34,084 nt of DNA, from positions 1 to 34,084 of IMG/VR virus record IMGVR_UViG_3300036651_001316; one strand, written 5' to 3'. The notes beneath the pieces were generated by a model that did no database searches, had not been told where the DNA came from, and saw nothing but the letters and a program-made list of their open reading frames with translations. The stretch comes from a virus. Below, piece after piece: positions 1-34,084 of the stretch. Both the position numbers and the translations under genes were made by a program. The number at the start of each line of letters is the position of its first letter. The stretch's first letter is position 1.

Positions 1-284
1 TGAAGCCCTGCGCATGACCACGGAAAGCGTCCGGCGGCCGAAGTGGGCGAGGCGCGAAGCGGCAAGGCACGTTTGCCTCCGCGCCCTTTGGGAGAGGATT
101 GAGGTGGGGTTCGCGGGCAGACCCATCGGAGCGCTGCTTGTCGCAATGCCTTCGCAAGAGTGACTGAAGGGGGACACCAGGTTTGAGGAACAGGGATAAA
201 GCGAAAAATAAAGGGACGAATCGGGATGAAATCCACGAACGGCGCGGGTTTCGAGCGCGCTGAGCGCGTCGGCGCCGACCGGGC

Positions 285-340
285 GTAGGTTTGCAGAATC
301 GGGCGCCGATTCCACCGCACAGACAGTACGTTTGCAAATT
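285..340. repeat. Two direct 15-bp repeats, possible transposase end sites
   Basis: Positions 285-299 and 326-340 match at about 12 of 15 bases around a shared GTTTGCA core, with start points 41 bp apart, close to four helical turns. A weaker relative (CACGTTTGCC) lies at 68-77. MuA binds several sites at each phage end whose consensus contains GTTTCA. The resemblance and location suggest end-type transposase sites, but this is inference; the right end, which would carry matching copies, is outside the window. Confidence 0.3.
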
Positions 341-342
341 GA

Positions 343-366
343 AGCCGGCCGAGGGGCCGGCTTTTT
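343..366 (+). terminator. Rho-independent terminator, rightward
   Basis: A perfect 8-bp GC-rich stem (343-350 with 355-362) closes a four-base loop and runs directly into five T residues at 362-366, a textbook intrinsic terminator for rightward transcripts. It faces the repressor operon, which is read leftward and stops at 416. It may insulate the phage left end from host transcription entering the prophage. On the minus strand the hairpin lacks a T run. Confidence 0.75.
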
Positions 367-415
367 GCGTCTTCGAAGGGCCATTGAGGCGGGCGCGAAC
401 GCTGTTCGAAGCGCG

Positions 416-727
416 TCAGCGCGCCGGCGGCGCGCCGGGCGGGTCGCAGGCGGCGTCCAGGCGGGCGCCGAGTTGCTCGAGGTGGCTGACCAGCTGCTCC
501 AGCTGGTCGACGTCCAGGCCCGTGATGGCCTCATGGTCCTGGGCGTACACGAAAGCGTCCAGGTGATCCTGGAGCGAGTAGCGGGCCGCCAGCAGCCGCG
601 CCTCCTGCATCAGCCAGCGGCGCCTGGTGAGCCCTAGCGGGCCTTGCTTGCGGCGGATGGTGGCGATGTCAGGCACGGTGGCGCTGGCCAGGAGCCGCCT
701 GACACGGGTGACGCGTGCTTCATTCAT
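416..727 (-). CDS. Small protein downstream of the repressor
   Basis: This 103-residue protein is not recognised. It is rich in Arg and Leu, predicted mostly helical, with a C-terminal segment (about residues 70-95) of heptad-like Leu spacing and a Pro/Ala tail. It starts at ATG 727 with a good AGGGGG ribosome site 8 bases upstream, 24 bases after the repressor stop and on the same strand, so it is probably co-transcribed with the repressor and expressed in the lysogen. Genes in this place are often lysogeny modulators or superinfection-exclusion factors. That is a positional inference only. Confidence 0.65.
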   Translation of the reverse strand: MNEARVTRVRRLLASATVPDIATIRRKQGPLGLTRRRWLMQEARLLAARYSLQDHLDAFVYAQDHEAITGLDVDQLEQLVSHLEQLGARLDAACDPPGAPPAR

Positions 728-751
728 GGGTAAGCCCCCTGTTGTGGTGAC

Positions 752-1222
752 TCAGACCCGGGCTGCGCGCTTTGCATAGCGCAGGACCGTGGCCTGGGGC
801 AGCCCTTCCACCAGGAGTTCGTAAAGCAGGCTGACCAGCTCGGCGTGATCCGGCGGGGACAGCACCTTATTGCCCAACGCCTCGCTGGCAAGCTGCATGG
901 CCATCATCAAATCTTCACGTCTCAGGGGCTGCGAAGCTTGATCTGGCGCGGTTTGCGCGGCTCTGTCCATATCGCCGAGCCCGGTCGCGAGCCATTCCAT
1001 GCGGACGCCAGCGGCCACGCACAGGTTGGCCATCGCCATGAACGGAGCCTCCGCGACGCCGCGTTCGTACTTGTTGAGCATGTCGGTGGACCGCCCGGCG
1101 GTTTCTGCCGCCTTTTGGCGGGATGGCAGCCGATCGAGCACCGCCGATAGGCGACGTCCGAGTTCCTCACGGTAAGTCGGACGCTCCATCTGAGTTTGGT
1201 CCACACCATCCGACATAGACAT
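752..1222 (-). CDS. XRE-type phage repressor
   Basis: This 156-residue protein has an N-terminal helix-turn-helix at about residues 34-60 (RQKAAETAGRSTDMLNKYER, then a Val-Ala-Glu turn), followed by the MANLCVAAGVRMEWLATGLG segment typical of Cro/CI-like phage regulators. There is no LexA/S24 peptidase domain; the C-terminal 60 residues are helical and probably mediate oligomerisation. It is transcribed away from the early operon and probably acts as the functional counterpart of Mu c, binding the dyads at 1272-1323. A second in-frame ATG at 1216 is possible; the ATG at 1222 has an AAAGG site 8-9 bases upstream. Confidence 0.85.
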   Translation of the reverse strand: MSMSDGVDQTQMERPTYREELGRRLSAVLDRLPSRQKAAETAGRSTDMLNKYERGVAEAPFMAMANLCVAAGVRMEWLATGLGDMDRAAQTAPDQASQPLRREDLMMAMQLASEALGNKVLSPPDHAELVSLLYELLVEGLPQATVLRYAKRAARV

Positions 1223-1271
1223 AAGCCTTTGAATTACCTACTCCGAAGAGGCTACGCCGCCGATTGTCGGT

Positions 1272-1323
1272 GCGGCATGAACCCGGATGCCGCTTATCTG
1301 CTTGACCGTACCGCTGATAAGCG
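1272..1323. promoter_or_regulatory. Divergent operator with two inverted repeats
   Basis: Two dyads lie between the repressor and the early operon. One pairs 1272-1278 with 1287-1293 (GCGGCAT/ATGCCGC). The other pairs 1291-1298 with 1316-1323 (CGCTTATC/GATAAGCG), and its arms flank the -35 box of the early promoter. The core ATAAGC recurs at 1221-1226, over the repressor start codon. Such a layout fits repressor or gp16-type protein binding that blocks the early promoter and autoregulates the repressor. Which protein binds which dyad cannot be told from sequence. Confidence 0.6.
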
Positions 1324-1329
1324 TATATT
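1302..1329 (+). promoter_or_regulatory. Early promoter, sigma70-type
   Basis: TTGACC at 1302-1307 and TATATT at 1324-1329 are separated by 16 bases, close to the sigma70 ideal, and lie 46 bases before the first early gene. The -35 lies between the arms of an inverted repeat and the second arm abuts the -10, so repressor binding would directly exclude RNA polymerase. It should drive the rightward early operon containing the transposase. Confidence 0.7.
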
Positions 1330-1375
1330 CGTGCCCCAGACATAACCCATAGATCACAAGGGGAACCCGGGGGAC

Positions 1376-1627
1376 ATGAGCCGCAAGACCGCACTCACGC
1401 CGGACCAGGTACGCCAGCAACTTCGTCAGCGGGGCAAGACGCTGACGCAATGGGCCGAGGAACGCGGCTACGACCGCAAGGCCGTCTACCGCGTCATCAA
1501 CGGTGCCGATAAGGCCTACTACGGCCGCGCCCACGAAATCGCGGTCGCGCTTGGCCTGAAAGTGCCTGATGGGGAGCCTAGCACCCCCGAGAACGGCCGC
1601 AATATGCGGCAGAGCGCGGCGGCATAG
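1376..1627 (+). CDS. BcepMu gp16-type DNA-binding protein
   Basis: This 83-residue protein matches in pattern the BcepMu gp16 family of phage regulators: TPDQVRQQLRQRGKTLTQWA, then ERGYDRKAVYRVINGADKA and an AHEIAVALGLK ending. The helix-turn-helix spans about residues 20-45. As the first gene of the rightward early operon it occupies the place of Mu ner and probably tunes the early and repressor promoters. The start ATG has a GGGGG run close upstream and AAGGGG about 12 bases away. The C-terminal 20 residues look disordered. Confidence 0.8.
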   Translation: MSRKTALTPDQVRQQLRQRGKTLTQWAEERGYDRKAVYRVINGADKAYYGRAHEIAVALGLKVPDGEPSTPENGRNMRQSAAA

Positions 1628-1629
1628 AC

Positions 1630-1947
1630 ATGGCCGCCCTCTACGCCAACCAAGATCGCCGGGCATCGAGCGCGCCGGTCGATGTCCTGGCTGTGATGGA
1701 CCGCTGGATCGCCGATTCCAGGCTCCGCGAGTTCACCGATTGCACCGTCGGCGCGAAGGACGCGACGCACGAAGCCGAGGCAGCCCGCGCAGCCGTGGCC
1801 GTACTGATCGGCGCCTGCAAGGGCGCGACCTGTCAGTGTCCCGGCGGCGCATGGCGCACCGTGGCGCTCCCATATGGGCGGCACCAGCACGATTGCCACC
1901 TCGCAGGCATTCCTGCTGCCCTCGCCCGCATCGGCGGTGCCGCATGA
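1630..1947 (+). CDS. Small early protein, unknown
   Basis: This 105-residue protein is not recognised. It begins two bases after the preceding stop and its own stop overlaps the next start (ATGA at 1944), so it is translated in the same early operon. Visible features are three cysteines and several histidines in the second half (CKGATCQC, then HQHDCH), which could bind a metal. It is alanine-rich and has no membrane segment. Function unknown. Confidence 0.6.
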   Translation: MAALYANQDRRASSAPVDVLAVMDRWIADSRLREFTDCTVGAKDATHEAEAARAAVAVLIGACKGATCQCPGGAWRTVALPYGRHQHDCHLAGIPAALARIGGAA

Positions 1948-2396
1948 ACCGCCGCAGCCCTGGCGCGTCCTTCTCGGGCGACCTGTTCGAGATCCCGCAG
2001 CGCCCCGCGCCGCTGCCTGGCTCGATGGATTTTCGCCCCGTCGTCAGCGTGTTGGTTTCCAACATGTTGGCTGGCGCCGATAGGGCCGGCATTGACCGGC
2101 ACGAAGTTGCTGCTCGGGCGTCCCGTCTCAGTGGCAAGGATGTCACCAAGAACATGCTCGACGGTTACACCGCGCCCGGCCGCGGCGGCTTCAATGTGCC
2201 GCTCTGGCTCTCTCCGGTGTTGGAGGTCGCGTGCGAGAGCACGTTCCTGGTCGACTGGCACGCCAACGTACTCGGCGGCCGCCTTCTGTTCGGCGCGGAG
2301 ACTCTCGATGCGGAGATCGGCCGCCTGATGCGCGAGCGCGAGGCGGCCGATGCCCGCCTGCGTGACCTGAAAGACCAGCGCCGGAGGCTCAAGTAA
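1944..2396 (+). CDS. Early protein upstream of the transposase
   Basis: This 150-residue protein overlaps the previous stop (ATGA) and the transposase start (TAATG at 2394-2398), showing translational coupling on both sides. The frame extends further upstream, but the overlapped ATG at 1944 is the natural start. The middle (about residues 30-95) is globular with a possible helix-turn-helix around KDVTKNMLDGYTAP; the last 30 residues are highly charged and likely coiled (EIGRLMREREAADARLRDLK). Proteins of this kind occur before transposase A in Mu-like phages. A role in transposition control is possible but not shown. Confidence 0.7.
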   Translation: MNRRSPGASFSGDLFEIPQRPAPLPGSMDFRPVVSVLVSNMLAGADRAGIDRHEVAARASRLSGKDVTKNMLDGYTAPGRGGFNVPLWLSPVLEVACESTFLVDWHANVLGGRLLFGAETLDAEIGRLMREREAADARLRDLKDQRRRLK

Positions 2397-4357
2397 TGGC
2401 CGACGGCACGCAGCTGCTGGAACGCTGGTACACCGGCGCCGAGCTGGTCGGGCTTCCCGGTCTTCCCGGAACTGACCGGAACATCCGGGCCAAGGCAGAC
2501 CGCGAGGGCTGGACGTCACGCCCGCGCGCCGGACGTGGCGGTGGCCGCGAGTACGCGTTGAGCGCGCTGCCGCCGGCCACACAGGCCGCGCTGCTGTTGC
2601 GCGAGCGCCCGGTACAGCCGCTGGCGCCGCGAAACACCTTGGCGCCGAGCGACGAGCAGATCCGCTCGGCCTGGCAGCGCTACGAGCAGGCCAAGCAGCC
2701 CATGAAGGACGTCGCGCGGATGCGCCTGCAGGCGATCCATTCGGTGCAGCGCCTGGTGGCCAACAACGTGCCGCTGATGCAGGCCCGCGAGACGGTCGCC
2801 GCCCAGCTGCAGCGCGACGGCGTGCGCGGCGGCAGCGCCGCCAGCATCGCCCGCTGGCAGCAGGACGTGGCGCACGCCGGCCCGCAGGACTGGCTGGCCC
2901 TGCTGCTTCCGCACTACACCGGCCGCACCGCCACGGCCGAGATCGAGCCCAAAGCGTGGGAGCTGTTCAAGGCCGATTACCTGCGCCTGGAACAGCCCAC
3001 CGCGAGCAGCTGCTACGACCGCCTGCAGCGCATCGCCGCGACACGCGGCTGGACGCTGCCCAGCCTCAAGACCTTCACCCGCCGCGTGGAGCGCGAGCTG
3101 CCGCGCGCGGTGCTCGTGCTGGCCCGCCAGGGCGAGGACGCGCTGCTCAAGACCTATCCGGCCCAGGAGCGCGATCGCAGCATGCTCGCCGCGCTCGAGG
3201 GCGTGAACGCGGACGGCCACCGCTGGGACATCCGCGTGCGCTTCCCGGACGGCACCGAGGGCCGCCCGTGCATCCTCGGCTGGCAGGACCTGCACAGCGG
3301 CAAGATGCTGGCCTGGCGCCTGTGCGACCACGAATCCAGCGACGTGGTGCGCCTGTCCTTCGGCGACATGGTGCGCACCTTCGGCGTGCCCGGCAGCGTG
3401 TACCTGGACAACGGCCGCGCCTTCGCCAGTAAGTGGATGACGGGCGGCACGCCCAACCGCTACCGCTTCAAGGTGCGCGAGGAAGACCCCACTGGCGTGA
3501 TCACCACGCTCGTCGGCGCCGACAACGTGCACTGGGTGACCCCGTACCACGGCCAGGCCAAGCCGATCGAGCGCGCCTGGCGCGACTTCTGCGATCGCAT
3601 CGCCAAGCACCCGGCCTTTGAGGGCGCCTACGTCGGCAACAACCCGACCAACAAGCCGGAGAACTACGGCGAGCGCGTGATCGAGTGGGCAACCTTCGAG
3701 CGCGTGGTGAACGAGGAGATCCACGCCCACAACGCCCGCACGGGCCGGCGCACCCGCGTCTGCGCCGGGCGCAGCTTCGACCAGGCGTTCGCCGAGAGCT
3801 ACGCCCGCACCATCGTGCGCAAGGTCGGCGAGGAGCAGCTGCGGCTGCTGTTGCTGGCCGCCGAAGCGGTCACCGCCAGCCCGGTCGACGGCAGCGTGCG
3901 CCTGGCGGGCAACCGCTACTGGCACGAGGCGCTGTCCGAGCACGCCGGCCGCAAGCTGGTGCTGCGCGTCGACCCGTACCGCTTGCACAGCCCAGCCCAC
4001 GTCTACGCGCTGGACGGCACCTACGTCTGCGCCGCGGACTGCGTGGCCACGGTCGGCTTCGCCGACGTCAACGCCGCACGGGAACACGCGCGCGGCCGCA
4101 AGCAGTACAAGCGCGCCGCCAAGGACATGCTGGCTGCGGAGCGGCTGATGGACGCCGCCCAGGTGGCCGCCCAGCTGCCCGAAGTCATGCCGCCCACGTT
4201 GCCCTCGGCGGGCATCGTCGCGCCGGTGTTTGGCCTGCACGGCAAGAAACCCGAACCGCAACCGCAACGCGCGGCCGCCACCGGCACCGATGGCCCGAGC
4301 CCGCTTGACCTGCAGATGTTCGAGCGCGCCAAGCGCTTGAAGGAAGAACAGCTTTAA
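2396..4357 (+). CDS. A: MuA-like DDE transposase
   Basis: This 653-residue protein is close to Mu A in length (663). Residues about 9-65 form the winged-helix Mu DNA-binding domain (WYTGAELVGLPGLPGT...). The catalytic core carries the DDE triad: D273 in NADGH, D338 in YLDNG and E392 in PIERAW, nearly the same numbering as Mu D269/D336/E392. A beta-barrel Mu-transposase C domain follows at about 475-545, then a charged C-terminal tail as used in Mu for MuB contact. It cuts and joins phage ends to target DNA for integration and replicative transposition. The triad is intact and no frameshift is seen, so it is probably active. Confidence 0.97.
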   Translation: MADGTQLLERWYTGAELVGLPGLPGTDRNIRAKADREGWTSRPRAGRGGGREYALSALPPATQAALLLRERPVQPLAPRNTLAPSDEQIRSAWQRYEQAKQPMKDVARMRLQAIHSVQRLVANNVPLMQARETVAAQLQRDGVRGGSAASIARWQQDVAHAGPQDWLALLLPHYTGRTATAEIEPKAWELFKADYLRLEQPTASSCYDRLQRIAATRGWTLPSLKTFTRRVERELPRAVLVLARQGEDALLKTYPAQERDRSMLAALEGVNADGHRWDIRVRFPDGTEGRPCILGWQDLHSGKMLAWRLCDHESSDVVRLSFGDMVRTFGVPGSVYLDNGRAFASKWMTGGTPNRYRFKVREEDPTGVITTLVGADNVHWVTPYHGQAKPIERAWRDFCDRIAKHPAFEGAYVGNNPTNKPENYGERVIEWATFERVVNEEIHAHNARTGRRTRVCAGRSFDQAFAESYARTIVRKVGEEQLRLLLLAAEAVTASPVDGSVRLAGNRYWHEALSEHAGRKLVLRVDPYRLHSPAHVYALDGTYVCAADCVATVGFADVNAAREHARGRKQYKRAAKDMLAAERLMDAAQVAAQLPEVMPPTLPSAGIVAPVFGLHGKKPEPQPQRAAATGTDGPSPLDLQMFERAKRLKEEQL

Positions 4358-4362
4358 AGCGC

Positions 4363-4390
4363 CCCGGCGGGTGTTGGCGCACCCGCCGGG
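4363..4390 (+). terminator. Strong hairpin between A and B, no T run
   Basis: A perfect 11-bp GC-rich stem (4363-4373 with 4380-4390) encloses a six-base loop just after the transposase stop. No T run follows on either strand, so it is not a classical terminator. It could protect the upstream mRNA end, attenuate transcription into B, or lower A-to-B read-through. It is one of few gaps in an otherwise overlapping early operon. Confidence 0.5.
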
Positions 4391-4425
4391 ACTAGGCAGC
4401 AGTAACCACGCAAGGGGATCAACCA

Positions 4426-5388
4426 ATGAATGACACCGCTACCGTTACGCAAATCTATCAGGGCGACGACGCCCTCCGGGAGAAGGTCCGCGCCGCGATG
4501 GCGCGCGACCGTGGCCTGAGCCAGGCCGCCGTTTCCAAAGAGGCCGGCGTCAGCGCCACCACCTTCAGCCAGTGGCTGGGCGGCAAGTACGCCGGCGACA
4601 ACGAAGCCGTCGACACCAAGGTGCGCCTGTGGCTGGAGGCCGCGGACGCCCGCCGCGCCGCCGGCAACGTGATGCCGACCGTGCCCAGCTTCGTGGCCAC
4701 GCCCACGGCGCTGCGCCTGCTTGGCCTGCTGGGCTACGGCCAGATGGCCGGCGACATCGTCATCGCCTACGGCAACGCCGGCGTGAGCAAGACCAGCGCC
4801 AGCGAGTACTACCAGGCCAGCAGCCCCAACGTGTGGATCGCCACGATGGAGCCCTCGACCCGCGGCGTGGTGACCTGCCTGCAGGAGATCTCCGAAGCCC
4901 TGGGCCTGGACACCAGCGGCGGCGCCCGCGCGATGGTCAAGCGCATCAACAAGCGGGTGAAGGACACCCACGGCCTGCTGATCCTGGACGAGGCGCAGCA
5001 CCTCTCCTACGACGCGCTGGACCAGGTGCGCGCGATCCACGACGCCACCGGCATCGGCATCGCGCTGATCGGTAACGAGGGCCTGTTCTCGCAGCTCTCC
5101 GGCGGGCGCAACGCCGCGAAGCTGGACCGCCTGCACAGCCGCATCGGCAAGCGCCTGCAGCTGAAGCAGCCCACTGAGGCCGACGTGGTCAGCCTGATCC
5201 AGGCGTGGGGCGTCACCGAGGAAAAGTGCCGCGCCACGCTGATGCAGATCGCCCGCGGCCCCGGCGCCCTTCGCACGCTCACCAAGACCCTGCGCCTGGC
5301 CAGCATGAACGCCAACGCGGAAGGCCGCGCCGTGTGTTGCGAGGACGTGCGCGCGGCCGCGGTCGAGCTGGTGGACGGCGGCAGGTAA
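4426..5388 (+). CDS. B: MuB-like transposition ATPase
   Basis: This 320-residue AAA+ protein matches MuB (312 residues). An N-terminal Xre-like helix-turn-helix lies at about residues 31-52 (LSQAAVSKEAGVSATTFSQW). The Walker A motif is GNAGVSKT (116-123) and Walker B is LLILDE (184-189). The C-terminal helical region (about 245-315) corresponds to the MuB DNA- and A-interacting domain. It binds target DNA with ATP, activates transposase A and directs strand transfer away from phage DNA. It lies directly after A, as in Mu. Confidence 0.95.
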   Translation: MNDTATVTQIYQGDDALREKVRAAMARDRGLSQAAVSKEAGVSATTFSQWLGGKYAGDNEAVDTKVRLWLEAADARRAAGNVMPTVPSFVATPTALRLLGLLGYGQMAGDIVIAYGNAGVSKTSASEYYQASSPNVWIATMEPSTRGVVTCLQEISEALGLDTSGGARAMVKRINKRVKDTHGLLILDEAQHLSYDALDQVRAIHDATGIGIALIGNEGLFSQLSGGRNAAKLDRLHSRIGKRLQLKQPTEADVVSLIQAWGVTEEKCRATLMQIARGPGALRTLTKTLRLASMNANAEGRAVCCEDVRAAAVELVDGGR

Positions 5389-5416
5389 CCACCCTGGTCA
5401 ACGCGAGGTAGCCGCC

Positions 5417-5788
5417 ATGCAACCCGACCTGTTCTGCAGCAAAGACCTGACGCCCGACACGGTGCTGGCGGTGCTGCAGCACTGCGTCGGCGAGGCCAAC
5501 GGGCGCACCGCCGAGCAGCTGGTGCACACGATCACCGGACGCAAGGCGGAAGGCGACCAGCGCCGCCTGCGCCAGGTGATCGAGGCACTGCGCAACGCCG
5601 GGCATCCGATCTGCGCCCACCCCTCGCATGGCTACTACCTCGCCGCGACCGACGACGAATTGGACCGGAGCTGCGTCTTCCTGACCGACCGGGCCATGAC
5701 CTCCCTCCGCCAGGTGTGCGCGATGAAGCGCGTCGCCCTGCCGGACCTACGCGGGCAGCTGGGGCTGCCCTTGGAGACAGACGCATGA
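5417..5788 (+). CDS. Winged-helix-like early protein
   Basis: This 123-residue protein has a winged-helix pattern at about residues 35-78: a helical part (QRRLRQVIEALRNAGHPICA) followed by a beta wing (HPSHGYYLAATDDEL). Similar small proteins are common after transposase B in Mu-like phages. It starts at ATG 5417 behind a GAGG site and overlaps the next gene by four bases (ATGA). DNA binding is likely; the target is unknown. Confidence 0.7.
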   Translation: MQPDLFCSKDLTPDTVLAVLQHCVGEANGRTAEQLVHTITGRKAEGDQRRLRQVIEALRNAGHPICAHPSHGYYLAATDDELDRSCVFLTDRAMTSLRQVCAMKRVALPDLRGQLGLPLETDA

Positions 5789-6105
5789 ACGCTTTGAAGG
5801 GGATTCAAGACGCCATCGCGCTGCGTTTGCAGCGCCACAGCGTGCAGGTGCTGGACTCGGTCAAGCGCGCCAGCAAGTGCGTTGCCTTCCTGCACGTGCA
5901 TGGCTGCACGGTGCAGCAGATCACCGTGCGACCGGACTACGTCGAGATCGACATCAACCAGCCCACTGACTGGCTGCAGGGATCGATCAAGGTGCGCCGC
6001 GTGAACGGGTATCACCGGGAATGGGTGATGGTGGCCAAGGTGATGGACTGCCAGGTGCAGTGGGTGGTGCGCGAGAAGCACCGCCTGCTGCAGTGGGAGG
6101 GCTGA
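5785..6105 (+). CDS. Small early protein, unknown
   Basis: This 106-residue protein is not recognised. The frame is open further upstream, but ATG 5785 overlaps the previous stop (ATGA) and is the likely start. The N-terminal third is helical and basic; the remainder alternates hydrophobic and charged residues in a beta-rich pattern (QITVRPDYVEIDINQPTDWL). It has no membrane segment or signal. It lies in the tightly packed middle block, so it probably acts during phage replication. Function unknown. Confidence 0.65.
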   Translation: MNALKGIQDAIALRLQRHSVQVLDSVKRASKCVAFLHVHGCTVQQITVRPDYVEIDINQPTDWLQGSIKVRRVNGYHREWVMVAKVMDCQVQWVVREKHRLLQWEG

Positions 6106-6108
6106 CCG

Positions 6109-6258
6109 ATGAAGTTCGCCGTCCACACCGACCAAGGCGTGTTCCACGTCGACGCCAACAACCCGAAGGAAGCACGGGAGATCGTGGAGAAAAAGCACGA
6201 TGCCGTGATCTCGAAGGTGAAGTTGGTCGGCAACCAGCCTCGCCAGCGGGAGGGCTGA
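6109..6258 (+). CDS. 49-residue early protein
   Basis: This short gene starts at ATG 6109, three bases after the preceding stop, with a GGGAGGG site about 10 bases upstream, and ends at TGA 6256-6258, three bases before the next start. The protein (MKFAVHTDQGVFHVDANNPK, then a basic helical half ending PRQREG) looks like a compact beta-beta-alpha fold. Its spacing exactly fills the space between neighbours, supporting a real gene. Function unknown. Confidence 0.65.
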   Translation: MKFAVHTDQGVFHVDANNPKEAREIVEKKHDAVISKVKLVGNQPRQREG

Positions 6259-6261
6259 GCC

Positions 6262-6960
6262 GTGCCCACCACCAAGTCCGAACTCCTGGCCATGCTGACC
6301 GCGGCTGCAGGCCTGCCCATGAACCTCGATCAGATCATGGAGCAGATGCCGGTCGGGTCTGAGCGCGCCGAGGTCGATGCGCTGTGCCGCGAGCTGAAGG
6401 AACAGGGCACGCTGGTCGCCACGATCGAGGACGGCCGGGTGGCCTATGCCCTGGCCGACCCAGAGCCACCGTCAGCCACCGTCAGCCACCTCCACGGCCG
6501 GCGCACCAGCGACCGCGAGACCACCATCGCGAAGGTGCGTCGTCTGCTGGAGAAGGCAACGGCGCCGATGACGCCGGTCGAAGTGCAGGCGGCGCTGCCC
6601 GACGAGACGCTGGACAAGATCCTGCGTGCCCTCGACCTGGGCAAGCGTCGCGGCGAGTTCGAAGCAACACGCGACGGCGCTCACGCCGAGGCATACGCGC
6701 CCAAGGGTGGCATCGCCATTGCGATCGCCGCACCGGCGCCGAGCGAACCCACGCCACCCGAGCCCGACCCGGCCCCTGAGCCGGCGGCAGCCGAGCCGCG
6801 ATCCCGGGTGCGCCGCAACGCCGAAGCGGCCCTGCGCAAAGCCGAGCAGGCGCGCGATGCCTACCTGCAGTCGATCGTTGCCAGCAGGACCGTGTGGGAC
6901 GCGCTTGAAGCCCATGTGACGGCCTGCCGCGAGGCCCTGGAGGCCATGCGCGATGGATGA
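6262..6960 (+). CDS. Tandem winged-helix-like protein with Pro-rich linker
   Basis: This 232-residue protein starts at GTG 6262, three bases after the previous stop. Two similar helical units resembling winged helices are visible, at about residues 3-65 (SELLAMLTAAAGLPMNLDQI...) and 86-145 (TIAKVRRLLEKATAPMTPVE...). A Pro/Glu/Ala linker (about 155-182) leads to an Arg/Ala-rich coiled segment (185-232). The doubling suggests internal duplication of a DNA-binding unit. The region joining the two units contains a 10-bp tandem repeat (6463-6490). It is probably a phage regulator; no target is known. Confidence 0.7.
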   Translation: MPTTKSELLAMLTAAAGLPMNLDQIMEQMPVGSERAEVDALCRELKEQGTLVATIEDGRVAYALADPEPPSATVSHLHGRRTSDRETTIAKVRRLLEKATAPMTPVEVQAALPDETLDKILRALDLGKRRGEFEATRDGAHAEAYAPKGGIAIAIAAPAPSEPTPPEPDPAPEPAAAEPRSRVRRNAEAALRKAEQARDAYLQSIVASRTVWDALEAHVTACREALEAMRDG

Positions 6961-7069
6961 CGACGACGAGCTGCCGCCCTGGCTGGGCGAGCGCCTGCGC
7001 CAGGCCACCCGAGACATTTTCCGCGCCCAGTTCGAGCGCGACCAAGAAGATAAGGAACCGCAAGCATGA
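6953..7069 (+). CDS. 38-residue acidic early protein
   Basis: This tiny gene starts at ATG 6953 inside the end of the previous gene (8-base overlap) and ends with TGA 7067-7069, overlapping the DUF3164 start by four bases. The protein begins MDDDDELPPWLGERLRQATR and continues as a charged amphipathic helix. The competing ATG at 6957 opens a different frame that overlaps real genes for hundreds of bases and is rejected. Double overlap and sensible composition support a real gene. It may be a DNA-mimic-like or interaction peptide, but the function is unknown. Confidence 0.55.
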   Translation: MDDDDELPPWLGERLRQATRDIFRAQFERDQEDKEPQA

Positions 7070-7680
7070 CCCAGATGACCATCCCCGCCGGCCACCGCAT
7101 GGACGCCCAAGGGCGCCTGGTGCCGGAAAGCAAGATCAAGCCGATCGACAAGGCCCGCGACGAGCTGGTGCGCGAGCTGTACGCCAAGGCCGAGGCCCTC
7201 AACAAGGCGATCAAGGATTTCAAGACCGTCGCCTTCCAGGACATCGCCGCATTCGTGGAACTGTCGGCCGAGGAGTACGGCGTCAAGCGCGGCGGCAACA
7301 AGGGCAACGTGCACCTGGTCAGCTTCGACGGCGAGTTCAAGGTGCTGCGCGCGATGGCGGAGCTGATCAGCTTCGACGAGCGCCTGCAGGCGGCCAAGGA
7401 CCTGATCGACGAGTGCCTGCGCGAGTGGACCGCCGACGCGCGGCCCGAGGTTGCGCTGCTGGTGCAGGACGCCTTCCGCGTGGATGCCACCGGGAAGATC
7501 CGCACGGGCGCCGTGCTGGCGCTGCACCGCCTGGACATCAAGGACGAGCGCTGGCTCGAAGCCATGCGCGCGATCGCCGAGGCGGTCCAGATCGTGGGCA
7601 CCAAGAGCTACGTGCGCTTCTACAAGCGCGACGCGACGGGCCAATACAAGGCCCTGCCGCTCAACATCGCGGAGGTGTGA
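7066..7680 (+). CDS. DUF3164 family protein
   Basis: This 204-residue protein fits the DUF3164 family common in Mu-like and other transposable phages, with the usual opening (IPAGHRMDAQGRLVPESKIK) and the later segments AEEYGVKRGGNKGNV and LRAMAELISFDERLQAAKDL. The family is mostly helical and soluble; its role is unknown, though its place between B and gemA suggests DNA replication or modulation. It overlaps the preceding small gene by four bases and is spaced three bases from the next. Confidence 0.85.
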   Translation: MTQMTIPAGHRMDAQGRLVPESKIKPIDKARDELVRELYAKAEALNKAIKDFKTVAFQDIAAFVELSAEEYGVKRGGNKGNVHLVSFDGEFKVLRAMAELISFDERLQAAKDLIDECLREWTADARPEVALLVQDAFRVDATGKIRTGAVLALHRLDIKDERWLEAMRAIAEAVQIVGTKSYVRFYKRDATGQYKALPLNIAEV

Positions 7681-7683
7681 GCC

Positions 7684-8004
7684 ATGTTCTATGCCTACTG
7701 CTGGGTTGGCGGCGAGATTGGATTCGGCAGCGACGTGCCGCAGGGCTCCATCCTTCTGGCACACGGCCGGGAAAGGCTGGTCCGGAAGAACATCGAGGCC
7801 ACCGCGCGCTTGCACTACGACGGCAAGACGCTGCTTGTGCCGGGCGTCCCCGAGGCCAAGACCTACGACGACGCGCACCAGGCCGTCGAGAAGCATCTGT
7901 CATGGCTCCGGCTACGTGAACAAGCGAACTTCCGCTTGGTGGCCGGCGTGAAGGTGCACGGCAGCCACACGTGGGAGTTCAAGCCGGCGGAGGTGACCGG
8001 ATGA
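7684..8004 (+). CDS. Small middle-region protein, unknown
   Basis: This 106-residue protein is not recognised. It starts at ATG 7684 after a GGAGG site and overlaps the next gene by four bases (ATGA at 8001). The sequence is mixed alpha/beta, with a hydrophobic start (MFYAYCWVGGEIGFGSDVP) that is too polar for a signal peptide. It sits in a run of accessory genes that vary between Mu-like phages, a usual place for anti-host functions. Confidence 0.65.
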   Translation: MFYAYCWVGGEIGFGSDVPQGSILLAHGRERLVRKNIEATARLHYDGKTLLVPGVPEAKTYDDAHQAVEKHLSWLRLREQANFRLVAGVKVHGSHTWEFKPAEVTG

Positions 8005-8420
8005 TCACCCTGCAGATCAATACCAACGGCGCCTGGCGCAATGTGCTGACGTTCGATCCGGCACGCCGGGACGAGATCCTGGCCGGTCTGGCCGCACTCG
8101 CCGGTGTCCTCGGCGATGGCGCGCGCTGGTGCCTGCTGAACCAGGACGACGGCAAGCGGGAATGGCTCCACGACATCGGCGAGCGCATCCGCGAATGGGC
8201 ACCGGTCACCGCCGAGGAGCCGGCGCCGCTGCAGGACGTGGAGGTCAGCGTCTTTGCTCCTGGTGACGAGGAGCCGACCACGTTCATGGCCTACCGCAAG
8301 CAGGCGGGCTCGGAGCTGTTCTACCTCAGCGGCACGCCCGACCAGGTGGTGCGCGGCGCGTACGCGTGGCGCGAGACCGGCCAGGCCGCGCCGCTCAGCC
8401 TGCGGCGGGAGGCGGCATGA
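8001..8420 (+). CDS. Small middle-region protein, unknown
   Basis: This 139-residue protein starts at ATG 8001, overlapping the previous stop; the frame extends upstream, but this is the coupled start. The N-terminal half is helical with an LA-rich segment; the middle is acidic (TAEEPAPLQDVEVSVFAPGD) and the end contains a beta-rich segment. No family recognised. It overlaps the next gene by four bases. Confidence 0.6.
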   Translation: MITLQINTNGAWRNVLTFDPARRDEILAGLAALAGVLGDGARWCLLNQDDGKREWLHDIGERIREWAPVTAEEPAPLQDVEVSVFAPGDEEPTTFMAYRKQAGSELFYLSGTPDQVVRGAYAWRETGQAAPLSLRREAA

Positions 8421-8845
8421 AGCCCGTCCATCAAACTCTGTTCGGCGGTCCGGATGGTCCGACCGAGGCGATCGGCAACTGCTACCCGGCATGCCTCGCG
8501 TCATTGCTTGAGCTGGACCTTGCGGATGTGCCGCACGTCTACCAACTGCACCGCGATACCGAAGCCGCGCTGGACGAGACGCTGCGCTTCCTGCACGGCA
8601 AGGGCTACACCAGCATCTGCTACGACTGGGCGCCGTGGGTAAACCGCTACGCGCCCGGCGCCCTGGTGATCCTCTCCGGCAAGTCGCCGCGCGGTGACTT
8701 TAGCCACGCGGTGATCGGTGAGGTCACGGCCACCGGCTGGCGCCTTGTCCATGATCCCCATCCCAGCGGAGCGGGGATTGCGGGCGAACCGACCCATGTT
8801 GAGCTACTGGTCCAGCTGATGCAGTTGGCACAGGAGGCGGCATGA
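8417..8845 (+). CDS. Papain-like cysteine protein
   Basis: This 142-residue protein has the layout of a small papain-like (C39/NlpC-like) fold: GNCYPACLASLLELDLADVP with C22 at the start of a helix, DFSHAVIG with H97 on a strand, and VHDPHPSG with D113. This Cys-His-Asp order is that of papain-like enzymes. Similar small proteins occur in phage accessory regions, mostly without a known role. It may cleave peptide or amide bonds, or act as a non-enzymatic binding fold. It begins at ATG 8417 (ATGA overlap) in the middle block, not in the lysis or head module, so a regulatory or anti-host role is more likely than capsid processing. Confidence 0.6.
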   Translation: MKPVHQTLFGGPDGPTEAIGNCYPACLASLLELDLADVPHVYQLHRDTEAALDETLRFLHGKGYTSICYDWAPWVNRYAPGALVILSGKSPRGDFSHAVIGEVTATGWRLVHDPHPSGAGIAGEPTHVELLVQLMQLAQEAA

Positions 8846-9201
8846 AGCGCCTACTCGTTCGTGTGCCCGCCTGCGAGGTGCCGCCGCGCGGCTTTGGCCT
8901 GGTGTACGTCGACTACCTGCGCATGGAATCGATCCATGCGTTGGTGCCGTTGAACCTGCTGCTTGGGCTGGTGCGCGCGGCCTGGCTGTGGCTGCTCCAC
9001 GGCTACTACACCACCGGCATGGCGCGGCGGGAGCGATACCACGCCACCAGGCGCGGCGACGGCGTCCGCGCTGGCATCCTGCTCCGCTGGGGCAGCCTGT
9101 GGGTGGGCGCGCATTGGTCGCGCGCCAACCGCCGGCTGTGCATCAACCTGGTGCCGTGCGTGACGCTCTGGATCACTGCGCCGGGCGGGGTGACGCCATG
9201 A
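8842..9201 (+). CDS. Small membrane-associated protein, unknown
   Basis: This 119-residue protein contains one hydrophobic segment at about residues 33-53 (HALVPLNLLLGLVRAAWLWL) followed by a very basic stretch (about 58-78), suggesting a membrane helix with the positive C-terminal side in the cytoplasm. The last third has another semi-hydrophobic segment. It is coupled to both neighbours by ATGA overlaps. No family recognised. Confidence 0.6.
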   Translation: MKRLLVRVPACEVPPRGFGLVYVDYLRMESIHALVPLNLLLGLVRAAWLWLLHGYYTTGMARRERYHATRRGDGVRAGILLRWGSLWVGAHWSRANRRLCINLVPCVTLWITAPGGVTP

Positions 9202-9599
9202 CCGCGGCCCGCAAGCGCAAGCCCGTGGAGGCGAACGACGGTAGCTACGGCGGCCTGGTGTTGGCCGCGTGGGACAGGCAGCGCGCGTGCCGCGTCTGCG
9301 GCTGCACCGAGCTGAACGCCTGCCTGGGCGGCTGCAGCTGGGTCGAGGAGGATCTGTGCAGCGCATGCGTGCACCAGGCCGCGGCGCCGCGAGATCCGCG
9401 CATTGACCCGGCCTACCGCGACAGCGTGACCGTCGCCGGCGAGACCCGCGAGGTCGAGGCCGTCATCGGCGAGAAGGTGATCTACAGCTGGCCGGGAAAG
9501 ATCGCCGTTCGCACGGTGTACCTCCCGGCCTGGCGCGCCTGGGCGGCGAGCGCCAGCGCGTGGAAGGCTGCCGAAGCGGAGGCAGACCATGAAGCGTGA
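9198..9599 (+). CDS. Cys-rich zinc-cluster phage protein
   Basis: This 133-residue protein has a dense cysteine cluster at residues 31-57 (CRVCGCTELNACLGGCSWVE followed by EDLCSAC), typical of a small zinc-binding family found in many phages. The C-terminal half contains a beta-rich segment and an Ala/Trp-rich helix. It probably binds nucleic acid or protein through the zinc cluster; no defined role is known. It starts at the overlapped ATG 9198 and runs 11 bases into the next gene. Confidence 0.75.
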   Translation: MTAARKRKPVEANDGSYGGLVLAAWDRQRACRVCGCTELNACLGGCSWVEEDLCSACVHQAAAPRDPRIDPAYRDSVTVAGETREVEAVIGEKVIYSWPGKIAVRTVYLPAWRAWAASASAWKAAEAEADHEA

Positions 9600-10014
9600 G
9601 GACTGGCTGGCGCTGGAAAAGCAGCTCACGTGGCCCGGCGCCAGGGCGTCGCTGCAGTGCGATGGCTACCGCGTCACGCTGATGGTCCAGCGCGACAAGA
9701 TGCGCATGGTCATCGCCATCTACGTCAACGGATGGTTTCGAGGCGAATGGGTGCGCGACGACTGCGAGGAGCGCCGCCGCTTCATGCGCCCGAAGACCGA
9801 ATGCGCCATGCGCTTCAACAAGGCGGATCTTCGGCTAGGCAAGCGCTGGATCGCCAAGATGAAGGCGAAGTACTCCTTCACCTGGTACAGCCCGATCTGG
9901 CCCTCGGTCCAGGTGCTACGCCGACACTTCGAGAAGCACAACACCTCGATCGAGCTGGCGACCGCTGATGCGCCTGCGGAGCTGCAGGCGGCCGACGTGG
10001 ACACGCCAGCATGA
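9589..10014 (+). CDS. Middle-region protein, unknown
   Basis: This 141-residue protein starts at ATG 9589, inside the end of the preceding gene, and overlaps the next by four bases. It is basic and rich in aromatic residues, with a beta-rich first half (YRVTLMVQRDKMRMVIAIYV) and a helical basic middle (LRLGKRWIAKMKAKYSFTWY). Such proteins are seen near gemA in Mu-like phages. The charge suggests nucleic-acid contact, but no function can be assigned. Confidence 0.65.
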   Translation: MKREDWLALEKQLTWPGARASLQCDGYRVTLMVQRDKMRMVIAIYVNGWFRGEWVRDDCEERRRFMRPKTECAMRFNKADLRLGKRWIAKMKAKYSFTWYSPIWPSVQVLRRHFEKHNTSIELATADAPAELQAADVDTPA

Positions 10015-10220
10015 GCATCGGCAACCGGACGCTGAAGGAGCGGCGCAGCCACTTCGCGTTCGCGCTGTGGGCGATCCAGCAGCCGAAGCCGCCCACCGTT
10101 GCTGCCATCCAGGCCCTCACGGGACTGTCCTACAACTCGGCCAGGCAATGGCGCCGGGACTGGTGCGCCGCGCTGGCACCGAAGCCGCCCGCGGAGGTGA
10201 ACCATGCCCACGACCTTTAA
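10011..10220 (+). CDS. Small helix-turn-helix protein before gemA
   Basis: This 69-residue protein has a clear helix-turn-helix core at about residues 28-52 (TVAAIQALTGLSYNSARQWR), probably DNA-binding. It overlaps the previous gene by four bases and gemA by 17 bases. The last residues are dictated by the overlap and look disordered. It could regulate the middle genes; the target is unknown. Confidence 0.65.
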   Translation: MSIGNRTLKERRSHFAFALWAIQQPKPPTVAAIQALTGLSYNSARQWRRDWCAALAPKPPAEVNHAHDL

Positions 10221-10659
10221 GCGCGCTGGTGACACGCGCGTGCGCCAGCTCGCAGCGATCCACGTGCTGGCGAAGAAGCGCCTGCGCCTGGACCGCGAGA
10301 CCTACGAGGAGCTGCTGCAGCGCGTCGCTGGCGTGAGCAGCTCGGCCGACCTGGACGCGCGCGGCCGGGCCAACGTGCTCGACGAAATGCGCCGCCTGGC
10401 GGACGAAGGGCAGAAGCGCATGGGCAACGCCGTGAGCCTGCCCGACGCGCCGCAGAACGTGCGCGAGGAGGTCGCCGGCATGGTGGCCAAGGTGGGCGCC
10501 ATCCTGGCCGAGCTGGACAAGGGCTGGAACTACGCCCACGGCACCGCGAAGCGGATGTTCAAGACGGACCGCGTCGAATGGCTGCGCCCGGACCAGCTGC
10601 ACCGCCTGGTGGCGGCGCTCAGCTACAGCCAGCGCCGGCAGCGTAAAGGCGCGCCCTGA
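10204..10659 (+). CDS. gemA: GemA-like regulatory protein
   Basis: This 151-residue protein matches the Mu gp16/GemA family (DUF1018): RQLAAIHVLAKKRLRLDRET followed by YEELLQRVAGVSSSADLDARGRANVLDEMRR and a C-terminal WLRPDQLHRLVAALSYSQRR. In Mu, GemA affects host gene expression and DNA supercoiling through gyrase-linked effects. The family layout (N-terminal helical half, C-terminal basic half) is complete. It has an AGGTG-type site before ATG 10204 and abuts the next gene by one base. Confidence 0.88.
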   Translation: MPTTFKRAGDTRVRQLAAIHVLAKKRLRLDRETYEELLQRVAGVSSSADLDARGRANVLDEMRRLADEGQKRMGNAVSLPDAPQNVREEVAGMVAKVGAILAELDKGWNYAHGTAKRMFKTDRVEWLRPDQLHRLVAALSYSQRRQRKGAP

Positions 10660-10853
10660 TGCACCCCGAGGAAGCCGCCGAACGCTCGATCGCATTCCAG
10701 GACCACTGGCGCCGCCGCGCGCTGCCGGAGGTGGCGAAGATTCGGCCGATTTACCAGGGCGTCATTCACCAGCTGCTCAAGGCAGCGTTTTACGCGGGCT
10801 CCAATTGGGAGCGTCGCAAGCATGAACCCACGCGGCTAGGGGGCTGCGACTGA
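10659..10853 (+). CDS. 64-residue protein after gemA
   Basis: This small protein starts at ATG 10659, sharing one base with the gemA stop, and its stop shares one base with the next ATG (10853). It is helical with a charged N-terminus and an aromatic middle (PEVAKIRPIYQGVIHQLLKA). No family recognised. Tight coupling on both sides makes it a credible gene of the middle operon. Confidence 0.65.
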   Translation: MHPEEAAERSIAFQDHWRRRALPEVAKIRPIYQGVIHQLLKAAFYAGSNWERRKHEPTRLGGCD

Positions 10854-11104
10854 TGAACATCGAGAACTGCAACAGCATGGAAGGGGCGAAGGCGCGCTAT
10901 GCGAAAGCCGAGCGCGGTGAATTGGTCATGCAGCAAGTTGGCCTGCGGTCGAGCATCCACACCGTGGAATGGCTAATTGCCAACCGGGCGGAGGGTGCGA
11001 CTGCAGAGGCGTTATTGGCGTCACTCCAGGAGCAGCTGTTCGTGCTTCACGAAGTCGCGAATTCGCGCGGCATCCACCTACTCGGCTACGGGCGCCCGAG
11101 CTAA
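10853..11104 (+). CDS. Small middle-region protein, unknown
   Basis: This 83-residue protein is helical throughout, acidic at the N-terminus, with a leucine/alanine-rich helix at about residues 48-70. No family recognised. Base use is slightly less GC-rich than its neighbours over 10850-10980. Its stop overlaps the next start (TAATG at 11102-11106). Confidence 0.65.
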   Translation: MNIENCNSMEGAKARYAKAERGELVMQQVGLRSSIHTVEWLIANRAEGATAEALLASLQEQLFVLHEVANSRGIHLLGYGRPS

Positions 11105-11706
11105 TGCACGTTGCCTGTCCCACCTGTGGCGAAGCCTTCCCGATCGGCGCCGGCTTTCACGACGCCGACGGCAAGCGCTTCGGCATGCTGCTGGCCGGCA
11201 TGGAGCCAGCGCTCGGCCGCGCGGTGATCGAATACCTGCCGCTGTTCAACCCGGCCAAGCAGAAGCTGCGCCTGTCCAAGGCGGTGAAGCTGGTCGAGGC
11301 GCTCGATGCGCTGGTGCGCGAGGGCACCGTATGCCGCGACGAGCGCAGCAGCGTGCGCCTGCCGGCCACCGTGGCCCACTGGATCACCGGCATCGAGCAG
11401 ACGCTGGCGCAGCGCGCGCGGCTCACGCTGCCGCTGCAGAACCACCACTACCTGCGCACGATCGTCTACGGCATCGCCGACCAAGCCGCCGCGACGAAGG
11501 AGCGCCAGACCGAGGTGGACAAGCGCGCCGGTCGCCACCTGGAGCCTGCCCAGGGTGGCGCCCAGCGGTCCACCCGTGTGGCGCTCAACGACGCGCTGCG
11601 CGCGATCGAGTCGGACGTGCGCCTGGGCATCGTCAGTGCGGAAAAGGCCGAGCAGCTCAAGGCCGACACACTGGCCCGGTTCGGGGTGGGACGTGGCGGC
11701 GACTGA
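11104..11706 (+). CDS. Middle-region protein with N-terminal Cys pair
   Basis: This 200-residue protein starts at ATG 11104; the open frame extends upstream but the overlapped start gives a sensible N-terminus with a CPTCG knuckle (C5, C8), half of a zinc ribbon. The body is helical (about residues 45-130) and the C-terminal quarter is alanine-rich and probably coiled (STRVALNDALRAIESDVRLG). It immediately precedes the Mor-family gene and overlaps it by 14 bases. Proteins of this size occur at this place in Mu-like phages; function unknown. Confidence 0.65.
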   Translation: MHVACPTCGEAFPIGAGFHDADGKRFGMLLAGMEPALGRAVIEYLPLFNPAKQKLRLSKAVKLVEALDALVREGTVCRDERSSVRLPATVAHWITGIEQTLAQRARLTLPLQNHHYLRTIVYGIADQAAATKERQTEVDKRAGRHLEPAQGGAQRSTRVALNDALRAIESDVRLGIVSAEKAEQLKADTLARFGVGRGGD

Positions 11707-12124
11707 GCTGGCCACCTTCAGCCAGGTCGACGCCGGCGATCTGCCGCCCCGGCTGGCGGCGCTCGCCAAGGTGATCGGCCTGCCGGCGACCCTGCGCCTG
11801 GTCGAGGCACGCGGCGGCACGCGCGTGTACGTGCCCGAGCAGGCCGCGCCGGACCACTGGCTGGCGCCGCTGATCGGGCCGGGCGCGCTCGCGCTCCTGG
11901 TGCAGCACTACGGCCGCGAGTACCTGGAGCTGGATCGCGCCGCCGGCGCCCTGCGTGCGGCGCGCGATCGCCAGATCGTGACCGATGCGCGCGAGGGTGC
12001 ATCCACCGCCACGATCGCGCTACAGTGCGGCCTCACGCAGCGGCAGGTGTTCAACATCCTTGCCCGCGCCAACGGCGGCGCTCCCGCGCTCGACCAACCT
12101 GACCTCTTCGAGCAGGGCCGCTGA
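11693..12124 (+). CDS. mor: Mor/C-family transcription activator
   Basis: This 143-residue protein is the Mor transcription activator type: an N-terminal dimerisation region with a glycine/valine strand (GTRVYVPEQ, about 42-50), then a C-terminal helix-turn-helix at about residues 93-124 (DRQIVTDAREGASTATIALQ then CGLTQRQVFNILAR). No in-frame ATG is suitable; GTG 11693 behind a GGGGTGGG run is the best start. In Mu, Mor turns on the middle promoter and its paralogue C the late promoters. Only one such gene is seen here, at the end of the early block, so it may drive late genes directly, perhaps through the palindromes at 12121 and 20473. Confidence 0.88.
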   Translation: MAATELATFSQVDAGDLPPRLAALAKVIGLPATLRLVEARGGTRVYVPEQAAPDHWLAPLIGPGALALLVQHYGREYLELDRAAGALRAARDRQIVTDAREGASTATIALQCGLTQRQVFNILARANGGAPALDQPDLFEQGR

Positions 12125-12138
12125 AGCGTTTCAGCCTG
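12121..12138. promoter_or_regulatory. Late-control palindrome, copy 1 (before lysis operon)
   Basis: CTGAAGCGTTTCAGCCTG overlaps the stop of the Mor-family gene. It is a 14-bp palindrome with one central mismatched pair plus four flanking bases, and all 18 bases but one recur at 20473-20490 before gene I. In Mu, C-dependent promoters Plys and PI lie at these two places. A TAGCCT hexamer 39 bases after the site start is a weak -10 candidate. The role as activator site is inference from position and repetition. Confidence 0.55.
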
Positions 12139-12171
12139 ATCGCAACACCCCTCTCTCCGTAGCCTGACCGC

Positions 12172-12200
12172 TAGCGCGCTTCCTTCCCCTGAGCGCGCTA
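12172..12200. repeat. Inverted AGCGCGCT repeat before the lysis operon
   Basis: TAGCGCGC (12172-12179) pairs with GCGCGCTA (12193-12200) across a 13-base spacer, and the core AGCGCGCT is itself palindromic, so it is both a direct and an inverted repeat. It lies between the late-control palindrome and the terminator. It could be a protein-binding site or an RNA hairpin; nothing decides between them. Confidence 0.4.
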
Positions 12201-12203
12201 CCC

Positions 12204-12249
12204 GCCGGCGGGCTGCGGATTCCCCCACCGCAGCCCGCCGGCACCTTTT
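12204..12249 (+). terminator. Rho-independent terminator of the early/middle operon
   Basis: A perfect 15-bp stem (12204-12218 with 12228-12242) with a nine-base loop is followed after three bases by TTTT (12246-12249). This is the strongest terminator in the window. It lies after the Mor-family gene and only 16 bases before the first lysis gene, so a late promoter located upstream of it would have to read through; an antiterminated or partial terminator, or a promoter within 12240-12265, is possible. Confidence 0.8.
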
Positions 12250-12265
12250 CACGCGGAGGGTGCGC

Positions 12266-12589
12266 ATGGGCTTCAAGGATCGTTTGAGCGCGAGTTACAC
12301 GCGCATCGCGGGCATGCTCGATGGCGGCGGCCGCATGATGCTGTGGGCGCTGCTCTCGCTGATGCTGCTGCTGGTGATCGCGGTGGCGTTCAACCCGGCG
12401 AAGTTCGGCAGCTACCTGTGGATCGTCTCGAAGCTCAGCCTGGCCGCGGTGCTGGGCTATGGCTTCGACCGCGGAGCCAGCCCGGACGCGAGGCCCTCGC
12501 AGCTGGACGGCATCGAGCGGGCTATGGCGCAGACGCGCCGCGCCACGCTCATGGCCGCCTCGATCATCGCCGCGGGGCTGATGCCGTGA
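12266..12589 (+). CDS. Putative holin, two or three membrane segments
   Basis: This 107-residue protein matches the 2/3-transmembrane holin family of Mu-like phages. Hydrophobic segments lie at about residues 24-43 (MMLWALLSLMLLLVIAVAFN), 50-67 (YLWIVSKLSLAAVLGYGF) and 93-106. The segment NPAKFGSYLWIVSKLSLAAV and the FDRGASP turn are typical. It would form the membrane lesion that times lysis. ATG 12266 has GGAGG six bases upstream and is preferred over GTG 12260. It opens the late lysis operon. Confidence 0.8.
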   Translation: MGFKDRLSASYTRIAGMLDGGGRMMLWALLSLMLLLVIAVAFNPAKFGSYLWIVSKLSLAAVLGYGFDRGASPDARPSQLDGIERAMAQTRRATLMAASIIAAGLMP

Positions 12590-12747
12590 TCGCCATCCTC
12601 GTCGCCCTGGTCCTTATCGCCTGGTGGAAGATCCCCAGCACCGAGGCCGAGGCGCGGCACGTCCTCGCCCCTTACCGCGCCCTGACCGGCACGCTCTGCC
12701 TCCTGGCGGCGCTGGTGTTCTGGCTCGTCATGCGGGGCTCGCTGTGA
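12586..12747 (+). CDS. 53-residue membrane protein of the lysis cassette
   Basis: This short gene starts at GTG 12586, overlapping the holin stop (GTGA), and ends at 12747 overlapping the next GTG. It has two hydrophobic segments (VIAILVALVLIAWW at the start and LCLLAALVFWLVM near the end) joined by a short charged loop. Candidates are a second holin, an antiholin or a holin-assisting protein. Its place between holin and endolysin supports a lysis role. Confidence 0.65.
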   Translation: MIAILVALVLIAWWKIPSTEAEARHVLAPYRALTGTLCLLAALVFWLVMRGSL

Positions 12748-13496
12748 TCTGGGGCGTCTACCTGATCCTGTGGGGCCTCTGCTGGCTCTACGGCGCTACC
12801 CGCCCGGCGGCGCCCTGGTTCCCGCGTCCGTGGGTGCGCAGCCTGATCGGTCTGCTGATCTTCACCACGGGCCTCCTGGTGATCAGCTTGAACGCCGCCG
12901 CCGCCCCCGCGAAGGCACCTCCGACGCCCGCCGCCCGCTCGGTGGCGGTGCCCGAGGCGAGCGCCATGTATCGCCGCTGGATCGAGCAGGCGGTGGCGGA
13001 GGAATGGGGCGTCGACGGCTCGCCCGCGCGCCTCGCCGCACAGCTGCACCAGGAGTCGAGCTGGAACCCGAACGCGCGCAGCCCGGTCGGCGCCGAGGGC
13101 CTTGCGCAGTTCATGCCGTCGACCGCGCGCTGGATGGCCGAGGCGTTCCCCGATCGCCTGGGCAGCTTCGACCCGTGGGACCCGCAGCAGGCCGCGCTGG
13201 CCGCAGCGGTCTATGACGTTTGGCTCGCCCAGCGCAACCCGGGCGCCGGCCAGTGCAGCACGTGGTCCTTTGCGCTGTCGGCCTACAACGGCGGCGAGGG
13301 CAACCTGCGCCGGGAACAGGCGCTCGCCGTCAAGGCCGGGCGCGATCGCCGACGCTGGGCAGGCAACGTGGCCGACATGCGCTCGCGGTCGACCGCGGCC
13401 TGGCGCGAGAACCGCGCCTACGTGCAGCGCATCCTGACGGTGCTGGAGCCCGCCTACATCGACGCCGGCTGGGCTGGTCAGGCGGTGTGCGCATGA
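12744..13496 (+). CDS. Lytic transglycosylase endolysin, membrane-anchored
   Basis: This 250-residue protein has a C-terminal SLT-type lysozyme-like domain (about 74-235): catalytic E104 in HQESSWNPNA, the VGAEGLAQFMPSTA motif (115-128) and SAYNGGEGN (179-187). The N-terminus has hydrophobic stretches at about 2-17 and 33-50 with an Arg-containing loop between, so the catalytic domain would face the periplasm either through two anchors or, if translation began at GTG 12834, behind a signal peptide ending at an Ala run. It cleaves peptidoglycan glycan strands during lysis. The GTG at 12744 is coupled to the previous stop and was preferred; the later GTG lacks a ribosome site. Confidence 0.88.
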   Translation: MIWGVYLILWGLCWLYGATRPAAPWFPRPWVRSLIGLLIFTTGLLVISLNAAAAPAKAPPTPAARSVAVPEASAMYRRWIEQAVAEEWGVDGSPARLAAQLHQESSWNPNARSPVGAEGLAQFMPSTARWMAEAFPDRLGSFDPWDPQQAALAAAVYDVWLAQRNPGAGQCSTWSFALSAYNGGEGNLRREQALAVKAGRDRRRWAGNVADMRSRSTAAWRENRAYVQRILTVLEPAYIDAGWAGQAVCA

Positions 13497-13936
13497 AATG
13501 GCTGACGAAGTGGGGCGAGGAGATCCTCGTGGTCCTGCTTTTCACTGCCGCGATCTGGTTCGTCGGCTACAGCCGAGGTTCGCAGCACCAGGCCGACACC
13601 GACCGCGATCGCATCACGCAGGCCGAGAGCAAGGTCAACACCTCGGCCGATGACGCCAAGGCCGCGCGCGAGGCGCTCGCTGACGTGCAGGCCCGGCTCG
13701 ATGCGCAGAAGCGCGATCTGCAGGTCGCCCGCTTCATCGCCCAGGCCGCGCTGGACGCCCGCGACGCGACGCAGGCGCAGCTCGACAAGCTCACCACCCA
13801 GCGGGAAACCGCGCTGAGGAAAGCCGCCCGTGAAACCCCTGACTGTGCCGATCTGGCTCGGTTGCCTGTGTGTCCTGCCGTGGCTGACAAGCTGTTCGGC
13901 ATTGCACCGGCCGACCCGGCCGGCGGCGGTGGTTGA
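13493..13936 (+). CDS. Rz: Rz-like inner-membrane spanin
   Basis: This 147-residue protein has one N-terminal membrane helix (about residues 11-26, ILVVLLFTAAIWFVGY), followed by a long charged coiled coil (30-115), the layout of i-spanins. Two cysteines (about 118 and 127) lie near the C-terminus in the segment that overlaps the Rz1-like gene in another frame. With its partner it would fuse inner and outer membranes at the last step of lysis. ATG 13493 overlaps the endolysin stop. Confidence 0.85.
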   Translation: MKWLTKWGEEILVVLLFTAAIWFVGYSRGSQHQADTDRDRITQAESKVNTSADDAKAAREALADVQARLDAQKRDLQVARFIAQAALDARDATQAQLDKLTTQRETALRKAARETPDCADLARLPVCPAVADKLFGIAPADPAGGGG

Positions 13937-14180
13937 GGTGCCGGTGCCGGCCTACCGGCCGCTGGACCGCACCCTGACCACTCCGATCGCCGAACCCGCA
14001 CCGCCGCCGCAGAACTGCACCTACAAGGGCAAGCCCTGGTGGTGCGCACTCGATGCGCTGGCGTGGATCGAGCAATGGCGCGGCAAGTTGCGCGCCGCCA
14101 ACGTCGACCGCGCCACCGCCGCCAAGGTGAGCGCCGGCCCTCAACCCCAACCGCCGGCGGCGCCGGCTTCCCAGGAGTAG
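13830..14180 (+). CDS. Rz1: Rz1-like outer-membrane lipoprotein spanin
   Basis: This 116-residue protein starts within the Rz-like gene in another frame (107-base overlap). It has a short signal with lipobox LTSC (C22), giving a predicted mature outer-membrane lipoprotein, then a proline-rich segment (about 28-60) and a small domain with two cysteines (CTYKGKPWWC). The nested layout and lipobox identify an o-spanin. It is longer than lambda Rz1, as in many Mu-like phages. Confidence 0.85.
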   Translation: MKPLTVPIWLGCLCVLPWLTSCSALHRPTRPAAVVEVPVPAYRPLDRTLTTPIAEPAPPPQNCTYKGKPWWCALDALAWIEQWRGKLRAANVDRATAAKVSAGPQPQPPAAPASQE

Positions 14181-14182
14181 CC

Positions 14183-14443
14183 ATGTACCGACCTCGATTC
14201 ATGCCGCTGGCGCTGGGCCTGCTCGCTGGGCTGGGCTTCATGGCGGTGCCGCCCGTACACATCGCTGCCGCACCGCGCGTGGTGCATACGGTCGCGCGAC
14301 GCGCCACACGGCGCGCCTTCACCCGTGCCGGCGGTGGGCTGCCCAGCAAGAGGGGCCGCCCACAGAAGCACCACGGCAAGGCCTGCCGCCACGCCAAAGC
14401 AGCGCGCCAGCGTCGCCGCGCCTCGCGCATGACGCGCGATTGA
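14183..14443 (+). CDS. Small basic exported or membrane protein
   Basis: This 86-residue protein starts at ATG 14183 with an AGGAG site 7 bases upstream. The N-terminal 30 residues resemble a signal peptide (FMPLALGLLAGLGFMAVPPV then IAAAPR), and the rest is extremely rich in Arg, Lys, His and Ala, with a histone-like composition. It could be a periplasmic basic peptide or a tail-anchored protein. It lies between spanins and the TraR-type gene, where Mu-like phages carry variable genes. Function unknown. Confidence 0.55.
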   Translation: MYRPRFMPLALGLLAGLGFMAVPPVHIAAAPRVVHTVARRATRRAFTRAGGGLPSKRGRPQKHHGKACRHAKAARQRRRASRMTRD

Positions 14444-14458
14444 TCGGGAGCCGAAGCC

Positions 14459-14701
14459 TTGACTGACCAGATCGACCCCGTGCCGGAGCTTGAGCAACGC
14501 GAGCGGGACGAAGGCGTGCAGCGCGTGCGCGATCGCATTGCCGAAAGTTTCAAGCCCAGGGCGCCGGGCGTGGATGCCATTTGCATCGATTGCGACGAGC
14601 CGATCGAGCCCCAGCGCCTCGCGGTGCTGGCCGGCAAGACGAGCCGCTGCGCCAGCTGCGCGCAGGACCACGAGCAGCGCTCGCGGGGGTATCGCCGGTG
14701 A
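14459..14701 (+). CDS. TraR/DksA-type zinc finger protein
   Basis: This 80-residue protein has the TraR/DksA C4 zinc finger: C42 and C45 (CIDCDEPIE), C64 and C67 (CASC), with the usual RLAVLAGKTSRC between. The short N-terminal acidic helix is like TraR, which inserts into the RNA polymerase secondary channel and mimics DksA plus ppGpp. It may tilt host transcription during late growth. No ATG fits; TTG 14459 follows a GGGAG site by about 9 bases. Confidence 0.85.
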   Translation: MTDQIDPVPELEQRERDEGVQRVRDRIAESFKPRAPGVDAICIDCDEPIEPQRLAVLAGKTSRCASCAQDHEQRSRGYRR

Positions 14702-14991
14702 ACGAGACCATCGCCATCGTCATCATCGCCCTGCTGGTGGTGAACCTGATCGGGCTGTTGGTGGTCGGGCTGCGCGTGAGCGGGCAGTCCACCGACACCC
14801 GCCAGCTCGAAGGCCGGCTCACCAAGCTGGAAGCGCGCGTCGACAACCTGCCTACCCATCGCGACTTGCTGGAGCTGCGCACCGGCATCGGCGACGTGCA
14901 GGAGAGCGTGGCCGCCATCAGCGGCCGGACCGAGGCCATGACGCAGATGCTGCGCACCATCCAGGAGCACCTGCTGGAGAACGATCGATGA
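14698..14991 (+). CDS. DUF2730 membrane coiled-coil protein
   Basis: This 97-residue protein has an N-terminal membrane helix (about residues 4-24, IAIVIIALLVVNLIGLLVVG) and a periplasmic or cytoplasmic coiled coil (35-97), the pattern of DUF2730 proteins (Mu gp25-like) that precede the terminase genes. GTG 14698 overlaps the previous stop (GTGA). A role in lysis or DNA packaging has not been established for the family. Confidence 0.75.
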   Translation: MNETIAIVIIALLVVNLIGLLVVGLRVSGQSTDTRQLEGRLTKLEARVDNLPTHRDLLELRTGIGDVQESVAAISGRTEAMTQMLRTIQEHLLENDR

Positions 14992-15293
14992 AGACCTTTA
15001 CCGAGCGACTGCGCGAGGACCGCCGCCTGGTGATTCTGCGCATCCTGTCCGAGCAGCCGGGCTTCCGGCTCAACACCTCGAACCTGCATGCGGGCCTGCA
15101 CCACCTGGCCGTAGCTGCCTCCCGCGACGACGTGCTGACCGACGCCCACTGGCTCAAGGACCAGGGCCTGGTGCTGCTGGAGCCGGTGCCCGAGGTGCCC
15201 AACCTGTACCTGTGCACGCTGACCGCCCGCGGCAGCGACGTGGCCGAGGGGCACGCCCGCGTGCCCGGCATCAGCCACCCGAGCCCGAAGTAA
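14988..15293 (+). CDS. Winged-helix protein, Mu gp26-like
   Basis: This 101-residue protein resembles the VpaChn25_0724-type family located before the small terminase in Mu-like phages. Helices at the start (FTERLREDRRLVILRILSEQ) are followed by a central recognition-type helix (about 50-66) and a C-terminal wing (LYLCTLTARGSDVAEG). It starts at ATG 14988 overlapping the previous stop. It probably binds DNA or assists packaging; the mechanism is unknown. Confidence 0.78.
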   Translation: MKTFTERLREDRRLVILRILSEQPGFRLNTSNLHAGLHHLAVAASRDDVLTDAHWLKDQGLVLLEPVPEVPNLYLCTLTARGSDVAEGHARVPGISHPSPK

Positions 15294-15297
15294 GCCC

Positions 15298-15843
15298 ATG
15301 CCGCGCACCAGCTCGATCAAGCGCCTACCGGCCGACCAGCGCGCCTACCTGGAGAAGCTGATCCGCGAGGATTGCTACACCCTGGATGAACTGCGGGACA
15401 AGGTACGCGAGCGCTTCCCCGAAGCGCGAACGCCCAGTCGAAGTGCCCTGGGCCGCTACACCCAGCACGTGGGCGAGCTGGCGGGACGCATGCGCGACAT
15501 CCAGGCGGCGAGTTCCTCGCTGGTGTCGGAGCTGGGCGAGGACCCGAACGATCGCGCGGGCCAGCTCCTGGTGCAGGCGGTGACCACGCTGGCCACCCAT
15601 GCCGCGCTGAAAGCCACCGACGCCGAGGCCGAGGATCTGTCGATCAAGGAGATCGGCATGCTGGCCCGCGGCGCGCGCGCCGTAATGGAGGCGCGGAAGA
15701 TCAGCCTGCAGGAGCGCCAGGAGATCACCCGCATTGCCCGCGAGCAGGCGGCCGAGGAAGCGGCGACCGTCGCCCGCACGGACGGCGTCTCGGAAGAGAC
15801 CGTCGAGCGCATCCGCGCCCGGGTGTTGAGGGGCGGCGGCTGA
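15298..15843 (+). CDS. Small terminase subunit, DUF3486
   Basis: This 181-residue protein matches the Mu gp27-like DUF3486 family. The N-terminal RTSSIKRLPADQRAYLEKLI segment and a helix-turn-helix at about 28-52 (TLDELRDKVRERFPEARTPS) bind DNA; the rest is helical for oligomerisation. It would recognise the phage packaging site at the left end and load the large terminase. Its stop shares one base with the next start. Confidence 0.88.
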   Translation: MPRTSSIKRLPADQRAYLEKLIREDCYTLDELRDKVRERFPEARTPSRSALGRYTQHVGELAGRMRDIQAASSSLVSELGEDPNDRAGQLLVQAVTTLATHAALKATDAEAEDLSIKEIGMLARGARAVMEARKISLQERQEITRIAREQAAEEAATVARTDGVSEETVERIRARVLRGGG

Positions 15844-17273
15844 TGGGCAATGCCCGCATCATCCCGGCCCACAAGGACGGGCTGTTCCTCGACTATCAGA
15901 TGGCGTGGGTCGAGGACCGCAGCCGCCTGAAGCTGATGGAGAAGGCGCGCCAGATCGGCCTCTCCTGGAGCACGGCCTATGCGGCGGTGGAGCGCACGGC
16001 GATCAAGGGCGCGCGCAACAACCAGTGGGTGAGCAGCCGCGACGACATGCAGGCGATGCTGTTCATCCAGGACTGCAAGATGTGGGCGGAGGTGCTGGGC
16101 ATGGCCGCCCGCGACATGGGCGACATCGTCATCGACCCGAAGACGCGCGCCACGGCTCGCGTGCTGGAGTTCGCCAGCGGCAAGTCCATCAACAGCATGT
16201 CGAGCAACCCGGACGCCCAGGCGGGTAAGCGCGGCGGCCGCATCCTGGATGAGTTCGCGTTGCACCCAGACCCGCGCAAGCTATGGTCGATCGCTTACCC
16301 GGGTATCACCTGGGGCGGTCAGCTTGAGGTCGTGACCACCCACCGCGGCAGCCGCAACTTCTTCAATCAGCTGGTCCGCGAGGTCAAGGAAAGCGGCAAC
16401 CCGAAGCAGATCAGCCTGCACACCGTCACCATCGAGCGCGCGCTCGCCGCGGGCTTTCTCTACAAGCTGCAGCAGGCATTGCCGGCGGACGATCCCGTCC
16501 AGGCCATGACCGAGGCGGACTACTTCGACTTCGTGCGCTCGGGCTGCGCCGACGAAGAGTCGTTCCTGCAGGAGTACATGTGCATCCCCGGGGACGACGA
16601 TGCGGCGTTCCTCGAATATGACCTGATCGCGGCATGCGAATACGCCAGCGCGGTCGCCTGGGAGCAGATCGAGAAGGGCGAGCTGTACTGCGGCGTCGAC
16701 ATCGGCCGCAAGAAGGACCTGACGGTGCTTTGGGTGGTCGAACGCCTGGGTGATGTGCTTTACACGCGCCTGGTGTTGCCGCTGGAGCGCATGCGCAAGT
16801 CGGACCAGGAGAAGATCCTCTATCCCTGGTTCGAGCGCTGCCAGCGGATCTGCATCGACGCCACGGGCCTGGGCATCGGCTGGGCCGACGACGCGCAGGA
16901 CAAGTTCGGCGAGCACAGGGTGGAGGCGGTCAACTTCACCCCCGCGGTGAAGGAAGCACTGGCCTATCCGCTGCGCGGCAAGATGGAAGATCGCCAGCTG
17001 CGGATTCCCTACGACAAGCACATCCGCGCCGACCTGCGATCGGTCACCAAGCAGACCACGGCCGCGGGCAACATCCGATTCACCGCAGAGCGCACGCCTG
17101 ACGGCCATGCCGACCGCTTCTGGGCGCTCGCACTGGCGATCCACGCCGCAAGCACGCCGGCCGAAATGTTCGCCTACCAGAAGGTGCCCACCCGCGGCGA
17201 CGCCAACGGCGATCGCCAGCACCGGCCGGTGTCGATCACCGCCGGCTTCAAGACGTCCAAGAGGGTTCTCTAA
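15843..17273 (+). CDS. Large terminase subunit, Mu gp28-like
   Basis: This 476-residue protein has an N-terminal ATPase and C-terminal nuclease. The Walker A variant is KARQIGLSWS (34-43), Walker B is GGRILDEF (131-138, D136/E137), and the coupling-type motif is TTHRGS (165-170). The nuclease begins with D286 in CGVDIGRKKDLTV, with further acidic residues towards DGHADRFW near the C-terminus. It powers headful packaging of phage DNA with host flanks. No disruption is seen. Confidence 0.95.
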   Translation: MGNARIIPAHKDGLFLDYQMAWVEDRSRLKLMEKARQIGLSWSTAYAAVERTAIKGARNNQWVSSRDDMQAMLFIQDCKMWAEVLGMAARDMGDIVIDPKTRATARVLEFASGKSINSMSSNPDAQAGKRGGRILDEFALHPDPRKLWSIAYPGITWGGQLEVVTTHRGSRNFFNQLVREVKESGNPKQISLHTVTIERALAAGFLYKLQQALPADDPVQAMTEADYFDFVRSGCADEESFLQEYMCIPGDDDAAFLEYDLIAACEYASAVAWEQIEKGELYCGVDIGRKKDLTVLWVVERLGDVLYTRLVLPLERMRKSDQEKILYPWFERCQRICIDATGLGIGWADDAQDKFGEHRVEAVNFTPAVKEALAYPLRGKMEDRQLRIPYDKHIRADLRSVTKQTTAAGNIRFTAERTPDGHADRFWALALAIHAASTPAEMFAYQKVPTRGDANGDRQHRPVSITAGFKTSKRVL

Positions 17274-18862
17274 TGGCGCTTTCGCGCATCGTCGGCCCTG
17301 ATGGCCAGCCCTTCGAGTTGGGCGTGCTGCAGCAGGAAATCGCCCGGCCCACCATCACTGGCATCCGTTCCACGTGGGGCTTTGCGCCCGTGGCCGGCTC
17401 GCTGTCACCCTCGCGCCTGGCGCAGATCCTGATCGACGCCAGCGAGAACGATGCACGCGACTACCTCACCCTTGCCGAGGAAATGGAGGAGCGCGACTGG
17501 CACTACACCAGCGTGCTGGGTACGCGTAAGCGAGCCGTGTCCGGCCTGCCGGTGACGGTGGAGTCGGCCTCGGACGATCCGAAGGACGTCAAGCTGGCCG
17601 ATGCCGTGCGCGAGCTGGTACGCGCGCCGGAGTTCGGCGACCTGGCGGACGACTGCCTCGACGCCCTGGGCAAGGGCTACAGCGCGGTGGAGATCGTATG
17701 GGACCGCAGCGGCAAGACCTGGCGCCCGGCCCGCTACGAATGGCGCGACCCGCGCTTCTTCCGCTTCGACTACGAGACGCAGACCCAGCTGATGCTGCTC
17801 GACGACGGGCACATCATGGGCACGCCGCTGCCGGCGTTTAAGTTCATCGTGCACCGCCCGCGGCTGAAGTCCGGCCTCTCGATCCGCGGTGGCCTGGCGC
17901 GCATCGCGGCGGCGGCCTACATGTGCAAGAGCTTCACGCTGACCGACTGGATGGCGTTCGCCGAAGTGTTCGGCATGCCGCTGCGCATCGGTCGGTACTC
18001 GCCAGGCACGTCGCAAGACGATATCAACACGCTGATCACCGCGGTGGCCAACATCGGCACCGACGCGGCGGCGATCCTGCCCAAGTCGATGGAGATCGAG
18101 TTCCAGCAGCTGGCGCGCACCAGCGACGGCGGCGACAAGGTGTTCGCCGGCTTGGCCGACTGGCTCGATCGCCAGGTGAGCAAGGCGGTGCTGGGCCAGA
18201 CGGCCACCACCGACGCGCAGCCGACGGGGCTGGGTTCCAACACGGCCAGCGTGCACAACGACGTACGCGGCGACATCCAGAAGTCCGACGCGCGCCAGCT
18301 CAGCAACACGCTCAGCCGCGACCTGGTCCGGCCGTACATCGACCTCAACTTCGGGCCGCAGGAGCATTACCCGCGGATCTGCATCGAGGTGGTCGAGCCG
18401 GAAGATCTGACCGCATTGACCGAGGCCCTAGCCAAGCTGGTGCCGCTCGGACTTCGCGTAGGCCAATCTGTGGTGCGGGACAAGATCGGCATTCCGGACC
18501 CGGACAAGGACGAGGAGATCCTGGTACCGCCGGCGCCTGCTGCCACCCCGGCGGCGGCGCCGGCCCCAACACCGGCCGCTGAGAAACGCGCCCGCAACCG
18601 CGCGGGCAGCGGTGACCCCCTGGACGATGACGCGATCGACGAGCTGGTCACCGATCCGCTCGGCGACTGGGCGCCGCTGGTGGACCCGCTGGTCGATCCG
18701 GTGCGCGCCTTGGCCGAGCGATCGCAGACCGAAGAGGAGTTCCTCGCCGGTCTGGCCGAGCTGATGGCCACCGAAGATCCGGCCGACCTGGTGCGCTCGC
18801 TCGCCACGCAGGCGTTCAAGGCCCGCGCCCTGGGTGACGCCACCGACAAGCCGGTGGTCTGA
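17273..18862 (+). CDS. Portal protein, DUF935 (Mu gp29-like)
   Basis: This 529-residue protein fits the DUF935 portal family: the LTLAEEMEERDWHYTSVLGT segment, the SAVEIVWDRSG strand region, the WMAFAEVFGMPLRIGRYSPG motif and the VSKAVLGQTATTD motif are all present. It forms the ring at the capsid vertex for DNA entry and exit. Residues about 415-450 are an Ala/Pro-rich linker and the end is acidic. Its ATG shares one base with the terminase stop. Confidence 0.95.
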   Translation: MALSRIVGPDGQPFELGVLQQEIARPTITGIRSTWGFAPVAGSLSPSRLAQILIDASENDARDYLTLAEEMEERDWHYTSVLGTRKRAVSGLPVTVESASDDPKDVKLADAVRELVRAPEFGDLADDCLDALGKGYSAVEIVWDRSGKTWRPARYEWRDPRFFRFDYETQTQLMLLDDGHIMGTPLPAFKFIVHRPRLKSGLSIRGGLARIAAAAYMCKSFTLTDWMAFAEVFGMPLRIGRYSPGTSQDDINTLITAVANIGTDAAAILPKSMEIEFQQLARTSDGGDKVFAGLADWLDRQVSKAVLGQTATTDAQPTGLGSNTASVHNDVRGDIQKSDARQLSNTLSRDLVRPYIDLNFGPQEHYPRICIEVVEPEDLTALTEALAKLVPLGLRVGQSVVRDKIGIPDPDKDEEILVPPAPAATPAAAPAPTPAAEKRARNRAGSGDPLDDDAIDELVTDPLGDWAPLVDPLVDPVRALAERSQTEEEFLAGLAELMATEDPADLVRSLATQAFKARALGDATDKPVV

Positions 18863-18864
18863 GC

Positions 18865-20244
18865 ATGGACTTCACCGCCGGCCCGGTGCCGCAGGAGGCG
18901 CTGGACTACCTGCAGGCCAAGCGACTGAAGGTGGGCTTCGACTACCGCGATGTGTGGCGCGAGGAGCACGCCGGCGCGTTCACCGTCGCGAAGATGACCC
19001 AGCTGGACATGCTCAGCGACATGCGCGACTCGCTGGCTGGGGCGCTGAAGAACGGCACCACCCTGCGCGACTGGGCCAAGCAGGTGACGCCCGAGCTGCA
19101 GAAGCGCGGCTGGTGGGGCGTGCAGCAGGCGGTCGACCCGCTGACGGGCAAGGTGGGCCAGGTGCAGCTCGGCTCGCCGCGGCGCCTGCGCACGATCTAC
19201 AACGCCAACCTGCGCACCGCCCGCCAGGCGGGCCAGTGGGAGCGCATCCAGCGCACGGCCAGCACGCACCCCTACCTGCTTTACCTGCTGGGTCCGAGCG
19301 CGCGCCACCGGCCGCAGCACGTGGCCTGGGCCGGCTCGCTGCTGCCGATCGAGGACGAGTTCTGGCGCTACGCCATGCCGCCCAACGGCTGGGGCTGCAA
19401 GTGCTGGGTGCGACAGGTAAGCCGGGTGGAGTACGGCCGCCTGCGTGATCGCGGCTACCAGGACCCGCTGGCGCCGGCCGAGCTGAACCCGGACACCGGC
19501 CTGCCCACCGGGCGGCGCGTGCAGCAGCTGCTGCCGGTCAAGCTGGAAACACCCCAGCTGGAGTTCCGCCAGTGGGTGAACAAGCGCACGGGCGAGATCG
19601 AGCGCGTGCCCGATGGCATCGACCCGGGCTGGGACACCAACCCTGGCCAAGTGGCCAGGCGCCGCCAGGTGGCGCAGGAGTTCATGCAGTCGGTGAACCG
19701 TGCTCCGGCCGCCGCGGGCGCCCGGGCGATGGCGCAGACGCTGCCGGTGATCCAGGACGATCTGGAGGGCGCCTATCGTGAGTGGGTGGACGCCATTGCC
19801 GGCGGCGGGCTGGATCGCATGGGCGGGCGCCGCACCATCGGTGCGCTGAGCCCGCAGGTGGTGCAGGCGCTCAAGCAGAAGGTAGGCGTGACGCCGGCGA
19901 CGGCGGGCCTGACGATCGACCAGCGCGAGGTGGCCCACCTGGTGGCCCAGGCCCGCACGGGAACCACCGCCGCTACGCCGCGGCTCGGCGACGTGCGCAA
20001 CCTGGTGCGCTACCTGGCCAAGCCGCGCGCGGTGATCTGGAACGGCGCGGCCACGCGCCCGGCGCTGTTGTATGTGTTCGAGTCGGCGCTGCTGCAGAGC
20101 GGCCAGTACGGACGACTGGCGGTGAGCATCGACGTTGCAGCGGATGGGGCGGCCATCAATGCGCTGCGCAGCGCGCAGATAGTGGATCGCGCCAGCCTGG
20201 AACAGCCCGGCATGCTGCGCCTGGATGAGGGCGACGCCCTGTAG
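18865..20244 (+). CDS. MuF-type head morphogenesis protein
   Basis: This 459-residue protein is the Mu gp30/F counterpart. The F domain (about 40-190) has the family signature HVAWAGSLLPIEDEFWRYAM with PPNGWGCKCWV (C178, C180). The region after about 345 is a distinct alpha/beta module (LVRYLAKPRAVIWNGAATRP, LLYVFESAL, RLAVSID, then LRSAQIVDRASL) resembling BECR-fold nuclease-like domains that are often fused to MuF proteins. MuF proteins enter the capsid in few copies, so the tail module could be delivered with DNA. The head role is well supported; the nuclease-like reading is inference. Confidence 0.9.
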   Translation: MDFTAGPVPQEALDYLQAKRLKVGFDYRDVWREEHAGAFTVAKMTQLDMLSDMRDSLAGALKNGTTLRDWAKQVTPELQKRGWWGVQQAVDPLTGKVGQVQLGSPRRLRTIYNANLRTARQAGQWERIQRTASTHPYLLYLLGPSARHRPQHVAWAGSLLPIEDEFWRYAMPPNGWGCKCWVRQVSRVEYGRLRDRGYQDPLAPAELNPDTGLPTGRRVQQLLPVKLETPQLEFRQWVNKRTGEIERVPDGIDPGWDTNPGQVARRRQVAQEFMQSVNRAPAAAGARAMAQTLPVIQDDLEGAYREWVDAIAGGGLDRMGGRRTIGALSPQVVQALKQKVGVTPATAGLTIDQREVAHLVAQARTGTTAATPRLGDVRNLVRYLAKPRAVIWNGAATRPALLYVFESALLQSGQYGRLAVSIDVAADGAAINALRSAQIVDRASLEQPGMLRLDEGDAL

Positions 20245-20523
20245 CGTGCCTGGCCCCCACGACGCGTCCGGGAGACCCCTCGCCAGAATCGCCCTGTGAG
20301 GCCCGTGCAGCCCCCTGGTGCCACCCGATCTAGCGACCCCCACCGGTCCCGGCGCTTTCAAACGCGTTTAAACGCCCTCACAGGGCTTTCACGTCCGCCT
20401 TCACAGCCGGACTTGCCACCGAACCGCCCCGGCGGCATGCTGACCACCCCGCTTGAAGCCCTAGTCGTCTGACTGAAGCGCTTCAGCCTGCCGGCTCCGT
20501 CCGGCGATCGGCAGCATGGCCCC
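20245..20523. promoter_or_regulatory. Regulatory gap before the I operon
   Basis: This 279-base gap has no credible gene. It contains a 10-bp inverted repeat (20291-20300 with 20377-20386), a short hairpin sharing its right arm (20374-20378 with 20382-20386), overlapping palindromes AAACGCGTTT (20360-20369) and GTTTAAAC (20366-20373), and the late-control palindrome at 20473-20490. The patch around 20355-20375 is richer in A and T than its surroundings. It probably ends the upstream head operon and starts the I operon, as Mu PI does. Confidence 0.55.
20473..20490. promoter_or_regulatory. Late-control palindrome, copy 2 (before gene I)
   Basis: CTGAAGCGCTTCAGCCTG contains a perfect 14-bp palindrome (20473-20486) and matches 12121-12138 at 17 of 18 bases. 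It lies 34 bases before the start of the I-like gene. At the same 39-base offset as the TAGCCT of copy 1 there is CAGCAT, a weak match. If transcription began about seven bases after it, the I mRNA would be almost leaderless, which would fit the lack of a ribosome site there; this last point is speculative. Confidence 0.55.
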
Positions 20524-21525
20524 ATGCTCGCCGCCAAATCCCCCCTGCAGGCCGCTCTCTGTGCGGCCGAAACCACGCCCGAACGGGCCGCCCTGTGCTT
20601 CGCACTGGCGGCCGACGAGGCGGCTGCCGACGCCGCGCCGCAATGGCGCGAGCTGATCCCGGCGCCGGCCGCCGATGGCCGGATCGTCGGCCAGGACGGT
20701 CGCTGGTGGACGATGCCGGACGCGCAGGCGGTGGTCGACCAGTTCACGCTGGCCCTGCCGGTGGACGTGAACCACGCCAGCGAGCTGCAGGCGCCGACCG
20801 GCAAGGAATCCCCAGCGCAAGGCTGGGTCGAGGCCCTGGAGGCACGCAATGGTGCCGTGTGGGGCCAGATCAGCTGGACGCCCCGCGGGCGCCAGGCGGT
20901 GGCCGACCGCGAGTACCGCTTTCTGTCGCCGGTGTTCAAGTTCAACCCGAACACCCGGCAGATCCACCGCTTGACCAGCGTGGCGCTGGTCAACGAACCC
21001 AACTTCCCCCTGGCGCTGAACCGCGCCTCCGACCAGGAGATCCCCACCGTGGATGAAGCCATCCGCAAGGCCCTCGGCTTGCCCGAGCAGGCCACGCTCG
21101 ACCAGGCGGTGACCGCCATCAATTCGCTGCGCACCGCCGCGCCGGCGCTGGACAAGTACGTGCCGCGTGCCGATTACGACACCGCGATCAACCGCGCGCA
21201 GACCGCCGAGAACAAGCTCGCCGAGCAGGCGAAGACGCAGCTGCAGGCGCAGATCGACACCGAAATCGAGGCGGCGCTCAAGGCCGGAAAGATCACCCCG
21301 GCGACCGTCGACTACCACAAGGCGCAGTGCGCGGCCGAGGGTGGCCTGGAGCGCTTCCGCGCGTTCGTGCAGGTCGCGCCCGAAGTGGCCGGCAATACGA
21401 ACCTGGACGGCAAGCCGCCGCAGGGTACCGACAACAAGGGCCTCAACGCCGCCACCAAGAACATCGGCGCGATGTTTGGCAACAGCGTTGAAGACATCGC
21501 CAAGTACGGCCAGGAGAAAGCGTGA
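20524..21525 (+). CDS. I: Head protease and scaffold, Mu I-like
   Basis: This 333-residue protein is the Mu I counterpart. The N-terminal protease half carries DVNHAS (H84), EYRFLSPVF (S135) and TSVALVNEPNFP (E158), the family signature and likely catalytic His, Ser and acidic residue. The C-terminal half (about 200-290) is a charged coiled coil acting as scaffold, as in the Z product made from the 3' part of I. The scaffold is digested during capsid maturation. The start at ATG 20524 has no clear ribosome site. Confidence 0.9.
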   Translation: MLAAKSPLQAALCAAETTPERAALCFALAADEAAADAAPQWRELIPAPAADGRIVGQDGRWWTMPDAQAVVDQFTLALPVDVNHASELQAPTGKESPAQGWVEALEARNGAVWGQISWTPRGRQAVADREYRFLSPVFKFNPNTRQIHRLTSVALVNEPNFPLALNRASDQEIPTVDEAIRKALGLPEQATLDQAVTAINSLRTAAPALDKYVPRADYDTAINRAQTAENKLAEQAKTQLQAQIDTEIEAALKAGKITPATVDYHKAQCAAEGGLERFRAFVQVAPEVAGNTNLDGKPPQGTDNKGLNAATKNIGAMFGNSVEDIAKYGQEKA

Positions 21526-21926
21526 TGCTCACCGCCGATCGCAACACCGCAGTCAAGGAAGGCACGGTCATTTCCGTGCCGGTCGCCGCGGGCGCCAAGA
21601 TCTTCGCCGGCGCGCTGGTGGTGGCCAACGCCACCGGCTATGCCGCCCCGGGCTCGACCGCCCTCAACCTCACCTATCTGGGCCGCGCCGAGGAATACGT
21701 GGACAACACGGCCGGTGCCGATGGCGCCGTGGAGATCCGCGTGCGTCGTGGTCAGGCGTTCTACTGGAAAAACTCCGGTACGGACCCGGTCATCCAGGCC
21801 AGCCTGGGCAAGCCCGCCTACATCGTCGACGACGCGACCGTCTCGAAGACGAACGCCGGCGGCAACACACAGTCTGCCGCGGGCGTCGTGATCGGCGTCG
21901 ACGCCGGCGGCGTCTGGGTCCAATAA
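21525..21926 (+). CDS. Head decoration-like protein
   Basis: This 133-residue protein is the small structural protein between I and T. It is beta-rich, with repeated Val/Ala/Gly strands and the pattern TVISVPVAAGAKIFAGALVV typical of capsid-associated proteins in Mu-like phages. It would sit on or stabilise the head. ATG 21525 has AGGAG eight bases upstream; the adjacent GTG 21522 is closer than usual. Confidence 0.75.
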   Translation: MLTADRNTAVKEGTVISVPVAAGAKIFAGALVVANATGYAAPGSTALNLTYLGRAEEYVDNTAGADGAVEIRVRRGQAFYWKNSGTDPVIQASLGKPAYIVDDATVSKTNAGGNTQSAAGVVIGVDAGGVWVQ

Positions 21927-21939
21927 GGAGCGCAACGCG

Positions 21940-22860
21940 ATGCTGATCAACAAAGAGAACCTGGTCGGGGTCTTCATCAACCTCAAGACCACCTTCAACA
22001 AGGCGTTCGAAGCCGCGCCCAGCCAGTGGTCGCTGACCGCGATGCTGGTTCCGTCCGGAAGCAGCCAGAACAACTACGACTGGCTCGACCGCTTCCCCAA
22101 GATGCGCAAGTGGATCGGCGAGAAGGTGATCAAGGCGCTCAAGGCCAACACCTACGCCGTGGTCAACGACGACTGGGAAGCCACCGTGTCGGTGCGCCGC
22201 AACGACATCGAGGACGACAACCTCGGCATCTACGCGCCGATGGCCCAGGACGCCGGCTACAGCGCCAAGACGCTGCCCGACGAGATCGTGTCCGACCTGA
22301 AGAACAACGCCTTCGTCAACAAGTGCTACGACGGCCAGTACTTCTACGACACCGATCACCCGGTCGACGACGGCAACGGCAACACGGTGAGCGTCAGCAA
22401 CAAGGGCACGGCCGCACTGTCCTACGCCACCCTGGCTGACGTGCAGAACAGCTACGGCGCAGCCCGCACCGCGATCATGACCATGAGGGACAACGACGGT
22501 CGTGCGCTCGGTCTGGTGCCGGACGTGCTGGAAGTGCCGCCGGCGCTCGAAGCGGTGGCCAACGTCATCTGCAACAACGACTACCTGGGCGACAAGACCC
22601 CGAACCCCTACAAGGGCACCGCCAAGGTCGTGGTCAACCCGCGCCTGACCAGCGCCACCGCGTGGTTCCTGCACTGCACCAGCCGGCCGGTGAAGCCTTT
22701 CATCTACCAGCAGCGCAAGGCGCCGGTGTTTGTGCAGCAGATCAACCCCGACGCCGACGACGTGTTCAACCGCGGCGAATACAAGTACGGCGCCGAAGCG
22801 CGCGCCGCGGGTGGCTACAGCTTCTGGCAGATGAGCTACGGCTCGACCGGCGCCGGCTGA
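21940..22860 (+). CDS. T: Major head protein, Mu T-like
   Basis: This 306-residue protein matches the Mu gpT major capsid family: the start MLINKENLVGVFINLKTTFN, the GSSQNNYDWLDRFPKMRKWI segment, the VVNDDWEATVSVRRNDIEDD strand motif and YDTDHPV. It forms the icosahedral shell with an HK97-like fold. It has an AGGAG site before ATG 21940. Its gene is followed by a series of hairpins. Confidence 0.95.
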   Translation: MLINKENLVGVFINLKTTFNKAFEAAPSQWSLTAMLVPSGSSQNNYDWLDRFPKMRKWIGEKVIKALKANTYAVVNDDWEATVSVRRNDIEDDNLGIYAPMAQDAGYSAKTLPDEIVSDLKNNAFVNKCYDGQYFYDTDHPVDDGNGNTVSVSNKGTAALSYATLADVQNSYGAARTAIMTMRDNDGRALGLVPDVLEVPPALEAVANVICNNDYLGDKTPNPYKGTAKVVVNPRLTSATAWFLHCTSRPVKPFIYQQRKAPVFVQQINPDADDVFNRGEYKYGAEARAAGGYSFWQMSYGSTGAG

Positions 22861-22878
22861 TAGCACCACGGATGCAAC

Positions 22879-22949
22879 GCCCCAGCGGGGCAATTCCGAG
22901 AGGCCGCAAGGCCTGAGTAGGCCGGCGCCCGGGTGAGCCCGGGCGCCGG
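22879..22949 (+). terminator. Three tandem hairpins after the major head gene
   Basis: Three RNA hairpins follow the capsid stop: 22879-22883 with 22887-22891 (5 bp), 22901-22905 with 22910-22914 (5 bp, GCAA tetraloop) and 22922-22933 with 22938-22949 (perfect 12 bp, four-base loop). No T run follows, so complete termination is unlikely. They may protect the abundant capsid mRNA from 3' decay or partly attenuate downstream expression. Confidence 0.6.
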
Positions 22950-22975
22950 GTACATCACAGACACGAGGAACGCAC

Positions 22976-23281
22976 ATGGCCAACGACAACACGAACACCT
23001 CGCCCGCCTCCAACGGCGCGAAGGCCAAGGTCAAGCAGATCGAAGCGCTGGTGGTGAAGTCGGTCGCGAAGACCTTCCGCCGCATCGGCATGGCCTTCAC
23101 CAACGAAGCGATCCACCTGGACCCGAGCCTGCTGACCGACGAACAGGTGGCGGCGCTGAAGAGCGAGCCCGGCCTGGTGGTCACCCAGGCCACGGTCACC
23201 GTGCCGGTGTCCAAAGGCGCCGCTACCACGCCGGTGGTCACGCCGATCGCTGCTCCGGCCGACGACAAGGCCGCCGAGTAA
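22976..23281 (+). CDS. Mu gp35-like head protein
   Basis: This 101-residue protein matches the small FluMu gp35/HI1506-type protein: the central segment KTFRRIGMAFTNEAIHLDPS followed by LLTDEQVAALKSEPGLVV is characteristic. The N-terminus is low-complexity and the C-terminus Pro/Ala-rich. It is part of the head completion set between T and gp36. The start has a GAGGAACGC ribosome site. Confidence 0.78.
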   Translation: MANDNTNTSPASNGAKAKVKQIEALVVKSVAKTFRRIGMAFTNEAIHLDPSLLTDEQVAALKSEPGLVVTQATVTVPVSKGAATTPVVTPIAAPADDKAAE

Positions 23282-23290
23282 GCCGCCGCC

Positions 23291-23701
23291 ATGAGCTACG
23301 CCGCCCAGGCCGACATCGACAGCCGCTACGGCAGCAACCTGCTGCTCACCATCGCCGACCGCGATGGCGACGGCGTGGTCGACACGGACGCCGTGCTGCT
23401 GGCGCTGGCCGACGCGGACGACGTCATCAACTCGCACCTGGCCGAGCGCTACCAGCTGCCGCTGGCCACCGTGCCACCGCTGCTGGTGAAGGCCGCGGTG
23501 GACCTGGCCGTCTACAACCTGGCAGAGCTGCCCACGGACGAGATGCGCAACCGCTACAACGACGCGCTCAAGGCTCTGAAGAACATCGCCACCGGCGTGC
23601 AGCAGCTGGGCCTGGCCCCGCCGCCGCCCACCACCGGCCAGGCAGCCACGTTCGTCGGGCCGGACCGCAAGTTCGGCCGCAACCAGGTGCGCAACTGGTG
23701 A
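23291..23701 (+). CDS. Mu gp36-like head-completion protein, DUF1320
   Basis: This 136-residue protein fits DUF1320: MSYAAQADIDSRYGSNLLLT, the DADDVINSHLAERYQLPLAT motif and NRYNDALKALKNIATGVQQL. The family is a gp6-like connector protein in the head-tail interface. The C-terminal 25 residues are Pro-rich then basic. Its stop overlaps the following GTG start. Confidence 0.88.
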   Translation: MSYAAQADIDSRYGSNLLLTIADRDGDGVVDTDAVLLALADADDVINSHLAERYQLPLATVPPLLVKAAVDLAVYNLAELPTDEMRNRYNDALKALKNIATGVQQLGLAPPPPTTGQAATFVGPDRKFGRNQVRNW

Positions 23702-24165
23702 GCGGTGTCGGCCTTCAGTTCTCGCTTGATGGCTTCGCTGAGGTACAGCGGCGCGTCAACGCGGTGATCAACATGGACAAGCGCCAGCTGATGGACAGCC
23801 TGGGCGCGGAGGCCGTCACGCAGATCCAGCGGCGCATTACCGACGAGAAGACTTCGCCGGAGGGCGCGGCCTGGCCGAAGTGGTCGGACGCCTACGCGGC
23901 GACCCGCCACGTGGGGCAAAGCCTGCTGGTGTCCGAGCACCACCTGCTGCAGAGCATGACCCACCTGGTCGAGCTGACGGGCAAGGATGTGGACGTGGGC
24001 TCCAACCTGGTCTACGCGGCCATCCAGAACTTCGGCGGTGCGGAGGTCGGCAAGCCCCAGCTGCCGGCGCGTGAGTTCCTCGGCCTGTCCGAGGAAAACC
24101 GCACGGATCTGGCGATGGTGGCCAGCGACTGGCTCGACCAGCACCTGCAAGGGCGTGCGGCATGA
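23698..24165 (+). CDS. Phage virion morphogenesis protein, Mu G-like
   Basis: This 155-residue protein matches the virion morphogenesis (P2 S / Mu G) family: RRITDEKTSPEGAAWPKWSD, LLVSEHHLLQSMTHLV, the YAAIQNFGG motif and the C-terminal ARE-F-GLSEEN pattern. It completes the head or the tail end near the connector. The long upstream open frame is accidental; GTG 23698 (GTGA overlap with the previous stop) is the likely start. Confidence 0.85.
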   Translation: MSGVGLQFSLDGFAEVQRRVNAVINMDKRQLMDSLGAEAVTQIQRRITDEKTSPEGAAWPKWSDAYAATRHVGQSLLVSEHHLLQSMTHLVELTGKDVDVGSNLVYAAIQNFGGAEVGKPQLPAREFLGLSEENRTDLAMVASDWLDQHLQGRAA

Positions 24166-24701
24166 GTCTGCTCACTCACCGACAGGCGATCGTGGACGGC
24201 CTGAAGGCCGCGTTGCCCGGCGTCACCGTCGCCGCGCATCGTGGCCGCTTCGACAGCGCTGCCGAGATCCAGCGTTTTGCAGTGAAGGCACCGCAGGTGC
24301 TGGTGGCCTGCGTCGGCTTTAAGCCGGTGAGTTCGGGCGGTGGCCTGGTGCAGCTGCGCGGCCGCTGGGTGGTGTTCGTGATCACCAAGGATGCGCCCAA
24401 GCTCGAGCGCGACGCCGGCGCGCTTGCGTTGGCCGAGGCGATCGAGCTTTGCGTGGAAGGCAACACCTGGGCGCTGGACAGCCTCTCGGCGCCCACAGAC
24501 ATCGAGGCCCGGAACCTCTATTCCGGCGCGATCGACAAGAACGGCGTGGCGCTGTGGGCCGTCACGTTCGACCAGGTGGACAGCAGCCCCGCCGTGGATG
24601 AGTCGACGCTCGCCGCGTTCCTCACCTTCCACCAGGACATCGATGTGGCGCCGGCAGACGGCCAGATCGATATCACCGAAACCGACACCCTGCCGCAGTA
24701 G
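24162..24701 (+). CDS. Mu gp37-like tail terminator-type protein
   Basis: This 179-residue protein fits the Mu gp37 family (phage Gp37/DUF1834): TH-RQAIVDGLKAALPGVTV at the start, a beta-rich centre (GRWVVFVITKDA) and a C-terminal SRLxx-DID-like segment (HQDIDVAP). The fold resembles tail terminators, which cap the finished tail at the connector side. It overlaps the previous stop by four bases. Confidence 0.82.
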   Translation: MSLLTHRQAIVDGLKAALPGVTVAAHRGRFDSAAEIQRFAVKAPQVLVACVGFKPVSSGGGLVQLRGRWVVFVITKDAPKLERDAGALALAEAIELCVEGNTWALDSLSAPTDIEARNLYSGAIDKNGVALWAVTFDQVDSSPAVDESTLAAFLTFHQDIDVAPADGQIDITETDTLPQ

Positions 24702-24710
24702 GAGCGAGCG

Positions 24711-24914
24711 ATGTCTCTTCCCGAGTTCTACCTGATCCCCAAGGCCGACGTGACCGTGCGTGACCCGGTCAGCGGTAACCCGCTGCCGGCAGAGGGCGCC
24801 AACAAGCCGCGCTCCAGCTACTGGCTGCGTCGCCTGCGCGACGGCGACGTGACCGAGGGCAAGTCGCCCAAGGCCGCCAAGGCGGCATCCACTCCCAACG
24901 GTGAGGCCAAGTAA
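24711..24914 (+). CDS. DUF2635 protein, Mu gp38-like
   Basis: This 67-residue protein matches DUF2635: MSLPEFYLIPKADVTVRDPV with SGNPLPAEGANKPRSSYWLR. Such proteins always lie directly before the sheath gene in Mu-like phages; their role is unknown. The last 20 residues are a Lys/Ala-rich tail. Its stop shares one base with the sheath start, suggesting tight coupling. Confidence 0.85.
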   Translation: MSLPEFYLIPKADVTVRDPVSGNPLPAEGANKPRSSYWLRRLRDGDVTEGKSPKAAKAASTPNGEAK

Positions 24915-26374
24915 TGGACTTCGACACCATCCCCAGCGACATCCGCGTCCCGCTCGCCTACGTCGAGTTCAACAACACGCGCGCCCAGGCCGGGCTGGCC
25001 GAAGACAGCTACACCATCCTGGTGCTGGGCCAGCGCCTGGCTGCCGGCACGGTGCAGGCAGGCGTGCCGACCGAGGTCCTCGGTGCCGCCCAGGCCGAGC
25101 AGTACTTCGGCCGCGGCTCGATGCTCGCCGCCATGCTGGCGGCCCTGAAGAAGGCCAACAGCTATACCCGTGTGGTCGCGATCGCCCTGGACGATGCTCC
25201 GGCCGGCGCCGCGGCTACCGGCACGCTCACCTTCACCGGCGCGGCGACCCAGACGGGCACGCTGAACCTGTATGTCGCCGGCACCAAAGTGCCGGTGGCG
25301 GTCGCTGCCGGCGATGACCCGACCGCCGTGGCCACGGCGGTCGTGGCGGCGATCGGCGCCAACACCCAGCTGCCGGTGACGGCCGCCAATGCCGCGGGCG
25401 TGGTCACGCTGACCGCTCGCCACAAGGGCGAGGCCGGCAACACCCTGGATGTGCGCCTCAACTACTACACCGGCGAGCTGACGCCGGCTGGCCTGCAGGT
25501 GGCCATCGCCGCCATGAGCGGCGGCACCAGCAACCCCGACGTGTCCGACGCGATCGCGGCGATGGGTGACGCCTGGTATCAGGCGATCGTCATGCCCTAC
25601 ACCGACGCGGCCAACCTGACCGCGCTGGAGACCGAGCTGGTCGATCGCTTCGGCGGTATTCGCCAGATCGACGGCATCGCCTACACCGCCTTCCGCGGCA
25701 CCGCCGCCGCCACCGACACCTTCGGCACCGGCCGCAACTCGCTGACGGTGACGTGCATGGGCACGTCGATCGCGCCGCAGCCGCCCTACCTGTGGGCAGC
25801 GGTCAATGCGGCGGTGGCGGCCGCGTCGCTGGCGATCGACCCGGCGCGTCCGCTGCAGACGCTGGCGCTCCCCGGCATCCTGCCGCCGGTGCAGGCGGAC
25901 CAGTTCACCTTCAGCGAGCGCAACCTGCAGCTGCACAGCGGCATCGCCACCCACAAGGTGGATGCGGGCGGCAATGTGCTGATCGAGCGCCAGGTGACGA
26001 TGTACCAAAAGAACGCGTTCAGCATCGCCGATACCAGCTACCTGGACGTCGAGACGATCGCGACGCTGAGCTACATCCGCTTCGTCACCCGCGCGCGGAT
26101 CACCAGCAAGTTCCCGCGGCACAAGCTCGCCGGCGACACGGTCAAGCCGGCGCCCGGCCAGGCGATCGTGACGCCCACCATCCTGCGCGGCGAATTGATC
26201 GCGCTGGCCAGCGACCTAGTCGACGCCGGGCTGATCGAGGACCTGGAGCAGTTCAAGAGCGACCTGGTCGTGCAGATCGATCCCAACAACCCGAACCGGG
26301 CCAACGTGCTGTCGAGTCCGAACCTGGTCAACCAGCTGCGGATCTTCGCCGAGCAGATCCAGTTCATCGTCTGA
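24914..26374 (+). CDS. L: Contractile tail sheath, Mu L-like
   Basis: This 486-residue protein matches the tail sheath family: the start DIRVPLAYVEFNNTRAQAGL, the RGSMLAAMLAALKKANSYTR motif, an exposed beta domain (about 95-190), and the C-terminal SYLDVETIATLSYIRFVTRA region with the FRHKLAGD-type loop. Length is close to Mu L (495). It wraps the tube and contracts on infection. No disruption is seen. Confidence 0.95.
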   Translation: MDFDTIPSDIRVPLAYVEFNNTRAQAGLAEDSYTILVLGQRLAAGTVQAGVPTEVLGAAQAEQYFGRGSMLAAMLAALKKANSYTRVVAIALDDAPAGAAATGTLTFTGAATQTGTLNLYVAGTKVPVAVAAGDDPTAVATAVVAAIGANTQLPVTAANAAGVVTLTARHKGEAGNTLDVRLNYYTGELTPAGLQVAIAAMSGGTSNPDVSDAIAAMGDAWYQAIVMPYTDAANLTALETELVDRFGGIRQIDGIAYTAFRGTAAATDTFGTGRNSLTVTCMGTSIAPQPPYLWAAVNAAVAAASLAIDPARPLQTLALPGILPPVQADQFTFSERNLQLHSGIATHKVDAGGNVLIERQVTMYQKNAFSIADTSYLDVETIATLSYIRFVTRARITSKFPRHKLAGDTVKPAPGQAIVTPTILRGELIALASDLVDAGLIEDLEQFKSDLVVQIDPNNPNRANVLSSPNLVNQLRIFAEQIQFIV

Positions 26375-26389
26375 GAGAGGTAACGACCA

Positions 26390-26752
26390 ATGGCAAAGAT
26401 GTTTGGAAAGGCCGAGGTCTCCAGCGACGGGCAGCGCCTGCTGGTGGATGACGCGAGCAAGCTCAACCTGGGCGGTGTCAAGCGCAATACCGTCAAGGGC
26501 ACCGAGGTGTATGGCTACGCCGAAGAGGCGCAGGAGTCCTCGGTGGAGGTCAACGTGTTCATCGGTGCCGATACCGACCTGGACGCGATCAACAACACGA
26601 CCGATGCCACGATCACTTTCAAGTGCGACAGCGGCCAGTGCTGGGTCCTGCCCCACGCCTGGCTCGAATCGCCGGTCGAGGCTGGCGCCAAGAACACCGG
26701 TGGCCAGGCGCAGCTGAAGTTCGTGGCGGCCAAAGCGGAACGCGTGGCATGA
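26390..26752 (+). CDS. M: Tail tube protein, Mu M-like
   Basis: This 120-residue protein fits the tail tube family: a start with FGKAEVSSDGQRLLVDDASK, a beta-barrel pattern with ESSVEVNVFIGADTDLDAIN and the GGQAQLKFVAAKAE end. It polymerises into the inner tube for DNA passage. It has a GAGAGG site before ATG 26390 and overlaps the chaperone gene by four bases. Confidence 0.93.
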   Translation: MAKMFGKAEVSSDGQRLLVDDASKLNLGGVKRNTVKGTEVYGYAEEAQESSVEVNVFIGADTDLDAINNTTDATITFKCDSGQCWVLPHAWLESPVEAGAKNTGGQAQLKFVAAKAERVA

Positions 26753-27048
26753 GCACGATCAAAGGCACGCTCAAGCATGGGCTGAAGGTCGGCGAGACCC
26801 TCCACAAGGACTACGAAGTCCGCGAGGCAACCACGGCCGATCTGTTCGACGCCGAGGACCAGGCTCCCGTCACCAAGCGCCTGTCTTACAAGGGTGCGCT
26901 GCTGGGTCGCCAGCTGGTGCGCCTGGGCGAGCTATCCGGCCCGATCGACATCGCGATGATCCGCAAGCTGCATCCCGCGGACTTCGAGTTGCTCTGCGAC
27001 GAGATGGACAAGGCCGACAAGCAGGGAAAAGGGGAACCCGGCAGCTGA
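26749..27048 (+). CDS. Tail assembly chaperone, short form (Mu gp41-like)
   Basis: This 99-residue protein fits the Mu gp41 tail assembly family: TIKGTLKHGLKVGETLHKDY, the EVREATTADLFDAEDQAPVT motif, YKGALLGRQLVRLGEL and a C-terminal DFELLCDEMDKADK. It coats the tape measure during tail building. Ribosomes that do not shift at 27024-27030 end at TGA 27046-27048 and make this form, expected to be the major product. Confidence 0.88.
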   Translation: MSTIKGTLKHGLKVGETLHKDYEVREATTADLFDAEDQAPVTKRLSYKGALLGRQLVRLGELSGPIDIAMIRKLHPADFELLCDEMDKADKQGKGEPGS

Positions 27049-27203
27049 GGGAACGCCACCTTCAGGTGCTGATGCTTGGCACCCGCACGGGCTGGAGCCA
27101 CCGGGAAATCACGGCACTGCCGCGCAGCGTGTTCGACCTCTACGTGCACACCCTGACGAACAGGACCGACACCGAGACGAACACGACCGACACCGACGAC
27201 TGA
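26749..27203 (+). CDS. Tail assembly chaperone, -1 frameshift fusion
   Basis: A -1 shift on G GGA AAA (27024-27030) continues from 27030 to TGA 27201-27203, adding 57 residues and giving a 151-residue product. The new part runs RGTRQLRERHLQVLMLGTRT, then GWSHREITALPRSVFDLYVH and a Thr/Asp tail, which looks like a real helical protein and not random frame. No start codon precedes it in that frame, so the shift is the only obvious route. Frameshifted tail chaperones (lambda G-T, P2 E-E') are well known. The fusion would recruit tube subunits to the tape measure. Confidence 0.82.
27024..27030 (+). promoter_or_regulatory. Programmed -1 ribosomal frameshift site
   Basis: The heptamer GGGAAAA is in the correct phase (zero-frame codons GGA AAA) for a classical X XXY YYZ slip, one base different from the lambda GGGAAAG site. 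It lies 16 bases before the zero-frame stop, and the -1 frame stays open 57 codons. The following GGGGAACCC may add to pausing; no strong downstream hairpin was seen, as in many tail chaperone sites. Confidence 0.82.
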
Positions 27204-27207
27204 GGCA

Positions 27208-29043
27208 ATGAGCGATACCCTGAAGCTAGCCATGCGCATCAGCGCCGTCGACCTCTTCAGCGGAGTGCTGCGGCGCTTCCGTTCGGAGATCGGCGGCGCT
27301 GGCGCGCAGGCGAAGGCCATGCAACGCGACTACGACGCGATGATCCGGCACACCTCAGCCGGTCTCAAATCGCTGGCGGTGGCCGACTACGGGTACAACA
27401 AGCTCAAGCCTGCGGTGGCGCAGGCAGCCGATCTGCAGGAGTCGCTGCTGAGCGTGGAGGGCATCCTGCAGGGCGCCCACCCGAACGCCAAGCTGCTGGC
27501 CGACCAGATGGCGAAGGTGCGCGACAACTCGATCGAGGTCGCGAGCCACCTGAAATACAGCGCCACGGCGGTCACCGATGTGACGCGCGAGCTTTACCAG
27601 GGCGGCGTGCCGCTTGAGGCGATCCTGGAAAAGTTCGACAGCAAGGGCAAGCTGGTGCGCCACGGCGCCGCCTACATGACCGAAGTCCTGGCCGAGACCA
27701 AGAAGGAGGACCCGGCCACGGTGGCGATGGACATCGCCAACATCGGCCACAGCTTCCAACTGCGGCCGGACCAGTACGGCGATGCAGCGGACATCATTGC
27801 CAAGGCCAGCGTGACCAGTTCCGGCAGCCTGTCCCAGCTGTTCCACAACCTGGACCAGGTCGGCAGCCGCGCGCACATGTACGGCAACATGGACCTGAAG
27901 TCCACGGCGATCGCGCTGAAGGCCCTGGCGCCGCTGGGCGAGGAGGCCGGCTCAGACCTGGGCGAGTTCCTCTCGCGCATCACCGGCGGCAGCTATCGCG
28001 GCCGCAAATGGATGCAGAAGTCCGGCTTCGACTTCTACGACAAGAAGGGCAATTTCATCGGCCTGGATGAGTCGATCAGCCTGATCCAGAAGCGCACCGA
28101 ACACATGACGCAGGAGCAGCGGAACAAGATGCTGGGCCTGCTGTTCGGGCAGACCGGCGGCAAGGCCGTGACGCAGCTGATCGCGCCGAGCATGCCGGGC
28201 GTCAAGAGCTACTGGGAGATCAAGGACTCCTACAGCCAGCAAGCGGGGTTGGAGCAGCAGAACGACACGTGGGCGAAGGGATTCACGGCCCAGGTGCAGA
28301 AGCTCTCCTCGACGAATGACAGCACGCTCGCCACGCTGTTTGATCCGCTGCTCGGCGACCTCACGACCGCGATCAAGAAAACCAATGAACTGAGTGGCGC
28401 GATCGGCAACCTGGCGACCAAGCATCGCGGTTTTGCCGACACCGTGTCGTATGGCAGTGCCGCGGCGGTTGCCAGTGCCGGCGCCTATGGCGTGTATCGG
28501 TTGGCGCGAGCGGCTGGTCCGGGCGGGCGCTTGTTCAAGGGCCTGCTAGGCCGCGGCGCTGGTGTGGCTGCGGGCATTGCCGAGGGCAAGGCTGTGGAAG
28601 CCGCCACTGGCGTTGTTCCCGTGTTCGTCACCAACTTCCCGCCGAGCTTCGGCGCGGCGAGCACCGTGGCCGACGCGGCGGTTGCGGCAGGCACCGCGGC
28701 CAAGGTCGAGACCACAGTCGCGGGCGGCGCGGGCCTCGCGGGCTGGCTCTCGAAGTTCCCCAAGCTCGGCAGTCTAAGTTCTCTGATGTGGGTGCCGCAC
28801 CCGGATGTCGATCCGGACGAGTTCGGCAGAAAGCTGCAGCACGATTTCAAGGACGACGGCCGCAGCTGGTTTCAGCACTGGGGCGACGTTTTCCACGGTC
28901 GGAAGGGTCAGAACGAACAGACCGAAGTGGGCGGCACGATCAAGATCCAGATCGACCAGGACGGTCGCGCCAAGGTCAAGGACGTCAAGAGCGCCAACCC
29001 GCGCGTGCCGCTGGACGTCGGCATGATGATGATGCTGCCGTGA
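27208..29043 (+). CDS. Tail tape measure protein
   Basis: This 611-residue protein matches the Mu gp42-type tape measure (TP901 core): LQESLLSVEGILQGAHPNAK, then the SATAVTDVTRELYQGGVPLE and AADIIAKASVTSSGSLSQLF segments and EFLSRITGGSYRGRK. Hydrophobic Gly/Ala segments at about 415-500 fit the transmembrane-type region that channels DNA through the membrane. The length sets tail length. ATG 27208 follows the frameshift stop by four bases, with a GAGG site. Confidence 0.9.
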   Translation: MSDTLKLAMRISAVDLFSGVLRRFRSEIGGAGAQAKAMQRDYDAMIRHTSAGLKSLAVADYGYNKLKPAVAQAADLQESLLSVEGILQGAHPNAKLLADQMAKVRDNSIEVASHLKYSATAVTDVTRELYQGGVPLEAILEKFDSKGKLVRHGAAYMTEVLAETKKEDPATVAMDIANIGHSFQLRPDQYGDAADIIAKASVTSSGSLSQLFHNLDQVGSRAHMYGNMDLKSTAIALKALAPLGEEAGSDLGEFLSRITGGSYRGRKWMQKSGFDFYDKKGNFIGLDESISLIQKRTEHMTQEQRNKMLGLLFGQTGGKAVTQLIAPSMPGVKSYWEIKDSYSQQAGLEQQNDTWAKGFTAQVQKLSSTNDSTLATLFDPLLGDLTTAIKKTNELSGAIGNLATKHRGFADTVSYGSAAAVASAGAYGVYRLARAAGPGGRLFKGLLGRGAGVAAGIAEGKAVEAATGVVPVFVTNFPPSFGAASTVADAAVAAGTAAKVETTVAGGAGLAGWLSKFPKLGSLSSLMWVPHPDVDPDEFGRKLQHDFKDDGRSWFQHWGDVFHGRKGQNEQTEVGGTIKIQIDQDGRAKVKDVKSANPRVPLDVGMMMMLP

Positions 29044-29045
29044 TG

Positions 29046-29399
29046 CTACGGACCAACCAGCTTGGAAAAGGTCCAGTAGGCAGTGGGCTTACCCTGCAGG
29101 TGCATTTTGGAAATGCCGCCAGCCGGTTCCTGTTCGATCACAATCGCGTCGCCGGTGAAGAGCTTGATGCAGTCACCGTTGGCTATACCGCCGAACGCAA
29201 GTTGCAGCGCTGCGTCAGAATCCTTTTGGGAGAACAACTCTCCCATGCGCTCGATCGTGGCGCGGTTCTGGCAGCCAACCATTTCCCCAGTCATGTGGCG
29301 AATACCCTCGCCACTCGGCTGTGCGCGAAGTCCGTAAATGCCGAGCGCAATAACTCCGAAAAAGCAGGCCAGAGCCAGATTTTGGATGGTCCCTTTCAT
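29046..29399 (-). CDS. Opposite-strand periplasmic cargo protein (moron)
   Basis: This 117-residue protein is the only minus-strand gene inside the late operon. The N-terminus has a hydrophobic helix (about residues 7-22) that is either a signal anchor or signal peptide; the rest has two cysteines (C43 and C77) spaced for a disulphide and ends with a PTAYWTFSKL motif. Composition is clearly more A/T-rich than its neighbours. It starts at ATG 29399 with GGGGGAC upstream. Placement, opposite strand and composition fit a lysogenic-conversion cargo gene expressed from the prophage, possibly for superinfection exclusion; its function is unknown. Confidence 0.75.
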   Translation of the reverse strand: MKGTIQNLALACFFGVIALGIYGLRAQPSGEGIRHMTGEMVGCQNRATIERMGELFSQKDSDAALQLAFGGIANGDCIKLFTGDAIVIEQEPAGGISKMHLQGKPTAYWTFSKLVGP

Positions 29400-29410
29400 C
29401 GACTGTCCCC

Positions 29411-29447
29411 CATTTGCACCGCCAGGAGCTTAGCAAATGTCCTGGCG
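29411..29447 (+). promoter_or_regulatory. Two mutually exclusive hairpins at the N start
   Basis: CATTTGC (29411-29417) can pair with GCAAATG (29433-29439), burying the ATG of the N-like gene. CGCCAGGA (29420-29427) can pair with TCCTGGCG (29440-29447), burying its AGGAG ribosome site. The arms interleave with no base between 29439 and 29440, so both stems cannot form completely at once. This could set N translation after the interrupted operon segment. The same dyads lie in the upstream region of the opposite-strand gene and could be a protein site. Confidence 0.5.
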
Positions 29448-30735
29448 TGACGAATTGCAGCCCGGTTCGTTCCGCGGCGTGCCTTTCCTGATCGACGGCT
29501 CCGAGGCTGAATTCGGTCGGCGTATCGCGTTGCACGAATACCCGCTGCGCGATACGCCCTATGGGGAGGATCTCGGCCGCCGCGGGCGCCAGTTCTCGAT
29601 CGAGTGCCTGGTGCTTGGGCCGGACTACATGGCCGCGCGCGATAATCTGATCCAGGCGCTCGAAGCGCCTGGCGCCGGCACCTTGGTGCATCCCTATCTC
29701 GGCACCCGTCGCGTGGTGGTGGCACAGCCCGCCAGCGTGTACGAAAGCACCCGCGAGGGTGGCCTGGCCCGTTTCCGCATCCCCTTCGCCGAGGCCGGCG
29801 AGAAGCTGGAGCCGGAGGCAACTGCCGACACCGCAGCCCAGGTGCAGGACCAAGCCGACGCAACCAGCACGGTGTTGGCCAACAGCTTCGCCAGCCAGTG
29901 GAACGTCGAAGGAACGCCGCAATGGGTAAGCGACGCCGGCAGCGGCTACCTGACCCAACTGACGGACCAGTTGAAAGCGCTGCGCGACAGCATCCCGGGC
30001 CTGCCTGACTCGGTCACGGCCTTCAACGCTCAGCTGCAGGCGTTCTCCGATGGGCTGTCTAGCCTGATTCGCACGCCCTTCAACCTGGGGGCGAACGTTC
30101 TTGACCTGGTGCTTGGCCTGGGCACCATCGCCCAGCAGCCGATCAATGCGCTGGGGCTTTACCGCAACCTGTTCGACTTCGGCTCCGACCAGGCGCCCGT
30201 TGCAGGCACCACGCCGGCACGCAAGCAGCAGGCAACCAACCTCACGGCCCTGCAGGGGCTGGTGCGCGGGGCTGCGATCGCGCAGGCGGCCGCTGCGGCT
30301 TCCAAGGTGCCGGCGCAGACCCAACCTGCCAAGGTGGCATCGGTGGCCAGCACCACGAGCACGTCGGCAACGGCTACGCAGCTGACCAGCGACCCAAGCA
30401 CGTCGGCGACCATCGGCTATGGCACGGCCGACCAGGCCGTAGTCATCCGCGATGCGCTGACGGATGCGATCGACGATCAATCGTTGATTGCCGACGACGA
30501 TCTCTACGTGCAGCTGTTGGATCTGCGCACCGCAATAGTGCGTGACATCAACACCCGGGTGGCGGGCCTGCCGAACCTGATCACGTTCACGCCGAGCACC
30601 ACGCTGCCGGCGCTGGTGCTGGCCAATCGCCTGTATGGCGACGCCGGTCGCGAGCAGGAGATCGTCGCTCGCAACGATCTGCGCTATCCCGCCTTCGTCA
30701 CCGGCGGCCAGGCGCTGGAGGTGCTCGGTGAGTGA
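29437..30735 (+). CDS. N: DNA circularisation protein N
   Basis: This 432-residue protein matches the Mu N family: an N-terminal domain (MSWRDELQPGSFRGVPFLID, RRIALHEYPLRDTPYGEDLG, GTLVHPYLGTRRV) typical of DNA_circ_N, then long Ala-rich helical stretches. In Mu, N is carried by the tail and enters the cell with phage DNA, joining its ends into a non-covalent circle that protects it before integration. It has an AGGAG site 8 bases before ATG 29437, within the hairpins described there. Confidence 0.9.
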   Translation: MSWRDELQPGSFRGVPFLIDGSEAEFGRRIALHEYPLRDTPYGEDLGRRGRQFSIECLVLGPDYMAARDNLIQALEAPGAGTLVHPYLGTRRVVVAQPASVYESTREGGLARFRIPFAEAGEKLEPEATADTAAQVQDQADATSTVLANSFASQWNVEGTPQWVSDAGSGYLTQLTDQLKALRDSIPGLPDSVTAFNAQLQAFSDGLSSLIRTPFNLGANVLDLVLGLGTIAQQPINALGLYRNLFDFGSDQAPVAGTTPARKQQATNLTALQGLVRGAAIAQAAAAASKVPAQTQPAKVASVASTTSTSATATQLTSDPSTSATIGYGTADQAVVIRDALTDAIDDQSLIADDDLYVQLLDLRTAIVRDINTRVAGLPNLITFTPSTTLPALVLANRLYGDAGREQEIVARNDLRYPAFVTGGQALEVLGE

Positions 30736-31768
30736 CCTGGTGCTGACGGTCGAAGGCCAGCGCTACGCGGGCTGGCAGCGCCTGCGGCTCAGCCGTGGCG
30801 TCGAGCAGGTGGCAGGTGGCTTCGAGCTGACCGTCACGGAGCGCTTCGATGGGCTCTCCAAGCCGCGCCCCATCCGCCAGGGGCAGAAGTGCTCGGTGTC
30901 GATCGATGGCCAGCGGATCATCCAGGGCTGGATCGACGTGGTCGCCCCGGATTACGACAGCGAGAGCCACACGCTGGGCGTGAGCGGCCGGGATGCCACC
31001 GGCGACCTGGTCGACTGCGCGGCGATCTGCAAGTCGGGTACCTACCACAACCGCACGCTCGCGCAGATCGCCCAGGATCTCGCCGCACCCTTCAAGGTCC
31101 CGGTGATCGTGCGCACCAACGTCGGTGCCCCGTTCACCGAGTGGCGCATCGAGCCGGGCGAAACCGTGATGGAGAATCTGGAGCGCGCCGCGCGCTATCG
31201 CGGCGTGCTGCTGATGTCCGATGGGCAGGGCAACCTGGTCATCACGCAGCCGGGCGATCTGAAGGCACCGGCCGCGCTGGAGCTGGGCAAGAACATCCTG
31301 CGGGCGAGCGGCCATTCCAGCCTGCAGCAGCGCTTCGCCGAGTACATCGTGAAGGCGCAGCAGGCCGGCAATGACCTGTTGTTCGGCGATGACACGGCGG
31401 CGCCCTCTGGCAGTGCCCTCGACGCGGCGATCGCCCGCTATCGCCCCACGATCATCATTGCCGAGGATCAAGCGAACGCAGGCAACTGCAAGACCCGCGC
31501 GCAGTGGCAGCGCACCGTTGCCGCGGCGCGAGGCAGCCAGGTGGTCTATAGCGTCGTCGGCTGGCTGGCCAACGGCCAGCTCTGGCAGCCCAACGCGCTG
31601 GTCGACGTGCGCGATTCGTTCCTGGACATCGACGACACCCGCCTGATCTCGCAGGTGGACTTCACCCTGGATGAGCAGGGCGAGCGCACCGAGCTGACGG
31701 TGGTCGGCCGCCATGCCTACGACCCGATCAAGCTGCCCGAGCCCGAGGCAGACGGAGGCCTGTTTTGA
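30728..31768 (+). CDS. P: Baseplate hub protein, Mu P-like
   Basis: This 346-residue protein matches the Mu P (gp44) hub family: LVLTVEGQRYAGWQRLRLSR, then FELTVTERFD, GWIDVVAPDYDSESHTLGVS with GRDATGDLVDCAA, and the MENLERAARYRGVLLMSDGQ segment. It forms the trimeric hub carrying the spike, similar in plan to T4 gp27. GTG 30728 overlaps the N gene by 8 bases and is preferred to the long upstream frame. Confidence 0.9.
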   Translation: MSDLVLTVEGQRYAGWQRLRLSRGVEQVAGGFELTVTERFDGLSKPRPIRQGQKCSVSIDGQRIIQGWIDVVAPDYDSESHTLGVSGRDATGDLVDCAAICKSGTYHNRTLAQIAQDLAAPFKVPVIVRTNVGAPFTEWRIEPGETVMENLERAARYRGVLLMSDGQGNLVITQPGDLKAPAALELGKNILRASGHSSLQQRFAEYIVKAQQAGNDLLFGDDTAAPSGSALDAAIARYRPTIIIAEDQANAGNCKTRAQWQRTVAAARGSQVVYSVVGWLANGQLWQPNALVDVRDSFLDIDDTRLISQVDFTLDEQGERTELTVVGRHAYDPIKLPEPEADGGLF

Positions 31769-32307
31769 GCGCCGCAGCCCTCCGCACGCTGGCCCGTCGC
31801 GTCCGGATGCTGCTTGCGCGCAGCGTGGTCACCCTGGTCAACGATGCCCTCAAGGTGCAGGGCCTGCAGATCACTGTGCTGCAGGGCGAGGTCGCCCAGG
31901 TGCAGCGGTTCCAGGAATACGGCTTCACCAGTGTGCCGTTGCCCGGGGCGGAAGCGATCGTCGCGGCTCTGGCCGGCGTGCGGTCGCACCTGGTGGCGAT
32001 TGCCGTGGATGACGGCCGCTATCGCCTGAAGGGGCTGCAGGGTGGCGAGGTGGCGCTCTACACCGACGAGGGCGACGTCATCCACTTCAAGCGCGGCAAG
32101 TCGATCGAGATCACCTCGGGCGGCTCGGTGAAGGTGACCGCCCCGGAAGTGACGGTGACCGCCAGCACCAAGGTGACGTTGGACTCGCCCGAGGTGCATT
32201 GCACCCAGAAGCTCACGGTGGCAGGCGACATCTCCGCGACGAACGTGACGGCCACCACCGAGGTCACCGCCAACGGCATCACCCTGACATCGAGGGCGGC
32301 GGTATGA
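31765..32307 (+). CDS. Baseplate spike protein, Mu gp45-like
   Basis: This 180-residue protein fits the Mu gp45 central spike: an N-terminal OB-like domain (YGFTSVPLPGAEAIVAALAG) and a C-terminal beta-helix with repeated Val/Thr strands (GGSVKVTAPEVTVTASTKVT and on). It starts at TTG 31765 with GGAGG six bases upstream. The protein ends shortly after ANGITLT with no HxH motif, which in Mu gp45 and P2 V binds an iron ion at the spike tip. It may therefore have a different or separate tip. Confidence 0.85.
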   Translation: MSAAALRTLARRVRMLLARSVVTLVNDALKVQGLQITVLQGEVAQVQRFQEYGFTSVPLPGAEAIVAALAGVRSHLVAIAVDDGRYRLKGLQGGEVALYTDEGDVIHFKRGKSIEITSGGSVKVTAPEVTVTASTKVTLDSPEVHCTQKLTVAGDISATNVTATTEVTANGITLTSRAAV

Positions 32308-32747
32308 CCGACATCGCCCTCCAATGGGATACCGACCATGCCGACGTCGCGATGGGCGATGCCGACCTGGTGGCCGACGAGGGGCTGGAGACGGCGGTGC
32401 TGCTAAGCCTGTTCCTCGATCGACGGGCCGATGCCGACGACGGCGTATCGCTCGACCAGGACCCGCGCGGCTGGTGGGGTGACACCTTCGCTGCCGTCGT
32501 TGGCGATCGCATTGGCTCGAAGCTCTGGCTGCTCAGCCGTGAGAAGCAGCTGACGTCGGTAGCCACTCGGGCCAAGACCTACGCGGCCGAAGCGCTGGCT
32601 TGGCTGGTGGATGACGGCGTTGCCTCTTCGGTCGACGTGCAGGCGCAGTTCGTGGCACCCGGCCAGCTCAGCCTTTCTATCGCCATCACGCGGCCGCAGG
32701 CGCCGCCGTTCAATCGCCAGTACCAGTACGTCTGGAGTGCCCTGTAA
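32304..32747 (+). CDS. Baseplate wedge protein, Mu gp46-like
   Basis: This 147-residue protein fits the GP46 family: an N-terminal acidic strand-rich segment (DHADVAMGDADLVADEGLET), the DPRGWWGD motif, GSKLWLLSREKQL and a C-terminal beta part ending RQYQYVWSAL. It belongs to the gpW/gp25-like wedge proteins that link sheath to baseplate. ATG 32304 overlaps the spike stop; the next gene follows with no gap. Confidence 0.9.
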   Translation: MTDIALQWDTDHADVAMGDADLVADEGLETAVLLSLFLDRRADADDGVSLDQDPRGWWGDTFAAVVGDRIGSKLWLLSREKQLTSVATRAKTYAAEALAWLVDDGVASSVDVQAQFVAPGQLSLSIAITRPQAPPFNRQYQYVWSAL

Positions 32748-33803
32748 ATGCCCTTCAATCGGCCATCGCTTGCCACCTTGATCGATCGCGTCGACAGCGA
32801 CATCGGCTCGCGCCTGCAGGGCGCTATGGCGCGCTTGCGTCGCGCCTTGACCACCATCCTTGGCCGTGCCTTCGCGGGCGCCGTGCACGGCCTGTACGGC
32901 CACCAGGAGTGGATCGCGCGGCAGATCCTTCCCGACAGCTGCGATGACGACGTGCTCGCGCGCCATGCGGCCATCTGGTCGGTTCCCCGTAAGGCCGCTA
33001 GCGCGGCCACCGGCCTGGTGAATTTCACGGGCAACGATGGCAGCGTCGTGCCAGCTGGCACCCTGCTGGTTCGTGCTGACGGCAGCGAGTACTCCACCGA
33101 CGCCGACGCCACCATCGTCGCCGGCGTCGCCTCTGCCTCGGTGACCGCGGTGGCCGCAGGAAGCGCCGGTGACGCGGTGGCCAACACTGCGCTTTCGTTC
33201 GTCGCGCCCGTGGCCGGGGTGAGCAGCGCCGTGACGGTGGACGCGGCAGGCATCGGTGGTGGTGCCGATGTGGAGGACGTGGACGCATGGCGCGCGCGCG
33301 TGATCGCCCGCATCCAGGAGCCGCCCAAAGGCGGCACCAGCTCGGATTACGAGCGCTGGGCGCTGGAGGTTTCCGGCGTCACTCGCGTGTGGGTTTATCC
33401 CAAGGAACTGGGCCTCGGTACCGTCACGGTGCGCTTCGTGATTGACGATGCGCCCGGTGGGCTCATCCCAGACGCTGCCACCGTCACGGCTGTGCAGGAC
33501 CACATCGACAGCGTGTGCCCCGTGCGGCCGGACGTCTATGTGCTGGCACCCACCGCGTCGCCGTTGAACCTCACCATCCAGCTGACACCGGACACGCAGG
33601 TGGTGCGTGACGCCGTCACCGCCGAGCTGCAGGACTTGCTTGCGCGTGAGGCCCAGCCGGGCGGCACCATCTTGCTGTCGCACATCCAGGAGGCGATCAG
33701 CATTGCCGCCGGCGAGACGGACCACGTCCTGACCTCGCCTGCCGCGAACGTTATAGAGACCACCGGCAACATGACCACGCTGGGGGTGATCACGTGGGCA
33801 TGA
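32748..33803 (+). CDS. Baseplate J-like protein, Mu gp47-like
   Basis: This 351-residue protein matches the baseplate J/gp47 family: RPSLATLIDRVDSDIGSRLQ, HGLYGHQEWIARQILPDSCD, then a repeated beta domain around NGT-like LLVRADGSEYSTDADATIVA, and the PPKGGTSSDYERWALEVSGV signature with RVWVYPKELGLGTVTVRFVI. It forms the outer wedge of the baseplate. ATG 32748 follows the previous stop directly. Confidence 0.95.
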   Translation: MPFNRPSLATLIDRVDSDIGSRLQGAMARLRRALTTILGRAFAGAVHGLYGHQEWIARQILPDSCDDDVLARHAAIWSVPRKAASAATGLVNFTGNDGSVVPAGTLLVRADGSEYSTDADATIVAGVASASVTAVAAGSAGDAVANTALSFVAPVAGVSSAVTVDAAGIGGGADVEDVDAWRARVIARIQEPPKGGTSSDYERWALEVSGVTRVWVYPKELGLGTVTVRFVIDDAPGGLIPDAATVTAVQDHIDSVCPVRPDVYVLAPTASPLNLTIQLTPDTQVVRDAVTAELQDLLAREAQPGGTILLSHIQEAISIAAGETDHVLTSPAANVIETTGNMTTLGVITWA

Positions 33804-34084
33804 CCCAGCAGCAATACCGCGAGCATCTGCGTGCGTTGCTCCCGCCTGGGCGCGCGCTTGCCGACGAGGACGGTGTATTTACCCAACTGCTGGAGAGCTT
33901 CGCGGCGGAGTTGGCACGCGTCGACGCACGCGGCGATGCGCTGGTGGCCGAGGCGTTGCCGGATAGCACCACCGAACTACTCGCTGACTGGGAGCGCGTG
34001 GCGGACCTGCCGGACGACTGCACGCCTGCCGGCCAGACGATCGACGCGCGCCGGGCGGCGCTGATCGCCCGCCTGATCGCCAAC
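33800..34084 (+). CDS. Mu gp48-like protein, DUF2313 (cut by window edge)
   Basis: The first 95 residues of a DUF2313/YmfQ family protein are present: QQQYREHLRALLPPGRALAD, a helical FTQLLESFAAELARVDARGD segment and the ELLADWERVADLPDDCTPAG motif. This family is the Mu gp48 baseplate component before the tail fibres. ATG 33800 overlaps the previous stop (ATGA); GTG 33794 has better spacing to a GGGGG run and is an alternative. The gene continues beyond the window. Confidence 0.9.
   Translation, partial: MTQQQYREHLRALLPPGRALADEDGVFTQLLESFAAELARVDARGDALVAEALPDSTTELLADWERVADLPDDCTPAGQTIDARRAALIARLIAN

What the first reader, a model, noticed from the sequence alone, without database searches (positions are those of the whole stretch)
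29046..29399. Opposite-strand, A/T-richer cargo gene between tape measure and N
A 117-residue protein with a membrane helix and two cysteines is inserted on the minus strand in an otherwise continuous rightward late operon. Its composition differs from its neighbours. It would be expressed from the prophage and is exported or membrane-anchored, so superinfection exclusion or a host fitness role is plausible. This is the strongest candidate for an undescribed function in the window.
Basis: partly seen in the sequence, partly recalled or inferred. Interest (0 to 1): 0.6.

Follow-up and report, generated by a model that had tools for sequence, protein, structure and literature searches.

The report
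Membrane-protein cargo slot in Mu-like phages
The backward gene is real: it is one of at least eight unrelated, interchangeable small membrane or exported-protein genes that Mu-like phages keep in one fixed slot of their tail operon, and because one slot-mate belongs to a known superinfection-immunity family, these genes probably let a resident phage keep rival phages out of its host cell.

Summary
The ORF at 29046-29399 (-) is a real gene. The window is a temperate Mu-like phage (MuA, MuB, own holin and transglycosylase elsewhere). Five phages from other contigs carry divergent homologues (19-33% identity) on the same strand at the same junction; two are lipoproteins. AlphaFold gives a low-confidence N-terminus plus a confident 85-residue domain, an SH3-like barrel with a helical hairpin and two invariant cysteines.

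The wider result is the slot. In 196 non-redundant tape-measure/N junctions, 124 have the two genes abutting and 50 carry one minus-strand gene filling the gap. The 50 fall into about nine unrelated families; nearly all begin with a signal peptide, lipobox or membrane helix (26 of 28 in the first set, against 9% of control ORFs). They are AT-richer than their flanks in 48 of 50. Phages with 96%-identical N proteins carry unrelated cargo. A short element before N (AGnnTAGC) is present in 39 of 50 cargo loci and 0 of 124 others. One slot-mate is a T4-Imm-family superinfection-immunity protein (Pfam E 2e-17).

Best reading: a lysogen-expressed envelope moron, probably superinfection exclusion (confidence about 0.6). 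Expression, activity and target are untested. One-to-one matching to the tape measure protein is not supported.

The parts
29046..29399 (-). Cargo gene X, 117 aa: N-terminal membrane anchor (about residues 7-23) and predicted periplasmic domain (residues 33-117)
29049..29303 (-). Folded domain, residues 33-117: SH3-like barrel with inserted helical hairpin; invariant C43 and C77
   Evidence: AlphaFold pLDDT about 95 in most of this region; fold matches; conserved columns
29406..29411 (-). Likely ribosome-binding site of X (GGGGGA on the minus strand)
   Evidence: sequence; inferred
29427..29435 (-). TGCTAAGCT on the minus strand (AGCTTAGCA on plus): element shared by cargo-bearing junctions, resembling an extended -10 box
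   Evidence: AGnnTAGC in 39 of 50 cargo loci and 0 of 124 cargo-free loci; promoter role inferred, generic sigma-70 scan found nothing
27208..29043 (+). Tape measure protein gene; stops 2 bp from the stop of X
   Evidence: PF10145 and PHROG hits; 2-bp spacing in 31 of 50 cargo loci
28641..28918 (+). Segment of the tape measure gene that is hypervariable among the closest relatives (10-38% against 65-100% on either side)
29437..30735 (+). N gene (DNA circularisation / baseplate hub), right border of the slot
   Evidence: PF07157 E 9e-33, phrog_184 E 2e-102
2396..5388 (+). Mu-type transposase A and B genes (2396-4357, 4426-5388): the phage is a transposing, temperate type
   Evidence: PF02914 E 5e-53, PF09077 E 4e-26
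12260..13496 (+). Lysis genes (holin 12260-12589, transglycosylase 12624-13496), showing that the slot is not the lysis cassette
   Evidence: PF13272 E 6e-7, PF01464 E 2e-17

Best explanation
X is a prophage-expressed superinfection-exclusion protein held in a dedicated, swappable cargo slot of Mu-like phages with contractile-type tails. The gene lies antisense in the late operon, so the late transcript does not make the protein. It is probably transcribed from its own weak promoter overlapping the start of N while the prophage is silent. The protein is anchored in the inner membrane by its N-terminal helix (some relatives by a lipid), with a small SH3-like, probably disulphide-bonded domain in the periplasm, where it interferes with genome entry by incoming phages. 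Shown: gene, coding strand, family, slot, swapping, compositional foreignness. Predicted: membrane anchoring and fold. Inferred: lysogen expression, exclusion activity, and block at genome entry.
For: Slot census: of 196 non-redundant junctions, 124 have no gene, 50 have one minus-strand gene filling the gap. N-terminal export-type hydrophobicity in 26 of 28 candidates against 9% of 273 control antisense ORFs. Minus strand is the better-conserved reading in every family tested. Cargo AT-richer than flanks in 48 of 50, median -9.3 G+C points. Cargo swapped between phages whose N proteins are 96% identical (L012 against L228/L229); at least 25 cargo changes on the N tree. Common element before N: 39 of 50 against 0 of 124, and a synonymous CGT preference in N, 28 of 37 against 15 of 83, P 3e-9. 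Slot-mate L098 matches Imm_superinfect (E 2e-17), PHROG 'immunity to superinfection' (E 2e-21) and annotated T4-type Imm proteins, 55% over 56 aa. Window phage is temperate in type, with its own lysis genes. Precedents from papers: HK97 gp15, TP-J34 Ltp and P22 SieA (PMC10883804); diverse exclusion lipoproteins in the structural gene cluster of mEpimmI phages (PMC11893012).
Against: No direct evidence of expression or exclusion. X itself matches no Pfam, PHROG, NCBIfam or defence-library family. Only one of about nine slot families has a recognised immunity function. The generic promoter scan found no sigma-70 site. Four Vreelandella prophages with near-identical tape measure C-termini carry different cargo, so cargo is not matched one-to-one to that protein. 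Two X homologues lie outside phages, which also fits a general envelope function.
Confidence: 0.6

Rival explanations
1. Envelope moron for host fitness: the slot carries lysogenic-conversion genes that alter the envelope (stress, surface properties, bacterial competition), with no role against phages.
For: Exported or anchored products of many unrelated kinds; X homologues on two Rhodanobacteraceae chromosomes away from phage junctions, one in an AT-rich island; SH3-like periplasmic domains are general binding modules.
Against: One slot-mate is of the superinfection-immunity family; rapid divergence (31-33% in X against 81-85% in N of the same phages) and frequent swapping fit an arms race better than housekeeping.
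Confidence: 0.22
2. Exclusion factor that recognises the tape measure protein of its own phage type, so that X and the variable tape measure segment coevolve as a matched pair.
For: Within the X clade the tape measure segment 28641-28918 is hypervariable alongside X, while the sequence between and around them is conserved; [quoted passage not shown]
Against: L018 and L019 share a similar tape measure segment but their X proteins are not specially similar; Vreelandella phages with near-identical tape measure ends carry cargo types B, C and D.
Confidence: 0.08
3. Lysis regulator (antiholin or accessory holin).
For: Family B slot-mates are small two-helix proteins with marginal holin hits, E about 0.001-0.07.
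Against: The window has its own holin and transglycosylase; X and families C, D and E are single-anchor or secreted proteins with large soluble domains; the gene is antisense to the late operon.
Confidence: 0.05
4. Tail component or tail-assembly factor.
For: Position between two tail genes.
Against: Absent from 124 of 196 junctions, opposite strand, export signal, swapped for unrelated proteins.
Confidence: 0.03
5. Spurious ORF opposite a plus-strand gene.
For: A plus-strand frame is also open across the gap, and G+C-rich DNA gives long spurious ORFs.
Against: Minus reading scores higher in all 15 X-family pairs and in most pairs of the other families; confident fold from six divergent sequences; start codon and ribosome site in place.
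Confidence: 0.01

Closest known systems
Imm_superinfect family (PF14373; T4 Imm type)
   Same: A member sits in the same slot and on the same strand in L098 (gammaproteobacterial MAG), with similar spacing (5 bp from the tape measure stop, 41 bp from N); small membrane protein
   Different: X has no sequence match to it; X has one anchor and a soluble domain, the L098 protein several membrane helices
HK97 gp15
   Same: Moron coding a predicted inner-membrane protein that blocks DNA injection (PMC10883804)
   Different: Long non-contractile-tailed phage; no sequence relation seen in the family searches; that gp15 lies beside the tape measure gene is from memory, not checked
TP-J34 Ltp lipoprotein
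   Same: Small anchored extracytoplasmic exclusion protein; argued to be a moron (PMC3952083)
   Different: Gram-positive host; fold recalled as helical, not SH3-like; its target is the tape measure protein, which is not supported here
mEpimmI exclusion lipoproteins (Lpp021, Lpp010)
   Same: Several lipoprotein types among related phages, inside the structural gene cluster, with exclusion shown by expression (PMC11893012)
   Different: Different phage group; the exact position and strand of those genes were not checked here
Exclusion genes of Mu-like Pseudomonas phages (gene 10, olg1/sie1)
   Same: Superinfection exclusion by transposable phages (PMC9936078)
   Different: Located beside the repressor in the regulatory region, not in the tail operon; Olg1 was found in the soluble fraction

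Membership tests
Moron (horizontally acquired cargo gene) | Present in some, absent in other relatives at a precise site | tested here: met
   124 of 196 junctions lack it, 50 carry a gene; swaps at 96% N identity
Moron (horizontally acquired cargo gene) | Atypical composition | tested here: met
   48 of 50 cargo genes AT-richer than flanks, Wilcoxon P 1e-9; window gene 56.5% against 65-67%
Moron (horizontally acquired cargo gene) | Own promoter and terminator | tested here: inconclusive
   Shared extended -10-like element, but no sigma-70 or terminator match in a generic scan
Prophage superinfection-exclusion protein | Expression alone blocks infection | not testable with these tools
   needs plating assays
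Prophage superinfection-exclusion protein | Expressed in the lysogen | not testable with these tools
   needs strand-specific RNA
Prophage superinfection-exclusion protein | Located at the cell envelope | tested here: inconclusive
   Predicted only: N-terminal hydrophobic anchor in X, lipobox in relatives L018 and L019
Imm_superinfect (PF14373) | Sequence match of X to the family model | tested here: not met
   No match for X or any X-family member; only slot-mate L098 matches
SH3-like domain proteins | SH3-like barrel fold | tested here: inconclusive
   VIA Z 7.4, rmsd 2.2 over 61 residues to an NlpC-type protein; many SH3 chains at Z 5.6-6; Foldseek best E 0.15. Z below 8, so only a common arrangement can be claimed
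Holin or lysis protein | Lies in the lysis cassette | tested here: not met
   Holin and transglycosylase lie at 12260-13496

The most novel reading that the evidence does not exclude
The tape-measure/N junction of Mu-like phages is a dedicated immunity slot: a standardised antisense cassette with a shared border element and promoter, into which many unrelated families of envelope exclusion proteins are exchanged, so that the slot's cargo decides which phages can enter a lysogen, and X belongs to a new SH3-like periplasmic exclusion family.
Probability: 0.45. Interest if true: 0.75.

Novelty: new variant of a known kind. Interest (0 to 1): 0.58.

Why it matters
If true, one short, easily recognised locus in a widespread group of transposing phages becomes a ready-made list of new superinfection-exclusion proteins, most with no family model today, and it can be mined by position alone. 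It also gives a natural swap experiment, since nearly identical phages carry different cargo, to learn what envelope exclusion proteins recognise. The papers that could be searched describe exclusion genes of Mu-like phages near the repressor and do not mention this slot.

Tried and rejected
Search for X relatives in the genome collection by X itself found nothing, and the phage collection gave only weak antisense matches inside Arthrobacter portal genes, taken as chance. X profile against the PDB: one chance-level hit. A search of 369 genomes of the class for X found none, but no positive control lay in that set. One-to-one coevolution of X with the tape measure segment was tested and not supported. 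Structural hit in Xanthomonas phage FoX1: the record read was the relative FoX5, and no X-like gene was found there. More polylysogens were sought in two groups; only the two Vreelandella genomes already in hand carry two related prophages. Both pairs differ in cargo, which is too few to count. No named fold family beyond SH3-like came out of the structure searches. Phages SfV and Bordetella PBb002 simply have no gene annotated at this junction.

Full report
What is there. The ORF at 29046-29399 on the minus strand starts with ATG and codes for 117 residues. It stops 2 bp from the stop of the tape measure gene (27208-29043) and begins 37 bp before N (29437-30735); both neighbours are firmly identified. 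The window is an IMG/VR virus record of a temperate-type Mu-like phage: Mu transposase A and B, Mu F-like and protease I-like head proteins, tail tube, holin and transglycosylase were all recognised. X is AT-richer than its neighbours (56.5% against 65.1 and 66.6% G+C). It has three cysteines, not two; C43 and C77 are the conserved ones.

It is a gene family. By sequence alone X has no Pfam, PHROG, NCBIfam or PADLOC match. Following the neighbours instead gave phages with 57-83% identical N proteins, and five of these carry a divergent X homologue at the same junction on the same strand: L007 (same contig as L018), L004 (same contig as L026), L019, L020 and L021. While N is 79-83% identical, X is only 31-33% identical in the closest two. 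L018 and L019 have a lipobox, the others a membrane helix. Invariant are a GC pair, G.C, two further glycines and a YW pair. Two further homologues lie on Rhodanobacteraceae chromosomes, not at a phage tail junction. The minus-strand reading beats every plus-strand reading in all 15 pairs.

Fold. AlphaFold with six sequences gives pLDDT about 95 for most of residues 33-117 and low confidence for the N-terminus. The order is two strands, a helical hairpin, then four strands. The best structural neighbours are SH3-like barrels, including bacterial SH3 domains of cell-wall enzymes (VIA Z up to 7.4; Foldseek E no better than 0.15). Predicted viral proteins of unknown function, one called a lipoprotein, match better (best E 7e-5). 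I take this as an SH3-like arrangement, not proven kinship.

The slot. Collecting N genes from viral contigs and genomes gave 196 non-redundant tape-measure/N junctions. In 124 the genes abut or overlap (gap under 30 bp); 12 have a gap of 30-120 bp; 50 carry a single minus-strand gene that fills the gap (one further candidate, L175, was dropped as spurious); 9 have something else. In 31 of the 50 the cargo stops exactly 2 bp from the tape measure stop, and its start usually lies about 40 bp from N. The cargo falls into unrelated families: B (two-helix, about 60-80 aa, 20 loci), C (about 150-180 aa lipoproteins or secreted, 10), D (5), X (5 in the count, plus L021), E (3, plus L117), G (3), and singletons including L098 and L324; L241 is a fusion of C and D. 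C and D were separated by eye, because the fusion joins them in the clustering. Nearly all begin with an export or membrane signal: 26 of 28 in the first set pass the hydrophobicity cut, against 9% of 273 antisense control ORFs. Of the two that fail, one is the spurious L175 and the other (L097) has a recognisable signal peptide below the cut.

The slot is exchanged. Cargo is AT-richer than the mean of both neighbours in 48 of 50 loci, median 9.3 points. Alteromonadaceae phage B23 (L012, type D) and L228/L229 (type C) have 96% identical N proteins but unrelated cargo. On a tree of 173 N proteins the cargo state changes at least 25 times, and at least 22 times among the cargo carriers alone. 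L096 and L324 share a signal peptide but not the mature protein. The nearest relative found in a cultured genome, a Dyella lutea prophage (L097), carries type C, although its N is 64% identical to the window's.

A shared border. Just before N, the plus-strand sequence GGAGCnTAGCAC recurs across hosts and cargo types: AGnnTAGC is within 25 bases of N in 39 of 50 cargo loci and 0 of 124 cargo-free ones. The fourth codon of N is CGT in 28 of 37 cargo loci but 15 of 83 cargo-free ones (P 3e-9). Shared ancestry inflates these figures, and in cargo-free loci the region before N is tape measure coding sequence. GGAG is presumably the ribosome site of N. On the minus strand the rest reads TGCTAnnCT, an extended -10-like box about 35 bases before the cargo start. 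A generic sigma-70 scan finds nothing. I infer a cargo promoter; it is not shown.

Function. The slot-mate in L098 matches Imm_superinfect (E 2e-17) and PHROG 'immunity to superinfection' (E 2e-21) and aligns with annotated T4-type Imm proteins, 55% over 56 residues. Its strand, size, spacing and membrane character are those of the other cargo. With the temperate life style, the antisense position, the foreign composition and the fast turnover, superinfection exclusion at the envelope is the best single explanation. It matches known practice: exclusion proteins of HK97, TP-J34 and P22 act at DNA entry from the membrane (PMC10883804), and mEpimmI coliphages carry several exclusion lipoprotein types in their structural gene cluster, with activity shown (PMC11893012).

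Target. The tape measure segment encoded at 28641-28918 varies strongly within the X clade, which suggested matching of X to the tape measure protein. Two facts speak against a simple pair: L018 and L019 share the segment type without specially similar X proteins, and Vreelandella prophages with almost the same tape measure C-terminus carry B, C and D cargo. Two Vreelandella genomes each hold two related prophages, and in both cases the cargo differs; this fits exclusion but is only two cases.

Novelty. Exclusion morons are a known kind. The papers that could be searched place exclusion genes of Mu-like phages next to the repressor (PMC9936078) and most accessory genes in the left arm (PMC4378225); none found describes this slot. 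Most papers of subscription journals could not be searched. X is a new family, and the slot a new variant of a known arrangement.

Noticed in passing
28641-28918: Tape measure segment (about residues 480-575) is hypervariable among close relatives while the last 45 residues are conserved; the cause is unknown.
   Followed up: partly
L241:1693-2565 (-): Slot gene is a 290-aa fusion of cargo families C and D, which are separate genes in other phages.
   Followed up: no
L096:3453-3959 (-) and L324:2062-2565 (-): Two slot genes share nearly the same lipoprotein signal peptide but have unrelated mature parts, although the N proteins are 90% identical: exchange inside the gene.
   Followed up: no
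L194 (slot gene, 119 aa): Looks like a tandem of two family-B units in one protein.
   Followed up: no
L175:3627-3884 and L176:3562-3864 (+): Fibrobacter Mu-like loci carry a plus-strand membrane-protein ORF in the same slot.
   Followed up: no
L134:3410-3942 (+): Symbiopectobacterium prophage carries two small plus-strand ORFs in the slot.
   Followed up: no
25320-25343: 24-bp palindrome inside the tail sheath gene region (exact match to its own opposite strand in the BLAST comparison).
   Followed up: no
L382 (17 kb around the chromosomal X homologue): Chromosomal X homologue lies in an AT-rich stretch (third-position G+C 0.35-0.6) with other small membrane proteins and a lipoprotein, between ordinary chromosomal genes.
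   Followed up: partly
26623-27203: Between tube and tape measure genes there are two short frames (26623-27048 and 27066-27203), as in frameshifted tail assembly chaperones; not analysed.
   Followed up: no
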